Assembly: GCA_004321745.1 (NCBI GenBank)
Contig: SGYO01000007.1
Location: 1-64,000 of the forward strand
Source: a bacterium
Lineage (GTDB): Bacteria; Fidelibacterota; Marinisomatia; Marinisomatales; UBA1611
Length of the DNA stretch: 64,000 nt
Direction of reading: 5' to 3'
Part shown: in pieces, positions 1 to 64,000 of the stretch
Layout of the letters: each line of letters opens with the position of its first letter
Numbering within the stretch: position 1 is the stretch's first letter
Translations under genes and position numbers: made by a program
The notes under the pieces: model-generated
Told to the model about the DNA's origin: nothing
The model's input: only the letters and a program-made list of their open reading frames with translations
The model's database searches: none

Positions 1-609
1 GTTATTGAGAACGATGAAGCACTAAAAGAAGCCTACAGAGGTTGCTATAGCGATGAAAGAGACATTGTAATTGAACAAAAATGTTTTTCATTGGTTTATC
101 CTGTTTCTTATCAATTGCCAGATGGCTCATTAATTGAAGTCTTAACAGATGACGAGGATAGTTGGTCTGAAATGAACGCATGGTATGATGAAAATCCTGA
201 ATCTGCTGAAAGACCAACTTTGCAATATCCAGTTGTAATAATGTATGAAGAAGATGATGAAGGCAGTGAGGACGCTTTGATGGTAACTATAAACAATGAA
301 GATGAAATGATCAGTGCCAGGGAAGATTGTCGTGAGCTTGAATTCGATGATGTTGATGACTGTTACGAGTACAGTTATCCTATAACATATATTCTCCCTG
401 ATAATTCAACCGTGGAGATAGCTAGTTCGGATGATGAAAACGCATGGGGTCTAATTAGAAGATTCTATGAAGAAAATCCAGAGGCTGAAGGAGAACCTAT
501 TTTACAGTTTCCAATAGAAATTATTTTCCAGGGTGATATGGTTTTTGTCTTTGAAACAAATGCTGAATATGCATCTTTTGTTGAAGAAAATTGTAATAGG
601 CAAGATTAA
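1..609 (+). CDS. Partial (5' truncated) repeat protein, two visible ~95-aa repeats of the form Cys..YP[VI][ST]Y.LPD.S
   Basis: Frame 1 is open from base 1 (VIENDEALKEAYRGCYSDERDIVIEQKCFSLVYPVSY...) to TAA at 607-609. The track start at 91 is internal. Repeat units CFSLVYPVSYQLPDGS... and CYEYSYPITYILPDNS... Confidence 0.8.
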   Translation, partial: VIENDEALKEAYRGCYSDERDIVIEQKCFSLVYPVSYQLPDGSLIEVLTDDEDSWSEMNAWYDENPESAERPTLQYPVVIMYEEDDEGSEDALMVTINNEDEMISAREDCRELEFDDVDDCYEYSYPITYILPDNSTVEIASSDDENAWGLIRRFYEENPEAEGEPILQFPIEIIFQGDMVFVFETNAEYASFVEENCNRQD

Positions 610-644
610 AATTATTTTACTAAGTTTTATTAGGAGGATATATT

Positions 645-779
645 ATGATAAATTGTTGTTCTACTAGTTGTAAATGCTGTGATGGTGGTTGCAAATGTGA
701 TTGCTGTGATAAGGGTCTTTCATGCATGAAAGGCTGTGTCAGTAATTGTTGTAAAAGCGATTGTTGCTGCGCTAGTTAA
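645..779 (+). CDS. 44-aa cysteine-rich, metallothionein-like protein (16 Cys)
   Basis: Translation MINCCSTSCKCCDGGCKCDCCDKGLSCMKGCVSNCCKSDCCCAS*; AGGAGG Shine-Dalgarno 8 nt upstream of ATG. Below the length cutoff of the supplied ORF track. Confidence 0.7.
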   Translation: MINCCSTSCKCCDGGCKCDCCDKGLSCMKGCVSNCCKSDCCCAS

Positions 780-784
780 AAAAA

Positions 785-1558
785 TTAGTATTTGAAGTGC
801 TTGATTTTCTCGCCTTCATCTCCAATTTTTGTCATGGCTTCAATGCCCATATCTATATGTAGGTCTACATATTTTTGGGTCACATCTTTATCTTTTTCCT
901 CTGTTTTAATTCCTTCCGGTATCATTGGCGTATCACTTACAAGTAGCAATGCCCCTCTATTAATTTCATTTGAAAAACCAGTGATGAAAATAGTGGCAGT
1001 CTCCATATCAATGCCCATCACTCTGATTTTGCGAAGGTATTTTTTGAATTTATTATCATGTTCCCATACCCTACGATTAGTAGAATAAATAACGCCGGTT
1101 CTGTATTCAATCTCTCTTTCAACTAAAATTCCAGAAACATATTTATGCAGCTTAAATGAAGGCATCGCTGGAACCTCTTTTGGAAAATAATCATCACTTG
1201 TTCCTTCTCCGCGAATCGCTGCAATTGGCAGAATGAAATTTCCTATTTCTGTGGTCTTTTTTAACCCTCCACATTTGCCTAAAAACAAAATTCCTTTGGG
1301 TTCAATCGCTGATAAAAGATCCATAATAGTAGCAGCATTTGCGCTTCCAATACCAAAATTAATGATTCCCAATCCATCTTTATTAATTGATGATGTCATT
1401 GGTCCACCAATGCCATTTATTTTTGAATCAAATCTCTCAGCAAATTTTTCAACATAATTATGAAAATTTGTTAAGAGTATCCAATCTCCATACTTACTAG
1501 GATCTGTGCCTGTGTACCTTCTAAGCCAGTCAAATGCTATGTCTTTCTTTTTATTCAT
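785..1558 (-). CDS. amn: AMP nucleosidase-like / nucleoside phosphorylase superfamily protein
   Basis: Motifs GIINFGIGSANAATIMDLL, FLGKCGGL, IGNFILPIAAIRGEGTSDDYFP, MGIDMETATIF typical of PNP/UDP phosphorylase superfamily AMN-type proteins. Confidence 0.75.
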   Translation of the reverse strand: MNKKKDIAFDWLRRYTGTDPSKYGDWILLTNFHNYVEKFAERFDSKINGIGGPMTSSINKDGLGIINFGIGSANAATIMDLLSAIEPKGILFLGKCGGLKKTTEIGNFILPIAAIRGEGTSDDYFPKEVPAMPSFKLHKYVSGILVEREIEYRTGVIYSTNRRVWEHDNKFKKYLRKIRVMGIDMETATIFITGFSNEINRGALLLVSDTPMIPEGIKTEEKDKDVTQKYVDLHIDMGIEAMTKIGDEGEKIKHFKY

Positions 1559-1591
1559 GTGTAATTTTAATACTTAAACATTGGGGAAAAA

Positions 1592-2209
1592 ATGCAAAAT
1601 AAAGCTACTGAACTTTTTAGTGATTGGGCTGACATTGGAAAAGATGAAGGTATGGCAGAAGCTCATAGCCCTGCTGTAAACCAAATTCTTGAGCAGGCAT
1701 TATCTGGTAATAAATCTCATTTTAATTTTATAGATGCTGGTTGTGGTAATGGTTGGGTTGTAAGAAAAGTAAGAGAAATGCCACTTTGCCTGAGCGCTTG
1801 CGGCATCGATGGGGCAAAAGGCATGATAGAAAATGCTAGACGTATTGATCCTGGTGGTGATTACCACTTAGCTGATCTATTATCTTGGTCCCCAACTGTA
1901 AAAGCAGAACTAATTTTTAGTATGGAAGTATTCTACTATTTTAAATCTCCAGAAGAATTAACCAGACATATTGTTGATAACTGGTTAGCACCCTCCGGCA
2001 GGCTAATCATTGGCATTGACCATTATACTGGTAACCCGGATAGTCATAGTTGGCCAGAAGATCTTAACGTTCACATGACTTTAAAGGATGCCGATGAGTG
2101 GATACAGCTTTTCAGGGACGCCGGTTTATCGAGCTGCACTACCTCAAAGGCAAATGTATCAAAAAAATTTCCAGGTACTTTGGTGGTATCTGGAGATTTA
2201 ATTGTTTAG
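1592..2209 (+). CDS. Class I SAM-dependent methyltransferase
   Basis: FIDAGCGNGWVVRKV motif I, then LIFSMEVFYYFKSPEEL. Confidence 0.8.
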   Translation: MQNKATELFSDWADIGKDEGMAEAHSPAVNQILEQALSGNKSHFNFIDAGCGNGWVVRKVREMPLCLSACGIDGAKGMIENARRIDPGGDYHLADLLSWSPTVKAELIFSMEVFYYFKSPEELTRHIVDNWLAPSGRLIIGIDHYTGNPDSHSWPEDLNVHMTLKDADEWIQLFRDAGLSSCTTSKANVSKKFPGTLVVSGDLIV

Positions 2210-4071
2210 AGAGATTTCTCCATAAGCTTATTAAGTCTTTTTACAAATCCTGCAGGATTATCCAACTTTACACCTTCTTGTAATAACGCCTGCTCATAAA
2301 TCAATAAAACTCCATCATCAAAAGCTTTTCCTTTTCGCATAGCTAACAATTTTTTTATAATCTTATGTCCAGGATTGATCTCAAGTATCGGTTTTATTTC
2401 TGGCATGCCAACCTGTCCAGTAGCTCGCATAATTTCTTGCATTTGAGCAGTAGGATCATTTTCATCTGCCACAATACAAGATGGAGAATCACTTAGTCTG
2501 CTTGAAGACTTAACATCTTTTACTTTATCACCAAGAACTGATTTCACTTTTTTGATGAGTGGCTTGAGTTCATCTTTTTTCTCCTTATCATCTTCATTAC
2601 TTAGCTCATCTGCAGCACCGCTCCTGTTTACGGATTTAAGGTTCTTTTCTTTAAATGTTGGAATGGAGGGCATAATGATTTCATCTATTTCGTCATCGAG
2701 AATTAGAACTTCAATATCTTTTTTCTTATACATCTCTAATAAAGGAGACTCTCTAAGTGCTGATTCGTTTGTACCCGTGATATAGTATATTGATTCTTGA
2801 TCGCTTCCCATTCGATCCAAGTAATCTTGTAAAGATACATATCCATCCTCTTTAGTTGACTTGAATCTTAGCAGTTCAGTTAATGCTTCTTTATGTTCAA
2901 ATTCTTGATAAACACCTTCCTTTAATAACCTGCCGAACTCATTATAGAAACCTTCATATTTATCTTTGTTCTTAGAGATGGTTTTGATCTTATCTAATAC
3001 TTTTTTCACTGAATTAGATTTGATCTTAGCCATCACTCGATTTTGCTGAAGAATTTCGCGACTAACATTTAAAGGAAGATCGGAAGAATCAATAACACCT
3101 TTAACAAAACGAAGCCATGTTGGAAGTAGCTCTTTCTCATCATCTGTAATAAAAACTCTATTGACATAAAGTTTTACACCAGGTTGGTAATCAGCTCTAT
3201 AGATATCTGCTGGAGCTTTACTTGGAATGAAAAACAGTACAGTAAATTCTAGCATACCCTCAGCTGTGCTATGAACCCAATCTAACGGATTTTCTGAATC
3301 ATAAGAGAGGGTTTTGTAGAATTCGTTATAATCTTTCTTTTTAAGTTCATTCTTAGGCCTTTTCCAAAATGCGGTGGCATCGTTTATCTGCTCTGTTTTA
3401 GGAGTTTTACCTTTTTCTTTACCCTCATCGTCATATTCTGTGTCTTCATATGACAAAAATATTGGAAAGTCTATATGATCAGAATATTTTTTAACAGTGC
3501 TCTCAATTTTCCATCTACTTGCAAATTCCTTGCCTTCATCATTGAGGTGAAGGATAATTGTAGTACCTGTCTCATCTGTTTTATCTGGAACAATTTCATA
3601 GCCAGATTTACCATCACTTGTCCATTTATGAGCTTGTTTTTGACCGGCTTTTTTTGAAATAACATCGACTTTGTCTGCTACCATAAAGCACGAGTAAAAA
3701 CCTACTCCAAATTGACCGATAAGATTAGAATCCTTTTTGGCATCTCCTGACATTTTGGATAAAAAGTTTTTCGTTCCAGATCTTGCAATAGTGCCTAAAT
3801 TATCCTTGAAATCTTTTTTACTCATCCCAATACCGGAATCTTTTATTGTAAGAGTTGGATTATCACCGTCCTCAAAAGAAATATCAATTCTAGGATCAAA
3901 ATCAAAAGATTTAAAATCATCTTGAGTAAGCGTCAAATATTTTAATTTGTCTAATGCATCAGATGAGTTGGATATTAATTCCCGTAAGAAAATCTCTTTT
4001 TGTGAGTAAAGAGAATGAATGATTAAATGTAGTAGTTGACTAACTTCCGTCTGAAATGTTTGTTTTGCCAA
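2206..4071 (-). CDS. htpG: Molecular chaperone HtpG (Hsp90)
   Basis: MAKQTFQTEVSQLLHLIIHSLYSQKEIFLRELISNSSDALDKL, DSGIGMSKKDF, GQFGVGFYSCFMVADKV. Confidence 0.97.
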   Translation of the reverse strand: MAKQTFQTEVSQLLHLIIHSLYSQKEIFLRELISNSSDALDKLKYLTLTQDDFKSFDFDPRIDISFEDGDNPTLTIKDSGIGMSKKDFKDNLGTIARSGTKNFLSKMSGDAKKDSNLIGQFGVGFYSCFMVADKVDVISKKAGQKQAHKWTSDGKSGYEIVPDKTDETGTTIILHLNDEGKEFASRWKIESTVKKYSDHIDFPIFLSYEDTEYDDEGKEKGKTPKTEQINDATAFWKRPKNELKKKDYNEFYKTLSYDSENPLDWVHSTAEGMLEFTVLFFIPSKAPADIYRADYQPGVKLYVNRVFITDDEKELLPTWLRFVKGVIDSSDLPLNVSREILQQNRVMAKIKSNSVKKVLDKIKTISKNKDKYEGFYNEFGRLLKEGVYQEFEHKEALTELLRFKSTKEDGYVSLQDYLDRMGSDQESIYYITGTNESALRESPLLEMYKKKDIEVLILDDEIDEIIMPSIPTFKEKNLKSVNRSGAADELSNEDDKEKKDELKPLIKKVKSVLGDKVKDVKSSSRLSDSPSCIVADENDPTAQMQEIMRATGQVGMPEIKPILEINPGHKIIKKLLAMRKGKAFDDGVLLIYEQALLQEGVKLDNPAGFVKRLNKLMEKSL

Positions 4072-4245
4072 TTTGAACTCCGATAGTTATTAGTTTGTAT
4101 TAAATGTATTTACTTATATCAAAAATTATACCTACTATAGTTTTTCTGCCACATTGGCATCACATTATATCATAATCAGCAACACCGTACATTTGGAAAT
4201 ATGTTATTCTATGTACATAATAAAAAATTGATGTTAAATTAGAAA

Positions 4246-5457
4246 ATGAGTTCAAATGCTAAACCATTTCTTGTTATCTTCATTTTGTTAGTTTTTGGGT
4301 TATTAAATGCTCAAATTTTGGAAAGACCAAAATGTGGATTTCCTCCCGAGCATGAAGACAGTGCTAGAAATTGGGGGTATGGTTATAGTGATTTGCTTGA
4401 AGATATTGAATTATGGCAACAAAGTCCTTTTGTGTCAATTGATTCAATTGGTTCAACTGTTCAAGGCAGAGCTGTTTGGGAATTAATAATATCTGAAAAT
4501 CCTTCATCTGATTTTTACAAAAGGATATACATTCATGCCAGAACTCACCCAGGTGAGGAGGAATCATTTTGGGTAGCAGATGAAATAATAAACTATTTAA
4601 TTGCTGACACTCAAGAGGCTGCATTCATACGATCAAACACTATTTTTCATATAGTGCCCATGCATAATCCAGATGGTGTTGAACTTGGATATGCTAGAGA
4701 AAATGCAAACGGCCTAGACATTGAAAGTGGATGGGATGATAGTATTTTACAGCCTGAGGTTGTTGCCCTGCAAAATAGATTCATTGAACTTTCCTTTGCC
4801 CCAAACCCAATAAAAGTTGCATTAAATATGCACTCGGCTTATGCATGTAAAAGATACTTTGTTTACCATCATGAAAATGGTACCAGTGATTATTTCACAG
4901 ATCTGGAGAAACAGTTTATCTCAGGGGTGCAATTTTATTATCCTGATGGTTTTGAAGATTGGAATTATTATATAAGTTGGACAAATAGTACTCCTGATCA
5001 GTATCCTGAGAGCTGGTGGTGGTTTAACTATGCAGAGGATGTACTAGCATTAACATATGAAGATATGAACTGTAGTTCTGCTGGGAACTTCGATAGGACA
5101 GCAGAAGCTTTAATAAGAGGATCACTTGACTTTGTAGGCATAAACATTGCAAAAGTTGAAAATGATGTAGTCGTCCCAGATAAATTTATTTTAAATCACA
5201 ACTACCCAAATCCATTTAATCCATCAACTTCAATTGATATTGAGCTTAAAAAGTCATCGCATGTCAGGTTATCTATATCGGATTTAAATGGAAAAGAAGT
5301 TAGGGTAATCACCGATCAGTTTCTTTCGCAAGGCATAAACTCATTTCATTGGGACTCGAAAGATTCAAGAGGTCGAAATGTACCAGCTGGAGTTTATTTT
5401 TATCAAGCAAAGTCGAATAGTATCATTCAATCAAAAAAAATGGTACTGTTGAAATAG
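4246..5457 (+). CDS. Secreted M14-family zinc carboxypeptidase with C-terminal type IX secretion sorting domain
   Basis: N-terminal signal peptide, RTHPGEEESFW (HxxE) and NMHSAY motifs of M14, C-terminal NYPNPFNPSTSI...GVYFYQAKSNSIIQSKKMVLLK. Confidence 0.85.
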   Translation: MSSNAKPFLVIFILLVFGLLNAQILERPKCGFPPEHEDSARNWGYGYSDLLEDIELWQQSPFVSIDSIGSTVQGRAVWELIISENPSSDFYKRIYIHARTHPGEEESFWVADEIINYLIADTQEAAFIRSNTIFHIVPMHNPDGVELGYARENANGLDIESGWDDSILQPEVVALQNRFIELSFAPNPIKVALNMHSAYACKRYFVYHHENGTSDYFTDLEKQFISGVQFYYPDGFEDWNYYISWTNSTPDQYPESWWWFNYAEDVLALTYEDMNCSSAGNFDRTAEALIRGSLDFVGINIAKVENDVVVPDKFILNHNYPNPFNPSTSIDIELKKSSHVRLSISDLNGKEVRVITDQFLSQGINSFHWDSKDSRGRNVPAGVYFYQAKSNSIIQSKKMVLLK

Positions 5458-5466
5458 TAACTATTT
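5452..5466. terminator. Short AT-rich palindromic hairpin between convergent genes, containing both stop codons
   Basis: AAATAG-TAA-CTATTT; left arm ends with the + stop TAG, right arm begins with the - stop. Stem is weak. Confidence 0.4.
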
Positions 5467-6123
5467 TTCAATCTTATCTAACCACTCAAGTAAGTCATTT
5501 AAGCATTGATTTGAAATAGTATGACCCGTTTCGTATTCATGGTAGGTCGTTTCTAACCCTAATTTTTTAAGACTGAGGTTTGTCATTCGCCCTAAATGCA
5601 CTGGAACTTTTTCATCATATATTGCACTGCATAAAAATAGATTTAATTTTTTTATTGCATTTTCATCAATTGTATAATCGATTTTTTTAACGTCAAAATA
5701 TCCGCACAATGCCATGATACCTTTGAATGTGTTAGGGAACTTAAAGCTAGTACTCAATGCTAAGTCTGCGCCTTGACTAAAGCCTAGGATGAAAATATTA
5801 TTCTTATCAAGATCAAGACTCTTTGAAAAAATTGAAATTGATTCATGTATTTTTTCAATACTTTCGACTTTTTGTTGAGGTAATGGTAATTCGCGAAGGT
5901 TAGTGAAATCTAATTCTGCCCATGCAAAGCCACCAAATGCAGTTGGTACTGGACCCTGAAGGCTAATGATCGTCCAGTTTTCAGAAAAAAATTGGTTAAG
6001 AGCAAACAAATCCAGCATGTTGCTCCCATATCCATGTAATAAAACTAATGCTGGAGAATTTTTAGGGTTCACTGCTTTACGGACTTTATAATTTAGTGGA
6101 GTTTTAATTTCAGTGTTGTTCAT
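5461..6123 (-). CDS. Alpha/beta hydrolase, phospholipase/carboxylesterase family
   Basis: LVLLHGYGSNMLDLF and FILGFSQGADLAL (GxSxG nucleophile elbow), C-terminal GHTISNQCL histidine region. Confidence 0.8.
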   Translation of the reverse strand: MNNTEIKTPLNYKVRKAVNPKNSPALVLLHGYGSNMLDLFALNQFFSENWTIISLQGPVPTAFGGFAWAELDFTNLRELPLPQQKVESIEKIHESISIFSKSLDLDKNNIFILGFSQGADLALSTSFKFPNTFKGIMALCGYFDVKKIDYTIDENAIKKLNLFLCSAIYDEKVPVHLGRMTNLSLKKLGLETTYHEYETGHTISNQCLNDLLEWLDKIEK

Positions 6124-6209
6124 ATTGTGTTCTTCGTGTTAGGATTTTTTCTTCATGCATCTAGCAGTATTTCATAAGTTTAATCGTTATTAAATCAACT
6201 ATTATTCAA

Positions 6210-7994
6210 TTGAAATTTAATCATAGTTCTATACAATCGTTTGGTGAATTGCTTCGCTACATTCGCCCCTGGAGAATCAAAGTAAGTTTTGCTTCAATCT
6301 GTTCTATTTTAAACAAAGTTTTTGATATTGCTCCGGAGGTCTTGATTGGTGTAGCGGTTGATTTAGTAGTTGAGAAGGAGAATAGCTTTGTAGCATCCCT
6401 TGGTTTCAGTTCCATTGAAAGCCAGGTCATCTTTCTAGGTGTAGTTACATTTATCATATGGGCGTTAGAATCAATGTTTGAATACATTTATTCAATACAG
6501 TGGCGTGGTTTAGCTCAGGTAGTGGAACACGAGGTGAGAGTATCAGCATACGACCATGCCCAAAGGCTTGGCTTAAGTTGGCATGAAAATCAGTCTACAG
6601 GAAATATTACTGCTATTTTAAATGACGATGTGAACCAATTAGAAAGATTCTTAAACAATGGAATGAATCAGATTATTCAAGTAATCGTATCAACTATTTG
6701 TATTGGTTTTATATTTTTTTATATATCGCCAACTATAGCCTCTATAGCTGTTTTGCCAGTTCCGATTATTTTTGCAGTTAGTTTTTTCTTTCAAAAAAAA
6801 TTATCGCCCAGGTATAAGAAGGTCAGGGATAAGGTAGGAGCTCTTAATTCTTCTGTTTTTAATAATTTATTAGGTATTCAAACCATAAAAAGTTTCATGT
6901 CTTTTCATAATGAAAAGCAGCGAGTCAGTGACCTAAGTCAAGATTATCAGAATGAAAATGTAAAAGCAATAACAGTAAGTAGCGCATTCGTTCCTGTTAT
7001 AAGGATGGGAGTACTGGCAGGTTTTTTAGGTACTATTTTAATTGGTAGTCACATGGCATTAAGTGGAACATTAGCAGTTGGTTCTTACAGCGTATTAGTT
7101 TTCCTCACTCAAAGATTTCTATGGCCTTTTACAACTTTAGGTACATTGGTAGATGATTTTGAAAGATCAATGGCATCAAGTAAGAGAATTTTTGATCTCT
7201 TAGAGACGAAAGAGCACATTGTTGAACAAGAAAAACCTGAAAGTATTGAGAATTTAAAAAGGGACATACATTTTGATAACATTACATTTAGTTATGATAA
7301 AAATTCTATTTTGTTTAAAGAATTCAATCTTAAAATAAAGTCTGGAACTGCCGTTGGAATTGTTGGCGATACAGGTTCAGGTAAAACAACACTCTCAAAA
7401 TTATTACTAAGATTATATGATCCTGATCAAGGCAGAATTATGATTGGAGATCAGGATATTTCAAACCTATCAATTGAAAGTTTACGAAATAGGATTGGAA
7501 TAGTAAGCCAGGATACATTTCTGTTCAATGCATCAATAAGAGAAAATATTCGCTATGGGAATAAATTATGCTCAGATGAGGAAATTGTTTCAGCTGCAAA
7601 GCAAAGTCAATGCGATGAATTTATATCCTCTTTGAAAGATGGGTATGAAACTTTGATAGGTGAGCGAGGTCAAAAATTATCTGGCGGACAAAGACAAAGG
7701 TTAGCCATTGCTAGAGCTATAGTCAGAGATCCAGACGTATTAATATTTGATGAGGCAACTTCATCAGTTGATAACAGAACTGAAAGGTTAATTCAAAAAT
7801 CATTTTTTGATCTAAAAAAGAATAGAACCATGATCATTGTAGCTCACAGGCTCTCGACAATAAGAAATTGCGATAATATTTTTGTCATTAAAGACTCAGC
7901 AGTTCATGAGTCAGGAACTCATGATCAGCTTATGAGCGGTTCAGACAGTTTTTATGCGGAATTGTGGAATATTCAAACTGGAAAGAAAATTTAA
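6210..7994 (+). CDS. ABC transporter, fused permease and ATP-binding protein (exporter type)
   Basis: TTG start; transmembrane region, then GDTGSGKTTLSKLLLRLYDP Walker A, LSGGQRQRLAIARAI signature, VLIFDEATSSVD Walker B. Confidence 0.92.
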   Translation: MKFNHSSIQSFGELLRYIRPWRIKVSFASICSILNKVFDIAPEVLIGVAVDLVVEKENSFVASLGFSSIESQVIFLGVVTFIIWALESMFEYIYSIQWRGLAQVVEHEVRVSAYDHAQRLGLSWHENQSTGNITAILNDDVNQLERFLNNGMNQIIQVIVSTICIGFIFFYISPTIASIAVLPVPIIFAVSFFFQKKLSPRYKKVRDKVGALNSSVFNNLLGIQTIKSFMSFHNEKQRVSDLSQDYQNENVKAITVSSAFVPVIRMGVLAGFLGTILIGSHMALSGTLAVGSYSVLVFLTQRFLWPFTTLGTLVDDFERSMASSKRIFDLLETKEHIVEQEKPESIENLKRDIHFDNITFSYDKNSILFKEFNLKIKSGTAVGIVGDTGSGKTTLSKLLLRLYDPDQGRIMIGDQDISNLSIESLRNRIGIVSQDTFLFNASIRENIRYGNKLCSDEEIVSAAKQSQCDEFISSLKDGYETLIGERGQKLSGGQRQRLAIARAIVRDPDVLIFDEATSSVDNRTERLIQKSFFDLKKNRTMIIVAHRLSTIRNCDNIFVIKDSAVHESGTHDQLMSGSDSFYAELWNIQTGKKI

Positions 7995-8981
7995 ATGTTA
8001 GCTGCTTGGTATAAAAACTTCGGGACAGCAGAAGATGTATTAGAGACAGGAGAATTTACTGTACCAAAGTTAGGAAAAGGGGAAGTAAAAATAAGAATAT
8101 ATTCATCAGGGGTGAACCCATCGGACACAAAGAAAAGAGCAGGTTCAAATCCTGATATTTTAGATGATGGACCCATAATACCTCATAGCGATGGAGCAGG
8201 CAAAATAGTAGATGTAAGTGATGAAAAATTGCGCCATAGGATCGGAGAAAAAGTTTGGGTGTACGAATCTCAGCATAACCGGAGTCTTGGAACAGCAGCA
8301 GAATTTGTATGCTTGCCTTCTCACAATGCTATAAGGCTACCAGATAGAGTTAGTTATGATACAGGAGCAATGCTAGGCATTCCTGCAATGACTGCTCATA
8401 GATGTGTCTTTAATAGTGAAGATATCAAAGATCGTTATGTTTTAATTACAGGAGGAGCAGGAAGAGTTGGGCATTACTGTATCCAATGGGCCAAAAAAGC
8501 TGGAGCAATTGTAATTGCTACATCTTCTAATAATGAAGGGCGGCAAGAGTGTAAAAAAGCAGGAGCTGATATCATCCTTGGCCATCCATCGGAGACTTTC
8601 AAAGAAGAGATTTTAGATTTAACAAAAGGTCAAAAAATTGAAAAAATTATTGATGGTGATTTTGGGAAAAACATAAACTATTTACTAAACGTAATTAAAC
8701 CAAATTCTAGCATATGTACTTACGCTTCCATGACTAAAAAGACACCTGTCATTCCTTTTTATCAAATGATGAATCTAAATGTACAAATGAAAATGGTTTT
8801 TGTTTATGATATGCCTAACAAAGCTAAGGAATCTGCAATATTAGATATAACAAAGGCTTTAAAAGAAGATAAATTACTAAATAGATTACATGAAAATTAT
8901 AATTTGGAAGATATCAGTCAAGCTCATCAAAAAATTGAAAACTCAAAAACTTCTTACGGGGCAGTGATTGTAAACCCTTAA
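7995..8981 (+). CDS. MDR-family zinc-type alcohol dehydrogenase-like / quinone reductase
   Basis: VLITGGAGRVGHYCIQWAKKAGAIVIATSSNNEG nucleotide-binding fold; SGVNPSDTKKRAG. Confidence 0.85.
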   Translation: MLAAWYKNFGTAEDVLETGEFTVPKLGKGEVKIRIYSSGVNPSDTKKRAGSNPDILDDGPIIPHSDGAGKIVDVSDEKLRHRIGEKVWVYESQHNRSLGTAAEFVCLPSHNAIRLPDRVSYDTGAMLGIPAMTAHRCVFNSEDIKDRYVLITGGAGRVGHYCIQWAKKAGAIVIATSSNNEGRQECKKAGADIILGHPSETFKEEILDLTKGQKIEKIIDGDFGKNINYLLNVIKPNSSICTYASMTKKTPVIPFYQMMNLNVQMKMVFVYDMPNKAKESAILDITKALKEDKLLNRLHENYNLEDISQAHQKIENSKTSYGAVIVNP

Positions 8982-9012
8982 GTTATTTCAACTTAAGGTT
9001 TTTGTTTTTTTT
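8975..9012. terminator. Rho-independent terminator shared by convergent genes
   Basis: Perfect 9-bp inverted repeat CCTTAAGTT-ATTTC-AACTTAAGG followed by TTTTTGTTTTTTTT. Confidence 0.75.
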
Positions 9013-9524
9013 ACCATTCTAGAAATTGATTCTTCTGAATTGTACTCCAAGACATCATCTAAGTGAATCCACTTTACATCATGAGACTCTTCACTAATAA
9101 TAATGTTTTGTTCATTCGGATCTGCCTCTAACAGAAATCGAACATCATAATGTAAATGCTCTGGCTCCTCATTCATTGGTTCAATCTTATGAATATCTAG
9201 ATCAAAAATTTCCTCACTTAAAATAGAAAAATTGTTAAAGCCAGATTCCTCTTTTGCTTCTTTAATTGCTACTGATTTTAGATCTTTTTTACCGTCTGCA
9301 TGACCGCCTAGTTGAAGCCACATATTGAGTTTTTTATGATGTGTCATTAAAATTTTATTTTTATCTGGGCTCATTACCCAAGCAGAACCTGTAAAATGAC
9401 CTGGAAGATTATCTTTTTCAAAGCAACCATCATGATTTTCGAAAAAGTTTAACATTTTTATGGCATTTACTTCATAAGGGTTTTTTTGAATATATGTTTT
9501 TAACAGTTGTTTTAAGTTTTTCAT
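8988..9524 (-). CDS. NUDIX hydrolase
   Basis: LQLGGHADGKKDLKSVAIKEAKEESGF resembles the Nudix box GX5EX7REUXEEXGU. Start placed at MKNLKQLL rather than the upstream ATG that overlaps the next gene. Confidence 0.82.
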   Translation of the reverse strand: MKNLKQLLKTYIQKNPYEVNAIKMLNFFENHDGCFEKDNLPGHFTGSAWVMSPDKNKILMTHHKKLNMWLQLGGHADGKKDLKSVAIKEAKEESGFNNFSILSEEIFDLDIHKIEPMNEEPEHLHYDVRFLLEADPNEQNIIISEESHDVKWIHLDDVLEYNSEESISRMVKKTKTLS

Positions 9525-9531
9525 AGCAGTG

Positions 9532-10299
9532 TTAAATAAATGTCTTATCGAAAAGAGTAGCATCAAATATTAGTTTTATTGCTATTATGGTCAAAGATAT
9601 CTTAAATATCATTTTAAATGTCCTTTCAGGTATATAGCCAAGTAGTTTTTTGCCAAGGTGAGTTCCTACATAAACTGAAAGCATAAGTGGGATTAATAGT
9701 ATTGCATGATCAAAGTAATTCAAATCAAAGAAATAAATAAACAATGGAATTTTCCCCAAATGCGTAATTATTTGGCATGCCGCTTTATTTGCTATAATAT
9801 TTTCTTTTGTTAGCTTATCGTTCAAGAAAAATGGAGCAATTAAGGGACCTACAGCTCCTATAAATATAGATGTCAAGCCTCCTATAATGCCAACGGAGAA
9901 AAAATTAAATAGTTTTGCTGACTGTTTTTTTCTTAGATATAGAAACCATAAAATATATATACCTATCAATGGTTTAAGGTAATCGAAACTAATTTCATTA
10001 GCTGTTTTCACATCAAATGATTGAATTAGAACAAAAACGATCATCCCAGAAAGTGATAATCCTATTAGAGACCCATAAAAGTAGTTAGATATTATATTTT
10101 TTTTAATTGCACCTTTGAAAACAAATGCTCTGGTTCCATTGCCTATTAACTGGATCATGCCATGTAGAGCAATGACAAGATAACCTTGCGGCATAAGAAT
10201 TGCCATCAAGCCGAGAAGTACAATACCCCCGCCCATGCCAATCATTGCTGAGAGTGTAGAAGTAAAAAGTGCAGCGGTTATAAGAATGAAGTTTTCCAT
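9532..10299 (-). CDS. Sulfite exporter TauE/SafE family membrane protein
   Basis: Multi-TM, two related halves; MIGMGGGIVLLGLMAILMPQG and GAVGPLIAPFFL. Confidence 0.78.
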   Translation of the reverse strand: MENFILITAALFTSTLSAMIGMGGGIVLLGLMAILMPQGYLVIALHGMIQLIGNGTRAFVFKGAIKKNIISNYFYGSLIGLSLSGMIVFVLIQSFDVKTANEISFDYLKPLIGIYILWFLYLRKKQSAKLFNFFSVGIIGGLTSIFIGAVGPLIAPFFLNDKLTKENIIANKAACQIITHLGKIPLFIYFFDLNYFDHAILLIPLMLSVYVGTHLGKKLLGYIPERTFKMIFKISLTIIAIKLIFDATLFDKTFI

Positions 10300-10335
10300 A
10301 ATAATTTATAGAAAAGTTGAATATTTAGAGTTCAA

Positions 10336-10602
10336 TTAGTAAACAAATATTCGTAGTGCAAATGATTCAGCCATATTTAATGCAAGAAGTAGTATAAAAG
10401 GAGATATATCAATACCCATAGATGAAACGGGGATTAAATCTCTTAAAGGTTTCAAAAGTGGTTCTGTTACAGTGTAAACTGTTTTGGTTATTTCATTGTA
10501 AGGATTATGAGGAATCCAGCTCAAAATAACTCTAGCCCATACAAAAAGGTCAAGGATTGCGAACATTCCTTTTACTACTTTAAGAGCAAATAAGGTATCC
10601 AT
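10336..10602 (-). CDS. YggT family protein
   Basis: WARVILSWIPHNPYNEITKTVYTVTEPLLKPLRDLIP is the hallmark YggT sequence. Confidence 0.9.
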   Translation of the reverse strand: MDTLFALKVVKGMFAILDLFVWARVILSWIPHNPYNEITKTVYTVTEPLLKPLRDLIPVSSMGIDISPFILLLALNMAESFALRIFVY

Positions 10603-10646
10603 GAATAAGTTAGTTGGGTGTAAAAAATGTTAAAGAATTATTTTTA

Positions 10647-11456
10647 CTAGTTTTCACCTAAACTAGGTTTTAACATAGTTGGAAAATTGAGTCGAATATC
10701 ATCGCTACCGACACCATCAAACGGATCTTCGAGATCTTCTTGAATATTATCAAGAATAGTTAGCACTAGACTGTAAATGATAGCTAATACAAGACCAAAC
10801 TCTAATCCTTTTTCAATGGCAACATGAGCAAAAAAAGGCCCAAATATTATAGGGAATATATTTAGAAAAACCTTTGTGTAAGCCCTCAATGAATTTGGGG
10901 TCCTATAATTTTTGATATTTATGATATTTTCAAGTTCTACTGCCATTAACCTTAAATTTCTATGTCCCATCACATTTTCAGTATCTAGCACAAACGATCT
11001 GAGCTTTTCATTCGAAAGAGATATATCTCCTAATAGGTTTATTATTTTATCATACGTTTCTGATTTCGGTTTTTCTGAGTGTAGGTAATCATACATATTT
11101 TTAAAAAGATCAGCTAATATATTATCAATTCTATCTGTATGCTCTTTCAAATCTAGCTTCTCATTTTTTTTATTCTCTTTTTGCTCTTCGCTGACCCAAT
11201 GCATGTGAGCATAACGTATTGATAAAGCGCAACCCTTAAAACTAGCATAGTGCTCAAGCGCTTTCTCTCTTCTATTATACGCAGCATGAATAGAGAATAC
11301 AATAGGGAAGACTATTGCTATGCTTATAAGATCTGTAGGAACACTAAAATGAAAACCGAGCTCTGTACATATGTAAGTTGTTGTACAGGCTGCAATAATT
11401 ACAATTAATGATTTAATATTAATTACAGAAAAAAAATCTCTTAATACTTTAGACAT
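10647..11456 (-). CDS. Membrane protein, possibly bestrophin-like
   Basis: Two N-terminal and two C-terminal TM segments; C-terminal NIQEDLEDPFDGVGSDDIRLN resembles the bestrophin acidic Ca-clasp NPFGEDDDD region. Confidence 0.55.
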   Translation of the reverse strand: MSKVLRDFFSVINIKSLIVIIAACTTTYICTELGFHFSVPTDLISIAIVFPIVFSIHAAYNRREKALEHYASFKGCALSIRYAHMHWVSEEQKENKKNEKLDLKEHTDRIDNILADLFKNMYDYLHSEKPKSETYDKIINLLGDISLSNEKLRSFVLDTENVMGHRNLRLMAVELENIINIKNYRTPNSLRAYTKVFLNIFPIIFGPFFAHVAIEKGLEFGLVLAIIYSLVLTILDNIQEDLEDPFDGVGSDDIRLNFPTMLKPSLGEN

Positions 11457-11561
11457 CCTATAAATTATTTTAAATTTTAAAGAATTCCAAAAAACATTCT
11501 TAAAGCTTCTAAATGATTAATTAGTGAATGTTTTTTAAGTTTTCTTAATTTAATTTCATCT

Positions 11562-12614
11562 ATGTCCGAAGAATCGTACAACAGTCAAAGTCATGTACAG
11601 CAGGTAATATTTAATTTAGCAGCGTTTTTTGTTGTTGTTGCTGGATTGAAACTAGCAAGTGAAATTTTGATACCTTTTTTATTGGCCATTTTTATATCAG
11701 TCATATCGAACCCGCTTGTGACAAAGCTAAGAAATAAAGGGCTGCCTATTCTAGGAGCTATTTTAGTTGTTATTTTTGGTATCATTGCTATTGGAACTGC
11801 AATAGGTTCTTTATTAAGTACATCTTTTAGAGATTTTAGATTAAATATGCCAGAGTATAAGGAAATGGTAAATAATTCGGCTGCAAAGTTTTTTGAATTT
11901 TTCGAACAGTTGGGATTACAATTATCTGGTGCTGCATTTATAGAAAGATTTGATCCCGGTGCAGCTATGTCTTTTACAACATCAATACTTTCTGGATTCG
12001 GTGGCGCTTTAAGTGGTGGATTATTGATTCTACTTATGGTTGTTTTTATGCTTCTAGAGGCTACGATTTTTCGGTACAAAATAAGAAATATTTTTGGTAG
12101 TCACAGCGATGGAGCCAGTCAGGTTGATTCTTTTTCAGATACTGTGAATAGGTATATGCTTATTAAAACGGGCACAAGTTTAGCCACAGGCATAATTGCT
12201 ACTATCTGGTTATTGATTTTAGATGTTGATTATCCTTTTTTATGGGGATTTTTAACATTTTTATTTAATTATGTACCGACTGTTGGTTCAATCATTGCAG
12301 CAGTGCCTCCTGCCTTGTTAGCCCTTATTCAGTTTGGATTTTTAACCTCCTTTTTATCTGCTGCTGGCTATCTTGTGATAAATATTACTATTGGTAGTAT
12401 TTTAGAGCCCAGAATTCTTGGTCATGGGTTAGGCCTATCAACATTGGTCGTTTTTCTATCGTTATTATTTTGGGGCTGGGTTTTTGGTCCTGTTGGTATG
12501 GTCTTATCTGTACCTCTAACAATGACAATTAAAATTGCGCTCTCAAACTCAAAAAGTGCTAAATGGGTCAGCACTTTAATGGACGCTCCCATGACATTTA
12601 ATACTGAAAAATAA
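11562..12614 (+). CDS. AI-2E family transporter (PerM/TqsA-like)
   Basis: Multi-TM; FLWGFLTFLFNYVPTVGSIIAAVPPALLALIQFG and LSLLFWGWVFGPVGMVLSVPLT. Confidence 0.92.
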   Translation: MSEESYNSQSHVQQVIFNLAAFFVVVAGLKLASEILIPFLLAIFISVISNPLVTKLRNKGLPILGAILVVIFGIIAIGTAIGSLLSTSFRDFRLNMPEYKEMVNNSAAKFFEFFEQLGLQLSGAAFIERFDPGAAMSFTTSILSGFGGALSGGLLILLMVVFMLLEATIFRYKIRNIFGSHSDGASQVDSFSDTVNRYMLIKTGTSLATGIIATIWLLILDVDYPFLWGFLTFLFNYVPTVGSIIAAVPPALLALIQFGFLTSFLSAAGYLVINITIGSILEPRILGHGLGLSTLVVFLSLLFWGWVFGPVGMVLSVPLTMTIKIALSNSKSAKWVSTLMDAPMTFNTEK

Positions 12615-12621
12615 ATTTATC

Positions 12622-14085
12622 TTAATTAGAATACTTGCTAACAATAAATCCAGCAAGTATGGCAATTATAATCGATGGTAGAAGAACATCAAGTTTTTCA
12701 ATGTATGGGCCAACAAGCGCGATTTTAGGAATGATAAATTTAAATATAGGCACACATATAAATCCTGAAATCATAGAGTAAATTGCTCCTTTTTCAGTCA
12801 ACTTATCCCAAAAAATAGCTAAGATTATAACTGGGCAAAATGTAGCCGCTATTCCTGACCAACCAAAAATAACAAACCAAAATATTGTCCTGGTGGGTGA
12901 AATAAATGATACGCTAATCGCTACAATCAAAGAAATTATTGCAAGGGTTAAAGTAATCTGTTTTGATAGTTTAATTAAAAAGTCAGGATTTGCTTTTGGG
13001 TTTAGAATTTGTTGATAGAAATCTCTAGTTACAGCGCTCGATGCTACAACTAATAATGAGTCAACTGTAGACATTACAGCAGACAATACAGCAGCAATAT
13101 AAATTCCTACAATAATTGTTGGCATTATTTCAATCAGAAGAATATAAAGTACATTTTCGCCAGATATCCCCAATATAGATTCAGGGTTCTGGCCCTGGGT
13201 AGTAAACATTAATCTACCAATTATGCCAATTAATACAGCTGATGAACTTGTAAGTAGGGTATATAGTACAGCAACTAGTTTACCTTTTTTTATTTCCTCT
13301 GTATTTTTGATTGCAATGAATCTTACGTAAACCTGAGGCGATCCAAGGAAACCTATTCCTATAGATATCAATCCAATTACAGATAATAGGTTCATGATAT
13401 TAAACCCGCCATCTCCCCAAATATTTATAAGTCCAGGACTGATACTTTCTAAGCTATCAATTATATTAATATCTGCTGGAATTTTAAAATAAGCAATAAC
13501 TGGGAGTAAAAGGAGAGCAAAAAACATAAGTGACCCTTGAAAAAGATCTGACCATGCAACAGCAAGAAACCCTCCAGAAAATATATATGCAATAACAATA
13601 CCAAAACCAATTAATATACCATTGTAGTAATTATAGCCTAGAAAAGATTCAAATGTTTTTCCAGTTATGTCTATCTGAGCGCTTACATAAATGACTACAA
13701 AAACTGATAATGCTGTTGCACCAATTATTCTTATCGTATTGTTTTTTGAATTGAAATGACTGTGTAAAAAATCTGGAACTGTAATTGAATCATATTTATC
13801 TGTAAGGGTCTTGAATTTTTCAGCCATAAAATGCCATGATAAAAAAACACCTAGGACCTCACCTATCACAATCCAAAATGCACTTACTCCCATTACAGCC
13901 CCCATACCTGTAACGCCCAACAATAGCCAGCCAGATTCTCCAGTAGATCTTGCAGATAGAGCAGCAATCCAGTAATTAAGTTTTTTGCCGCCGACGTAGT
14001 AGTCGCTGATATCGTAGATTTTCCTAGATGCTAGAAAACCAACACCAATTAGAAATGAAAAATATAACGCTAAAATTATTTCCAT
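12622..14085 (-). CDS. Sodium:solute symporter, PutP-like
   Basis: SARSTGESGWLLLGVTGMGA, AVLSAVMSTVDSLLVVASSAVTRDFYQ. Confidence 0.87.
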   Translation of the reverse strand: MEIILALYFSFLIGVGFLASRKIYDISDYYVGGKKLNYWIAALSARSTGESGWLLLGVTGMGAVMGVSAFWIVIGEVLGVFLSWHFMAEKFKTLTDKYDSITVPDFLHSHFNSKNNTIRIIGATALSVFVVIYVSAQIDITGKTFESFLGYNYYNGILIGFGIVIAYIFSGGFLAVAWSDLFQGSLMFFALLLLPVIAYFKIPADINIIDSLESISPGLINIWGDGGFNIMNLLSVIGLISIGIGFLGSPQVYVRFIAIKNTEEIKKGKLVAVLYTLLTSSSAVLIGIIGRLMFTTQGQNPESILGISGENVLYILLIEIMPTIIVGIYIAAVLSAVMSTVDSLLVVASSAVTRDFYQQILNPKANPDFLIKLSKQITLTLAIISLIVAISVSFISPTRTIFWFVIFGWSGIAATFCPVIILAIFWDKLTEKGAIYSMISGFICVPIFKFIIPKIALVGPYIEKLDVLLPSIIIAILAGFIVSKYSN

Positions 14086-14169
14086 TAATTATTTGGCAAC
14101 AAATGAGATAAAAAGAGTATTTTTGTAATCGAAATTCATATATTATCTGAACCAATATAAGAATTTTTT

Positions 14170-15423
14170 ATGTTATTTAATTTTGATATAATCAATTTAG
14201 TCAGAAATTTTATTATTAAATTGAAAAAATTATTAAAAAGTACCTTAACAGTAATTGTATTTACCTCTCTTTTTATGGCAGAATTAAGTGCCTGTAAAAT
14301 ATGGGCAACAATGTTAAAAAGTGGAAATTCATTTAGCTCCCTAGCTCAAGAGGAACAAGAGCTAATACAATTTCAGATGAGTGCATATTATGATCAAAGC
14401 CAGTATAATGCAAATGGTTGGTCTATCATTCAGTATGAGAAACAGTCTAATGTAATTGAAAATAATATTTATAGATCAGCATACCCTGCAGTTCAAGATT
14501 CAGCAAATTATTGGCAGATAATGAACTCAGTTTTAAATGACTCTTTGCACAACATAGCTGTTGCTCATTTGAGGGCAGCAACCTCAGGAGCTAGTTCAAT
14601 TCAAAATCCTCACCCATGGATTTTTGAAAGTGATAGCGTCTATTCATTCGTTCATAATGGAGGGGCCTCCAAAGATGTTCTCTATGATATAATTACTGAT
14701 TATGGAAACGATGAAAGTTGGTTAATTCAAAATCCTCCCCAAACTTACGGGAACGGTGATTGGCAAGATGAGGGGTGGAACTCAGTGGTCGATTCTGAGC
14801 TAATCATGTTATTAATAATGAAAGAGATTACTGCGTACGGTAGCGTTATTGAAGGTCTCCAGTCTGCTCTCAGTAAAATGTTAAGCACTGGCATTTATCC
14901 TTCTATGTTAAATTTTGTTTTTTCTGATTCTAAATCATTATTCGTCTATGGTGGTAATAGCGGATTAAAGATTATGGAATCAAATAGCTATTATTCAATT
15001 ATGAGTAGTCCGCCTTCAAATCAGCAGTTATATGCTTGGCAACCTATAAATTCGAATGAGCTTAACATAATCAAAGAAAATAGTATTACCAGATACCAAA
15101 CTTTTGCGAGCACTTCGATAGAACAACCAGATGTTATTCTACCTGAATCTGCTAAGTTACATTCTCCTTATCCAAACCCATTTAATGGAAAATTATCAAT
15201 ACCTTTTAATGTAAATATATCTCAGTTACCAAATATTTCAATTTATAACATAAAAGGTAACAGGGTATTTACTAAAAATTTATCTAGAAATGATATTAGT
15301 AGAGGGAAGATTTATTGGAATGTGAATGATAATGAAACACAGAACCCTTCCAGTGGTATTTATATTGTAAAATTACTTTCGAAAACTAATTCAGAGTCAT
15401 CAAAGATAATGTTTATAAAATAA
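14170..15423 (+). CDS. Exported class II glutamine amidotransferase-like (Ntn hydrolase) protein with type IX sorting domain
   Basis: Signal peptide ending ELSA|C42; AHLRAATSGASSIQNPHPWIF...FVHNGG as in YafJ-type GATase II; C-terminal SPYPNPFNGKLSI...SGIYIVKLLSK...SSKIMFIK. Confidence 0.75.
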   Translation: MLFNFDIINLVRNFIIKLKKLLKSTLTVIVFTSLFMAELSACKIWATMLKSGNSFSSLAQEEQELIQFQMSAYYDQSQYNANGWSIIQYEKQSNVIENNIYRSAYPAVQDSANYWQIMNSVLNDSLHNIAVAHLRAATSGASSIQNPHPWIFESDSVYSFVHNGGASKDVLYDIITDYGNDESWLIQNPPQTYGNGDWQDEGWNSVVDSELIMLLIMKEITAYGSVIEGLQSALSKMLSTGIYPSMLNFVFSDSKSLFVYGGNSGLKIMESNSYYSIMSSPPSNQQLYAWQPINSNELNIIKENSITRYQTFASTSIEQPDVILPESAKLHSPYPNPFNGKLSIPFNVNISQLPNISIYNIKGNRVFTKNLSRNDISRGKIYWNVNDNETQNPSSGIYIVKLLSKTNSESSKIMFIK

Positions 15424-15486
15424 AATTTTTTTTTGTAATATCGCCGGCACTGCTTGATTGTCATATAAAAAATAGGAGCTTTAATC

Positions 15487-16473
15487 TTGCCAAAAACAAA
15501 AAAAGAAAAAGTTGATCCAAAACAATTAGAAAAAGAATTAGAGGCTATCTCTAAAGAAGAGGGTGGTCTGGATGTTAAAGAAGATTCTAAAGATAAAGGT
15601 AAAGATAAAGGTAAAGATAAACCTAAATCGAAAAAATCCAGTAAAGTAGCTAGTGGTAGTATAAGTATGTACTTAGCTGAGATCGGCCAGTACAACCCGC
15701 TTCCTCCTGACAGAGAAGTAGAGCTAGCTATCAGAATCCAAAATAACGATGAAGCGGCAATGAAAGAACTTGTTGAAGCTAATTTGCGTTTTGTTGTTTC
15801 TGTAGCAAAGAAATATCAAGGTAATGGTTTATCATTAGCAGATATTATCAATGAAGGTAATTTAGGCTTAATTAAAGCAGCTAAACGTTTTGATCATACT
15901 CGCGGATTTAAATTTATATCATATGCTGTTTGGTGGATACGTCAATCTATACTCCAAGCATTAGCTGAACAGTCTAGATTAATCAGGCTCCCATTAAATC
16001 GTGTTGGTACTATAACAAAAATTACTAGGGCAGCAGAAAAGCTGGAAGCTGAGGTAGAAAGGCAACCTAAAGGTGATGAGATAGGTAACCAGCTAGAGAT
16101 GAGTGGAGATGAGGTTTTGATGGCGATGCAATACTCAAGAAGACACAGCTCTCTTCATTCCCCATTCCAAGATGGTGAAAATAGCAGTCTGCTGGATATC
16201 ATTGAGGACGACCAAGCTGAAGAACCAGAAGCAAACATTATGAGAGAGTCTATGTCCGAAGAGGTCACTGGTGCATTAGAAACTCTATCAGGCAGAGAAC
16301 GTTCTGTTTTAGAAATGTATTTTGGTATCAATCGTGATAGTGCAATGACTCTGAATGAAATTGGTGAAGAATTTGATCTTACTAGAGAGAGGGTAAGACA
16401 GATCAAAGAAAAGGCCATTCAAAGGTTAAGACACAGATCGAGAAGTAAAAGTCTCAGAAGATACCTAGGATAA
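15487..16473 (+). CDS. rpoD: Primary RNA polymerase sigma factor (sigma-70/RpoD type) with Lys-rich N-terminus
   Basis: TTG start; LVEANLRFVVSVAKKYQGNGLSLADIINEGNLGLIKAAKRFDHTRGFKFISYAVWWIRQSI and TLNEIGEEFDLTRERVRQIKEKAIQRLRH. Confidence 0.93.
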   Translation: MPKTKKEKVDPKQLEKELEAISKEEGGLDVKEDSKDKGKDKGKDKPKSKKSSKVASGSISMYLAEIGQYNPLPPDREVELAIRIQNNDEAAMKELVEANLRFVVSVAKKYQGNGLSLADIINEGNLGLIKAAKRFDHTRGFKFISYAVWWIRQSILQALAEQSRLIRLPLNRVGTITKITRAAEKLEAEVERQPKGDEIGNQLEMSGDEVLMAMQYSRRHSSLHSPFQDGENSSLLDIIEDDQAEEPEANIMRESMSEEVTGALETLSGRERSVLEMYFGINRDSAMTLNEIGEEFDLTRERVRQIKEKAIQRLRHRSRSKSLRRYLG

Positions 16474-16478
16474 ATAAT

Positions 16479-16507
16479 AAAAAAAGGAGTTTAGGCTCCT
16501 TTTTTTA
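16479..16507 (+). terminator. Rho-independent terminator after rpoD
   Basis: AAAAAAAGGAG-TTTAGG-CTCCTTTTTTT. Confidence 0.85.
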
Positions 16508-16605
16508 TTTTCGTAGCATTTATAGATCGTCATTCTTTATTATTATTAGTGATAATAATAAGAAATCAGTTATAAAGATTAGTAGATAATACCAAAGAGG
16601 ATCGA

Positions 16606-19089
16606 ATGCTAAAAAATATTATTTATATAGTCTCGCATATATTCTTGTTCTCATTTTTACTTGCATCAAATTCCACTCCAAATAGGCAGGTAGATATACA
16701 CCACACCGTAATAGATATTAGTGTCGATCTTTACTCGGAGAAAGTAAGTGGCAAAGTTTCACATAGATTTAGCCCCTTGGGAACTTCATTAACTAATTTT
16801 GACTTAGATGCCGAAGATATGGTCATTCGGAGAGTAAGACTTGGGAATAAAGATATTCCTTTTTTTCAAAGTGAAAAAAAGCTCCATGTTGATCTTGTAA
16901 AAAGTTTTAGCTGGGATGATACATTAACTGTGACAATTAATTATACAGCTACACCAAGGACAGGGTTATACTTTTTCAAGCCAGATTCATTGTACCCTGA
17001 TAGAAAATTACAAGCTTGGACGCAAGGAGAGGAAACGGACAATCATCATTGGGTGCCCCTTTATGATTACCCGAATGAAAGAGCGACGTTCGAGTGTATA
17101 CTTACGGTCGATAAAAACCTAAAAGCCATTTCAAATGGGGAGTTGGTTTCTTTAGTAGAAAATAAAGATAATACTCATACGTACCACTGGAGAGAGAATT
17201 TTCCTATGGTGAGCTATTTGATATCATTTGTAATTGGTGATTATGTTAAGGTCGAGGATAATTTTAAAGATATTCCAGTTGCTTATTGGGTTTATCCTGA
17301 AAATGAGAAAGAAGCATTCAGGTCTTTTGGAAAGACACCTGATATGCTAGAGTTTTTTAATGAGATCACTGGATTTAAGTACCCTTTTGAAAAATATGAT
17401 CAAATTATTGTTTCAGAGTTTATGTGGGGTGGTATGGAGAATATAACCCTCACTCACAATACAGATAGAACAATGTTTGACTCCAAGGCTCACCCTGATC
17501 ATAGTAGTGATGGTTTAGTCGCACATGAATTAGCTCATCAATGGTTTGGGAACCTGATCACCACTCGAAATTGGGCAAATATTTGGCTAAATGAGGGTTT
17601 TGCAACTTATTTATCTAGGCTGTACATCACCAAAGACCGTGGTGTTGATGAGGGTGATTATGTACGATTAAATGAGATAAAAGGGTTCATGCGAGCAGAT
17701 AAAGCTAAAAGAAGGCCAACGGTAGATTTTAATTATGAAGAGCCTTTTGAATTATTTAGTAGTCATGTGTATGCAAAAGGGAGTCTAATATTAACTATGC
17801 TGCAAGATGTTCTGGGAGAGGATGGATTTTGGAGATCAATAAATGATTATACCATAAAAAATAAATTAAAAACTGTTGAGACTGTTGATTTAAAAAAATC
17901 TATCGAGAACACAACTGGTCAGAATTTAGATTGGTTTTTTAATCAATGGCTTTATGAACCTGGTTTTCCTGAGTATGAAGTATCTTGGAATTATAATCAA
18001 AGAATGAAGGAATTATCTATTCACGTAAAACAGATCCAGGATCTCAAAACAACTAGCTTATTTAAAATGCCAATTAGGATCCTAATTGACAATGGAAAAA
18101 AAGAAGAGCATATTATTTGGGTAGACGATTTGGACTCTGTTTTTAAGATTAATTCCAATAAAAGACCAAAGATGGTAATATTTAATTCTGGTATGAGAGT
18201 GCCATCAATTCTAAAAACGAATAAGTCTGTTGCTGATCTTAGATATCAATTGAAAAATGCACCAAACGCATTAGATAGAATATGGGCAGCACAAGAATTA
18301 TCTAAAAAGAAGGGAAGGAAGATTGTTGAGTACGCTCTTTTGGAGTGCGCTCAAAATGACTCTTTCTGGGCCGTACGCTCGGAAGCGTATAGCTCTCTAA
18401 GTAGATTAAAATCAGAATATCAGGCAGATGATTTTGATTGGATTAGGACTAAAGAAAAAGATAATAGAGCAAAAAGGTCTTTTATACGTTCATTGAGGCA
18501 TCAGGCAAAAGATTTAGAGGTGATTAAATTTTTGAATAATATTATCATTTCTGATACGAGTTATTATGCAATTGCAGATGCTATCAGAATACTGTCTATT
18601 GTTGATTCTTCCTCAGCCAAAAATCATATAGATAAATTACTAAGCACAGAATCACATAACGATGTTATTCGAAAATCCGCTATTTCATATTTTGGACAAG
18701 TTATAAGCCAATCAAATTATGACACGCTAAAAAAAATGTTAGAATATGGTTCTTTTAGTTGGGCTTCCAGACCCACTATAGTTTATCAGCTAGCAAGATA
18801 TCAGAAAAAATATCCAGACACTTACAAGCATATCCTTTCCTATTACGATGACAAAGATAGATTTGTTAGGATGGCTGTTATGGCCTCAATTGGGAACTTT
18901 GGAAGTAAGACTGATTTTAAAAAATTAGATGAAATGGTTAAGAAAGATCCAGTCTTATCGATTAATGCAATGAGAGCCAAAAAAAAGATAGATGATCGTG
19001 CAGGAAATAAACTTCAAAAATCCGAGTCCCAAATGATTGATCAATTAAATAAAAAAATAGATGCGATTAAAAATATTTTACAAAATTGA
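16606..19089 (+). CDS. M1-family aminopeptidase with C-terminal HEAT-like region
   Basis: GGMENITL and HELAHQWFGNLITTRNWANIWLNEGFATY (HEXXH-X18-E); C-terminal HEAT-like helical repeats. Confidence 0.92.
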   Translation: MLKNIIYIVSHIFLFSFLLASNSTPNRQVDIHHTVIDISVDLYSEKVSGKVSHRFSPLGTSLTNFDLDAEDMVIRRVRLGNKDIPFFQSEKKLHVDLVKSFSWDDTLTVTINYTATPRTGLYFFKPDSLYPDRKLQAWTQGEETDNHHWVPLYDYPNERATFECILTVDKNLKAISNGELVSLVENKDNTHTYHWRENFPMVSYLISFVIGDYVKVEDNFKDIPVAYWVYPENEKEAFRSFGKTPDMLEFFNEITGFKYPFEKYDQIIVSEFMWGGMENITLTHNTDRTMFDSKAHPDHSSDGLVAHELAHQWFGNLITTRNWANIWLNEGFATYLSRLYITKDRGVDEGDYVRLNEIKGFMRADKAKRRPTVDFNYEEPFELFSSHVYAKGSLILTMLQDVLGEDGFWRSINDYTIKNKLKTVETVDLKKSIENTTGQNLDWFFNQWLYEPGFPEYEVSWNYNQRMKELSIHVKQIQDLKTTSLFKMPIRILIDNGKKEEHIIWVDDLDSVFKINSNKRPKMVIFNSGMRVPSILKTNKSVADLRYQLKNAPNALDRIWAAQELSKKKGRKIVEYALLECAQNDSFWAVRSEAYSSLSRLKSEYQADDFDWIRTKEKDNRAKRSFIRSLRHQAKDLEVIKFLNNIIISDTSYYAIADAIRILSIVDSSSAKNHIDKLLSTESHNDVIRKSAISYFGQVISQSNYDTLKKMLEYGSFSWASRPTIVYQLARYQKKYPDTYKHILSYYDDKDRFVRMAVMASIGNFGSKTDFKKLDEMVKKDPVLSINAMRAKKKIDDRAGNKLQKSESQMIDQLNKKIDAIKNILQN

Positions 19090-19586
19090 TGAGTGCTTAT
19101 TCAATATGGTTAGATCTTGAAAAAGAAAGCAGGGTAAGCTATAGAAAAATAATTTCCACCTTATCAAAGAGATTAAAATCTCCTCTTTTTGAGCCACATT
19201 GCACTATCTATGGAAGGCTCGATATTAAATTAAGTGACTTAGAAAACATCGTTTCAAAAATTGTTAATAACAGCAATCAATTTTCCTCATCTGTTAAAAA
19301 GCTCACCACAGGAAAATCGTACTATAAATCATTATATGTAAAATTAGAAAATAATACTTCTTTAAATGAAGCTAATTCATCGTGCAAAAATCATTTTATT
19401 AATTCAAAAAAATATAGATTCGACCCTCACATTAGTTTAGCATACGGTCAATTTGATCTAGAGCAAATTCATAGGGTTACAAAAGGAATTGCAATACCAA
19501 AATATGTGGTGTTTTCTGGTGTATCAATTGTCAATACACAGAAAGATGTAGAGCAATGGGAAACTGTTTTCCAGAGGAAATTTTAA
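19086..19586 (+). CDS. 2H phosphoesterase (cyclic phosphodiesterase / 2'-5' RNA ligase-like)
   Basis: Two H-x-[ST] motifs: EPHCTIYGRL and DPHISLAYGQ. Confidence 0.75.
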   Translation: MMSAYSIWLDLEKESRVSYRKIISTLSKRLKSPLFEPHCTIYGRLDIKLSDLENIVSKIVNNSNQFSSSVKKLTTGKSYYKSLYVKLENNTSLNEANSSCKNHFINSKKYRFDPHISLAYGQFDLEQIHRVTKGIAIPKYVVFSGVSIVNTQKDVEQWETVFQRKF

Positions 19587-19657
19587 ATTTTTTAGATTGC
19601 CTAAAACGACTGTGATAATGTAGTTTAATTAAAATTTTTAACATACTAGGATAAAAT

Positions 19658-19993
19658 ATGAATATTAAAAATATAATTTTAGCAATTTCTATTAGCTTTG
19701 GCATTTTCAGTTGTGGCTCATCTAATGCTGAAGAGGCCAAAATATCACTCCCAACAATAATGTGTGGAATGTGTGAGACAAATATTAAAGATGCTTTTGC
19801 TTCTACAGATGGAATTTTAAAAGTGAACGTTGACCTTGATTCAAAGAGTGGGCAGGTCTTTTATGACTCAGAAAAAGTGTCCTTAACTCAAATTGAAACC
19901 GCAATATCAAATGCTGGGTATAAGGCTAATGACAAAGAGGCTGTAAAATCAGCTTATGATAAACTCCCTCGTTGTTGTAAAGTAGACGGATAA
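19658..19993 (+). CDS. Lipoprotein with heavy-metal-associated (HMA) domain
   Basis: Lipobox ISFGIFSCGSS; IMCGMCETNIKDAFASTDGILKVNVDLDSKSGQVFYD (CxxC HMA motif). Confidence 0.82.
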   Translation: MNIKNIILAISISFGIFSCGSSNAEEAKISLPTIMCGMCETNIKDAFASTDGILKVNVDLDSKSGQVFYDSEKVSLTQIETAISNAGYKANDKEAVKSAYDKLPRCCKVDG

Positions 19994-20004
19994 TACCCGT
20001 AGAC

Positions 20005-20037
20005 AAAAAAAGGTTTGGTTGTTAGACCTTTTTTTTT
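20005..20037 (+). terminator. Rho-independent terminator
   Basis: AAAAAAAGGTTT-GGTTGTT-AGACCTTTTTTTT. Confidence 0.8.
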
Positions 20038-20071
20038 AAAATTCTCGGTGTAATCCGAAGTTACACCCACT

Positions 20072-21652
20072 ATGTTAAGATTATTTTTTAGGATACTGCT
20101 ATGTTTATTTATAGTAGGAGGCATTCAATTCTCCTCAATGGGTGAGGTCCAATTTGGAGAAACCCTTTCGGCTCAATCTAAGAAAAAAAAGAAGTCTGCC
20201 TCTAAAAAAAGAAGTTCCTCTAATAAGAAAAAAAGTTCTAAAAAAAGAAGTTCTTCTAAGAAAAAAAGATCGTCAAAAAAGAAAAAATCTTCTTCCAAGA
20301 AGCAAAAGGCTACTAAGCCTGAATCAACAAAGCCACTTCCGATTGTAAATAAAGGTCCACAGATAAATGTTGCTGCCTATGCTGATGAATTATATCAGTT
20401 ATCTAGTGAACTCGAGGCATCAAATAAAGAAATGGCAAAAGCAACTAGATATATTTACAATGAAAAGCCAAAAAAGAAATTAGGCAATATTGAAAGTCTA
20501 CCCTTTCTATCTACTGGAGATTATGAAACTGATTCTCGGAATAATCCAAATAATATTTACATACAGCGTCAGCTAGGATTACATTACGAGAACGTTAGTA
20601 ATTGGGAGGGTGCGAAAGATGTGTACTTACGTCAAATAAAAAAACATCCAGCAAATCCAGATGCTCATTTTTACTTAGGCTCTTTTTATGCTCAGCTTGG
20701 CGAATATGAGAAGGCTAGGCAGTCATTTGAAGAAGCCTTGGAACTAAATCCTGATCACAAAGGCACTATTGATGCGATGGCGATGTATACTAACAGCCCA
20801 GATCAAAAGACACTGAGTGAACAAATTCTTGGAATGTCTTCAAAAAGAGCTCCTGATGGCCCTGCACAAAAACTTACCACTATCAGACAGAGGCTGGTTG
20901 AAGGTAATTACAAAGATGCTCTTCGCCTCTGTGAAGAGGGTCAAAAGAATTTCCCTAGTCATAATGGATTCCTTCAACTTACGGGTGAGACTCAATTAGC
21001 TATGGGAAATGTTGAAGCTGCGAAATCAGCCTTCCAAAGATCTATAAAGCTTAATGCAAAAGACAAAAGTTCTCACTCTAGTTTGGCTAATTTGTACTTT
21101 GACCTTGGTAAATATGTTTATGCAGCACTTTCTTTTAGCGATGTTATATATCTAGACCCCGATGATTCAGATTCTAGATATATGCAAGGTCTTAGCTATT
21201 TCAAAGCTAAGGAATGGGGTAGAGCAGCAGCAGCTTGGGAAGATCTCCTTCATTATAAACCTGATAACGAAGTAGTTAGAGTTTTGCTTCCTCAAACTTA
21301 TTATATACTGGCAATTGAATATAACCGTTTAGGTAATCCCTCGATGGGCAAGCAATCATTTAAAAATGCTTTGTCTGTAAACCCGAATTCTAATCAATGG
21401 TTAGCTAGCTCTATGTCAACTTTAGGTGGTTATTATAGAGACAAAAGAATGTATCGTGAATCTCTAGCAGCCTATCAAGAGGTAATTGAGCTTGCGCCAA
21501 GTGACGCTGAAGCGTATTTAGGTATTGGGCTAACATATTGGAATATGGACGAAAAGGATCTTGCTATTAGCTCTTGGCAAAAAAGTCTGTTGATAAAACC
21601 TGAGAATAATGAATCTCAAGGTTGGCTAATTTTATCAAAGCAAGAATCTTAA
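20072..21652 (+). CDS. Exported TPR-repeat protein with Lys/Ser-rich N-terminal segment
   Basis: Signal peptide, KKKKKSASKKRSSSNKKKSSKKRSSSKKKRSSKKKKSSSKK tract, then repeated TPR units (NPDAHFYLGSFYAQLGEYEKARQSFEEALELNPDH). Confidence 0.85.
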   Translation: MLRLFFRILLCLFIVGGIQFSSMGEVQFGETLSAQSKKKKKSASKKRSSSNKKKSSKKRSSSKKKRSSKKKKSSSKKQKATKPESTKPLPIVNKGPQINVAAYADELYQLSSELEASNKEMAKATRYIYNEKPKKKLGNIESLPFLSTGDYETDSRNNPNNIYIQRQLGLHYENVSNWEGAKDVYLRQIKKHPANPDAHFYLGSFYAQLGEYEKARQSFEEALELNPDHKGTIDAMAMYTNSPDQKTLSEQILGMSSKRAPDGPAQKLTTIRQRLVEGNYKDALRLCEEGQKNFPSHNGFLQLTGETQLAMGNVEAAKSAFQRSIKLNAKDKSSHSSLANLYFDLGKYVYAALSFSDVIYLDPDDSDSRYMQGLSYFKAKEWGRAAAAWEDLLHYKPDNEVVRVLLPQTYYILAIEYNRLGNPSMGKQSFKNALSVNPNSNQWLASSMSTLGGYYRDKRMYRESLAAYQEVIELAPSDAEAYLGIGLTYWNMDEKDLAISSWQKSLLIKPENNESQGWLILSKQES

Positions 21653-21677
21653 ACTTTTCAAGCCATTCTATTTTGTA

Positions 21678-22796
21678 ATGGTAAAGTCACTTCGTTTTTT
21701 ACCCTTACTTCTAAGCATAAGCCTTTGCTCAGAGAAGGGAGCTGATTCATTCATTATGTCAGGAGTAAAAGCCTTTTATAATTATGAATTTTCAAAATCG
21801 ATTGAGATTTTAGATCAAGCTAGATTGAGATATCCAAATCATCCAGGCGTTCATTTTATTTGGGCATCTTCTAAATATTACATTAGCCAAGGGCTTGATC
21901 CTATTGAATCAACTTATGACACGCTTGAAAATGCTTTGAATAAAATAGAGCCAATATATATTGACCTTATAAAAAATAAGCCTAATGAGGATGAGTATAA
22001 ACTTTATTTAGGATCCACAATCGGTATGAGGGCAAGATCAAGTTTGGGCAGGAAAGATTGGATATCTGTTCTAAAACAATCATACAAAGGATTCAAGAAA
22101 ATAGAAAAAGTAGCTGAAAGAAATCCAGAAATGATCGATGCACAACTTCCGATAGGTATTGTTGGATACTATGCAAGCATAAGTAATGTTTTTATTCGAT
22201 GGCTAATTAATATATATGGCATTAACACTTCAAAAGAGGTAGCTATTCAAAAAATAAAAAATGCCGCTTATAATAGTGATTGGGCATGGATTGAGGCATC
22301 TGGAGTTTTATCGTTCATATATTTATGGATAGAGAATCAACCTCAGGATGCGCTTAATTCAACTGTAAGATTAGCAAAAGAATTTCCCAGAAATTTTTAT
22401 TTTCAAATTTTATACCTAGAGTCACTTACACGAACATCAAATTTTGAAGAAGCTAAAAGAAAAATAGATGAATTAGATGATAATTTTAACAGTTTGTCAT
22501 TAAGGCAAAAAGCATGGTATAGGCCATATTTTGATTACCAAAAAGCATTGTTTCATTTTCATCAAATGGATTATGATAAATCAAGGAAGTTTACAATGCT
22601 AGCAATAGATAATTATTCTGGTGAGCTTGATGTTATTTTAGGAAACTTATATTTACTTAACGGTAAATTAAATGACATAGTTAATAATAGGGATGACGCA
22701 GTTAAGTATTACAAGTTATGTAGAAATCTTGATAATTTTTCCCATGCTTCAAAGGAAGCAATTCAATTTATAAAATTTCCATTTGCGGTAAAATAG
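21678..22796 (+). CDS. Exported TPR-like hypothetical protein
   Basis: Signal peptide; helical repeat sequence; lies just downstream of the TPR protein and ends directly before ispG. Confidence 0.65.
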   Translation: MVKSLRFLPLLLSISLCSEKGADSFIMSGVKAFYNYEFSKSIEILDQARLRYPNHPGVHFIWASSKYYISQGLDPIESTYDTLENALNKIEPIYIDLIKNKPNEDEYKLYLGSTIGMRARSSLGRKDWISVLKQSYKGFKKIEKVAERNPEMIDAQLPIGIVGYYASISNVFIRWLINIYGINTSKEVAIQKIKNAAYNSDWAWIEASGVLSFIYLWIENQPQDALNSTVRLAKEFPRNFYFQILYLESLTRTSNFEEAKRKIDELDDNFNSLSLRQKAWYRPYFDYQKALFHFHQMDYDKSRKFTMLAIDNYSGELDVILGNLYLLNGKLNDIVNNRDDAVKYYKLCRNLDNFSHASKEAIQFIKFPFAVK

Positions 22797-24719
22797 ATGA
22801 AACCTAATCTCCAAGAATATTGTTTAGACCTCTCAAATTATAAAAGATTACCTACTCGAGAGGTAGGTGTGGGTGACGTTTTAATTGGAGCTGAAAATCC
22901 AATAAAAGTTCAGTCTATGACAACTACTGACACTATGGATACTCAAGGAACGATAGCTCAATCCATAAAAATGATTGACGCAGGATGTGAGTTAGTTAGA
23001 ATAACAGCACCTAGTATTAAAGAGGCTGAAAACCTTAAAAATATTCGAATTGGTCTAAGAAATAAAGGGTATAAAACGCCATTAATCGCCGACATCCATT
23101 TTACTCCAAATGCTGCTGAAATTGCAGCTAGAATTGTAGAAAAGGTAAGAATCAATCCGGGAAATTTTGCTGATAAAAAACAATTTCAGATACTTGAATA
23201 TTCAGATAAAGATTATGAAGATGAATTGAATAGAATATCAGAAAGGTTTTCTCCTTTAGTTAAAATTTGTAAAGAATATGGTACCGCAATGCGAATTGGG
23301 ACAAATCATGGTTCATTATCGGATAGAATTTTAAGCAGATATGGAGACACTCCCTTAGGTATGGTAGAGTCAGCGATGGAGTTCTTACGTATATGTGAAG
23401 ATTTAAACTATCATGAAATTATTCTCAGTATGAAAGCAAGTAATACTCAAGTTATGGTTCAAGCATATAGACTTTTGGTTAAAAAGATGAATGGAGAGAA
23501 TATGAATTATCCTTTGCATTTAGGCGTCACAGAAGCTGGAGATGGAGAGGATGGTAGAATCAAATCTGCTGTTGGTATAGGTTCATTGCTTGAGGATGGT
23601 ATTGGAGACACGATACGGGTTTCTTTAACTGAAGAACCAGAGCATGAGATTCCTGTGGCAAAGCACTTAGCAAATAGATATGCTAAAATTGATCAAAATA
23701 AAAAGTCTACAAAGAAGATTAAATTACCATATGATCCATACTTTCACACTAGAAGGAAGACCCTAAGTGTTCATAATATTGGAGGTGAAAATGTTCCTAG
23801 AGTTTTTTCCGATTTGTCAGGTATTAAAACAATTACGCCTGAAAATTTAGCTCCTTTAGGATACTTATATTCTGTTGAAGAAGATAAATGGCATATATCT
23901 GATCAGGCTGTTGATTATGTATACATAGGCAATAATCAAATAAATTTTGAATTACCGGGACTTTTAATGGCTATTCAAAATCATTCAGTTTGGGTAGACA
24001 ATTCTTCTTCTTTTCCAATATTTAGTATTGATGAGTACAATGATAATATATCAAAATCAAAAACTTTGAATTTTATTCACGTTAAAGAAAAACAACTTCT
24101 GCCAGATTTGATACACATATTACAAACTGATAAAAAAGTGGTTATAATTTTAGATTATGACGATAAATATACCATAATGTCACACCGTGATTTTATTACT
24201 GATATAATTTTGAGTGGTCTCAGAACTCCAATAATCATTCAAAAAGACTATGCGAATATTCCATCCTCAGAATTTCAATTAGATTCTTCTACTGATTTAA
24301 GTTCATTACTAATCGATGGGTTAATTGATGGATTGAGTTTGAGGTCAGATATAGGCCAAGGTTTATCCAATCAAACATCTTTTGGAATTTTACAAGCTTC
24401 TAGATTGCGAATATCAAAAACTGAATATATCTCCTGCCCTTCTTGTGGTAGAACTTTATTTGATTTACAATCAACCACAAATGAAATACGATCTGTAACA
24501 GATCACTTAAAAGGAGTTAAGATTGGAATTATGGGTTGTATTGTTAACGGTCCAGGAGAGATGGCAGATGCTGATTATGGTTATGTGGGGACCGGCGTGG
24601 GTAAAATCTCTCTTTATAAAGGCCAAGAGGTTGTAAAAAGAAATATACCAGCAGCTGAAGCTGTAAATGCATTAATTAGGCTTATAAAGGATCACGGCGA
24701 TTGGGTTGATCCCGTTTAG
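22797..24719 (+). CDS. ispG: 4-hydroxy-3-methylbut-2-enyl diphosphate synthase, large three-domain type
   Basis: VQSMTTTDTMDTQGTIAQ, GCELVRITAPS, SCPSCGRTLFDLQ and GIMGCIVNGPGEMADADYGYVG; ~640 aa with central insertion. Confidence 0.97.
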   Translation: MKPNLQEYCLDLSNYKRLPTREVGVGDVLIGAENPIKVQSMTTTDTMDTQGTIAQSIKMIDAGCELVRITAPSIKEAENLKNIRIGLRNKGYKTPLIADIHFTPNAAEIAARIVEKVRINPGNFADKKQFQILEYSDKDYEDELNRISERFSPLVKICKEYGTAMRIGTNHGSLSDRILSRYGDTPLGMVESAMEFLRICEDLNYHEIILSMKASNTQVMVQAYRLLVKKMNGENMNYPLHLGVTEAGDGEDGRIKSAVGIGSLLEDGIGDTIRVSLTEEPEHEIPVAKHLANRYAKIDQNKKSTKKIKLPYDPYFHTRRKTLSVHNIGGENVPRVFSDLSGIKTITPENLAPLGYLYSVEEDKWHISDQAVDYVYIGNNQINFELPGLLMAIQNHSVWVDNSSSFPIFSIDEYNDNISKSKTLNFIHVKEKQLLPDLIHILQTDKKVVIILDYDDKYTIMSHRDFITDIILSGLRTPIIIQKDYANIPSSEFQLDSSTDLSSLLIDGLIDGLSLRSDIGQGLSNQTSFGILQASRLRISKTEYISCPSCGRTLFDLQSTTNEIRSVTDHLKGVKIGIMGCIVNGPGEMADADYGYVGTGVGKISLYKGQEVVKRNIPAAEAVNALIRLIKDHGDWVDPV

Positions 24720-24727
24720 GATTAGCA

Positions 24728-24757
24728 TTGTCCCTGATTTTAACTACATTGTATAAT
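24728..24757 (+). promoter_or_regulatory. Candidate sigma70-type promoter upstream of the 24798 gene
   Basis: TTGTCC - 18 nt - TATAAT. Confidence 0.35.
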
Positions 24758-24797
24758 TAGGTATAATATTTTAACACTTTATTAAAAAGAGGTAGCT

Positions 24798-25241
24798 ATG
24801 AAGAAATATCTTCTATTGCTTTATATTTTCTCATTACTGATTGGGCAAGAGTCTAAAAATGATGTTGCACTATCTCCGGTAGTAACATATTGGAAGACCC
24901 TAAGTATTGAAGAAAAAGAAACTTTTTTATTTTCATATCTTGTGCAAGTTTATGAAACCCATACTGAATTAAAAAAAGATGTAGGCTACGGAGGTATTAC
25001 AGAGTGGTACTATGATAACAGAGCTGAATTAATATATGGTATTTTTGATTATTTAGATCAAATAGATATTTATCAGATGGTCAAATGGGTAGATGAATTT
25101 TATTCTCATGGTGAATATGCTAATAGGCCATTTTATGAGGCGCTAGAATTTGCATTCAGGTTTCAACAAGCAGCAGGTAGTACTCTTTTGGAAAAATATG
25201 AAGATCTTCAATTTAAAAAGATCAAGCCCAAGGGGGATTAG
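24798..25241 (+). CDS. Exported hypothetical protein
   Basis: AGAGGTAG upstream of ATG, N-terminal signal peptide, 147 aa. Confidence 0.65.
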   Translation: MKKYLLLLYIFSLLIGQESKNDVALSPVVTYWKTLSIEEKETFLFSYLVQVYETHTELKKDVGYGGITEWYYDNRAELIYGIFDYLDQIDIYQMVKWVDEFYSHGEYANRPFYEALEFAFRFQQAAGSTLLEKYEDLQFKKIKPKGD

Positions 25242-25432
25242 TGTCCTTATTTAAACCTCAATTCATGAAACCTTGGATTGAGGCTTATAAAAAAGGCGGT
25301 GTAAAAGAACTTTTAACTCAAAAAGGATGGAAAGTTATTGTTGCTTTTTTCCTTTTTTACCTTGTCAGAGATTCATTATTGTATATTATCATTCCTTGGG
25401 TTGGGTTTAAACATTTCAGTTCTTGTTTTTAG
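25241..25432 (+). CDS. Small single-TM hypothetical protein
   Basis: GTG start overlapping upstream TAG; one hydrophobic segment VIVAFFLFYLVRDSLLYIIIPWV. Confidence 0.55.
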   Translation: MSLFKPQFMKPWIEAYKKGGVKELLTQKGWKVIVAFFLFYLVRDSLLYIIIPWVGFKHFSSCF

Positions 25433-25436
25433 GTAA

Positions 25437-27395
25437 ATGAAAAAAATATATTTTTCCTTTTTCATATTTCTTACACCATTTTATGGAGAAGGTATTGAAC
25501 CAAAGTATCTTTGTTCCCATGAAAAATCAGCTTCCAGATGGCAAACTCAAAATTCGACTTTGAACCAGAACCAAGAAAAAATTGATATAAAATTTTATGA
25601 GCTTAATTTGGATATTAATTTTAACTCGTCGAGAATACGTGGTTCAGTAACTGTTAATGGAGTTATTGGCAACATTTATCCAGATTTCATTGAGTTAGAT
25701 TTTTACGATAATATGACCGTTGATTCAATTTTACAAAATAACATACCAATATTGTATTTACATGAAAATGATATGTTAAAAATACCTATATCAGATATTA
25801 CTATAGATGATGAAAATTTATTTTCCTTGACTATTTTTTATCAAGGTACTCCAGATCATTGTGGAGCAGGAGGATTTAAATTTGATGAACACCAAAATAT
25901 AGGGCATGTATGGACTTTATCTGAAGCATATTGTGCTAGAAGTTGGTGGCCTTGCAAAGATGACCCCAGTGATAAAGCTGATTCAGTAAATATCATTATT
26001 TCAGTGCCTTTAGAACCAGCCTACATTGTAGCATCTAATGGCCTTCTAAGCAGTACAACAATAAATAGTAATAAAAAAACATACTTTTGGAAAGAAAGGT
26101 ATCCTATAACCACATATTTAGTATCATTAGCAATTTATCCCTATACAAAATGGGTTGATCAGTATGTGTCACCAATTTCTAGTGATACTATGCTAATAGA
26201 GCACTATGTGTTTCCTGATAGGTATGAGGCATCTTACCCAAATTATTCATTAACAAAAGATATGCTTAGTTTTTTTTCTGAATTATTTGGCGAATATCCA
26301 TTCATATCTGAAAAGTATGGGCATGCCGATTTTACGTGGGGTGGTGGCATGGAACATCAAACCTTAAGTAGTATGGGATCCTTTTCACAAAATTTAATGG
26401 TACATGAACTCGGTCATAGTTGGTGGGGTAACTTAATCACTTGCAAGACATTTAATGACATTTGGTTAAATGAGGGTTTTGCACGTTATTGCCAAGCACT
26501 TTGGGCTGAGCATATGTATGGTAGAGAGGCTTACTTTGATTTTATGAACAATCACGCTTATTACGGTGCAGGGACAATATATGTTGAAAATCCATCATCA
26601 AATTCTCAAATCTTTAGCGCTGGACTTTCCTATAATAAAGCTTCTTGGGTGTTGCACATGCTTAGACATAAAGTTGGCGAAACTATGTTTTTTGATATCC
26701 TAAAAACCTATGCTTCAAATGATTCGCTTTCATACAATGCAGCTTCCACATCAGACTTTCAAAAAGTGTGTGAAGATATATCAGGCTTAGACCTTGAACA
26801 ATTTTTCCAACAGTGGATTTATGGCGAAAAGTATCCTAAATATGAGTTGTCATGGTGGCATGAGGGAAATGGAATTTATAATGTAAAAATTGATCAGGTT
26901 CAGTCGTATAACTTTTTCTCAATGCCAATAGATTTAAAATTTGCCGGAAGTGCCGGCCCAATGTTGGTTGATACGACAATAGTTATTGAAAATAATAACT
27001 CTAGTCAATTATATGAGTTCTCTGGATTTAATTTTCTAGTAGAAAATGTTATGTTAGATCCTGAAAATTGGATTTTAAAAGAGGCTACTTACTCAGTTAA
27101 TGAAATTGATAATATTTTACCAGATAGAGTTGAAGTAGAAAAAGCATTTCCAAACCCATTTAATTCAAAGGTGAAATTAAGTTTTTATATAAATCCTCAA
27201 TTTGGTGATACTCATGTAAACGTAAATATTTTTGATTTAAGAGGAAAGATAGTTGAGAGTTTAATAGATAATGAATTTATCCCAGGCTATCATACTACGT
27301 TTTGGAACGCAAATGGAAAATCTAGTGGTGTATACTTTATTCAATTAGCTACAGATAATTATATTGATTCTCAAAAAATTCTATTTTTAAAATAA
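25437..27395 (+). CDS. Secreted M1-family aminopeptidase with type IX sorting domain
   Basis: GGGMEHQTL, HELGHSWWGNLITCKTFNDIWLNEGFARY; C-terminal AFPNPFNSKVKLSF...SSGVYFIQLATDNYIDSQKILFLK. Confidence 0.92.
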   Translation: MKKIYFSFFIFLTPFYGEGIEPKYLCSHEKSASRWQTQNSTLNQNQEKIDIKFYELNLDINFNSSRIRGSVTVNGVIGNIYPDFIELDFYDNMTVDSILQNNIPILYLHENDMLKIPISDITIDDENLFSLTIFYQGTPDHCGAGGFKFDEHQNIGHVWTLSEAYCARSWWPCKDDPSDKADSVNIIISVPLEPAYIVASNGLLSSTTINSNKKTYFWKERYPITTYLVSLAIYPYTKWVDQYVSPISSDTMLIEHYVFPDRYEASYPNYSLTKDMLSFFSELFGEYPFISEKYGHADFTWGGGMEHQTLSSMGSFSQNLMVHELGHSWWGNLITCKTFNDIWLNEGFARYCQALWAEHMYGREAYFDFMNNHAYYGAGTIYVENPSSNSQIFSAGLSYNKASWVLHMLRHKVGETMFFDILKTYASNDSLSYNAASTSDFQKVCEDISGLDLEQFFQQWIYGEKYPKYELSWWHEGNGIYNVKIDQVQSYNFFSMPIDLKFAGSAGPMLVDTTIVIENNNSSQLYEFSGFNFLVENVMLDPENWILKEATYSVNEIDNILPDRVEVEKAFPNPFNSKVKLSFYINPQFGDTHVNVNIFDLRGKIVESLIDNEFIPGYHTTFWNANGKSSGVYFIQLATDNYIDSQKILFLK

Positions 27396-27409
27396 TTTAT
27401 AACTTTATA

Positions 27410-27769
27410 ATGGACAGTATACGTATTAATGATTTAAAAATCCCAGCTAGGCACGGGGTATATGATTTTGAAAAATCGAAAGATGGTATATTCGAAATTG
27501 ATTTAGAACTATTCTGCAATTTAAAAGGAGCAGGAATATCTGATCGTCTTGGTGATACGCTAGACTATCAGGAAATAATTTCTTTCACAATCGAAGAGTT
27601 TACTAAAAAGCGTTATAAGTTAGTTGAAGCTGTTGCTGAGTCAGTCTGTAGAAGATTGTTAAAGGAGTTTCAAATTGAAAAAGTAGTAATACGAGTTCGA
27701 AAACCGCATGCGCCTATTAAAGCTGATTTTAAAAATGTAGAGGTTGAGCTGACTAGAGTAAAAAAATGA
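27410..27769 (+). CDS. folB: Dihydroneopterin aldolase
   Basis: IRINDLKIPARHGVYDFEKSKDGIFEIDLEL ... LVEAVAESVCRRLL. Confidence 0.92.
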   Translation: MDSIRINDLKIPARHGVYDFEKSKDGIFEIDLELFCNLKGAGISDRLGDTLDYQEIISFTIEEFTKKRYKLVEAVAESVCRRLLKEFQIEKVVIRVRKPHAPIKADFKNVEVELTRVKK

Positions 27770-28275
27770 AGAGTAACAGAGTATATTTATCTATTGGCTC
27801 GAATATTGGAGATAGAGAATCAAATATTGCTCAAGCAATATCAGCTCTTGAAGTTTCTGAAAAAAATTATAATTTAGATTCTGCATCTTTTTATCTTACT
27901 GAGCCACTATACAACCAAAATCAAGAGTTTTTTATTAACACCGTTGTGGGGCTGGATACATACTTAAAGCCATTTGAGTTTTTAGATCATATTCAGGATA
28001 TTGAACGTATGTTAGGTCGTAAAAAATCTATTGAAAAAAATATGCCAAGAACTATTGATATTGATATCCTTGTTCATGGTTCCGCTATTATGGAAACAAA
28101 AGAATTGATAATCCCACATCCCGGTTTAATAAATAGAAAATTTGTATTAATTCCATTTGATGAGATTGCTACTGATTTTAAGATACCACATATAAATTTG
28201 ACCGTTAATGAACTTCTTGGACGATGTGCTGATAGATCAATGGTCAGATTATATGAATTAGAAAATAAAGCATGA
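27766..28275 (+). CDS. folK: 2-amino-4-hydroxy-6-hydroxymethyldihydropteridine pyrophosphokinase
   Basis: VYLSIGSNIGDRESNI, NQEFFINTVVGLDT, PRTIDIDILVHG, IPHPGLINRKFVLIPF. Confidence 0.96.
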   Translation: MKSNRVYLSIGSNIGDRESNIAQAISALEVSEKNYNLDSASFYLTEPLYNQNQEFFINTVVGLDTYLKPFEFLDHIQDIERMLGRKKSIEKNMPRTIDIDILVHGSAIMETKELIIPHPGLINRKFVLIPFDEIATDFKIPHINLTVNELLGRCADRSMVRLYELENKA

Positions 28276-28913
28276 GAAATTTATACTACATAGCCATAGA
28301 GGGTCCTATTGGCGTTGGAAAAACCAGCTTAGCTCAATTATTATCTAAAGAATTGGGTGCAAGATTAGTTTTAGAGGACTTTGAAGATAATCCATTTCTA
28401 CCAGATTTTTATAATGATCCTGAAAGATTCGGTTTCCAAACACAGTTATTTTTTCTTCTGCAAAGGTACAGGCAGCAGCAAGACCTTCGGCAAGTAGATA
28501 TGTTTCAAAAACTTTTAATAACTGATTACATGTTTGTCAAAGACCGTTTATTTGCATCTCTTAATTTAGGTGATAAAGAAATGCAGCTCTATGATACTGT
28601 CGCTAGTTTATTAGAGCGAAATATTATAAGGCCTGACATTGTTATCTATCTTCAGGCTGATACTGATGTGCTGATGAAAAACATCGAAAAGCGTGGTCGA
28701 AATATGGAAAAGAATGTTACCTGGGAATATATTGATGCTCTAAATCAAGTTTATACGGAATACTTTTTTAGGTACCAAGATACACCACTGGTTATTATAA
28801 ATACGAATAATATAGACTTTGTTGAAAATGAGAATGATTTAAAAGAGGTCATTGATTACATTCGTCAACCTGTTTCTGGGACAAAATTTTTTAATCCTGT
28901 AACAGAATTTTAA
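28272..28913 (+). CDS. Deoxynucleoside kinase (dGK/dCK family)
   Basis: IAIEGPIGVGKTSLAQLL P-loop, ITDYMFVKDRLFASLNL. Confidence 0.9.
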   Translation: MRNLYYIAIEGPIGVGKTSLAQLLSKELGARLVLEDFEDNPFLPDFYNDPERFGFQTQLFFLLQRYRQQQDLRQVDMFQKLLITDYMFVKDRLFASLNLGDKEMQLYDTVASLLERNIIRPDIVIYLQADTDVLMKNIEKRGRNMEKNVTWEYIDALNQVYTEYFFRYQDTPLVIINTNNIDFVENENDLKEVIDYIRQPVSGTKFFNPVTEF

Positions 28914-28916
28914 AAT

Positions 28917-29087
28917 ATGAAATTAATCATATTGCTTTTTCTTGGATACTCTGTATACAAGATAGTCCATTTTTTGCTTCCAATCTTCAAAATGAAATCA
29001 AAATTAAACCGGCAAGAAACAAAAGCAGATTTCAGGCGCAAGGTCAGTAATATGGATATTCAAGATGCTGAGTATGAAGATTTATGA
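28917..29087 (+). CDS. 56-aa single-TM small protein
   Basis: MKLIILLFLGYSVYKIVHFLLPIFKMKSKLNRQETKADFRRKVSNMDIQDAEYEDL*; stop overlaps next ATG (ATGA). Not in ORF track because of length. Confidence 0.6.
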   Translation: MKLIILLFLGYSVYKIVHFLLPIFKMKSKLNRQETKADFRRKVSNMDIQDAEYEDL

Positions 29088-29413
29088 AATTTAAAAAGCA
29101 TATATTTATTTGTACAAATGATAGAGGTGAAGAGAGTGCAAGAAAAAGTTGTGGCTCTTGCGGTGGTATGGATCTAAGAAAAGAGCTTGTTAAGATGATT
29201 AATGATAATGGTTTGAAAGGTAAAGTAAGAGCTAACAAGTCAGGTTGTCTAGATGTTTGCGAGCATGGCCCTGCTATAGTAATTTATCCAGAAGGTCATT
29301 GGTACCTAGGTGTTGAGAAAAAGGATTTAAAAAGAATTTTTGATACTTCTATTCTTAGCAATAAACCAGCACTTGAATTAATTGCCGATGATAGTCAATT
29401 AAAGAATAATTAA
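29084..29413 (+). CDS. (2Fe-2S) ferredoxin, thioredoxin-like fold
   Basis: KHIFICTNDRGEESARKSCGSCGGMDLRKELVKMINDNG...ANKSGCLDVCEHGPAIVIYPEGHWY. Confidence 0.85.
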   Translation: MKFKKHIFICTNDRGEESARKSCGSCGGMDLRKELVKMINDNGLKGKVRANKSGCLDVCEHGPAIVIYPEGHWYLGVEKKDLKRIFDTSILSNKPALELIADDSQLKNN

Positions 29414-29415
29414 TC

Positions 29416-30006
29416 ATGATAAGGTTTCTATTTCTTTTATTAATTAGTTTGAATTTTACCATTGCATCATCAAATAAAAGATACGGTGCTGGCTTAGATA
29501 TTGGTTCCAAAGGATCAGGTGTTTTTTTCAATTATTTATCTGGAAATGTTGAGAAAAATTTCGATCTTGTAGGTGAAATTAGATACTTTGATATAAAAGG
29601 GGATACGGAAAGTATCGTCTATGATTATTGGACAAATCAATATGTAACAATAAGCGGTCAAAATTTATTATTTATACCCATGCTTGTTGGATTTAATTAT
29701 CATCCTTTTGCAGGGAAAATAGCTAATAATTTTTCTCCATTTATAACTTTCCGAGGTGGTTTAAATTTTTCTATTGATGGCAAAGAGGGAAATGGTAGTT
29801 ACAAAGAAACATGGAGAAAAGCAGATACTCAGTGGTCAACTGCGGGGTTTATAGGAGGCGGAATAGAATTTAGATGGTATAACCAAAGTTCAATTGCTCT
29901 ACATATTGGCTCTGATATAATTAAGTTAAAGAAAAAAGCAGATCAAAAAACAAATTATAGCGGTTTACTAATTCATATATCTTTTAATCGATTTATTAAA
30001 GACTAA
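29416..30006 (+). CDS. Exported small beta-barrel-like outer membrane protein
   Basis: Signal peptide; alternating glycine/aromatic strands; ends in F (SFNRFIKD). Confidence 0.6.
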   Translation: MIRFLFLLLISLNFTIASSNKRYGAGLDIGSKGSGVFFNYLSGNVEKNFDLVGEIRYFDIKGDTESIVYDYWTNQYVTISGQNLLFIPMLVGFNYHPFAGKIANNFSPFITFRGGLNFSIDGKEGNGSYKETWRKADTQWSTAGFIGGGIEFRWYNQSSIALHIGSDIIKLKKKADQKTNYSGLLIHISFNRFIKD

Positions 30007-30088
30007 CAGTTTCTTACCTGGACCATTCTCTTCGTGTAAATAACTAGTAAAATTGCTAGATTTAATTATAATTATTTAGACTTATATA

Positions 30089-33000
30089 GTGTATATCTCG
30101 GAATTAAAAATGCACGGCTTTAAATCTTTTGCAAAAAAAGAAGTTTTAAAGCTTAGTGAGGGCGTGACCACAGTTGTTGGCCCAAATGGTTGTGGTAAAA
30201 CGAATATTGTAGATGCAATAAGATGGGTATTAGGTGAGCAAAAGTCTACAGTGCTTCGAGGCGGGAAAATGGAAGATGTCATATTTAATGGTGCTGAAAA
30301 TATGAAGCCATTGAGTGTTTGCGATGTTACCCTAACAGTTCATAATAACAAAGGCAAGCTGCCAATCGAATACAATGATATTGAAATTGGTCGCAGGGTG
30401 TACAGGAACGGAGAAAGTGAATATAGTCTTAATAAAACTCCTTGTAGATTAAAAGATATTAATGATTTGTTTGTTGATACGGGAATGGGTTCAGATGCCT
30501 ATAGCGTTATAGAATTAAAAATGATTGAGCAGATTCTATCTGAAAACGGTGACGATAGAAGGAGAATGTTTGAAGAGGCATCTGGTATTAACAAATATAG
30601 AAAGCAGCGAAAATCTACTCTTAGAAAATTTGATGCTACTAGGTTTGACCTTGAACGAATAAATGATGTTATATCAGAAGTGGAACAGAAAGTTCATGGA
30701 CTAGAGTTGCAATTAAAAAGATTTAAAAGGCATGAAAAACTAACTGAACAATTAAGAGAGACAGATATCGCGCTTGCTTTTCTAAGGGTTGACAAATATC
30801 GTGGAATAATGCTTCCGCTTCAAGATGAAATTAAAGAATATAATCATTTGAGGAGCTCCAAGACTGATCAGTCCTCGAAGTATGAAGAAGAACTGGAGAA
30901 AAATAGAGAAGTTTACAAAAAGCAGGAAGAAGAGCTTAATATATTGCAAGGCAATTTATTAGAGTTAACTGAGAGTCAGCAAGACATTAGACAGAATATT
31001 TTGATCTGGACTGAAAAAGGTAGGTCATCTTTGTTATCAATTGAAAGAGGGCAAAGTAATTACAAAACAAATGAGGATCGTATAGAAATACTAATAAAAG
31101 ATGGTAGCACTTTTTTAAAAGAAAGTGAGTCATTGCAGAGTGCTCTTGATCAGTCCTTAACTCTGTATAAAAGTGAAAAAGAGAGTTTAGAAAAAATTGA
31201 GGTAGAATATCATAAAGAGCTCAAGCATCTTGATCAAATTCAAAATGAAAGATGGAATCATCAGAAAAAAATGGTTTCAAACCGCTCAATCTATGATAGA
31301 ACATTAAGTTTAATCGATGATAAAACTGAAGATAATAATATTTTAATTGAAAAATTGTCTTTAGAAAAAGATAAGTCTGAAGATATAAGGGGAATAATAA
31401 CTTCATTAGAAAAAAAGCAATCAGCCCTTGAAAAAAATCTTTCTGGTCAAAAAAAGATTACGAATAAACTTCAGCTAGAGCTTGAACAAAAAATCATCAA
31501 GCAGCAAGACATAATTAAAGACTACAACAGTTTAATTGTAAAGACCGAGTCGTTAAATGATCAGGCTAAATTTTATAGCGAACTTATAGAATCAAATGAG
31601 GGTTTTCCTGAGGGTACCCAATATGTACTTGAAAATCCTAAAGTTTTTTCAAATGTGCTTGGTACAGTGGCAGATGTATTTAGTGTAGAGGATAAGTACA
31701 GGGATGCTTTAGAAAATGGATTAGGTGAGTTATCTCATTGTCTTATATCAAAAGATAAAAAAACTGGGTTGCAAACTTTAGAAAAAGCAACAGAAGCCAA
31801 CGCTGGTGATTTAACAATTATACCATTCAAAGAAGCCATAGAATTAAAGGTGAAGCTTGACCCGGTTCCTAAAACTTCAAATATTATAGCAAGAGGATCA
31901 GAAATTGTAAATACAAGCAAAAGGCTGAGACCGTTAGCAGATTATATTTTGGGCGATTTAATAATTGTTGAAGATATACAACAAGCTGCAAAGGATAAAA
32001 AGCTTGAAGGTTGGAGACTAGTTGATCTTAAAGGGTCTTACACGGGAAAAGATCTCATTATAAAAAGTAGACAAATTTCAGAGCATGGAAATTTATTAGG
32101 CCGAAAAAGCAAGCTTGAAATGTTATCTAAACAAATAAATAAATCTAAAATAAAAGAAGAGGAAATTTTAAAAGCGCAATCATCTATTGAAGTTGAAATA
32201 GAGAGTTTGAATGAAAAGTTGGCAGAAAATAAAAATTCTGTCCGGTCAGTTGAAGACCAATTAAATGATCTAGAGTCGAATCTAATGAGGAACCATTTAA
32301 ATCAAACCCAGTGTTTAGATAATATCAAAATCATTAAGAAAGATATTACTGATACGGAGCGAATAATAAATGATTCAAAAATTGCAATAAAAAAAATAGA
32401 GCCAGATATTGAAAAAGCTGAAAAGATCTTATCTTCATTTCAAGAAAAAATAAACGAAGCTAATCAAAGTGTGGTAAGTGCTGGAAAAAAAAGAGATGCA
32501 CAGCAACAGATTTTGCAAGATGCTAGGGTTGAAATGGTTAATGTTGAATCAAAAAGAGATAATTTAATTTATAAATCAAACTCTGCAAATGAACAAGTTG
32601 AGGCAATAAAGCAGAATCAAGTTATCATTCTTGATGAAGAAAAAAACTTAAAAGCATTAAAAAAAGATCTAGATCAAAAAATAAAAAATGGAGAAAAAGA
32701 ACTAAGTAAGATAAATGCTGAATTGCAGAAACAAAGATCAATTATTGACTTGAAAAAGTCGGTTTTTAGAGAAACCTATAATATGATTGATCAAATTCAA
32801 ACTAAAATTAAAATCGAGCAAAAAGATCGTGAATCAATTTTAGAAAATTTAAAATTATCAGAATTCAAACTTAATGATTTGAAGCAAAAAATTGAGATTG
32901 TTTTTCAACAAATTAAAGAAAGGTACAATACTTCTGTTCCAGATAAGTTAATCGTAGATGATTCTGAAGATGAATTAGCATATCAAGTAGAAAAAATACA

Positions 33001-33610
33001 ACGAAGCTTGGAAAATATTGGCCCAGTCAATATGGCTGTTCAAGATGAATATAATGAAGATAACGAGCGCCTAAATCATTTACGCAAACAACGCGATGAT
33101 TTAGTTGAATCTGAAGAAAATTTACGTGAGACTATTCAAAAAATTGATCGAATCGCAAGGAAAAAATTTCAAGAAACATTTAAGCACATTAGTAAAAATT
33201 ACGAAAAGTTATTCAACCTATTTTTTGAGGGAGGGTATGGTAATTTAAGATTATTAGGTGACCCTGACCCTTTGGAGGCTGATATTGTTATCGATGCTCA
33301 ACCTCCTGGCAAAAGAAATACTTCACTTAGGCTATTATCTAGCGGAGAAAAAGCATTGACTGCGATTTCCCTTCTTTTTGCTATTTATCAAGTTAAACCT
33401 AGTCCTTATTGCATTTTAGATGAGGTAGATGCGCCCTTAGATGATGTAAATATTCATAAATTCACTAAAGTCCTGAAACAATTTGCAGATGAGACGCAGT
33501 TTATCATTGTAACGCACAATAAACTTACCATGGAGATAGCAAATCACATGTATGGAGTAACTCAAGAAAAGAAAGGAGTTTCGAAACTAGTTTCAGTTAG
33601 TTTCGACTAA
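30089..33610 (+). CDS. smc: Chromosome segregation protein SMC
   Basis: GTG start; MHGFKSFAKKE..VVGPNGCGKTNIVDAIRWVLGEQ, coiled coil, hinge, LRLLSSGEKALTAISLLFAIYQVKPSPYCILDEVDAPLDD. Confidence 0.97.
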   Translation: MYISELKMHGFKSFAKKEVLKLSEGVTTVVGPNGCGKTNIVDAIRWVLGEQKSTVLRGGKMEDVIFNGAENMKPLSVCDVTLTVHNNKGKLPIEYNDIEIGRRVYRNGESEYSLNKTPCRLKDINDLFVDTGMGSDAYSVIELKMIEQILSENGDDRRRMFEEASGINKYRKQRKSTLRKFDATRFDLERINDVISEVEQKVHGLELQLKRFKRHEKLTEQLRETDIALAFLRVDKYRGIMLPLQDEIKEYNHLRSSKTDQSSKYEEELEKNREVYKKQEEELNILQGNLLELTESQQDIRQNILIWTEKGRSSLLSIERGQSNYKTNEDRIEILIKDGSTFLKESESLQSALDQSLTLYKSEKESLEKIEVEYHKELKHLDQIQNERWNHQKKMVSNRSIYDRTLSLIDDKTEDNNILIEKLSLEKDKSEDIRGIITSLEKKQSALEKNLSGQKKITNKLQLELEQKIIKQQDIIKDYNSLIVKTESLNDQAKFYSELIESNEGFPEGTQYVLENPKVFSNVLGTVADVFSVEDKYRDALENGLGELSHCLISKDKKTGLQTLEKATEANAGDLTIIPFKEAIELKVKLDPVPKTSNIIARGSEIVNTSKRLRPLADYILGDLIIVEDIQQAAKDKKLEGWRLVDLKGSYTGKDLIIKSRQISEHGNLLGRKSKLEMLSKQINKSKIKEEEILKAQSSIEVEIESLNEKLAENKNSVRSVEDQLNDLESNLMRNHLNQTQCLDNIKIIKKDITDTERIINDSKIAIKKIEPDIEKAEKILSSFQEKINEANQSVVSAGKKRDAQQQILQDARVEMVNVESKRDNLIYKSNSANEQVEAIKQNQVIILDEEKNLKALKKDLDQKIKNGEKELSKINAELQKQRSIIDLKKSVFRETYNMIDQIQTKIKIEQKDRESILENLKLSEFKLNDLKQKIEIVFQQIKERYNTSVPDKLIVDDSEDELAYQVEKIQRSLENIGPVNMAVQDEYNEDNERLNHLRKQRDDLVESEENLRETIQKIDRIARKKFQETFKHISKNYEKLFNLFFEGGYGNLRLLGDPDPLEADIVIDAQPPGKRNTSLRLLSSGEKALTAISLLFAIYQVKPSPYCILDEVDAPLDDVNIHKFTKVLKQFADETQFIIVTHNKLTMEIANHMYGVTQEKKGVSKLVSVSFD

Positions 33611-33611
33611 T

Positions 33612-34682
33612 ATGAGCATTGATTGGATAAAAAATAACTTAGAAGTTTACCTACCTCCATTTGTTATTATAGTTATTGGTATAGTACTTGGACTTATTTT
33701 TAAAAGGTATATTCATTCAAGGTTAAAATTAGTAGCAAAAAAATCTGATTGGGCTGGAGACGATGCAGTACTTGATGCGATCGAACCGCATATTGTTGTT
33801 TGGTTTTTTCTTGGGTCCCTTTCCATTGCTGCATCAAATATTGAATCAACCAGTGTTTCAAACACATTTGTAAAAAATATTTTAAATGAGTACGTATCCC
33901 AATTTTTAATTATAGTTCTTATCGGATCAATTACACTTGCTGTTGGAAAGTTGGGAGTTAGCTTATTTGATCTATGGGCAAAAGATCAAGAAAAAGGGTT
34001 TCCCTCCACAACAATGTTTACAAACTTCGTTCGCATTGCAATCTATGTTATTGGTGTCTTGATTATTTTAGATTCTTTAAATATATCAATTGCTCCAATG
34101 ATTACTGCTTTAGGAGTGGGAGGTTTAGCGGTTTCATTAGCGTTAAAAGATACATTGTCTGATGTTTTTGCAGGTTTACATATATTGTTAAGTAAAAAAG
34201 TTCAGGTTGGTGATTTTGTTCAAATAGATACTGGTGATATGGGCTATGTCCAAAATATTTCCTGGAGAAACACAACAATAATGGAGAGAACAAACAATAT
34301 AATTCATATTCCTAATACGAGGTTATCGTCAGCGATTATTAAAAATTTTGATAGTGGAGACCCAAGCTTTTCTATCAAGATACCTGTTGGTGTTGGTTAT
34401 GGCTCTGACCTTGAAAAAGTAGAAAAAGTGACTCAAGAAGTCATTGATGAAATACAAAACTCATTAGAGGAGACTAATAAAAATTATCAGCCAGCCATGC
34501 GATTTCAGAACTTTGGGGAGTCTAGTATTAATCTTATGGTGTATTTTAGAGGCAATAGGTATGGAGACCAAAACCCCATAATTAATTCTTTTATAAAACT
34601 TTTGCATAAAAAGTATGCAATAGCTGGTATTGAAATACCTTTTCCGATGAGAACCGTAATTCATAAAAATGAAAAGCAATGA
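33612..34682 (+). CDS. Mechanosensitive ion channel family protein (MscS-like)
   Basis: LGVGGLAVSLALKDTLSDVFAGLHILLSKKVQVGDFVQI, GYVQNISWRNTTI. Confidence 0.92.
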   Translation: MSIDWIKNNLEVYLPPFVIIVIGIVLGLIFKRYIHSRLKLVAKKSDWAGDDAVLDAIEPHIVVWFFLGSLSIAASNIESTSVSNTFVKNILNEYVSQFLIIVLIGSITLAVGKLGVSLFDLWAKDQEKGFPSTTMFTNFVRIAIYVIGVLIILDSLNISIAPMITALGVGGLAVSLALKDTLSDVFAGLHILLSKKVQVGDFVQIDTGDMGYVQNISWRNTTIMERTNNIIHIPNTRLSSAIIKNFDSGDPSFSIKIPVGVGYGSDLEKVEKVTQEVIDEIQNSLEETNKNYQPAMRFQNFGESSINLMVYFRGNRYGDQNPIINSFIKLLHKKYAIAGIEIPFPMRTVIHKNEKQ

Positions 34683-35047
34683 AAGGTTATTTGATTATAG
34701 CCTCCTTATTTGCTGCTTTGGCAATTTTATTTGGTGCTTTTGGTTCTCATGCTTTAAAGGAAAGACTTAGTGCCCAAAGCCTTGAGGTGTATGATATAGC
34801 TACTAGATATTTAATGTTCCATGCACTTGGTATATTTTTAATAGCTCTTCTAGGATTTCAACAACCTAAAGAATCCTTAGAAATACCTGTCATAATGATG
34901 ATTGGTGGTACTTCTGTTTTTTCAGGCAGCTTGTATTTAATAGCTATGCTTGATTTTAAAAAATTAGGTATGGTAACCCCAATTGGTGGACTATTATTAA
35001 TTGTTAGTTGGTTGTTGTTAGCCTATAATACATACAAAACATTATAA
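34679..35047 (+). CDS. DUF423 family membrane protein
   Basis: LAILFGAFGSHALKERLSAQSLEVYDIATRYLMFHALGIFL. Confidence 0.9.
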   Translation: MKGYLIIASLFAALAILFGAFGSHALKERLSAQSLEVYDIATRYLMFHALGIFLIALLGFQQPKESLEIPVIMMIGGTSVFSGSLYLIAMLDFKKLGMVTPIGGLLLIVSWLLLAYNTYKTL

Positions 35048-35054
35048 GATATTT

Positions 35055-36365
35055 TTGGAAGGTGTTAGTCAAAGGCATTTAAGTTTATTTGCAGCCATGT
35101 CACTTGTTGTTTCAAGTATGATTGGGACAGGGGTTTTTACTAGCCTCGGATATCAATTAAATGATATTCAATCTGGATTTTCAATTTTAATGTTATGGCT
35201 TATTGGCGGAGTTATTTCTTTATTTGGTGCGTTGTGTTACAGTGAATTAGGGGCAGCATTACCTAAGTCAGGTGGCGAGTATTATTTGCTCTCTAGAATT
35301 TTGCACCCCTCAATTGGTTTATCTGCGGGCATAGTATCCGCAACAGTTGGTTTTTCTGCACCTGCGGTTATAGCAGCAATTGCATTGGCAAATTATTTGA
35401 AACCAGTTTTCCCGGTCATTAATGAAAAATTTTTTGCAATCATTGTCATATTGGCTATAAACGCCATTCATGCATTTAGTCTTAGATTCGGAAAATTTTT
35501 TCAGACTTGGTCAACATCATTTAAACTTTTAATAATGTTCTTATTTATTTTTGCTGGTATTTTTTCTTTGGATAAGCAGGATATTTCATTTCTTCCAAAT
35601 TTATCCGATTTGGATATATTGTTCAGCCCAGAGTTTGCTGTTAATCTTGTATGGGTTTCATATGCGTATGCAGGATGGAATTCTAGTATATATGTTGTGG
35701 GTGAAATTCAGAAACCAGGCAAAAATATTTTTAGATCAATTTTGATTGGCACAACTGTGGTCACATTTTTATATATACTTTTAAATTATGTATTTCTCAT
35801 TGTGTCTCCAATCAGTGATTTGAGAGGTGAAATTGAGGTAGGTTACATTTCAGGATTAAGTTTATTTGGAGTTAAATATGCAGGCTACATATCACTATTG
35901 ATTGGGTTATTATTACTCTCAACTGTTAGCAGTTACATCTATGTAGGTCCTAGAATTATTCAAGCAATCGGTAAAGATTATGATCAGTTATCATTTTTAT
36001 CAAAAATAAATGAAAATGGTATTCCATTTAATGCTTTTACAGCCCAGCTTGTCATAAGTTTAGTTTTTATATTAACCTCAACATTTAAACAGGTAGTTCT
36101 ATACACGGGAATTATACTAATTATTACGACGACTACTACTGTTTGCTCACTTTTATATTTGCGAATTATAGAACCAGACCTTAAAAGACCATACAGGACA
36201 TGGGGGTATCCATATACTCCCATTACATTTGTTATGCTAAATTTATGGGTGCTTTTTTATACATTCACCATACAACCAGTAGAATCAATTGTTGGAGTAT
36301 GTATGATGATATTTAGTTTGGGATTATTTTACATATTAAAGGAAGAAAGTAAATATGAATCTTAA
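35055..36365 (+). CDS. APC-family amino acid permease
   Basis: SSMIGTGVFTSLGYQL, GALCYSELGAALPKSGGEYYLLSRI. Confidence 0.9.
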   Translation: MEGVSQRHLSLFAAMSLVVSSMIGTGVFTSLGYQLNDIQSGFSILMLWLIGGVISLFGALCYSELGAALPKSGGEYYLLSRILHPSIGLSAGIVSATVGFSAPAVIAAIALANYLKPVFPVINEKFFAIIVILAINAIHAFSLRFGKFFQTWSTSFKLLIMFLFIFAGIFSLDKQDISFLPNLSDLDILFSPEFAVNLVWVSYAYAGWNSSIYVVGEIQKPGKNIFRSILIGTTVVTFLYILLNYVFLIVSPISDLRGEIEVGYISGLSLFGVKYAGYISLLIGLLLLSTVSSYIYVGPRIIQAIGKDYDQLSFLSKINENGIPFNAFTAQLVISLVFILTSTFKQVVLYTGIILIITTTTTVCSLLYLRIIEPDLKRPYRTWGYPYTPITFVMLNLWVLFYTFTIQPVESIVGVCMMIFSLGLFYILKEESKYES

Positions 36366-36792
36366 GATAAAGCCAGTTAACGAAGTTGTAAGAAAAATGT
36401 ATGAAAATCACAGTCATTTTCATCAGGGAGATTCTGGGTTAGATCTTTATATTATTGAGAACCAAATTATAAATCCTAAAGAAACAGTTCGAATTAAACT
36501 TGGGATATCTTGTGAAAATCTTGATGGGGTTTCATATTTTTTAATGCCCCGCTCAAGCATTTCAAATACACCACTACGTTTAGCTAATGCTGTTGGATTG
36601 ATAGACGCTGGTTATAGAGGTGAAATAATAGCTGCGGTTGACAATATTAAAGATATACCTTACAAAGTTGAGATTGGGCAGAGGCTATTTCAAATTGTTG
36701 CTATGGATGGTTCATCTATTCGATTTGACATTAGCGATAGTTTGTCAGATTCTTCTAGAGGTACAGCCGGATTTGGTAGCACAGGAAAATAA
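36355..36792 (+). CDS. dut: Deoxyuridine 5'-triphosphate nucleotidohydrolase-like
   Basis: DSGLDLYI, LMPRSSISNTPLRLANAVGLIDAGYRGEIIAAVDN, GQRLFQIV, SSRGTAGFGSTG. Confidence 0.88.
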   Translation: MNLKIKPVNEVVRKMYENHSHFHQGDSGLDLYIIENQIINPKETVRIKLGISCENLDGVSYFLMPRSSISNTPLRLANAVGLIDAGYRGEIIAAVDNIKDIPYKVEIGQRLFQIVAMDGSSIRFDISDSLSDSSRGTAGFGSTGK

Positions 36793-36812
36793 TTAATTTC
36801 TCTGACAAAATG

Positions 36813-36841
36813 ACATCATATTTGTTTCATTCATATGATGT
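36813..36841. promoter_or_regulatory. Inverted repeat upstream of groESL (candidate operator)
   Basis: ACATCATAT-11 nt-ATATGATGT, perfect 9-bp arms; ends 155 bp before groES ATG. Confidence 0.4.
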
Positions 36842-36996
36842 TATGCACGAAATTTAGATCTGGAATAATATTTGTGATACATAAATGGAATACATTTATT
36901 TAATGGTTGTTGAAAATTCTACTAATATTAGGTATTTTTCCGCCCGTTATTTAAATGTTCAAAATTTATTTAAAACACAAATAAGGAGTTAAAAAA

Positions 36997-37287
36997 ATGG
37001 GTTTAAGTTTAAAACCATTATCTGACAGAGTTGTAATTGAAGCAGCTGCTGCAGAAGAAAAATCATCTGGTGGTATAATTTTACCAGACACTGCTCAAGA
37101 AAAACCACAGCAAGGAACTGTTGTTGCAGTTGGACCAGGTAAAGTAAGTGATTCTGGGACATTAATTGAAATGTCAGTAAAAGAAGGTGATAAAATTTTG
37201 TATGGTAAGTATTCTGGCACCGAAGTTAATGTTGCTGGTACTGACTACATAATCATGCGCGAGAGTGATATTCTCGCAGTAATGTAA
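36997..37287 (+). CDS. groES: Co-chaperonin GroES
   Basis: [45 protein letters not shown]. Confidence 0.98.
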
Positions 37288-37295
37288 GGAGTTAA

Positions 37296-38942
<1,647 letters not shown>

Positions 38943-38972
38943 TCATCAACCCATAAGGTCTTAAATTATCGG

Positions 38973-39003
38973 AAAAGCCCCATTTTTAATGGGGCTTTTT
39001 TAT
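38973..39003 (+). terminator. Rho-independent terminator after groESL
   Basis: AAAAGCCCCATT-TTTA-ATGGGGCTTTTTT. Confidence 0.9.
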
Positions 39004-39057
39004 TTATAAAAACTTCATGTTCATAAAAGATGGCTTGAGTAATTTTTTGATTCGAAA

Positions 39058-41763
39058 ATGAAACAAAAATTGAAAAAACTTTTTATCATCGACGGTTATG
39101 CAATATTGTATAGAGCCCATTATGCATTAATTCGTAATCCTCTTATTACTAGCTATGGTTTTCATACCAGCGCTTTATTTGGTTTTACAAATCAATTAAT
39201 TAAGATTATCAAAGATGAAAACCCTGACTACTTAGTTTGCGCTTTTGATTCGAAGGAAAAGACCTTCCGTCATAAAATCTATTCTGATTACAAAGCTAAT
39301 CGACCCAAGATGCCTGAGGAATTACAAAATCAAATTCCTCATTTGTGGGAATTACTAGATGGAATGAATATCCCAGTTCTAAGAAAGCCAGGTTATGAAG
39401 CGGATGATATTATTGGTACTGTAACTGAATCTGTTTTAGATAAAAAAATTGAATCATTCATAGTTAGTGGAGATAAAGATTTCATGCAGCTTATCAACGA
39501 TAAAGTTTTTCTTTACACCCCAGGTAAAAGAAATTCTGCTCCTGATATCTATGATAAGGATGGCGTTATTAAAAAATGGGGATTACCTCCGGAGAAAATT
39601 ATTGATTTATTAGCCCTAATGGGTGATTCTTCTGATAATGTTCCAGGTGTAGCAGGCGTTGGCGTTAAAACAGCTGTTAAATTGTTGAAAGAATATGATA
39701 ATATTGAATCTGTTTTAAATAACGCTTCAAAAATATCAAATAAGCGAGTGCATAACGGTTTAATTAATGGCAGAGATAAAGCTTTTTTAAGTAAAGAATT
39801 AGTCACAATTATCAAGGACGTTGATGTAGATACTAATGTTGAAAATTTTTTATTGAAATCTTTTGATCAAGAGGCATTAGGAAAAAAATTTGAAGAATTA
39901 GAATTTTATGCCTTATTAAAATATCTTGCTATTGATGCACCTGAGAAGATTACTAAAAGAGAAGAGAAAAATTACCAGACTATATTAGATCTTAAAGTCT
40001 TGAAAGAGATGGTTGATGAACTAAAGAATGCCAAATATGTGTCTATTGATCTAGAGACGACTTCTGTAAACCCAATGCTTGCAGAAATAGTTGGTATCAG
40101 TGTATCGTATAACAAAAACTGTGCTTTTTATATACCCATAATTTATCCTGAAAAAAAGAAAAATAATTTTGGCGATAATGACCTCGAAGTTGCTTTAAGT
40201 GTAATGAAAGAATTTCTTGAAAATAAAGATATCAGGAAGGTCGGACAAAATATAAAATATGATGCCTTGATTCTAAACAGGCATGGTGTAAAAGTATCTA
40301 ATATATTTTTAGACACCATGATAGCAGCACATATCTTAAATCCTGCTGCTAGATCCTATAAATTAGATGTTCTGAGCATTGAATTTTTAAATTACAATAT
40401 GGTTCCTATTGAAGAGCTCATTGGTAAAGGGAAAGATCAAATAACGATGGATCTTGTGCCGTTAGATAAAATATCATATTATGCAGCTGAAGATGCAGAT
40501 ATTGTCTTTCAACTAGTTGAAATTTTTGCACCCAAGCTTGAAGAAAATGGGCAATTAAATTTTTTCGCTGATATTGAAATGCCATTAATAGATGTTTTAA
40601 TGAAAATGGAAATCGAAGGTGTTTATGTAGATGAAGATTTACTAAATGAAATGTCTTTAAATGTTGGTGACAGATTAGATTTACTTGTAAAGGAAATTTA
40701 TAATATCGCTGAAGAAGAGTTTAATATTAATTCAACACAACAGCTTGCCAAAATATTATTTGACGATTTAAAACTTACTCAAATAAAGAAAAGGTCTACT
40801 GCTGAAAATGTGTTAAAAGAACTTGTGAATGAGCATGAGCTTCCTGAACTGATACTGTCTTATCGCAAGCTAAATAAATTAAAAAATACTTACATCGATG
40901 CTTTACCTGCATCGATAAATAAAAATACAAAAAGGATTCATTCCACATTTAATCAAACGATAGCAGCAACTGGCAGGTTATCAAGTACAGGGCCAAATTT
41001 TCAGAACATACCCATACGCACTGTCGATGGAAGAGAGATCAGAAAATCATTTATAGCTCAACAAAAAAATTGGGGAATTTTTTCTGCAGATTATTCACAA
41101 ATTGAATTAAGGATAATGGCCCATTTATCAAGAGATAAAGAATTATGTAAAGCTTTTAAAGATAATCTTGATATTCATGATCGCACTGCTAGTTTAATAT
41201 ATAATGTTCCACTAGATGATGTTCAGTCTGAGATGAGAAGAACAGCAAAAGTTATTAATTTTGGTATTATGTATGGAGCTGGGCCATTTAGAATAAGTCA
41301 AGAGCTTGGAATATCTAGAAGCGCGGCTCAAGAAATTATTAAGCAGTATTTCATTCAATATTCTGGTATACAAAATTACATTGATGATACACTTTCAAAG
41401 GCAAGGTCTGATAATTATGTTGAAACTATTTTAGGCAGAAGAAGATATGTATGGGATGTAAACAGTGAGAATGCACTCAAAAAACAAGCTGCAGAGAGAG
41501 TAGCGATTAATATGCCAATCCAAGGATCAGCAGCTGAATTGATTAAAATTGCAATGATTGACATTCAAAAAAATATAGAAAATGATAAATTAAACTCTAA
41601 AATGATATTACAGATTCATGATGAACTATTATTTGAATACCCTTTCGATGAGGAAGAACATCTAATATCAATGGTAAAAAAATCTATGGAGAATGCGATG
41701 AGTCTTAAAGTCCCAATAATTGTAGATTATGGTTTTGGAAAAGATTGGTTTGAAGCACATTAA
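39058..41763 (+). CDS. polA: DNA polymerase I
   Basis: 5' nuclease domain, 3'-5' exonuclease-like domain (SIDLETTSVNP), pol motif A SADYSQIELRIMAHLS, motif B RRTAKVINFGIMYG, motif C QIHDELLFE. Confidence 0.97.
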   Translation: MKQKLKKLFIIDGYAILYRAHYALIRNPLITSYGFHTSALFGFTNQLIKIIKDENPDYLVCAFDSKEKTFRHKIYSDYKANRPKMPEELQNQIPHLWELLDGMNIPVLRKPGYEADDIIGTVTESVLDKKIESFIVSGDKDFMQLINDKVFLYTPGKRNSAPDIYDKDGVIKKWGLPPEKIIDLLALMGDSSDNVPGVAGVGVKTAVKLLKEYDNIESVLNNASKISNKRVHNGLINGRDKAFLSKELVTIIKDVDVDTNVENFLLKSFDQEALGKKFEELEFYALLKYLAIDAPEKITKREEKNYQTILDLKVLKEMVDELKNAKYVSIDLETTSVNPMLAEIVGISVSYNKNCAFYIPIIYPEKKKNNFGDNDLEVALSVMKEFLENKDIRKVGQNIKYDALILNRHGVKVSNIFLDTMIAAHILNPAARSYKLDVLSIEFLNYNMVPIEELIGKGKDQITMDLVPLDKISYYAAEDADIVFQLVEIFAPKLEENGQLNFFADIEMPLIDVLMKMEIEGVYVDEDLLNEMSLNVGDRLDLLVKEIYNIAEEEFNINSTQQLAKILFDDLKLTQIKKRSTAENVLKELVNEHELPELILSYRKLNKLKNTYIDALPASINKNTKRIHSTFNQTIAATGRLSSTGPNFQNIPIRTVDGREIRKSFIAQQKNWGIFSADYSQIELRIMAHLSRDKELCKAFKDNLDIHDRTASLIYNVPLDDVQSEMRRTAKVINFGIMYGAGPFRISQELGISRSAAQEIIKQYFIQYSGIQNYIDDTLSKARSDNYVETILGRRRYVWDVNSENALKKQAAERVAINMPIQGSAAELIKIAMIDIQKNIENDKLNSKMILQIHDELLFEYPFDEEEHLISMVKKSMENAMSLKVPIIVDYGFGKDWFEAH

Positions 41764-41772
41764 GTATATGTA

Positions 41773-42699
41773 ATGGAAGCAAGTATTACTTTAAAAAAAG
41801 TCGGCAAAAAAATTGATGATAAAACAATTGTGGCTGGATTAACCTTTGGAATAGAGAGAGGTTCTTTAGTTGCAATTATAGGCGCTAATGACACTGGAAA
41901 ATCTACACTTTTGAGATTACTTTCCGGAACTGAAAAGCCAGATTATGGTAGTATATTCATTCATGGCCTGGATATGCAAAAGCGTAAAAGAAAAACCCGA
42001 CGCCTAGTTGGTTTTTTACCAAATGAGACTGACTTAGATCCTTGGCTAACTATAGAACAAAACATTAGATTTTCTGCACTATTATATAACGTGAGTGATC
42101 ATGATTATCGTTCACGATTACAATCTTTTTCTAAAATATTAGGAATTGAAGATTTCTTTCATGAAATATCCTCAAATGTCTCATATGGAATTCAGAAAAG
42201 AGCAATGCTTGTTAGAGCACTAATTCATGATCCAGAGATTTTAGTTTTAGATGAGCCTACTGGTTTTATGGATGCTCCATCATCTAGACTAACCTGGGAT
42301 TTATTAAAAAAAATTAAAGGTGAAAAATCGATTATTTATGTTAGTAATTCCTTAGCAGAAGTGGAACAAGCTCATGATAGAATACTTGTTTTTAAAGATG
42401 GTAGGATAATAATGGATGGTAATTTAGATAAATTACTGGAGAGTACTCTAGATTATCATCAATTTCAGATAGAATTTGAAAATTTGAGTGATGAACTGTA
42501 CAAATCATTAAGTAACATAGCGACTGTAGTATCTCCAAGTAGAATTAATAATATTTTTCATTTTTATGGTCGTGAAAGGAATGTGTTTTTTGACATAGTC
42601 AGGGCAGCATCAGAAAATTATATGATTGATCTAAATGTAAAAAAACTTGGTCTTGGTGATTTAATGGATTCTGAATTTGCAGGTGGAGGTTTAGATTGA
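41773..42699 (+). CDS. ABC transporter ATP-binding protein
   Basis: IIGANDTGKSTLLRLLSG, VSYGIQKRAMLVRALIHDPEILVLDEPTGFMD. Confidence 0.88.
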   Translation: MEASITLKKVGKKIDDKTIVAGLTFGIERGSLVAIIGANDTGKSTLLRLLSGTEKPDYGSIFIHGLDMQKRKRKTRRLVGFLPNETDLDPWLTIEQNIRFSALLYNVSDHDYRSRLQSFSKILGIEDFFHEISSNVSYGIQKRAMLVRALIHDPEILVLDEPTGFMDAPSSRLTWDLLKKIKGEKSIIYVSNSLAEVEQAHDRILVFKDGRIIMDGNLDKLLESTLDYHQFQIEFENLSDELYKSLSNIATVVSPSRINNIFHFYGRERNVFFDIVRAASENYMIDLNVKKLGLGDLMDSEFAGGGLD

Positions 42700-43445
42700 T
42701 CAGAGCATTGTTACTAAGAAGAGTTTGGCTGTTAGGAAATAATTTAACAACTAGTATTGTTATTCTATTCTTGTTTCCATTAAGTATTTTTATTTTTACA
42801 AATTTAGCGCTTAGGAAAGTACCTTCAATTGGATTATATGATATTGAGTTTGATGTATGGATCTATCCGAGTATGATATTTTTGGTAACTGGATTATGCA
42901 TATTACCATCAATTTTTCGAGATGTATTCGATTTAAGAGTTCATAAGAAAGTATTATCCTATTTATCCTTATCTCCATATTCGAAACGTTACATGATATT
43001 GAGTTTCTCTATCGTCTCAGTTGTTGAAAGTTTAATTTTTGGTTTAGTGTCAATTATTTTATTTTCTACATTAATTCCTTATCCTTTTGGATTTATCAAA
43101 ACTATTGGGTTTATATTTTATTTTAGTATTTATATATTTCTTTTATCCAATGTATTCATAACAATTGCAATTTTATCAGATAAATTATCTACAATACTTA
43201 TTTCAGTGTTTGCATTCATATTCTTTTTACTTTTTGGGAGTGGTTTAATTATCAGCCCTAGTTTTTATCCATCTTCGTTGGAAAGCTTACTATCTGTACT
43301 CCCTTTAGCTATGGTAATTAAATCAATGCAGTCTTATTTGTTTAGCGGGTTTATTGATTGGGTTTTTACGGTCATTCCTCTTCTAACGGGTTTATTATTA
43401 TTAAGCCTAAATTCAATTTTAATTAGAAATAAACTAAGACAATAA
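42696..43445 (+). CDS. ABC-2-type / CcmB-like permease
   Basis: TTG start overlapping the ATPase gene stop; six predicted TM segments. Confidence 0.7.
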   Translation: MIRALLLRRVWLLGNNLTTSIVILFLFPLSIFIFTNLALRKVPSIGLYDIEFDVWIYPSMIFLVTGLCILPSIFRDVFDLRVHKKVLSYLSLSPYSKRYMILSFSIVSVVESLIFGLVSIILFSTLIPYPFGFIKTIGFIFYFSIYIFLLSNVFITIAILSDKLSTILISVFAFIFFLLFGSGLIISPSFYPSSLESLLSVLPLAMVIKSMQSYLFSGFIDWVFTVIPLLTGLLLLSLNSILIRNKLRQ

Positions 43446-43490
43446 GTCTGTTGTAATTTAAAAATCATTTAATATAGATTATTTCTCTCC

Positions 43491-44612
43491 ATGAAGAATG
43501 ACAAGATCATAGGGCCTAGAGCATATATTAATCTTGATAGGTGTAGGTCGAATCTCATAGCTATAAAAAAAACGGTTGGAGATAAAAAACTTCTATGCGT
43601 AGTTAAAGCAAATGGTTATGGGCATGGCTCAGTCAAAATAGCAAAATCCATCGCAAATATAAAAAATGTACAATTTGCTGTTTTTTCATTCGATGAAGCA
43701 CTAGAACTACGTAAAGCAAAAATAAAAAATGAAATATTAGTATTTTCTAAATTGCAGAAAAATAACATTGAGTTAGCCTATAAAGAAAATATCATTCTTA
43801 ACCTTTCTTCTTTTGATGATATAGAGCACATTGAATCATTTTACTTAAAGAATAAAGTATCACCAAAATATCATCTAAAATTTGACACAGGAATGACGCG
43901 TCTTGGATTTGACCTTAATGATGCAGAAGCCATTTATGAGAGTTTAAGTAAACCTTTACATCCTTATGTTGAGGGTGTATACACACATTTTGCTACAGCA
44001 GATGAAGGTGATTTATCTTATGCAAAAAAACAGTTAAGTGATTTTAAAATGGTGGTTAGAAAAGTTGAAAGGTTTGGTTTAAAATTTAAATTTATTCATT
44101 GTTCCAATAGTGGTGCTGTATTGAACTTAGAGAAATCGTATTTTAACATGGTAAGAGTTGGAATGCTTTTATATGGTGCATTGCCCTCCAATGAAGTAAT
44201 TGATAATATTGGCATTAAGCCAGTTATGAGCTTTTGTGGTAGTATTGTAAATGTTAGAAAAGTCAAAAAAAATACGCCAGTCAGTTATGGAGGTGTCTAT
44301 AAGACAGCGTCAGATACAAATATTGCAGTAATACAGACAGGTTTCGCTGACGGGTTTCCTAGGCCATGGTTTGAGCAGGGTTATGTGATTTATAATGGGC
44401 AAAAATTTAAGATCGCTGGACGAGTTTGCATGGATCAGTTGATGGTTGACTTTGGTAATGTAGTTCCAGGGCTAGGCGATGATGTTTTGTTTTTTGGCGA
44501 AAATCAGATTGGAAAATTACCTGTTGAGAACATTGCTGATCAGATAAATAGTACACCTTATGTTTTGTTCACAGCTGTAGGCGGCAGAACAAAATTAATT
44601 TATATAAATTAA
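43491..44612 (+). CDS. alr: Alanine racemase
   Basis: LLCVVKANGYGHGSVKIAKS PLP lysine motif; FDTGMTRLGF; AGRVCMDQLMVDFG. Confidence 0.96.
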   Translation: MKNDKIIGPRAYINLDRCRSNLIAIKKTVGDKKLLCVVKANGYGHGSVKIAKSIANIKNVQFAVFSFDEALELRKAKIKNEILVFSKLQKNNIELAYKENIILNLSSFDDIEHIESFYLKNKVSPKYHLKFDTGMTRLGFDLNDAEAIYESLSKPLHPYVEGVYTHFATADEGDLSYAKKQLSDFKMVVRKVERFGLKFKFIHCSNSGAVLNLEKSYFNMVRVGMLLYGALPSNEVIDNIGIKPVMSFCGSIVNVRKVKKNTPVSYGGVYKTASDTNIAVIQTGFADGFPRPWFEQGYVIYNGQKFKIAGRVCMDQLMVDFGNVVPGLGDDVLFFGENQIGKLPVENIADQINSTPYVLFTAVGGRTKLIYIN

Positions 44613-44621
44613 TAATTTATT

Positions 44622-45635
44622 TTGAAGAAATTGTACAATCAAAAAAGCAAAGATTTATTAGTAAAAAAACTTGAATCTGAAGACTTCAATCGAACAACCT
44701 GTTCATTTTATAAATACGTAAACATTGTTGATCCCTTAACATTTAGAGATAAAGTTTATGAAGAATTTGATAGTCTTGAAATTTTAGGGAGGATATATAT
44801 TGCCAAAGAGGGGGTAAATGCTCAAATTAGTGTGCCAGAAAAAAATTGGGGTATATTTTTGAAATTGATAAGCAATATAAAATTGTTTAATGATGTCGAT
44901 ATAAAAACTGCCATTAATGATGGAATTTCTTTTTATAAGCTAGTTGTGAAAGTAAAAAAAGAAATAGTTGCTTACAACATTCCAAAAAGTAAGTTTAATA
45001 TGGATATTGTTGGTGAACATTTAAATACAAAGCAATTTAATGAAGCTATTGAGAATTCGAATACTACAGTTATAGATATGCGTAATATTTATGAGAGCGA
45101 AGTTGGGCAGTTTATTTCAGCAGAAATACCACTAGTTGAAAAATCTAAAGATTTACTTCCTGAAGTAAGGAGAATGTTGAAAGGTAGAGAGCATCATCAA
45201 GTATTACTCTATTGTACTGGGGGCATTCGCTGTGAGAAGGCTAGTTCATTTTTAATTAATGAAGGTATAAAAAATGTCAAGCAGTTACAAGGCGGTATAA
45301 TTCAATATGCTCATGATGTTAAGAAAGAGGGCTTAGAATCTAAATTTATAGGTAAAAATTTTGTATTTGATGCTAGGCTTGGTGAAAGGGTGACGGAAGA
45401 TATTATTTCAACATGTCATTTGTGTGGAGAGACATCTGATTGTCATAAAGATTGTAAAAATGATGCTTGTCATATTCTTTTTATACAGTGTTCAATATGC
45501 GATGAGAAGTTAAATGGATGTTGCTCTATTGAATGTAAAAAAATAGCTTCTTTACCAATTGCTGAGCAGATAAAATATAGAAAGAATCAGAAATTTGTTG
45601 ATAAAAGACGCTATTTTAAAAGTACTAAACTTTAA
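44622..45635 (+). CDS. trhO: tRNA uridine hydroxylase / rhodanese-like UPF0176 protein
   Basis: AKEGVNAQISVPEKN; VIDMRNIYESEVGQF; LLYCTGGIRCEKASSFL. Confidence 0.92.
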   Translation: MKKLYNQKSKDLLVKKLESEDFNRTTCSFYKYVNIVDPLTFRDKVYEEFDSLEILGRIYIAKEGVNAQISVPEKNWGIFLKLISNIKLFNDVDIKTAINDGISFYKLVVKVKKEIVAYNIPKSKFNMDIVGEHLNTKQFNEAIENSNTTVIDMRNIYESEVGQFISAEIPLVEKSKDLLPEVRRMLKGREHHQVLLYCTGGIRCEKASSFLINEGIKNVKQLQGGIIQYAHDVKKEGLESKFIGKNFVFDARLGERVTEDIISTCHLCGETSDCHKDCKNDACHILFIQCSICDEKLNGCCSIECKKIASLPIAEQIKYRKNQKFVDKRRYFKSTKL

Positions 45636-45646
45636 ATCATAAAAAA

Positions 45647-46285
45647 TTGAAATTGCCAATTCTATACTCATTTCGTCGCTGCCCATATGCTATGCGAGCT
45701 AGAATGGCCTTATATTATTCTAAAATAGATTATGAACATCGTGAAATTTTACTTAGAAATAGGCCCGAAAAATTATATCAACTGTCACAAAAAGGAACTG
45801 TTCCAGTATTAGAGCTGCCAAATGGTGATGTAATTGATGAAAGTTTTAATATTATGAAATGGGCATTATCTATAAATGATCCAGAAATGTGGTTTGATAA
45901 ACATAAGGAAGAGCAAGTTGATTTGATAAAGCTAAATGATGATAAATTTAAAAAATGGTTAGACAAGTATAAATACCATGTTCGTTTTCCAGAGTATCCA
46001 TTAGAGTATTATAGAAGAGAGTGTGAGAAAATATTAGACATTTATGAAGTTAGACTCAAAGATAAATCCTTTCTTTTTGGCGCTACAATATCTCTAGCAG
46101 ATGTTGCTATCATGCCTTTTGTTCGTCAATTTTCTAATGTGGACATTGGTTATTTTAATAACGGGTTCACTTTTCTTTCAAAATGGAAACAAAGCTTAAT
46201 ATCATTAGAAATTTTTTCTAAGATGATGAATAAGTTTGAAGTTTGGGAGGAAAATAAGGATGGGGAGAGTATCTTATTTACTTAA
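45647..46285 (+). CDS. Glutathione S-transferase-family protein
   Basis: LPILYSFRRCPYAMRARMALYYSKIDYEHREILLRNRPE, GTVPVLELPNGDVIDES. Confidence 0.9.
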   Translation: MKLPILYSFRRCPYAMRARMALYYSKIDYEHREILLRNRPEKLYQLSQKGTVPVLELPNGDVIDESFNIMKWALSINDPEMWFDKHKEEQVDLIKLNDDKFKKWLDKYKYHVRFPEYPLEYYRRECEKILDIYEVRLKDKSFLFGATISLADVAIMPFVRQFSNVDIGYFNNGFTFLSKWKQSLISLEIFSKMMNKFEVWEENKDGESILFT

Positions 46286-46289
46286 CTTT

Positions 46290-46613
46290 CTAGTCATCAT
46301 CTGGGTTTCTTACCCATGAGCGCCTGTCTCTAAACGATTTAATTTTCATATCTGCCCAATCGTTTACAATATGTTTGATTCGTTCTAATTGTTCTGGATT
46401 ATCCTTAATTGAATCATCAAGTGTTTTTAACATTTCATTTCTTTGTGTATCAACATCATTTGAACTTCTATTATCATGTTCAGCTAGTTCGTTTTGTTCT
46501 TTTTCAAATTGAGACTGACGACGTTCGACTTCTCTGACTTGGCCTTGATTACTCCACGTAATAGCAAATCCAATTATTATAAGTGCAATGATAAGTATTA
46601 TGCCACTATCCAT
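46290..46613 (-). CDS. Small membrane-anchored hypothetical protein
   Basis: N-terminal TM (GIILIIALIIIGFAITW) followed by charged coiled region. Confidence 0.65.
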   Translation of the reverse strand: MDSGIILIIALIIIGFAITWSNQGQVREVERRQSQFEKEQNELAEHDNRSSNDVDTQRNEMLKTLDDSIKDNPEQLERIKHIVNDWADMKIKSFRDRRSWVRNPDDD

Positions 46614-46615
46614 AT

Positions 46616-48145
46616 TTAACCTCCAATCATAATCGGTTGTATACCTAGTCCTACCCAGTAAAATATTATCATAACAATGATAATTACTAATGCAGCTGGC
46701 CAGGCAAAAGTTGCCATTCTGATAAAATCTTTAGCATCTAAAAGTCCAGCAGAATACACTACTGAGCTTGCGGGTGTTCCAATAACTAGCCAAAATGCCA
46801 TAGATGTAGAAATGGCAAGCGCAACACCAACAATTATTGGGTTAGTCCCAGAGCTTACAGCCATTTCAAGCACAACAGGTCCAATAACAGCAACAGTAGC
46901 TCCTGCACTCATTAGATTTGTCATTAGAGCTCCAATTAATGCTACCAGGATTGCCAAAGGAAGACCTTCTTGAATATTAAATGTTGTTAAAATATTAATC
47001 AAACTATCTGCTAACCATTTAGCGGCACCGCTTGATTTAAATACAGCACCAAGGCTTATCGCTCCTGCATAAAGTACAATAACTCCCCAGCTTACATTTT
47101 TTTCATAATCAGACCATGAGGTTAGGCCTAACAACATAAATAACACTGTTCCTGTCATTGCTACACCTCCTAAACCTAAAGGGAATCCAAGCACCGGAGC
47201 GATTAAATCTTTATCTGTTATCCAGGCAATGATCATTAATAGTGCTATGCCAGCAACCATCCATTGTTCACGGGTCATTTTACCATGTTTTTTTAAATCC
47301 TCTCTCAATGTATTAACTGCATCTGAAAGATCATCTACTTCTGGTTTATATAAGAAAGGTAATAGAAATGCAAAAAATAAACCAAGGAATAGCGTATAGA
47401 AAGAACCTAGTATCATCCATTGCATAAAACTTATTTCATATTCTGGACCTAGATTACCAAGAAAACCAATCATTATGGCATTTCTAGCACCTCCGGTAGG
47501 ACTCATCGGCGCTCCAACCATACAGCCTATAGCAATCGACATCATTAGTAATTTACCAAGTTGGGTTGCGTCTCCAATTTTTTTACTAGTTAACGTGTAA
47601 AGTGCCATTGCAATTGGTAAAAACATAGGAGCGATGGAGGCTTCGCTTATAAATGCAGATGGTATAGCTGTGCCAACCAAAATTCCCAGAACGATATTCC
47701 GAACTTTAGTTCCTGCTAAATTCATAACTAGCATACCAATGCGCTTATCAAGCCCATATTTGACCATTGTTGCCCCCATAGCTAGAGATCCAGCTATGAA
47801 CCAGACAGCATCGTGAGCATATGTTGCTACAACATTTTTAGGTTCAGTAATTCCAAAAAATAATTGAACCAATCCAATGAAAAGTGCAACAGCAGGCATA
47901 GGTAACGCCTCTGTTGCGAAAAACACTGTACAGCATCCAAGCAAAGCAATTATTATTTTCATATTAAATGCTTTATTTGAAATTTCTTCTGCACTTAATT
48001 CACTAAATAAATCCTGCGCTTTTGCGGTCATGGATTCAGGTGTTGGCATTGCCCAAATCAATACAAAAACAAGTAAACCGATTCCAAACCATTTGAAATC
48101 AGTTGTTTTATCGAAACCGCCTCCAGATTCTTTTTTATTTGACAT
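46616..48145 (-). CDS. SLC13/DASS-family anion (dicarboxylate) transporter
   Basis: Multi-TM; MVGAPMSPTGGARNAIMIGFLG, NLMSAGATVAVIGPVVLEMA, TSMAFWLVIGTPASSVVYSAG. Confidence 0.87.
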   Translation of the reverse strand: MSNKKESGGGFDKTTDFKWFGIGLLVFVLIWAMPTPESMTAKAQDLFSELSAEEISNKAFNMKIIIALLGCCTVFFATEALPMPAVALFIGLVQLFFGITEPKNVVATYAHDAVWFIAGSLAMGATMVKYGLDKRIGMLVMNLAGTKVRNIVLGILVGTAIPSAFISEASIAPMFLPIAMALYTLTSKKIGDATQLGKLLMMSIAIGCMVGAPMSPTGGARNAIMIGFLGNLGPEYEISFMQWMILGSFYTLFLGLFFAFLLPFLYKPEVDDLSDAVNTLREDLKKHGKMTREQWMVAGIALLMIIAWITDKDLIAPVLGFPLGLGGVAMTGTVLFMLLGLTSWSDYEKNVSWGVIVLYAGAISLGAVFKSSGAAKWLADSLINILTTFNIQEGLPLAILVALIGALMTNLMSAGATVAVIGPVVLEMAVSSGTNPIIVGVALAISTSMAFWLVIGTPASSVVYSAGLLDAKDFIRMATFAWPAALVIIIVMIIFYWVGLGIQPIMIGG

Positions 48146-48250
48146 GTTCTAAAAATGGTTAATTATTTTCATTGATGCAAGAAAAAATTTATTTCATAAA
48201 ATGAAACATATTATATTGAATTACTTCAATAATTAATTTTACTATCGTCT

Positions 48251-49675
48251 ATGAATTCCATTTACATAATACTATGTATTATAATATACTTTTTATTTCT
48301 TTCAGTAATCTCCCTTTTGACAGGAAAAAATGATGGAAATGAATCGTTCTTTTTAGGTAATAAGAAATCTCCTTGGTACATAGTTGCTTTTGGAATGATC
48401 GGCACCTCGCTCTCAGGTGTTACGTTCATATCTGTTCCTGGATGGGTTGCATCAAGTCAATTTAGTTACATGCAGATGGTATTTGGGTACCTATTAGGTT
48501 ATGCCTTTATAGGACTTGTCTTAATGCCTTTGTATTACAAATTGAATCTTACATCTATCTATACGTATTTATACGATAGGTTCGGATTCTTTTCATACAA
48601 AACAGGTTCATTATTTTTTATCCTTTCAAGAACAATTGGTGCTTCATTTCGATTATACATCGTGGCTAGGGTTTTACATCTAAGCATATTTGAAAACCTG
48701 GGAACTCCTTTTTTTCTAACAGTATTAGTCACAATAGTCTTAATATGGTTTTATACCTTTCGCGGTGGAATTAAAACAATAATATGGACAGATACATTAC
48801 AAACATTTTTTATGCTTTTAGCTTTACTTATTTCTGTGTATTTAATATCTAAAGATCTTGGTCTAAGTTTTACAAATATCATTCCATTTATCGCTGAGAG
48901 TGAATATTCAAAAATATTCTTTTGGGAAGGAGACCAACATTTCATAAAACGGTTTTTTACTGGAGCATTTATCGCTATTGTCATGACTGGCCTTGATCAA
49001 GATATGATGCAAAAAAATCTTAGCTGCAAAAACATTGGTGAAGCTCAAAAAAATATGCTTTATTTCAGCATAAGTTTGATTTTTGTAAATCTGATGTTTT
49101 TATCTCTGGGAGCGTTACTGTACACTGTTGCAGGTAAGCACGGGATTATTTTCTCTAAGCCAGATGATCTCTTTCCAGCTGTTGTGTTAAGTGAAACTCT
49201 GGGTTTCCCCTTAATTATAATTTTTATTTTAGGTTTAATAGCAGCTGCATATTCTAGTGCAGATTCTGCTTTAACATCGTTAACTACGTCTTTTTGTGTA
49301 GACATATTAAATATTAATGTTCAAGATAAATTGAGCATTATTAAGAGGAAATATGTTCATTTATCATTTTCAATTTTAATTTTTTCCGTTATAGTATTAT
49401 TAGACTTCATAAATGACCAAAGTATTATAAGTGCTATTTTTAGTGTGGCTGGATTTACATATGGGCCTCTCTTAGGCTTGTATTTTTTTGGATTATTTAC
49501 CTCATATAAAGTTCATGATAAATTTGTACCATACGTTGCAATTATCGCTCCAATTTTAAGCTATTTTATTCAAAAGAATTTCTCTATAGGATTTGAAATT
49601 TTATTAATAAATGGTCTAATTGTTTGTCTTGGATTGCTACTTATAAAGAAGGATAATGTATCATTAACAAAATAG
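48251..49675 (+). CDS. Sodium:solute symporter family protein
   Basis: GMIGTSLSGVTFISVPGWVASSQFSYMQ, GLIAAAYSSADSALTSLTTSFCVDIL. Confidence 0.88.
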   Translation: MNSIYIILCIIIYFLFLSVISLLTGKNDGNESFFLGNKKSPWYIVAFGMIGTSLSGVTFISVPGWVASSQFSYMQMVFGYLLGYAFIGLVLMPLYYKLNLTSIYTYLYDRFGFFSYKTGSLFFILSRTIGASFRLYIVARVLHLSIFENLGTPFFLTVLVTIVLIWFYTFRGGIKTIIWTDTLQTFFMLLALLISVYLISKDLGLSFTNIIPFIAESEYSKIFFWEGDQHFIKRFFTGAFIAIVMTGLDQDMMQKNLSCKNIGEAQKNMLYFSISLIFVNLMFLSLGALLYTVAGKHGIIFSKPDDLFPAVVLSETLGFPLIIIFILGLIAAAYSSADSALTSLTTSFCVDILNINVQDKLSIIKRKYVHLSFSILIFSVIVLLDFINDQSIISAIFSVAGFTYGPLLGLYFFGLFTSYKVHDKFVPYVAIIAPILSYFIQKNFSIGFEILLINGLIVCLGLLLIKKDNVSLTK

Positions 49676-50970
49676 TAAAAATATTTTTATTATATCTTTT
49701 AATTAATAATTGTTTCAATGTTGCTCAGGCCCAGCGCAGGGAGTTTGAGTATTCAAAAATCATAGAAGTTCCAGACCTTTCATTTTTCAATCATGTATAT
49801 ACAGGTTTAGATATCTTAGAACAGATGGATTACAAACATATAAAGAATAAAAGCATCGGTATTTTTTGCAATCAAACAGCTGTAAACAGGAATGATAATC
49901 ATATTTTAGATTTAATTGGTAAAGATAAAAGTATAGATGTGAAAGCGATCTTTGAACCTGAATATGGAATTTGGGGAGTAGATGATAGTAGGGCGAAGTT
50001 AAGTGGTGGTAATAGAACAGATCCCATATCAGGAGCAAAGATTTTTAATTTATTAAAAAGAAGTTTATATCCACCAGATTGGATTTTAAAGGAATTGGAT
50101 TTAATTGTGATAGATATTCAGGATACAGGCTCAAGATATTCAACCTTTATTGCTTCAATTACAAAATTATTTGAATCAGCGAGCAGACATAAAATTCCAA
50201 TTCTTGTTCTGGATAGACCAAACCCCATTGGTGGATTAAAAATTGAGGGCCCACTTCCAAGAACAAGTTATCAATCATTTGAAGCCTATCATCTTTTGCC
50301 TATTAGGCATGGCATGACAATAGGTGAGATCTTATTGATGGTAAATGAAATGGGCTGGGCAAAAGATCTTTTGAGAGTGGACCTTAATATTATTCCTGCT
50401 GTCAACTGGGGTAGGTCCCAGTATTTGAACGATACAAAATTACCCTGGAAAAATCCAACCCCTTTTATAAATAATATTGATGCCTTAATAATGTATTCAG
50501 GCATGGATTTAATGCGCGGGACGAACTTGAACATTGGAATTGGAACAGATCATCCTTATTTAATTTTTGGAGCTCCTTGGTTAGCTACTGGGTTTTTTAA
50601 AGAAAAATTAGATATGCTTGGGCTACCTGGAGTTAGGTTTGAGGAAATTGAATATAAGCCGCAAGGGACTATCTATAACAAAATTATTCCAAAGTACATA
50701 AATAGGTTTTGCAGTGGAATAAAAATAATTGTTGAAGACAAATATGTAGTTAAGCCAGTTGAGGTTGCTACTACGATTATTACATTGATTGAGAGGTTAC
50801 ACCCTAGAGAGTTTCAATGGGCCCCACATGGTTATTTAGATAAACTGTATGGGTCTAATCAATTAAGATTATTTGTAGCCCAAAAAAAACCACCATCATA
50901 TTTATCTCCTCAATACATGCATGATGAAATAGAATTTAGTAAGTTTAGAAAAAAATTTTTGTTATACTAA
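49663..50970 (+). CDS. DUF1343 family protein (NamZ-like exo-beta-N-acetylmuramidase), exported
   Basis: KSIGIFCNQTAVNRNDNHILDLI, EPEYGIWGVDD, VIDIQDTGSRYSTFI, LDRPNPIGGLKIEGP. Extended upstream of the track start (49825) because the frame encodes NKIVKIFLLYLLINNCFNVAQAQ; start codon is uncertain (ATT at 49663 proposed). Confidence 0.8.
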   Translation: MNKIVKIFLLYLLINNCFNVAQAQRREFEYSKIIEVPDLSFFNHVYTGLDILEQMDYKHIKNKSIGIFCNQTAVNRNDNHILDLIGKDKSIDVKAIFEPEYGIWGVDDSRAKLSGGNRTDPISGAKIFNLLKRSLYPPDWILKELDLIVIDIQDTGSRYSTFIASITKLFESASRHKIPILVLDRPNPIGGLKIEGPLPRTSYQSFEAYHLLPIRHGMTIGEILLMVNEMGWAKDLLRVDLNIIPAVNWGRSQYLNDTKLPWKNPTPFINNIDALIMYSGMDLMRGTNLNIGIGTDHPYLIFGAPWLATGFFKEKLDMLGLPGVRFEEIEYKPQGTIYNKIIPKYINRFCSGIKIIVEDKYVVKPVEVATTIITLIERLHPREFQWAPHGYLDKLYGSNQLRLFVAQKKPPSYLSPQYMHDEIEFSKFRKKFLLY

Positions 50971-50972
50971 AT

Positions 50973-52502
50973 TTGATTTATACGCTACTAATTATTCTAG
51001 TATCATTTACCCATGGTCAGGTATTACCTACAGTGCCAGCTAATATATTTAGAATTTCAGTGCAGAACTATAATAGCTCAAGTAGCATGATCTCAAATGA
51101 ACAACAGTTTGGTATTCATGGCATTAGTAAAGCATATTTTGACAATACCATAAAAAATGATTTTGGAGCATATACTAGTTCAAATGATTTATATCATATT
51201 GGCTCAAACCAATTAAGTCAGTTTGTAACAATTGGATCCTTTCTTAATGAGTTTAATTCAATATATGGAACAAATTTGCCAATATTTGATGCAGGTTATG
51301 TTGATACCTCAAGATCTGTTATTTCAAATGGCTTATTATCAGAAGAAAGAAAACAAGATGAATCAGGCAGGAGTATTAAAATAGATTATGGAATTTCCAA
51401 TGACATCATGTTAAGCATTGAAATACCAACTATTGGTTCTTTAAATGAGAAATATAGTAATTCTGCTACGATAGATCGCGTTTATGGTGCAGACGGTATC
51501 ATTAATTATCACCAAAATGCAAAAACAAAGATTGATTCTTTCTTCCAAACAAACTCATTTATCACATTGCCAGTAGGAGTAAGAGATACGTTAGAGACAA
51601 TATATGATCAGCTTTATAGTTTACGTAGTAATAGTTCTGTTTTATGGGCACTTCATGGTAGGGATAATCCTTTTTCAAGAGGATTTATTGACCCTAGGTT
51701 TATGACGCCCAATTATAGCCAAGGTGATACTGTGGTTTTTGATAGTCTAATTAGTTTTTATAGCCCCAAAAACCGTTCTGCATCTGGAATAGGAGATGTG
51801 TCATTCGGGGTCACTGCACTTTTATACGGGAGCCCTTCATGGTCAAATATAAAAGCAAGTGTATTATATGGAAAACTATCTGTTTCTGTACCATTTGGGT
51901 ATACAATTGAGCGTTTTAGTGCAATCGGATTCAATCAACTAACAAAAATGAACATAGGAGCTGGAGTTAGTCGTATTAGTTTTGGATTGTTTGGAGGATA
52001 CAATTGGAATGACAAAGCCAATACCCGTTTATTTGGTTCAATTAGTATGGCATCCAGTGGATCTGAAGTGTTAAATACAACATTGAATTTATTTGCTGGA
52101 GCCCATACAAACCCTGATTCTATGATTAGTAGAGTGGGGGAGACTCATAAGTTTAAAGAAGGTAATTGGTTTAAAACTTTAATTGGTTTTGAAACTGAAT
52201 TAATTGATAACAGGCTCTTAATTAAATGTAAATCTTTGACAGCAGTAAAATCTAAGGATGATTATTCATCGCTCGATAAAAATTGGGATACCTGGATGGA
52301 GGGTAGAAAGGGATATGATACTGAAATGGCCAAGTGGGACTATTGTATTGAAGCATGGATTTTAAATTCTACATCAAAGGCTAGAATAGGTCCTTTGAGT
52401 TTTGATTTTGTTTTTGGATATAAAAATACAATTAGTGCTAAAAATACATTTGAAGGTCATAAATTATATTCAGGTATTACGACATACTTACAAGGATGGT
52501 AA
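50973..52502 (+). CDS. Exported hypothetical protein, probable outer membrane beta-barrel
   Basis: TTG start, signal peptide LLIILVSFTHGQ, repeated amphipathic strand-like segments. Confidence 0.6.
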   Translation: MIYTLLIILVSFTHGQVLPTVPANIFRISVQNYNSSSSMISNEQQFGIHGISKAYFDNTIKNDFGAYTSSNDLYHIGSNQLSQFVTIGSFLNEFNSIYGTNLPIFDAGYVDTSRSVISNGLLSEERKQDESGRSIKIDYGISNDIMLSIEIPTIGSLNEKYSNSATIDRVYGADGIINYHQNAKTKIDSFFQTNSFITLPVGVRDTLETIYDQLYSLRSNSSVLWALHGRDNPFSRGFIDPRFMTPNYSQGDTVVFDSLISFYSPKNRSASGIGDVSFGVTALLYGSPSWSNIKASVLYGKLSVSVPFGYTIERFSAIGFNQLTKMNIGAGVSRISFGLFGGYNWNDKANTRLFGSISMASSGSEVLNTTLNLFAGAHTNPDSMISRVGETHKFKEGNWFKTLIGFETELIDNRLLIKCKSLTAVKSKDDYSSLDKNWDTWMEGRKGYDTEMAKWDYCIEAWILNSTSKARIGPLSFDFVFGYKNTISAKNTFEGHKLYSGITTYLQGW

Positions 52503-52505
52503 AAA

Positions 52506-53774
52506 TTGGATAAAAAGAAAGTATTTAGCTGGACTTTATATGATTGGGCGAATTCTGCATTTGCCACTACAGTGATGGCAGGGTTTTTTCCAATTTTTTT
52601 TGAAAAGTATTGGTCAAATCCCGATTTCGTCGATAAAAGTACTTTTTATTTAGGCTTAAGTAATTCAGTTGGATCGTTAATTGTTGCCATAATGGCACCA
52701 TTTTTAGGGGCAATATCTGATACAGGGTCTACAAAGAAAAAATTTCTTTTCACATTTGCATTTTTAGGAATTTTATCGACCAGTTTATTATTTTTCGTTC
52801 AGCAGGGTGACTGGCAGTTGGCTGCGGCACTGTATGTAGTCGGAACGATCGGTTTTTCTAGTGGTAATGTATTTTATGATTCATTATTACCTGCAGTTGC
52901 TAAAAAACCAAAATATGATTTTGTTTCATCTTTAGGTTATTCGATGGGCTATCTTGGCGGCGGAGTTTTATTTATTATTAACATTTTAATGTATCAAAAT
53001 CCACATTGGTTCGGTATCCAAGATTCTACCACCGCAATACGCTTATCTTTTGTTACTGTGGCAGTCTGGTGGGCTGTCTTCTCAATTCCGATTTTTTTAT
53101 TTGTTCCAGAACCCAAAAATAAGGATGATATTATTTTTTCTGATGCTGTAAAGCTAGGATGGGTTCAGTTAAAAACTACTTTTTCAGAAATAAAGCAGAT
53201 GAGGATAATTGGATTATTTCTTTTATCATATTGGTTGTACATGGATGGGGTAGATACAATAATACGAATGGCAGGAAAACTTGCTTTGTCTATGGGTTTT
53301 GAAGCAAGTGATATGTTATTTGTGCTTATTTTAGTTCAATTAATTGGATTCCCAGCTGGACTATTATTTAACTGGTTCAGTTCAATTATTAAACCTAAAA
53401 ATGCTGTATTAGTGGCAATACTTTTCTATACGATAGCTACTGGGTCTGCATATTTTATGACATCAAAAATTCATTTTTATGCCCTTGCTGGAATTATTGG
53501 CCTTTTCCAAGGCGGAATACAAGCAATTAGCCGAAGTCTCTTCGCAAGATTAGTTCCTTTGGGAAAAGAAGGAGAGTTCTTTGGATTTTATAATATGCTA
53601 GGGAAATTCTCTGCTGTTGTGGGACCAATTTTACTTGGTACAGTTACTCTAATGACTGGTAATGCCAGAATGGGTTTGTTTGCATTAATTGTATTGTTTG
53701 TTGGGGGTGGATTATTATTAACTAAAGTAGATTTTGATGAAGGTGAAAGAATTGCAAAAGAATTTTCAAAATAG
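52506..53774 (+). CDS. MFS transporter, UMF1/Atg22-like family
   Basis: FSWTLYDWANSAFATTVMAGFFPIFF, APFLGAISDTGSTKKKFL, GLFQGGIQAISRSLFARLVP. Confidence 0.92.
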   Translation: MDKKKVFSWTLYDWANSAFATTVMAGFFPIFFEKYWSNPDFVDKSTFYLGLSNSVGSLIVAIMAPFLGAISDTGSTKKKFLFTFAFLGILSTSLLFFVQQGDWQLAAALYVVGTIGFSSGNVFYDSLLPAVAKKPKYDFVSSLGYSMGYLGGGVLFIINILMYQNPHWFGIQDSTTAIRLSFVTVAVWWAVFSIPIFLFVPEPKNKDDIIFSDAVKLGWVQLKTTFSEIKQMRIIGLFLLSYWLYMDGVDTIIRMAGKLALSMGFEASDMLFVLILVQLIGFPAGLLFNWFSSIIKPKNAVLVAILFYTIATGSAYFMTSKIHFYALAGIIGLFQGGIQAISRSLFARLVPLGKEGEFFGFYNMLGKFSAVVGPILLGTVTLMTGNARMGLFALIVLFVGGGLLLTKVDFDEGERIAKEFSK

Positions 53775-53829
53775 TTTGCGGTTGATTTTTATTGCATGAA
53801 ATTTTATTTAAGTACTAAGTTTGTTTATG

Positions 53830-53900
53830 TAAGGCCCCGTCAGTGTGGCGTGCTCTTCAGAGAAAATTGTCTTTCTCGAGGGTGAGCTGACGGGGCCTTA
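53830..53900 (+). promoter_or_regulatory. Structured RNA-like element: perfect 14-bp stem enclosing an inner hairpin
   Basis: TAAGGCCCCGTCAG (53830-53843) and CTGACGGGGCCTTA (53887-53900) are exact reverse complements; inner TCTTC-A-GAGAAA-ATTGTC-TTTCTC-GAGGG hairpin (53854-53882). Confidence 0.65.
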
Positions 53901-53913
53901 TCACATAATAAAT

Positions 53914-54321
53914 ATGCACCATACAAAAGAAATAGTACGATATTCTCAATTAGTGATGCCACAAGACGCAAACGTTGTGGGTACATTATTTGGTGGTCAA
54001 ATGATTTCTTGGATGGATATTGCTGTAAGTAAAGCAGCCCATAGAATTTTAAAAAATTCTCCCGCAGATTCTGCTGTTACGAGAGCAATTGACGCTACAG
54101 AGTTTAAGGAGCCTGTTTATGTAGGGGAATGGGTTAATTTTGAGGCTTTGGTCACGGATCTTGGTAAAACATCCATCAAGGTCAGTATAAAGGCTTACGC
54201 GGAAGGAAGGCATGATGAAAGAAGGTTAGCATGCGTTTCAGAATTCACAATGGTAGCGGTGAAACAAAATGATGATGGTTCCTATTCAAAATGCATTCAT
54301 GGTCAAAAATTAGAATCCTAG
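53914..54321 (+). CDS. Acyl-CoA thioesterase (hotdog fold)
   Basis: VMPQDANVVGTLFGGQMISWMDIAVSKAAHRI. Start at MHHTKEIV preferred over the track GTG at 53845, which lies inside the inverted repeat. Confidence 0.85.
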   Translation: MHHTKEIVRYSQLVMPQDANVVGTLFGGQMISWMDIAVSKAAHRILKNSPADSAVTRAIDATEFKEPVYVGEWVNFEALVTDLGKTSIKVSIKAYAEGRHDERRLACVSEFTMVAVKQNDDGSYSKCIHGQKLES

Positions 54322-54348
54322 TCCATACCCAAAAGGAGATAGAGATAA

Positions 54349-56295
54349 ATGTCAAAAAATAAAGTTTTTAAACCATCAGGAGATTGGATTAAAAAGTCTC
54401 ATGTTGATTCGCTTGAAAAGTATGAAAAGATATATCATGATTCTGTGTCAAACCCAGATGAATTTTGGGGAACTATTGCTGATAGGTTGAAATGGTACAA
54501 AAAATGGGATAGTGTATCGGACGTTGATTATAAAAAAGCTGATATCCAATGGTATTTAAATGGGAAGTTAAATGTTAGTTATAATTGTCTTGATCGTCAT
54601 GTACAAGAGGGTAATGGAGATAAAACTGCAATAATTTGGGAAGGAAATGACCCTACAGAAGATAAAAAGTATAGTTATTCTGAATTACTAATTGAGGTAA
54701 AGAAATTTGCGAACGTTCTTAAATCTAATGGAGTAATAAAGGGTGATAGAGTTTGTCTATATATGCAAATGATTCCTGAACTCGCCATAGCCATGCTTGC
54801 GTGTTGTAGGATAGGAGCAGTACACTCTGTGGTTTTTGGAGCATTCAGTGCTGATTCATTAAGAGATAGAATAAATGACTCATCATGTAAGATTCTCATT
54901 ACACAAGATACAGGTGTAAGGGGAACAAAGGATAACATTCCAATGAAGGCTAATGCTGATAAAGCATTATTAGAGACTCCATCAATTAGTAGTGTTCTAG
55001 TTGTTAAAAGAACAGGCGTTGATGTAAAAATGATTGAGGGAAGGGATTTATGGTGGCACGAGCAAATTAGTAGTGCTAGTAATAATTGTGATCCAGAAGA
55101 AATGGATGCTGAGGACCCATTATTCATACTTTACACCTCGGGATCGACAGGTAAACCAAAAGGGGTGTTGCATACTTCTGGTGGTTATCTTGTATATGCT
55201 TCTTACACTCATGAAATGATTTTTGATTACCAGAAAGATGATATCTATTGGTGTACAGCAGATATTGGTTGGATTACAGGTCACTCATACATTGTGTATG
55301 GACCGATGTCAAACGGAGCTACTACAATAATGTTTGAAGGTGTACCAAATTTTCCAGATTTTGGAAGATTTTGGGATGTAGTAGATAAACATAACGTAAA
55401 CCAATTTTACACTGCTCCCACTGCACTAAGGGCGTTGATGAAAGAGGGTAATAGTTGGGTAAAATCAAGAAACCTGAGCAGTTTAAGACTTCTTGGAACA
55501 GTAGGTGAGCCTATCAAAGAACCAGAGTGGCAGTGGTATTATGATATAGTAGGAAAAAAAAAATGTCCAATTGTTGATACTTGGTGGCAAACTGAAACGG
55601 GTGGTATTCTCATTTCACCTCTACCAGGTGCTACACCATTAAAACCTGGATCTGCAACATTACCATTTTTTGGAGTTCAGCCTGTCTTATTAACCGATAA
55701 TGGCAAAGAGATAGATGGGAATAGTGTTCAAGGGCTTCTTGCATTAAAGTCATCATGGCCTGGGCAAATGAGAACGATTTATGGAGACCATAATAGATTT
55801 TTTGATACTTATTTTTCTCAATTTAGTGGATATTATTTTACCGGGGATGGCGCAAGAAGAGATGGTGATGGATATTATTGGATTACCGGTAGAGTTGATG
55901 ACGTATTAAATATATCAGGTCACAGAATTGGAACAGCAGAAGTTGAAGGTGCTATTGGAAAAGCTGATGGTGTTGCTGAGGCTGCTGTAGTAGGCTTTCC
56001 TCATGAAATCAAAGGTCAAGGTATATATGCTTTTGTAACGCTTATGACTGGCGAAGAAGCATCAGGTAAAAAGCTGAGTAAAATCATTGAATCAGTAGTA
56101 AAGGATATAGGTCCCCATGCAAAACCAGATAAAATTCAATTTACTCCTGCATTGCCTAAAACACGATCTGGTAAAATTATGAGACGCATTTTAAGAAAAA
56201 TAGCTGAGAAAGATACAGATAATATGGGAGATATATCGACTTTAGCTGATCCAAGTGTTGTAGAAAACCTTATTTTAGATTCGTCTCAAGTTTAA
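54349..56295 (+). CDS. acsA: Acetyl-CoA synthetase
   Basis: [98 protein letters not shown] upstream. Confidence 0.97.
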
Positions 56296-59200
56296 TATTT
56301 GCTTTTCTTATTCTAGAAGTAAGTAACTTAATTATTTGCTTCATGATATCGGCATTACTCTCCATTAATTCATAGAAAACATCCTGATTAATTTTTAATA
56401 AGACTGAATCTTCTTTGGCTATTGCATCCGCTGATCTAGTTTCGTTATCTAGGAGCGCCATTTCTCCTAGGGAAGCCCCTTTTTTTAATTCTGCAATTTC
56501 TTTTGATCCCTTTTTAATGGAAACAAGGCCTTCAAAAACAATGAACATTGAATCTCCTGCATCACCCTCATTGAAGATTGTGCTATTTTTTTCATATGGT
56601 CTTGCTTTTGAAATTTTAGAAACTTGCGAAAGCAATTCCCCAGGGATTTCTTGAAATAGGTCAACTGTTTTTAATAAAAGTGTTTTTTCTAATATTGTAA
56701 ACATAGTTTGCTCCAATTGATTTGTGTATTTTATTAATGGTACTATTGTCTTCTTGTTTGGAAAATTTTTAAAAATTTGTCCCAGTATTGGATTGTTGGC
56801 TACATTATCCCATTCAATTTCATTAAGCAGCTCAAATTTATTTTTTATCAAACAATCAATACTTATTGCAGCTTTCCAATTATTATGTGAAATAGCCCAA
56901 TTTTTTAGCCAACTCTCAAAAGGGTATTTTTCTTGTTCTTCCTTTATATCCTCTTTTTTATAATCATTTTCAGGGTCTACAATGGGCATTAAAAGTTTTC
57001 TTGATTCTCTTGAAAAAGAAGAATCAAAAAATTCCAATATGTAAGGCAAGTCCTTATCTTCTTTGTTAATTAAAGATTTAATATGTGAATCAATCGGAGA
57101 GTTAGGAATAGTTAGAGTTACTAATTTCAATATTATGTAGAGAAGTTTTCTTTTTTCAAAATTTATTTGATCAATGATTAGTTCACTGCCTTGAGCACTC
57201 TCAGCTAATTTTTCAAGACAATAAAACCTAAAGTATTGGTCTGTATATATTTTAATATAATTATGGAAATTGCTTTCATAATCATATTCATATTCTTTCT
57301 TTTTTGCTATTTTAAGTAGTGATTCTGAAATTGCAGATGAGATTAATAAATTTTCAACATTTAAAAACTCTTTGTAGATATCTATAACAATAGCTTGATT
57401 GTATTCTGTCATGCATCTTATAATACCAATTTTTAACTTATCACTGGCTCTTAAATCTTTTAGTTGGCTAATTAATTTGGGTAGAACTAATTCTTGATTG
57501 TAAAGTCTTAGAATGTTTCTGGCATTTTGAGCACATTTTATATTTTCAAGATTTGATATAATTGCTGGTATATATTTTGTTTGCAAGCGATTACCAGCGA
57601 CATTTAATGCAGATTTACTTATCTCAATTGATTTATGATTAAGAAGATCAATTAATGTTTTTTCTGGCAAAAGAGATGTTGAATCTTTTAGATAATCTAA
57701 AGCTATTGCAGTAGTGCTTTCATCCTTTATGTCTAAGAAATTATTAAGAATAACTTTTGCTTTGATATGTTCCGGATCATGCTTGAGAATTGCAACTGAT
57801 GTCGATGCAATTTTATGAGGACTGGTGCTAAAGAGTTGATCTGATAATTCATTTAAATATTTTGTAATGGTGCTTTTATCAAAAAGTGATACCGCGATTG
57901 CTCCAATTTGATCATCTTGCTTTGATAGTTTTAATAATAAATCTTCATCAATAAAATTGTTTTTTTCATATGCTAAAAGAAGAATTTGTTTTTTTATTTC
58001 ATCGTCTTCTGATTTTAACATGCTATTTAGTTTGCTAGTCCATTTTTGCAGGTTCATATTTTTTATTAGATCTAAGGCAAACATTTGTTGATGAATATTT
58101 TTATTTTCAAGAGCTTCTTTAATAGTGGTAATTATTTGGTCATCTGTTATGTCAAATTGAATTTCGTTTAAATTAAGCTGACGATGGTTTATCGCTTTTT
58201 CAACAGCAGAGATATATTTTTTTCTAATCCTTAAATTATTTCCAAGCCAAACGACAATGATCAAAACAGCAGGAATACTTAGTAAAAATATTTGATCATC
58301 ATTTAAAAATTCAAGAGCTACAATTATGTATATAATCAATCCAATAGTACCTTCAGCAATTGATTTAAAAGAGGAATCAATAATAGGCTTTGCTATTCTG
58401 GCTCTGCTTTTTGGAATTGGTGTCCAAAGCATTTCGTTTGAGGCGCTTTGAACAGAAAATTTAAAAGACTGGTCAAACAGGCGGGCGATAAATATGCTAG
58501 ATAAGTTTGCAAAAACTAGAAAAGAAGCTGAACCAATTATTAGCCCCAAAGGCATAATAATTAAACCACCTAGAATACCAAATTTCTGGAGAATGAATCC
58601 GGTTAGAAAAAGCTGCATTATAAGAGTTGTACCATTTAAGTACATGTAATAGTCGCCAAAAAAAGATGCTAGCTGTTCACTAGATTGAAAGCTGTTGGCT
58701 GCGGTAATTTTGAATTGGTATTCAATGATTCTTGAACAAATAGCAGCAGCGCATACCATCACAAGAATTGATTTTAGATATGGATCTAATATTTCTTTCG
58801 TCGAAGAAAAGTCATTTTCATTAGATTTCTTTGCTGGTTTAGTAGTTCTGTGTTTGTTAAGTATCTGTGCAAATATTGGCAACAAAGCAATCATAATTAT
58901 GGTAGGTATTATTAATTCTTCTGCACCATATTTATTAACAAAAGGTCTCATTAGGTATCCTGCGCTGATGCCAGCAATTGAACCACCGATGCCAATAAGG
59001 CTAAAAAGTCTTTTTGCTTGACGAGGATTAAATATTTCGCCTGCTAAAAGCCAGAATTGAAAAATTGTTATCGAGATTATCACATCAACCCATGCATAAA
59101 ATATTGGTATCACAAATCCGCTAAGGTTCAAACGGATTAAAAATAATGTTATGCAAAAAAATATTGAGGAAGACCGAATCACTTGAATAAGATCTAGAGT

Positions 59201-59407
59201 TGAAGTGATTTTATTATAGATATATATGACCACAACCATTAATCCGGCAACAAGTGAAAACATAAGCGGGAGGAGTGACTTATCAAATTGGGTAAGAAAA
59301 AAAGTATCTCTAGCGCTTGCGCCTGTTATGCTCGAACCAACAATGCAAAAGAACATCATCATTAGTATTCCTATTGGTCTTCGTTCTTCTTTTCTTAGTT
59401 TAATCAT
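56270..59407 (-). CDS. Npt1/Npt2 (ATP/ADP translocase-like) membrane domain fused to HEAT-like repeats and a C-terminal cyclic-nucleotide-binding domain
   Basis: About 12 TM segments at N-terminus; helical repeat middle; [54 protein letters not shown] cNMP-binding cassette. Confidence 0.82.
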
Positions 59408-59534
59408 AGTTTGATAAAATTTTATGTAATGAATTCTTCATTCATTTAAATGTCAATGGTTTGTTTGTAATGAGAAATTACAAATAGTAATTTCCACATA
59501 GAAATTTGATTAAAAATTAGAACAAGGAAAGTAA

Positions 59535-60992
59535 ATGTCACATCATCCGAAAATAAGCATTATTAAAAATTTAACAACTAGCTCATCAAGCGATATTGTT
59601 TTTATAGGTATTTATAAAGATAAAACTTTAACTCCAAGTGGGAAAAATTTAAGCACTGATATTAGATCAGGATTTGATAGCGGCATAAAAAGTGGAGATG
59701 TAAAAGGCAAAACTGGTGAATTAAATTTTTTCTATGTAGATGGTCGCAAATATGCATTAGTAGGACTAGGGAGCAAATCTAAAATAAATGCTGAAAAAAT
59801 AAGAATTGCTTCTGGTTCTGCAATCAGGTCAGCAATATCAAAAAAAGCAAAAACTATTACATTAGATTGTTTCTGCTCTGAAATTGACAGTTGTCAGCCT
59901 ATGGGTGAAGGTATTGCGCTTGGAGGCTATGAATATAATGATCTGAAAACCATGGATGATAAAAGTTTCAGTATCAGTGAAATAGAAGTTGTCAACGCAA
60001 ATGAAGATCAATTAAATGATGGAATTGTAATAGGTCAAGCTGTTTGTTTTGCTAGAGACCTTGGAAATCGTCCTGGAAATGTTGCCACTCCAACTCATTT
60101 AGCAAATGCCGCCAAAGATATATCCGAGGCTGGAAATATAGATATAAAGGTATTTGACAGAGATGAATTTACTGAAATGGGGATGGGCGGTTTAGCTGGT
60201 GTTGCACAGGGCACGGATGAGCCTCCTAAATTTATCATTCTTGAGTACAACAATGGTGGTGAGAAAAAACCAAAAGTTCTAGTCGGTAAAGGATTGACCT
60301 TTGATTCAGGTGGGATTTCAATTAAGCCTGCAGCAAAAATGGATCAAATGAAATATGATATGTGTGGATCAGCGGTGGTTCTAGGCGTATTTCATGCTCT
60401 TTCTAAACTAAAACCGGAGATTAATGTTGTAGGTATCATACCTTCTACAGAAAACCTTAGTGGATCTAGAGCTGTAAAACCTGGAGATGTACTAACTGCT
60501 TATAATGGTAAAACAATCGAAGTGTTAAATACAGATGCAGAAGGAAGATTGATTTTAGCAGATGGATTATCTTATGCATCTAAGCATTACGACCCTGAAT
60601 ATATTTTAGACTTTGCCACATTAACGGGCGCAATTGTTGTGACTTTGGGTCATATCGCTACAGGTATAATGGGTAATGATGATAAGCTAATGGAAGAAGT
60701 AAAAAATTCCTCTAAGAAAACTGGAGAGAAAGTTTGGGAACTTCCATTATGGCCTGAATATTGTAAACAGATAAAAAGTGATGTTGCAGATATAAAAAAT
60801 ATGGGCTCAGCTGGACAAGCTGGTTCGATAGCAGCTGGCGCTTTTTTAAAAGAATTTGTCGAGAAAAATATACCTTGGGTTCATTTTGACATTGCAGGTA
60901 CAGCTTGGGGTGCAAAACCATCGAGTATTAATCCAAAAGGAAGCGCAACCGGAGTGGCTATCAGGCTTGTTCTTGACATGCTAGGAAAATAA
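59535..60992 (+). CDS. pepA: Leucyl aminopeptidase (M17)
   Basis: VGKGLTFDSGGISIKPAAKMDQMKYDMCGSAVVLG and NTDAEGRLILADGL. Confidence 0.96.
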   Translation: MSHHPKISIIKNLTTSSSSDIVFIGIYKDKTLTPSGKNLSTDIRSGFDSGIKSGDVKGKTGELNFFYVDGRKYALVGLGSKSKINAEKIRIASGSAIRSAISKKAKTITLDCFCSEIDSCQPMGEGIALGGYEYNDLKTMDDKSFSISEIEVVNANEDQLNDGIVIGQAVCFARDLGNRPGNVATPTHLANAAKDISEAGNIDIKVFDRDEFTEMGMGGLAGVAQGTDEPPKFIILEYNNGGEKKPKVLVGKGLTFDSGGISIKPAAKMDQMKYDMCGSAVVLGVFHALSKLKPEINVVGIIPSTENLSGSRAVKPGDVLTAYNGKTIEVLNTDAEGRLILADGLSYASKHYDPEYILDFATLTGAIVVTLGHIATGIMGNDDKLMEEVKNSSKKTGEKVWELPLWPEYCKQIKSDVADIKNMGSAGQAGSIAAGAFLKEFVEKNIPWVHFDIAGTAWGAKPSSINPKGSATGVAIRLVLDMLGK

Positions 60993-61087
60993 TTACTATA
61001 AACATATGTGTTTTTTTACGGGCTAGTTGTAAAAATTAGTATTAATCTTCCTATATTCTTTTCCATGTAGATTAATTAAATTTAAAA

Positions 61088-61447
61088 ATGTCGACAGCCA
61101 CTCTCACAACTTCTGTTGAAAAAATACAGCCTACAGCTATCATTAAGCTTGATGGTCCATTGAACGATTTTCATGCAAAGGAATTAATTGGAATCATTGA
61201 TGATTTGCTACCACAAAATTTTGTGCATTTTATCATCAATTTTGATAAATGTATCGAAGTCAATAACTATGGCGTTTCAGTGCTTATTAGCTTAATTAGT
61301 TCTATAAATGCCAAGCAAGGGAAGTTGATCTTTACAAAAGTTGATGCACATCTAGAAAAAAAATTAAAAATGATGGGCCTTGCTGCATATGCAGAATTTT
61401 ACTCCGAAGATAAAGTTGCCTTAGAAAGTCTAATTCAAAAACTATAA
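61088..61447 (+). CDS. STAS-domain protein (anti-sigma factor antagonist type)
   Basis: TAIIKLDGPLNDFHAKELIGIIDDLL...HFIINFDKCIEVNNYGVSVLISLISSINAKQGKLIFTKVDAHLEKKLKMMGL. The usual phosphoacceptor Ser position reads YGVSVL. Confidence 0.8.
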   Translation: MSTATLTTSVEKIQPTAIIKLDGPLNDFHAKELIGIIDDLLPQNFVHFIINFDKCIEVNNYGVSVLISLISSINAKQGKLIFTKVDAHLEKKLKMMGLAAYAEFYSEDKVALESLIQKL

Positions 61448-61459
61448 GTCCTAATAAAT

Positions 61460-64000
61460 ATGAATATAAAACCTCGATTGACCATTTACATTATCTCTTG
61501 CTTAACTATTTTATTTTCAAACCCTAACAAAGGTATTTGGGAGCAATATGATTACAATAGTGGAATTTCAAGTAACTATATCTTTGACGTTGAAAAGGAT
61601 AAGCAGGATAGAATTTGGGTGAGCACTCAAAATGGAATTACCCTTATTGATGGTGAAAAAACAAAAAAGTATGGCCTTTCTAATGGATTACCTGCTACTA
61701 ATATTGTAAAAATAGTAAGTCTAAATGATATTATATATGCTGCTACCTCTAATAAAGGTGTCTACTTTTTAAGCGAAGGCGACACGTTTAAAAAAGCAGA
61801 ATTCATCCAAGGTGATAAAGTTTATACCATGAATGCTGTGGAGTCAAAGTTATTTATATCCACAAAATTAGAGAATGTTCTTTATGATGGCAGTAAGGCT
61901 TCTTTTATGGGCAATGGATTTCCGAAAGCTAAGATTAGAGATGTTTATGTTAATAATGGAAAAACAGTTTATTTAGCAGACAATAAAGTCATTTACAAAA
62001 AAGGTAATAAATATGTTGTTGAAAACATAGACTTTGAAAGCAGTAAGGCGAAAATAAAAAGTTATTATAGTTTTAATGGAATAGAGCACTTTGGAACGAG
62101 TAAGGGTCTCTGGAGCAGATCAAAAAACGAAAAACTTAAACTTATAAAAAATATAAATGTTCTTTCTTTAGAGCATAATCGATCAAACACTCTTTATGTT
62201 GGAACTAAAAAGGGTATGTACTATCTAAAAAACGGGAAATTATCCAGGTACAGCCCTAATACACTTAAATCAAAAGATTTTAATAAAATTCCTGTAAATG
62301 ATATTGAGTTCATTGATAAGTATGAAATTTGGTACGCAACATTCGGGCAGGGTTTATTCCTTCAGGATCTGGGTACTATTCAAAATTTTGACCAAAATGA
62401 TGGGCTTAAATCTGGTGGAATGGTATTTGATATGGTTAATTGGAAGGGAAAAACGTATATAGCAACCAAAAACGGATTGTTTGTTTTTTCTGGTGGAAAT
62501 ATATCAAAGCACTATAAAAAAGAACAGGGATTACCTTCCAATATTATCCTTGATATGGATACCTATGATGGTCTTGATTTTATTTGGCTTGCAACATCAA
62601 ATGGCATTTCTAAATTTGATGGAACTAGTTTTATAAATTATTCAAAAAATTTAGGGTTGCCTGCAAAATTAGTCACCGCAATTCACGTTGATAGAATTAA
62701 GAGTAATACTGTATGGACTGGTTCTGAAAAATCTGGCTTGACTCGTTTTGATGATAATGGGTTTTTTAATTTTGCCACACAGGATGGCCTTCCCTCAAAC
62801 TCAATTAGAGATATCACCCAATCTAAAAACGGTGATTTAATTATAGCCTGCTATAATGCTGGTGTGGTTAAGTACGATGGGAAAACTTTTAAACTGTTTA
62901 ATAACGGACTTGCGGATAAGCGAGTAATTTTAGTCACTAATGGACCTGATGGCTCTATTTGGGCAGGAACTGAATCAGCGGGGGTTGGAGTTTTAAATGA
63001 TGATCAATTCAAAATGGTTATTGATGCAGATGGTTTAGGGCATAATGAAATATTCTCTTTGCATTATGATGGCAAAAGAATGTGGGCCGGCACTTTCGGT
63101 GGTGGAGTAAGTTGTTTTAGTGATGATTTATGGTATACGATGAGTCAAGCTGATGGATTGGCAAGTAGTAATGTTGGTGCAATAACATCATTAAAGGGAA
63201 AAATTCTCTTAGGTGGGAATAACGGATTATCAATTTTTGAAGAGAACGATGCTCAGTTTGGTTTGAAATTTGATAAGATTCTAACACCGAAAGCAGAGAT
63301 TCCTTTTCAAGCCTCTTTGAGCACAATGTCAGGAATTATTAAAGATAGATTTTTTATGACAGCAAATGCAATGGTTTATAATCCTGCAGATGCTCAAGTA
63401 AGATATAGATATAAAACTATAAAAGATGGTGAGGCTTCTAGCTGGTCAAAACCTCAATTATCATCACAAATTTTATTTGTTCCAAACGAAGTAGGTAATT
63501 TTCAATTCCAAGTTCAAGCTATTGATAACCGTTTGCGGAACTCAAAGATTGTTACGCTCCCATTTTCTATCTCAAGAGTTTGGTACTTAGACCCAAAAAC
63601 TGCAGTTCCTTTTTGGGGAGGTATTTTGGTACTAATAGGTTTCTCAATAGTTAATTATATTAACTACCGTAAGAAAAGTAAAGAAGCAAAAGACCTTAGA
63701 GATGCTGAAATTGCCCGACAACAAGCTGAAATGGAGGAGGCAAGAGAATTTCAACAGGCGATGCTTCCAAAGGAAATGCCATCGACAGATGATTATGAAA
63801 TGGTTGGTTTTCAACAGACAGCTACAGAGGTAGGTGGAGATTTTTTTGATTTTATGCAGAAAGAGGACGGTGGATGGGTCGCAATATGTGGCGATGCTAC
63901 AGGTCACGGCCTAACTTCTGGTAATGTAGTATCAATTACAAAAACTGCAATGAGTTCATTAGTTGATGAAGCTCCTGTACCAACTTTAGATTCGCTTAAT
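61460..64000 (+). CDS. Partial (3' truncated by window end) two-component-regulator-propeller / Y_Y_Y-like / TM / PP2C-SpoIIE phosphatase protein
   Basis: ATG at 61460 and an open frame to 64000. Repeated DGLPSNSIRDI / NGLPATNIVKI / QGLPSNIILDM propeller motifs, TM FWGGILVLIGFSIVNYI, then EFQQAMLPKEMP and TEVGGDFFDFMQKEDGGWVAICGDATGHGLTSG. Missed in the track because there is no stop in the window. Confidence 0.88.
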   Translation, partial: MNIKPRLTIYIISCLTILFSNPNKGIWEQYDYNSGISSNYIFDVEKDKQDRIWVSTQNGITLIDGEKTKKYGLSNGLPATNIVKIVSLNDIIYAATSNKGVYFLSEGDTFKKAEFIQGDKVYTMNAVESKLFISTKLENVLYDGSKASFMGNGFPKAKIRDVYVNNGKTVYLADNKVIYKKGNKYVVENIDFESSKAKIKSYYSFNGIEHFGTSKGLWSRSKNEKLKLIKNINVLSLEHNRSNTLYVGTKKGMYYLKNGKLSRYSPNTLKSKDFNKIPVNDIEFIDKYEIWYATFGQGLFLQDLGTIQNFDQNDGLKSGGMVFDMVNWKGKTYIATKNGLFVFSGGNISKHYKKEQGLPSNIILDMDTYDGLDFIWLATSNGISKFDGTSFINYSKNLGLPAKLVTAIHVDRIKSNTVWTGSEKSGLTRFDDNGFFNFATQDGLPSNSIRDITQSKNGDLIIACYNAGVVKYDGKTFKLFNNGLADKRVILVTNGPDGSIWAGTESAGVGVLNDDQFKMVIDADGLGHNEIFSLHYDGKRMWAGTFGGGVSCFSDDLWYTMSQADGLASSNVGAITSLKGKILLGGNNGLSIFEENDAQFGLKFDKILTPKAEIPFQASLSTMSGIIKDRFFMTANAMVYNPADAQVRYRYKTIKDGEASSWSKPQLSSQILFVPNEVGNFQFQVQAIDNRLRNSKIVTLPFSISRVWYLDPKTAVPFWGGILVLIGFSIVNYINYRKKSKEAKDLRDAEIARQQAEMEEAREFQQAMLPKEMPSTDDYEMVGFQQTATEVGGDFFDFMQKEDGGWVAICGDATGHGLTSGNVVSITKTAMSSLVDEAPVPTLDSLN

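Follow-up and report, generated by a model that had tools for sequence, protein, structure and literature searches.

Introduction

As of 2020, only two bacterial metallothioneins, SmtA and MymT, had been functionally investigated (PMC7387436). The proteins of the SmtA/BmtA type (PF02069; Synechococcus SmtA, Pseudomonas PmtA) are small, cytosolic and Cys-rich and are distinguished by His ligands and a zinc-finger-like fold; the metal clusters of the Pseudomonas proteins are formed by Cys9 plus His (PMC7387436). MymT, the mycobacterial Cu(I) metallothionein, is presented in PMC7558416 as the product of a tiny, unannotated, Cys-rich ORF with a proposed metal-protective role. In ciliates, the Tetrahymena CdMTs (metallothionein family 7a) are proteins of 99-181 aa in PMC4862169, characterized by the predominance of unusual CCC, CXCC and XCCX clusters, and the ciliate proteins of this family consist of two or more sm1/sm2 modules of 32-63 aa.

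The window analyzed here, i.e. the whole stretch of DNA under study, covers positions 1 to 64,000 of contig C38 in a Candidatus Marinimicrobia genome of 1.75 Mb. An ORF on its forward strand (645-779, ATG to TAA), which is single copy in this genome and conserved in relatives, encodes a metallothionein-like protein, hereafter MT, with the sequence MINCCSTSCKCCDGGCKCDCCDKGLSCMKGCVSNCCKSDCCCAS. Sixteen of the 44 residues (36.4%) are Cys (positions 4, 5, 9, 11, 12, 16, 18, 20, 21, 27, 31, 35, 36, 40, 41 and 42), arranged in CC, CXCC, CXCXCC and CCC runs, while H, F, W and Y are all absent. An AGGAGG Shine-Dalgarno sequence (632-637, forward strand) lies 7 nt before the ATG. The original prediction of a 44-aa, 16-Cys, His-less ORF preceded by a strong AGGAGG was therefore borne out by the sequence and its translation. 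MT shares with metallothioneins in general the small size, the very high Cys content, the CC/CXC-type clusters and the absence or rarity of aromatic residues, and its motif composition is that of characterized metallothioneins (PMC4862169).

Comparison of MT with the described metallothioneins

Like the SmtA/BmtA proteins, MT would be a small, cytosolic, Cys-rich bacterial protein in which metal-thiolate clusters are expected. Unlike theirs, its 16 cysteines stand in CC, CXCC and CCC runs and do not follow the SmtA pattern, its gene has no smtB-like regulator next to it, and the His ligands with the zinc-finger-like fold have no counterpart in MT, since the protein contains no His. PF02069 did not match in G000, and in 130 members of the order no hit rose above the cut-off (33 bits), which a control genome exceeded. 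The earlier view that MT is not of the SmtA/BmtA type is supported by both the unmatched model and the lack of His. MT resembles MymT as summarized in PMC7558416, both being very small bacterial ORFs, rich in Cys and unannotated, for which protection against metal has been proposed, but the host of MT belongs to a different phylum, the likeness is one of description only, and no NCBIfam model matched MT.

The protein had also been likened to an all-Cys eukaryotic style, and this was confirmed in one respect only. The CCC, CXCC and XCCX clusters which are typical of the ciliate CdMTs (PMC4862169) predominate in MT as well. However, this is an analogy, as no homology to a eukaryotic metallothionein was found; the MT proteins are of 44-48 aa, against the 99-181 aa of the CdMTs, and the sm1/sm2 modules are absent from the single 44-aa MT.

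Pfam gave no match to MT even at E 10, and no usable match was obtained from NCBIfam, PHROGs or PDB, where a match to a kinase at E 3.8 was considered as chance. Nothing came from phage records, plasmids or viral contigs, and the literature searched had no paper on metallothionein in Marinimicrobia/SAR406. Judged by its sequence, MT falls outside all metallothionein families of the searched libraries, and it illustrates how curated family libraries can miss short genes rich in Cys. On present evidence it would work like a metallothionein, strict membership resting on metal binding. With a conserved all-Cys family from uncultured ocean bacteria, the range of metallothionein architectures would be widened by one.

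Distribution and conservation of the MT family

The original prediction depended on the existence of homologous ORFs with undisturbed frames in relatives. Ten genomes from four genera, with that of the window counted, and one misbinned contig carry homologues; frame-disrupting variants were not seen in the relatives. Besides the window, four of the six other members of its genus have the short form (44 aa, 16 Cys), at 73-80% identity, while the long form (48 aa, 17-18 Cys) occurs in G028 and G031, from the window's family, and in G051, G096 and G125, from another family of the same order. Outside the genus the identity to the window's MT is 45-52%. Of the 245 phylum members covered, no others carry the gene. 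When 85,462 species were scanned with short peptide patterns and a tblastn filter, a method that could miss remoter relatives outside Marinimicrobia, only records named Candidatus Marinimicrobia or Neomarinimicrobiota were returned, together with one contig (L020) from a 'Pelagibacteraceae' bin. A true SAR11 occurrence was rejected in the latter case, because the genes of L020 match Marinimicrobia genomes at 86-98% and the contig is thus misbinned. As far as seen, the MT family is restricted to Marinimicrobia. One carrier from the window's genus, G005, is apparently the single-cell assembly AG-390-N21 (we take the AG-390 name to denote a single-cell genome), which argues against a binning artefact.

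In the family alignment Cys is invariant at 15 positions, among 18 invariant columns, and the other residues vary, as is usual for metallothioneins; His is absent from all homologues. Switches between TGT and TGC were observed at up to 10 Cys codons per sequence pair, and the shared Cys set was never lost. Within the genus dS was 0.43-0.53 and dN 0.04-0.05 (G005 compared with G001-G003); the resulting omega of about 0.09 is indicative only, the gene being short and several dS values saturated, and the Cys-codon pattern is the stronger evidence. Both the conserved Cys spacing and the low dN/dS had been named beforehand as checks of the prediction, and both were obtained. A Shine-Dalgarno-like site is kept in every family member, it is purine-rich in the relatives (AAGGAA, AAAGGGAA, GGAG), and the bases around it differ among them.

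The Cys content was also compared with chance, by shuffling the 64-kb window 100 times with its dinucleotides preserved and scoring the best 44-codon open stretch for Cys. The shuffles gave at most 9 Cys per stretch (mean 6.2) versus 16 in MT, and the runner-up among the real 44-codon stretches within the window had 10. The MT ORF is a true protein-coding gene with purifying selection on its cysteines.

Gene neighbourhood in the genus of the window

Upstream of MT, the contig start cuts the gene of an acidic repeat protein, the 3' end of which occupies positions 1-609 of the forward strand (ORF; synteny in G002, G003 and G005). The full-length protein of the relatives is a lipoprotein of 488-489 aa with 26% D+E. 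The gap between the two genes is 35 nt in the window and 34-35 nt, in the same order, in G002, G003 and G005 (L025, L026 and L024), and co-transcription of the acidic lipoprotein and MT genes is likely. The lipoprotein (window 1-609; L024:4996-6462) contains repeated 'YPVSYLMPDGTTIEIS' units with Cys at regular spacing; no convincing Pfam family was found for it, a marginal L55 match being likely due to composition. Beyond the lipoprotein gene a divergent TonB-dependent-receptor-like gene is found in the genus.

On the other side, MT faces the convergent gene of an AMP nucleosidase (785-1558, reverse strand), identified by NCBIfam PRK07115 (372.9 bits, over the cutoff) and by synteny. The stop codons of the two genes are 5 nt apart in the window and 5-6 nt across the genus. 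The AMP nucleosidase is a conserved genus neighbour which is not thought to take part in the function of MT; in G006, another genus member, it is present and adjoined by neither MT nor the lipoprotein gene. Neither the acidic lipoprotein nor the AMP nucleosidase has a recognized connection with metals, and the genus neighbourhood yielded no metal regulator or operator.

The metal-related neighbourhood in G051

In G051 a run of heavy-metal genes opens with MT. On the same strand, 42 nt downstream of it, comes the gene of a secreted GLVCSFCA (MerP/CopZ-like CxxC) protein, and after that the gene of an outer-membrane-like protein. The GLVCSFCA protein has homologues in 36 of the 130 genomes of the order. 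One homologue matched the MerP, CopZ and UxxU metal-binding models at E values of 0.001-0.06, the MerP-like matches falling below the curated cutoffs. The clusters around the homologues hold a secreted Cys-rich protein (117-131 aa), an HMA copper-binding lipoprotein (E 4e-10) and a MerT-like membrane protein (E 4e-5), and in that of G039 there is a P-type ATPase that translocates Cu (625.6 bits, cutoff 397). The MT of G051 sits where sister genomes carry the secreted Cys-rich gene. No other direct tie between the family and metals was seen in the genomes; the one in G051 is, however, specific.

The Marinimicrobia metal cluster as such (L105: 5255-9649; L108; L096; L032) comprises the secreted Cys-rich, GLVCSFCA, MerT-like and outer-membrane-like proteins, along with a DUF4396 His-rich protein and a Cu P-type ATPase with YHS domains. 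The gene set is incomplete in some genomes, and several members are unmatched in Pfam.

Proposed function and metal preference of MT

MT is very probably a small cytosolic metallothionein which would bind and buffer scarce or toxic metal ions and which represents a family new to the searched libraries, seen only in Marinimicrobia, because this reading accords with the composition, the lack of His and aromatics, the conservation of Cys alone and the neighbourhood in G051. The apo-peptide would be unstructured and would fold around the metal. Its 16 thiolates may form two blocks (Cys 4-21 and Cys 27-42) with a D/E/N-K-G hinge between them, and a capacity of about 5-6 ions can be supposed for divalent metals (Zn/Cd), or of about 10 or more for Cu(I). 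Such buffering would shield the cell from excess metal, and the thiols could also scavenge oxidants. In the window's genus MT and the acidic lipoprotein gene upstream of it probably share one mRNA, from which MT would be translated.

As to the metal, Cu(I) or a similarly soft one is slightly favoured, if only tentatively, because the G051 neighbourhood is Cu/Hg-like; here the surroundings of the gene in one relative stand against the Cys-motif analogy, which would point to Cd. That MT is a Zn/Cd metallothionein, i.e. a buffer of divalent metals and not of Cu(I), is quite possible. The CCC, CXCC and XCCX clusters dominate the Tetrahymena CdMTs, in the Tetrahymena CuMTs 92% are CXC and CCC and CXCC are almost absent (PMC4862169), and several of the MT cysteines have Lys beside them. 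However, this motif rule derives from unrelated ciliate proteins, and the clusters to which the G051 neighbourhood is related contain CopZ/MerP/MerT-like proteins, with the Cu P-type ATPase as well in G039. A metal other than the Cu(I)-like ones or Zn/Cd is unlikely.

A secreted disulfide-rich peptide or a RiPP precursor, which would not bind metal at all, could likewise be small, Cys-rich and strain-variable, and the window does contain a SAM-methyltransferase gene (1592-2209) and an ABC exporter gene (6210-7994) within 8 kb of MT. This explanation is very improbable, since MT has neither a signal-peptide-like N-terminus nor a leader and its first Cys is already at residue 4; neither the CCC runs nor the density of 16-18 Cys per 44-48 aa resembles disulfide peptides, MT matches no such family, and a maturation enzyme common to the different neighbourhoods of the family was not found. 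It was rejected for the lack of a leader and of a shared maturation gene. That the ORF is spurious, as its shortness and the curated libraries without a match might suggest, is refuted by the shuffles, the synonymous-only drift at the Cys codons, the Shine-Dalgarno-like sites and the conservation across families.

Mobility of the long form and the dispersed repeats

The DNA of the long form is 97.3% identical between G031 and G096, which belong to different families, and 94.6% between G028 and G096, versus 72% for the Hsp90 genes of G028 and G051. Therefore, recent horizontal transfer of the long form between Marinimicrobia families is likely by sequence comparison, misbinning being the alternative. 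The long form of G051 is only 71% identical to that of G096, although the two are of the same genus. The patchy, apparently mobile distribution of MT suggests metal exposure as a selective pressure.

In G028, G031, G096 and G125 the MT gene is flanked by copies of a repeat, or by sequences resembling it, which consists of a terminator-like hairpin and GTTTGTGGGATGATGKGTAGATT. The repeat was found in 65 of the 130 genomes of the order and not once with the reversed-pattern control; it is absent from the window genome. It is possible, though less likely than not, that MT is a phylum-specific all-Cys family of the CCC/CXCC kind, of which the long form travels between Marinimicrobia families as a repeat-bounded single-gene cassette and which became fixed in the window's genus in an operon with the acidic, surface-located lipoprotein.

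The layout of the repeat is a hairpin, GCCCCACATTCGTGGGG, a T-run and then GTTTGTGGGATGATGKGTAGATT (L081 = G016:C33; L082 = G039:C2; L084; L020). The copies often form one-orientation arrays between genes, with a spacing of 0.5-2 kb, which have the look of gene-cassette arrays with no obvious attC core. An integron integrase above the cutoff is present in 15 of the 130 genomes; an integron cassette was not called for the long form, as the repeats flanking MT lack, by eye, the GTTRRRY/RYYYAAC attC core. A second repeat, TGAAACGCCTCTGGCTCA, is located just upstream of several genes of L020 (at about 719, 1808, 2561 and 2971) and occurs also in L082. Several segments of L020 are each closest to a different genome.

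Follow-up and report, generated by a model that had tools for sequence, protein, structure and literature searches.

The window analysed here—a stretch of 64,000 nucleotides of bacterial DNA—carries an open reading frame (ORF) at 14170–15423 that encodes a predicted exported protein with the fold of EgtC/YafJ-type class II glutamine amidotransferases (GATases) and a C-terminal tag for type IX secretion (T9SS). The features of this gene are listed in Table 1. The initial annotation had described a Cys (Cys42) straight after a signal peptide, GATase motifs and a T9SS tag, and inspection of the sequence together with Pfam searches found all of these in place. Both motifs cited there, AHLRAATSGASSIQNPHPWIF and SFVHNGG, occur in the ORF, to which we add a third hallmark, SVVDSEL (mature residues 164–170), absent from that annotation.

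Table 1: Features of the exported GATase-fold gene, in window coordinates.
Feature	Coordinates	Strand	Evidence
Entire 417-aa ORF, coding for the T9SS-tagged exported protein with the EgtC/YafJ-type class II GATase fold	14170..15423	+	ORF call, Pfam
Sec signal peptide with N-terminal extension (41 aa counted from ATG, 24 aa from TTG 14221)	14170..14292	+	Sequence, homologues, family hydrophobic core and −3/−1 residues
Cys42 (TGT), mature residue 1; proposed N-terminal nucleophile	14293..14295	+	Cys/Ser in 64/64 homologues; same alignment position as Cys2 in the Met-Cys relatives of the cytosol
Class II GATase/Ntn hydrolase domain, mature 1–271	14293..15105	+	PF13230, TIGR03442, Foldseek to EgtC/GlmS/PurF
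H-L-R motif, mature 92–94; expected substrate-binding Arg, for the alpha-carboxylate of glutaminyl or gamma-glutamyl substrates	14566..14574	+	HxR family-wide; role inferred from GlmS R73
H-N-G motif, mature 121–123; expected oxyanion hole (Asn, Gly)	14653..14661	+	HNG conserved; matches HNG when aligned to class II GATases of solved structure
D-S-E motif, mature 167–169; expected substrate-binding Asp, for the glutamyl alpha-amino group	14791..14799	+	D and S invariant; aligns to DSE in 3mdn and to TDSE in cytosolic relatives
T9SS type A C-terminal sorting domain	15169..15411	+	PF18962 3e-8, TIGR04183 2.1e-6; SprA and PorU in same genome

The Pfam matches to GATase_4 (PF13230; 3.8e-7, 29.8 bits against a cut-off of 23) and to Por_Secre_tail (PF18962) both exceeded their curated cut-offs, and the best enzyme match of the mature form among NCBIfam models was to EgtC (TIGR03442; 1.1e-8, mature residues 35–266). 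With a signal peptide, a C-terminal sorting domain and T9SS machinery encoded in the genome, the protein has the marks of a T9SS type A substrate; signal peptidase I (SPase I), LspA, SprA and the PorU sortase are all encoded there. An Rfam scan of the window returned nothing.

The signal peptide and its cleavage site were read from the sequence and from comparison with the family. Translated from the ATG, 41 residues precede Cys42 and end in a hydrophobic segment, TLTVIVFTSLFMAELSA. With the in-frame TTG at 14221 as start, the signal peptide would have 24 aa, MKKLLKSTLTVIVFTSLFMAELSA, immediately followed by the Cys, and close homologues start 21 aa ahead of the Cys (21-aa signal peptides); this TTG may be the true start of the ORF.

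AlphaFold models built from three-row alignments were of modest to moderate confidence, with a pLDDT of 57 for the whole mature protein (sorting domain included) and 68 for the domain alone. Searched against the PDB with Foldseek, they matched EgtC, GlmS and PurF at probability 1.00 and E about 1e-7, with no other significant match; for the domain model, each of the top 17 matches was to an enzyme of this type, and the one after them had E = 0.14. TM-scores for these modest-confidence models ran from about 0.4 to 0.66, and the whole-protein model, despite its lower pLDDT, gave higher TM-scores to EgtC than did the domain-only model. From sequence alone, a profile of 38 members reached 1te5 and 3mdn at about 2e-12. 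The GATase II fold, on which the initial annotation had staked its reading, is therefore upheld by models of moderate confidence.

A search across the phylum recovered relatives in 55 of 245 genomes, and a pattern search of a larger genome collection matched 14 further contig stretches, two of which were true relatives. After removal of duplicates, 64 sequences spanned the start of the mature domain and served for counts at +1, the first residue after the predicted signal peptide. That residue was Cys in 57 and Ser in seven, and nothing else, so that the +1 Cys on which the earlier proposal depended is kept among homologues, being swapped only for Ser. Next come Arg or Lys (61 of the 64) and a hydrophobic strand, equally in Cys and Ser forms. 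HxR, HNG and DSE are likewise retained in both forms and are near-invariant even among sequences down to 24–30% identity; across 38 diverse members, H92, R94, G99, H107, P108, H121, G123, W157, D167 and S168 do not vary. Because the Cys/Ser pair at +1 (64/64) goes together with a GATase_4 match in 63 of 64 homologues and a T9SS sorting domain in 61–62, the arrangement is not due to chance. The initial annotation had judged the export of such a domain with a T9SS tag unusual: the combination is real, but it belongs to a phylum-wide family and is no one-off. In one homologue (L048:706-1788), the T9SS sorting domain is replaced by a type I dockerin.

Taken alone, the LSAC preceding and including Cys42 fits a lipobox, as had been pointed out, and the genome has LspA; LSAC is also the lipobox of the P. 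gingivalis glutaminyl cyclase (PMC5837995), which we counted in favour of a lipoprotein. On such a reading, Lgt would acylate Cys42 and LspA would cut before it, leaving a membrane-anchored protein with a blocked thiol, whose GATase fold would be non-catalytic or independent of an N-terminal Cys. The family as a whole disfavours this. The lipobox pattern [LVIM][ASTVIG][GAS]C fits only nine of 56 Cys homologues, Phe, Tyr, Leu, Lys, Asp and His are frequent at −2, and 14 members carry Pro at −1. The seven Ser forms could not be lipidated, yet keep the site and all motifs; the near-universal T9SS sorting domain also counts against a lipoprotein, as does the coincidence of the exported Cys with the catalytic Cys of cytosolic relatives. 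As the family lacks a shared lipobox with an invariant Cys, we rejected cleavage by signal peptidase II and regard a lipoprotein as unlikely.

Residue −1 was Ala in 42 of the 64 homologues, Pro in 14, Gly in six, and Asp and Ser in one each, with Pro at −4 in 30. By the usual rule, Pro at −1, and the Asp found there in one member, make poor SPase I sites. The Pro(−1) subfamily (family f30: L045, L049–L050, L053–L059, L062–L064) is exemplified by PLFP followed by CRMLG. These residues are what might be expected if, at least in the Pro(−1) subfamily, SPase I did not free the nucleophile on its own and a different or additional step was at work, such as self-cleavage of a short propeptide or the action of a different periplasmic peptidase; class II GATases that lose a propeptide are known, B. 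subtilis PurF being one. However, the hydrophobic core runs up to the Cys so closely that no propeptide length is left in any member. Furthermore, Pro also appears to lie at or near −1 in L108 and L112, two T9SS proteins from elsewhere in the window's genome, and could thus be acceptable to the local SPase I; together with the Pro(−1) subfamily, these proteins hint at an enzyme that tolerates Pro at that position. A separate processing step accordingly seems quite improbable to us.

The cytosolic GATase_4 proteins of the phylum start with Met-Cys-Arg/Glu (e.g. MCRFLAYRG, MCELLGLSF), have no signal peptide and carry HxR, HNG and TDSE ordered as in the exported family, with similar spacing. Their Met-Cys start and shared motif order place the exported Cys42 where removal of Met exposes Cys in the cytosolic proteins.

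On a maximum-likelihood tree of the mature domain, built without the +1 column and rooted on the cytosolic relatives, parsimony called for at least six changes between Cys and Ser. Ser codons of both classes are used, AGT/AGC (AGY) and TCA/TCC (TCN), each one base from a Cys codon, which fits separate origins of Ser, and several Cys/Ser sister pairs, including L065/L068 and L074/L076, lie on well-supported branches. Ser is an accepted Ntn nucleophile, as in penicillin G acylase. Judged from these sequences, it is difficult to see why +1 should be restricted to Cys and Ser if the residue did not become an N-terminal nucleophile. The Ser-type members (L046, L051, L068, L070, L071, L073, L076) are all long forms of about 700–870 aa, in which several hundred residues of no known family lie between the GATase and sorting domains.

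Large extra regions separating the GATase domain from the sorting domain, as seen in several members, would suit an exported pseudoenzyme or binding protein that uses the GATase fold to hold a ligand (glutamine or a gamma-glutamyl peptide) or as a structural element, with no catalysis. A pure binder would need no nucleophile-type residue at +1, however, and the strict Cys/Ser at this position, with near-invariant HxR, HNG and DSE, makes a non-catalytic role improbable.

For comparison with other T9SS cargo, we examined 40 stretches of the window's genome (L077–L116), of which 36–37 had a readable signal peptide. Among these, Gln was the commonest residue at +1 and Cys never occurred; the automatic cleavage-site rule misplaced some sites by 1–5 residues and reading by eye gave more Gln at +1, with Cys found by neither approach. 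The +1 Cys thus belongs to the GATase family rather than to T9SS cargo in general. A preference for Gln at +1, the Q-rule, was described by its authors as specific to Bacteroidetes (PMC5837995). The Gln-rich +1 position inferred for the cargo of this genome resembles that rule, which would be wider than Bacteroidetes if the window's genome lies outside Bacteroidota. Its gene content, and the origin of two named homologues, point tentatively to an uncultured marine lineage, perhaps Marinimicrobia.

We consider the protein likely to be a surface or secreted Ntn amidohydrolase of the EgtC/YafJ fold, the nucleophile of which would be exposed by SPase I, tying maturation to export. With a signal peptide at the N-terminus, there can be no free N-terminal nucleophile in the cytosol, and the active form is probably reached only during export. 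Cleavage by SPase I, putatively directly before Cys42, would expose the Cys, the thiol of which could then form the catalytic centre with the freed alpha-amino group. The protein would fold in the periplasm and cross the outer membrane through the T9SS, after which the sorting domain would be removed and the protein attached to the presumed surface location or released. In the active site, Arg94 and Asp167 would hold the glutamyl end of the substrate, while Asn122 and Gly123 would form the oxyanion hole.

The protein most likely hydrolyses a gamma-amide, that of glutamine or of some gamma-glutamyl compound, because it keeps the Arg and Asp with which GlmS-type enzymes hold the glutamyl group; hydrolysis would be likelier than amide transfer, since there is no acceptor (synthase) domain. 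A gamma-glutamyl substrate—with glutamine, gamma-glutamyl peptides and other gamma-glutamyl amides as candidates—is a guess from two conserved residues that we would give about an even chance. We are equally divided over the broadest reading, by which the phylum displays EgtC/GlmS-fold amidohydrolases on its cell surfaces, with SPase I as their obligate activator and the catalytic residue switching repeatedly between Cys and Ser to give thiol and hydroxyl variants.

Among characterised systems, EgtC (TIGR03442; PDB 4zfj/4zfk/4zfl), a gamma-glutamyl amidohydrolase of the ergothioneine pathway, comes closest: it was the top NCBIfam and Foldseek match, shares the fold and the layout of a stand-alone hydrolase, and has an N-terminal Cys (Cys2), HxR, HNG and D(S/T)E in common with the exported protein. 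EgtC is, however, cytosolic and matures by removal of Met only, whereas the protein described here has a signal peptide and a T9SS tag. Membership of the EgtC family itself was rejected (34.7 bits against a cut-off of 218.65), leaving a likeness in fold only. In the window's genome, no EgtB scored over the cut-off and no second GATase_4 protein was found, the other 53 matches being T9SS sorting domains only, which makes participation in ergothioneine synthesis unlikely. YafJ-type class II GATases (PF13230; PDB 1te5, 3mdn) belong to the same domain family, matched over the curated cut-off, but their known members are cytosolic Met-Cys proteins. The glutaminase domains of GlmS and PurF have the same Ntn fold and glutamine-binding motifs; unlike them, the protein here is exported and lacks a synthase or acceptor domain.

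Textbooks treat class II glutamine amidotransferases as enzymes of the cytosol. In Gram-negatives, exported choloylglycine hydrolases and penicillin V acylases are Ntn enzymes in which an N-terminal Cys is freed by removal of the signal peptide. They form a different Ntn family, to which the protein here had no Pfam match, and carry no T9SS tag. Given this precedent, the freeing of an N-terminal nucleophile by signal peptidase would already be known in kind; in the open-access literature, we found no paper stating it for choloylglycine hydrolases or penicillin V acylases. Nor did that literature yield anything linking class II amidotransferases with signal peptides or type IX secretion, which is weak evidence, as subscription papers mostly fall outside its scope. 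What appears to be new is the combination of an export-exposed nucleophile in the class II GATase fold, T9SS export and recurrent exchange of Cys and Ser.

A conserved exported branch would mean that activation of the class II GATase fold can be coupled to export, and would supply uncultured bacteria with a surface enzyme for organic nitrogen in the form of glutamine and gamma-glutamyl compounds. The natural Cys/Ser swaps also offer directly comparable variants of an Ntn nucleophile, and signal-peptide tools that read a +1 Cys as the mark of a lipoprotein may misfile exported Ntn enzymes.

No relatives were found among viral contigs, and plasmids held only distant rhizobial class II amidotransferases at 24–33% identity. 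The gene looks vertically inherited and single-copy. In the window's genus, its neighbours are a divergent sodium:solute symporter gene and an rpoD-type sigma gene. The latter (TTG start, 15487) lies directly downstream on the same strand, about 1.1 kb away from centre to centre, the pair spanning 14170–16473; we claim no functional link between the two. Among the genomes of the same family that were examined, all those with sufficient flanking sequence showed this pairing, as did one from another family of the class.
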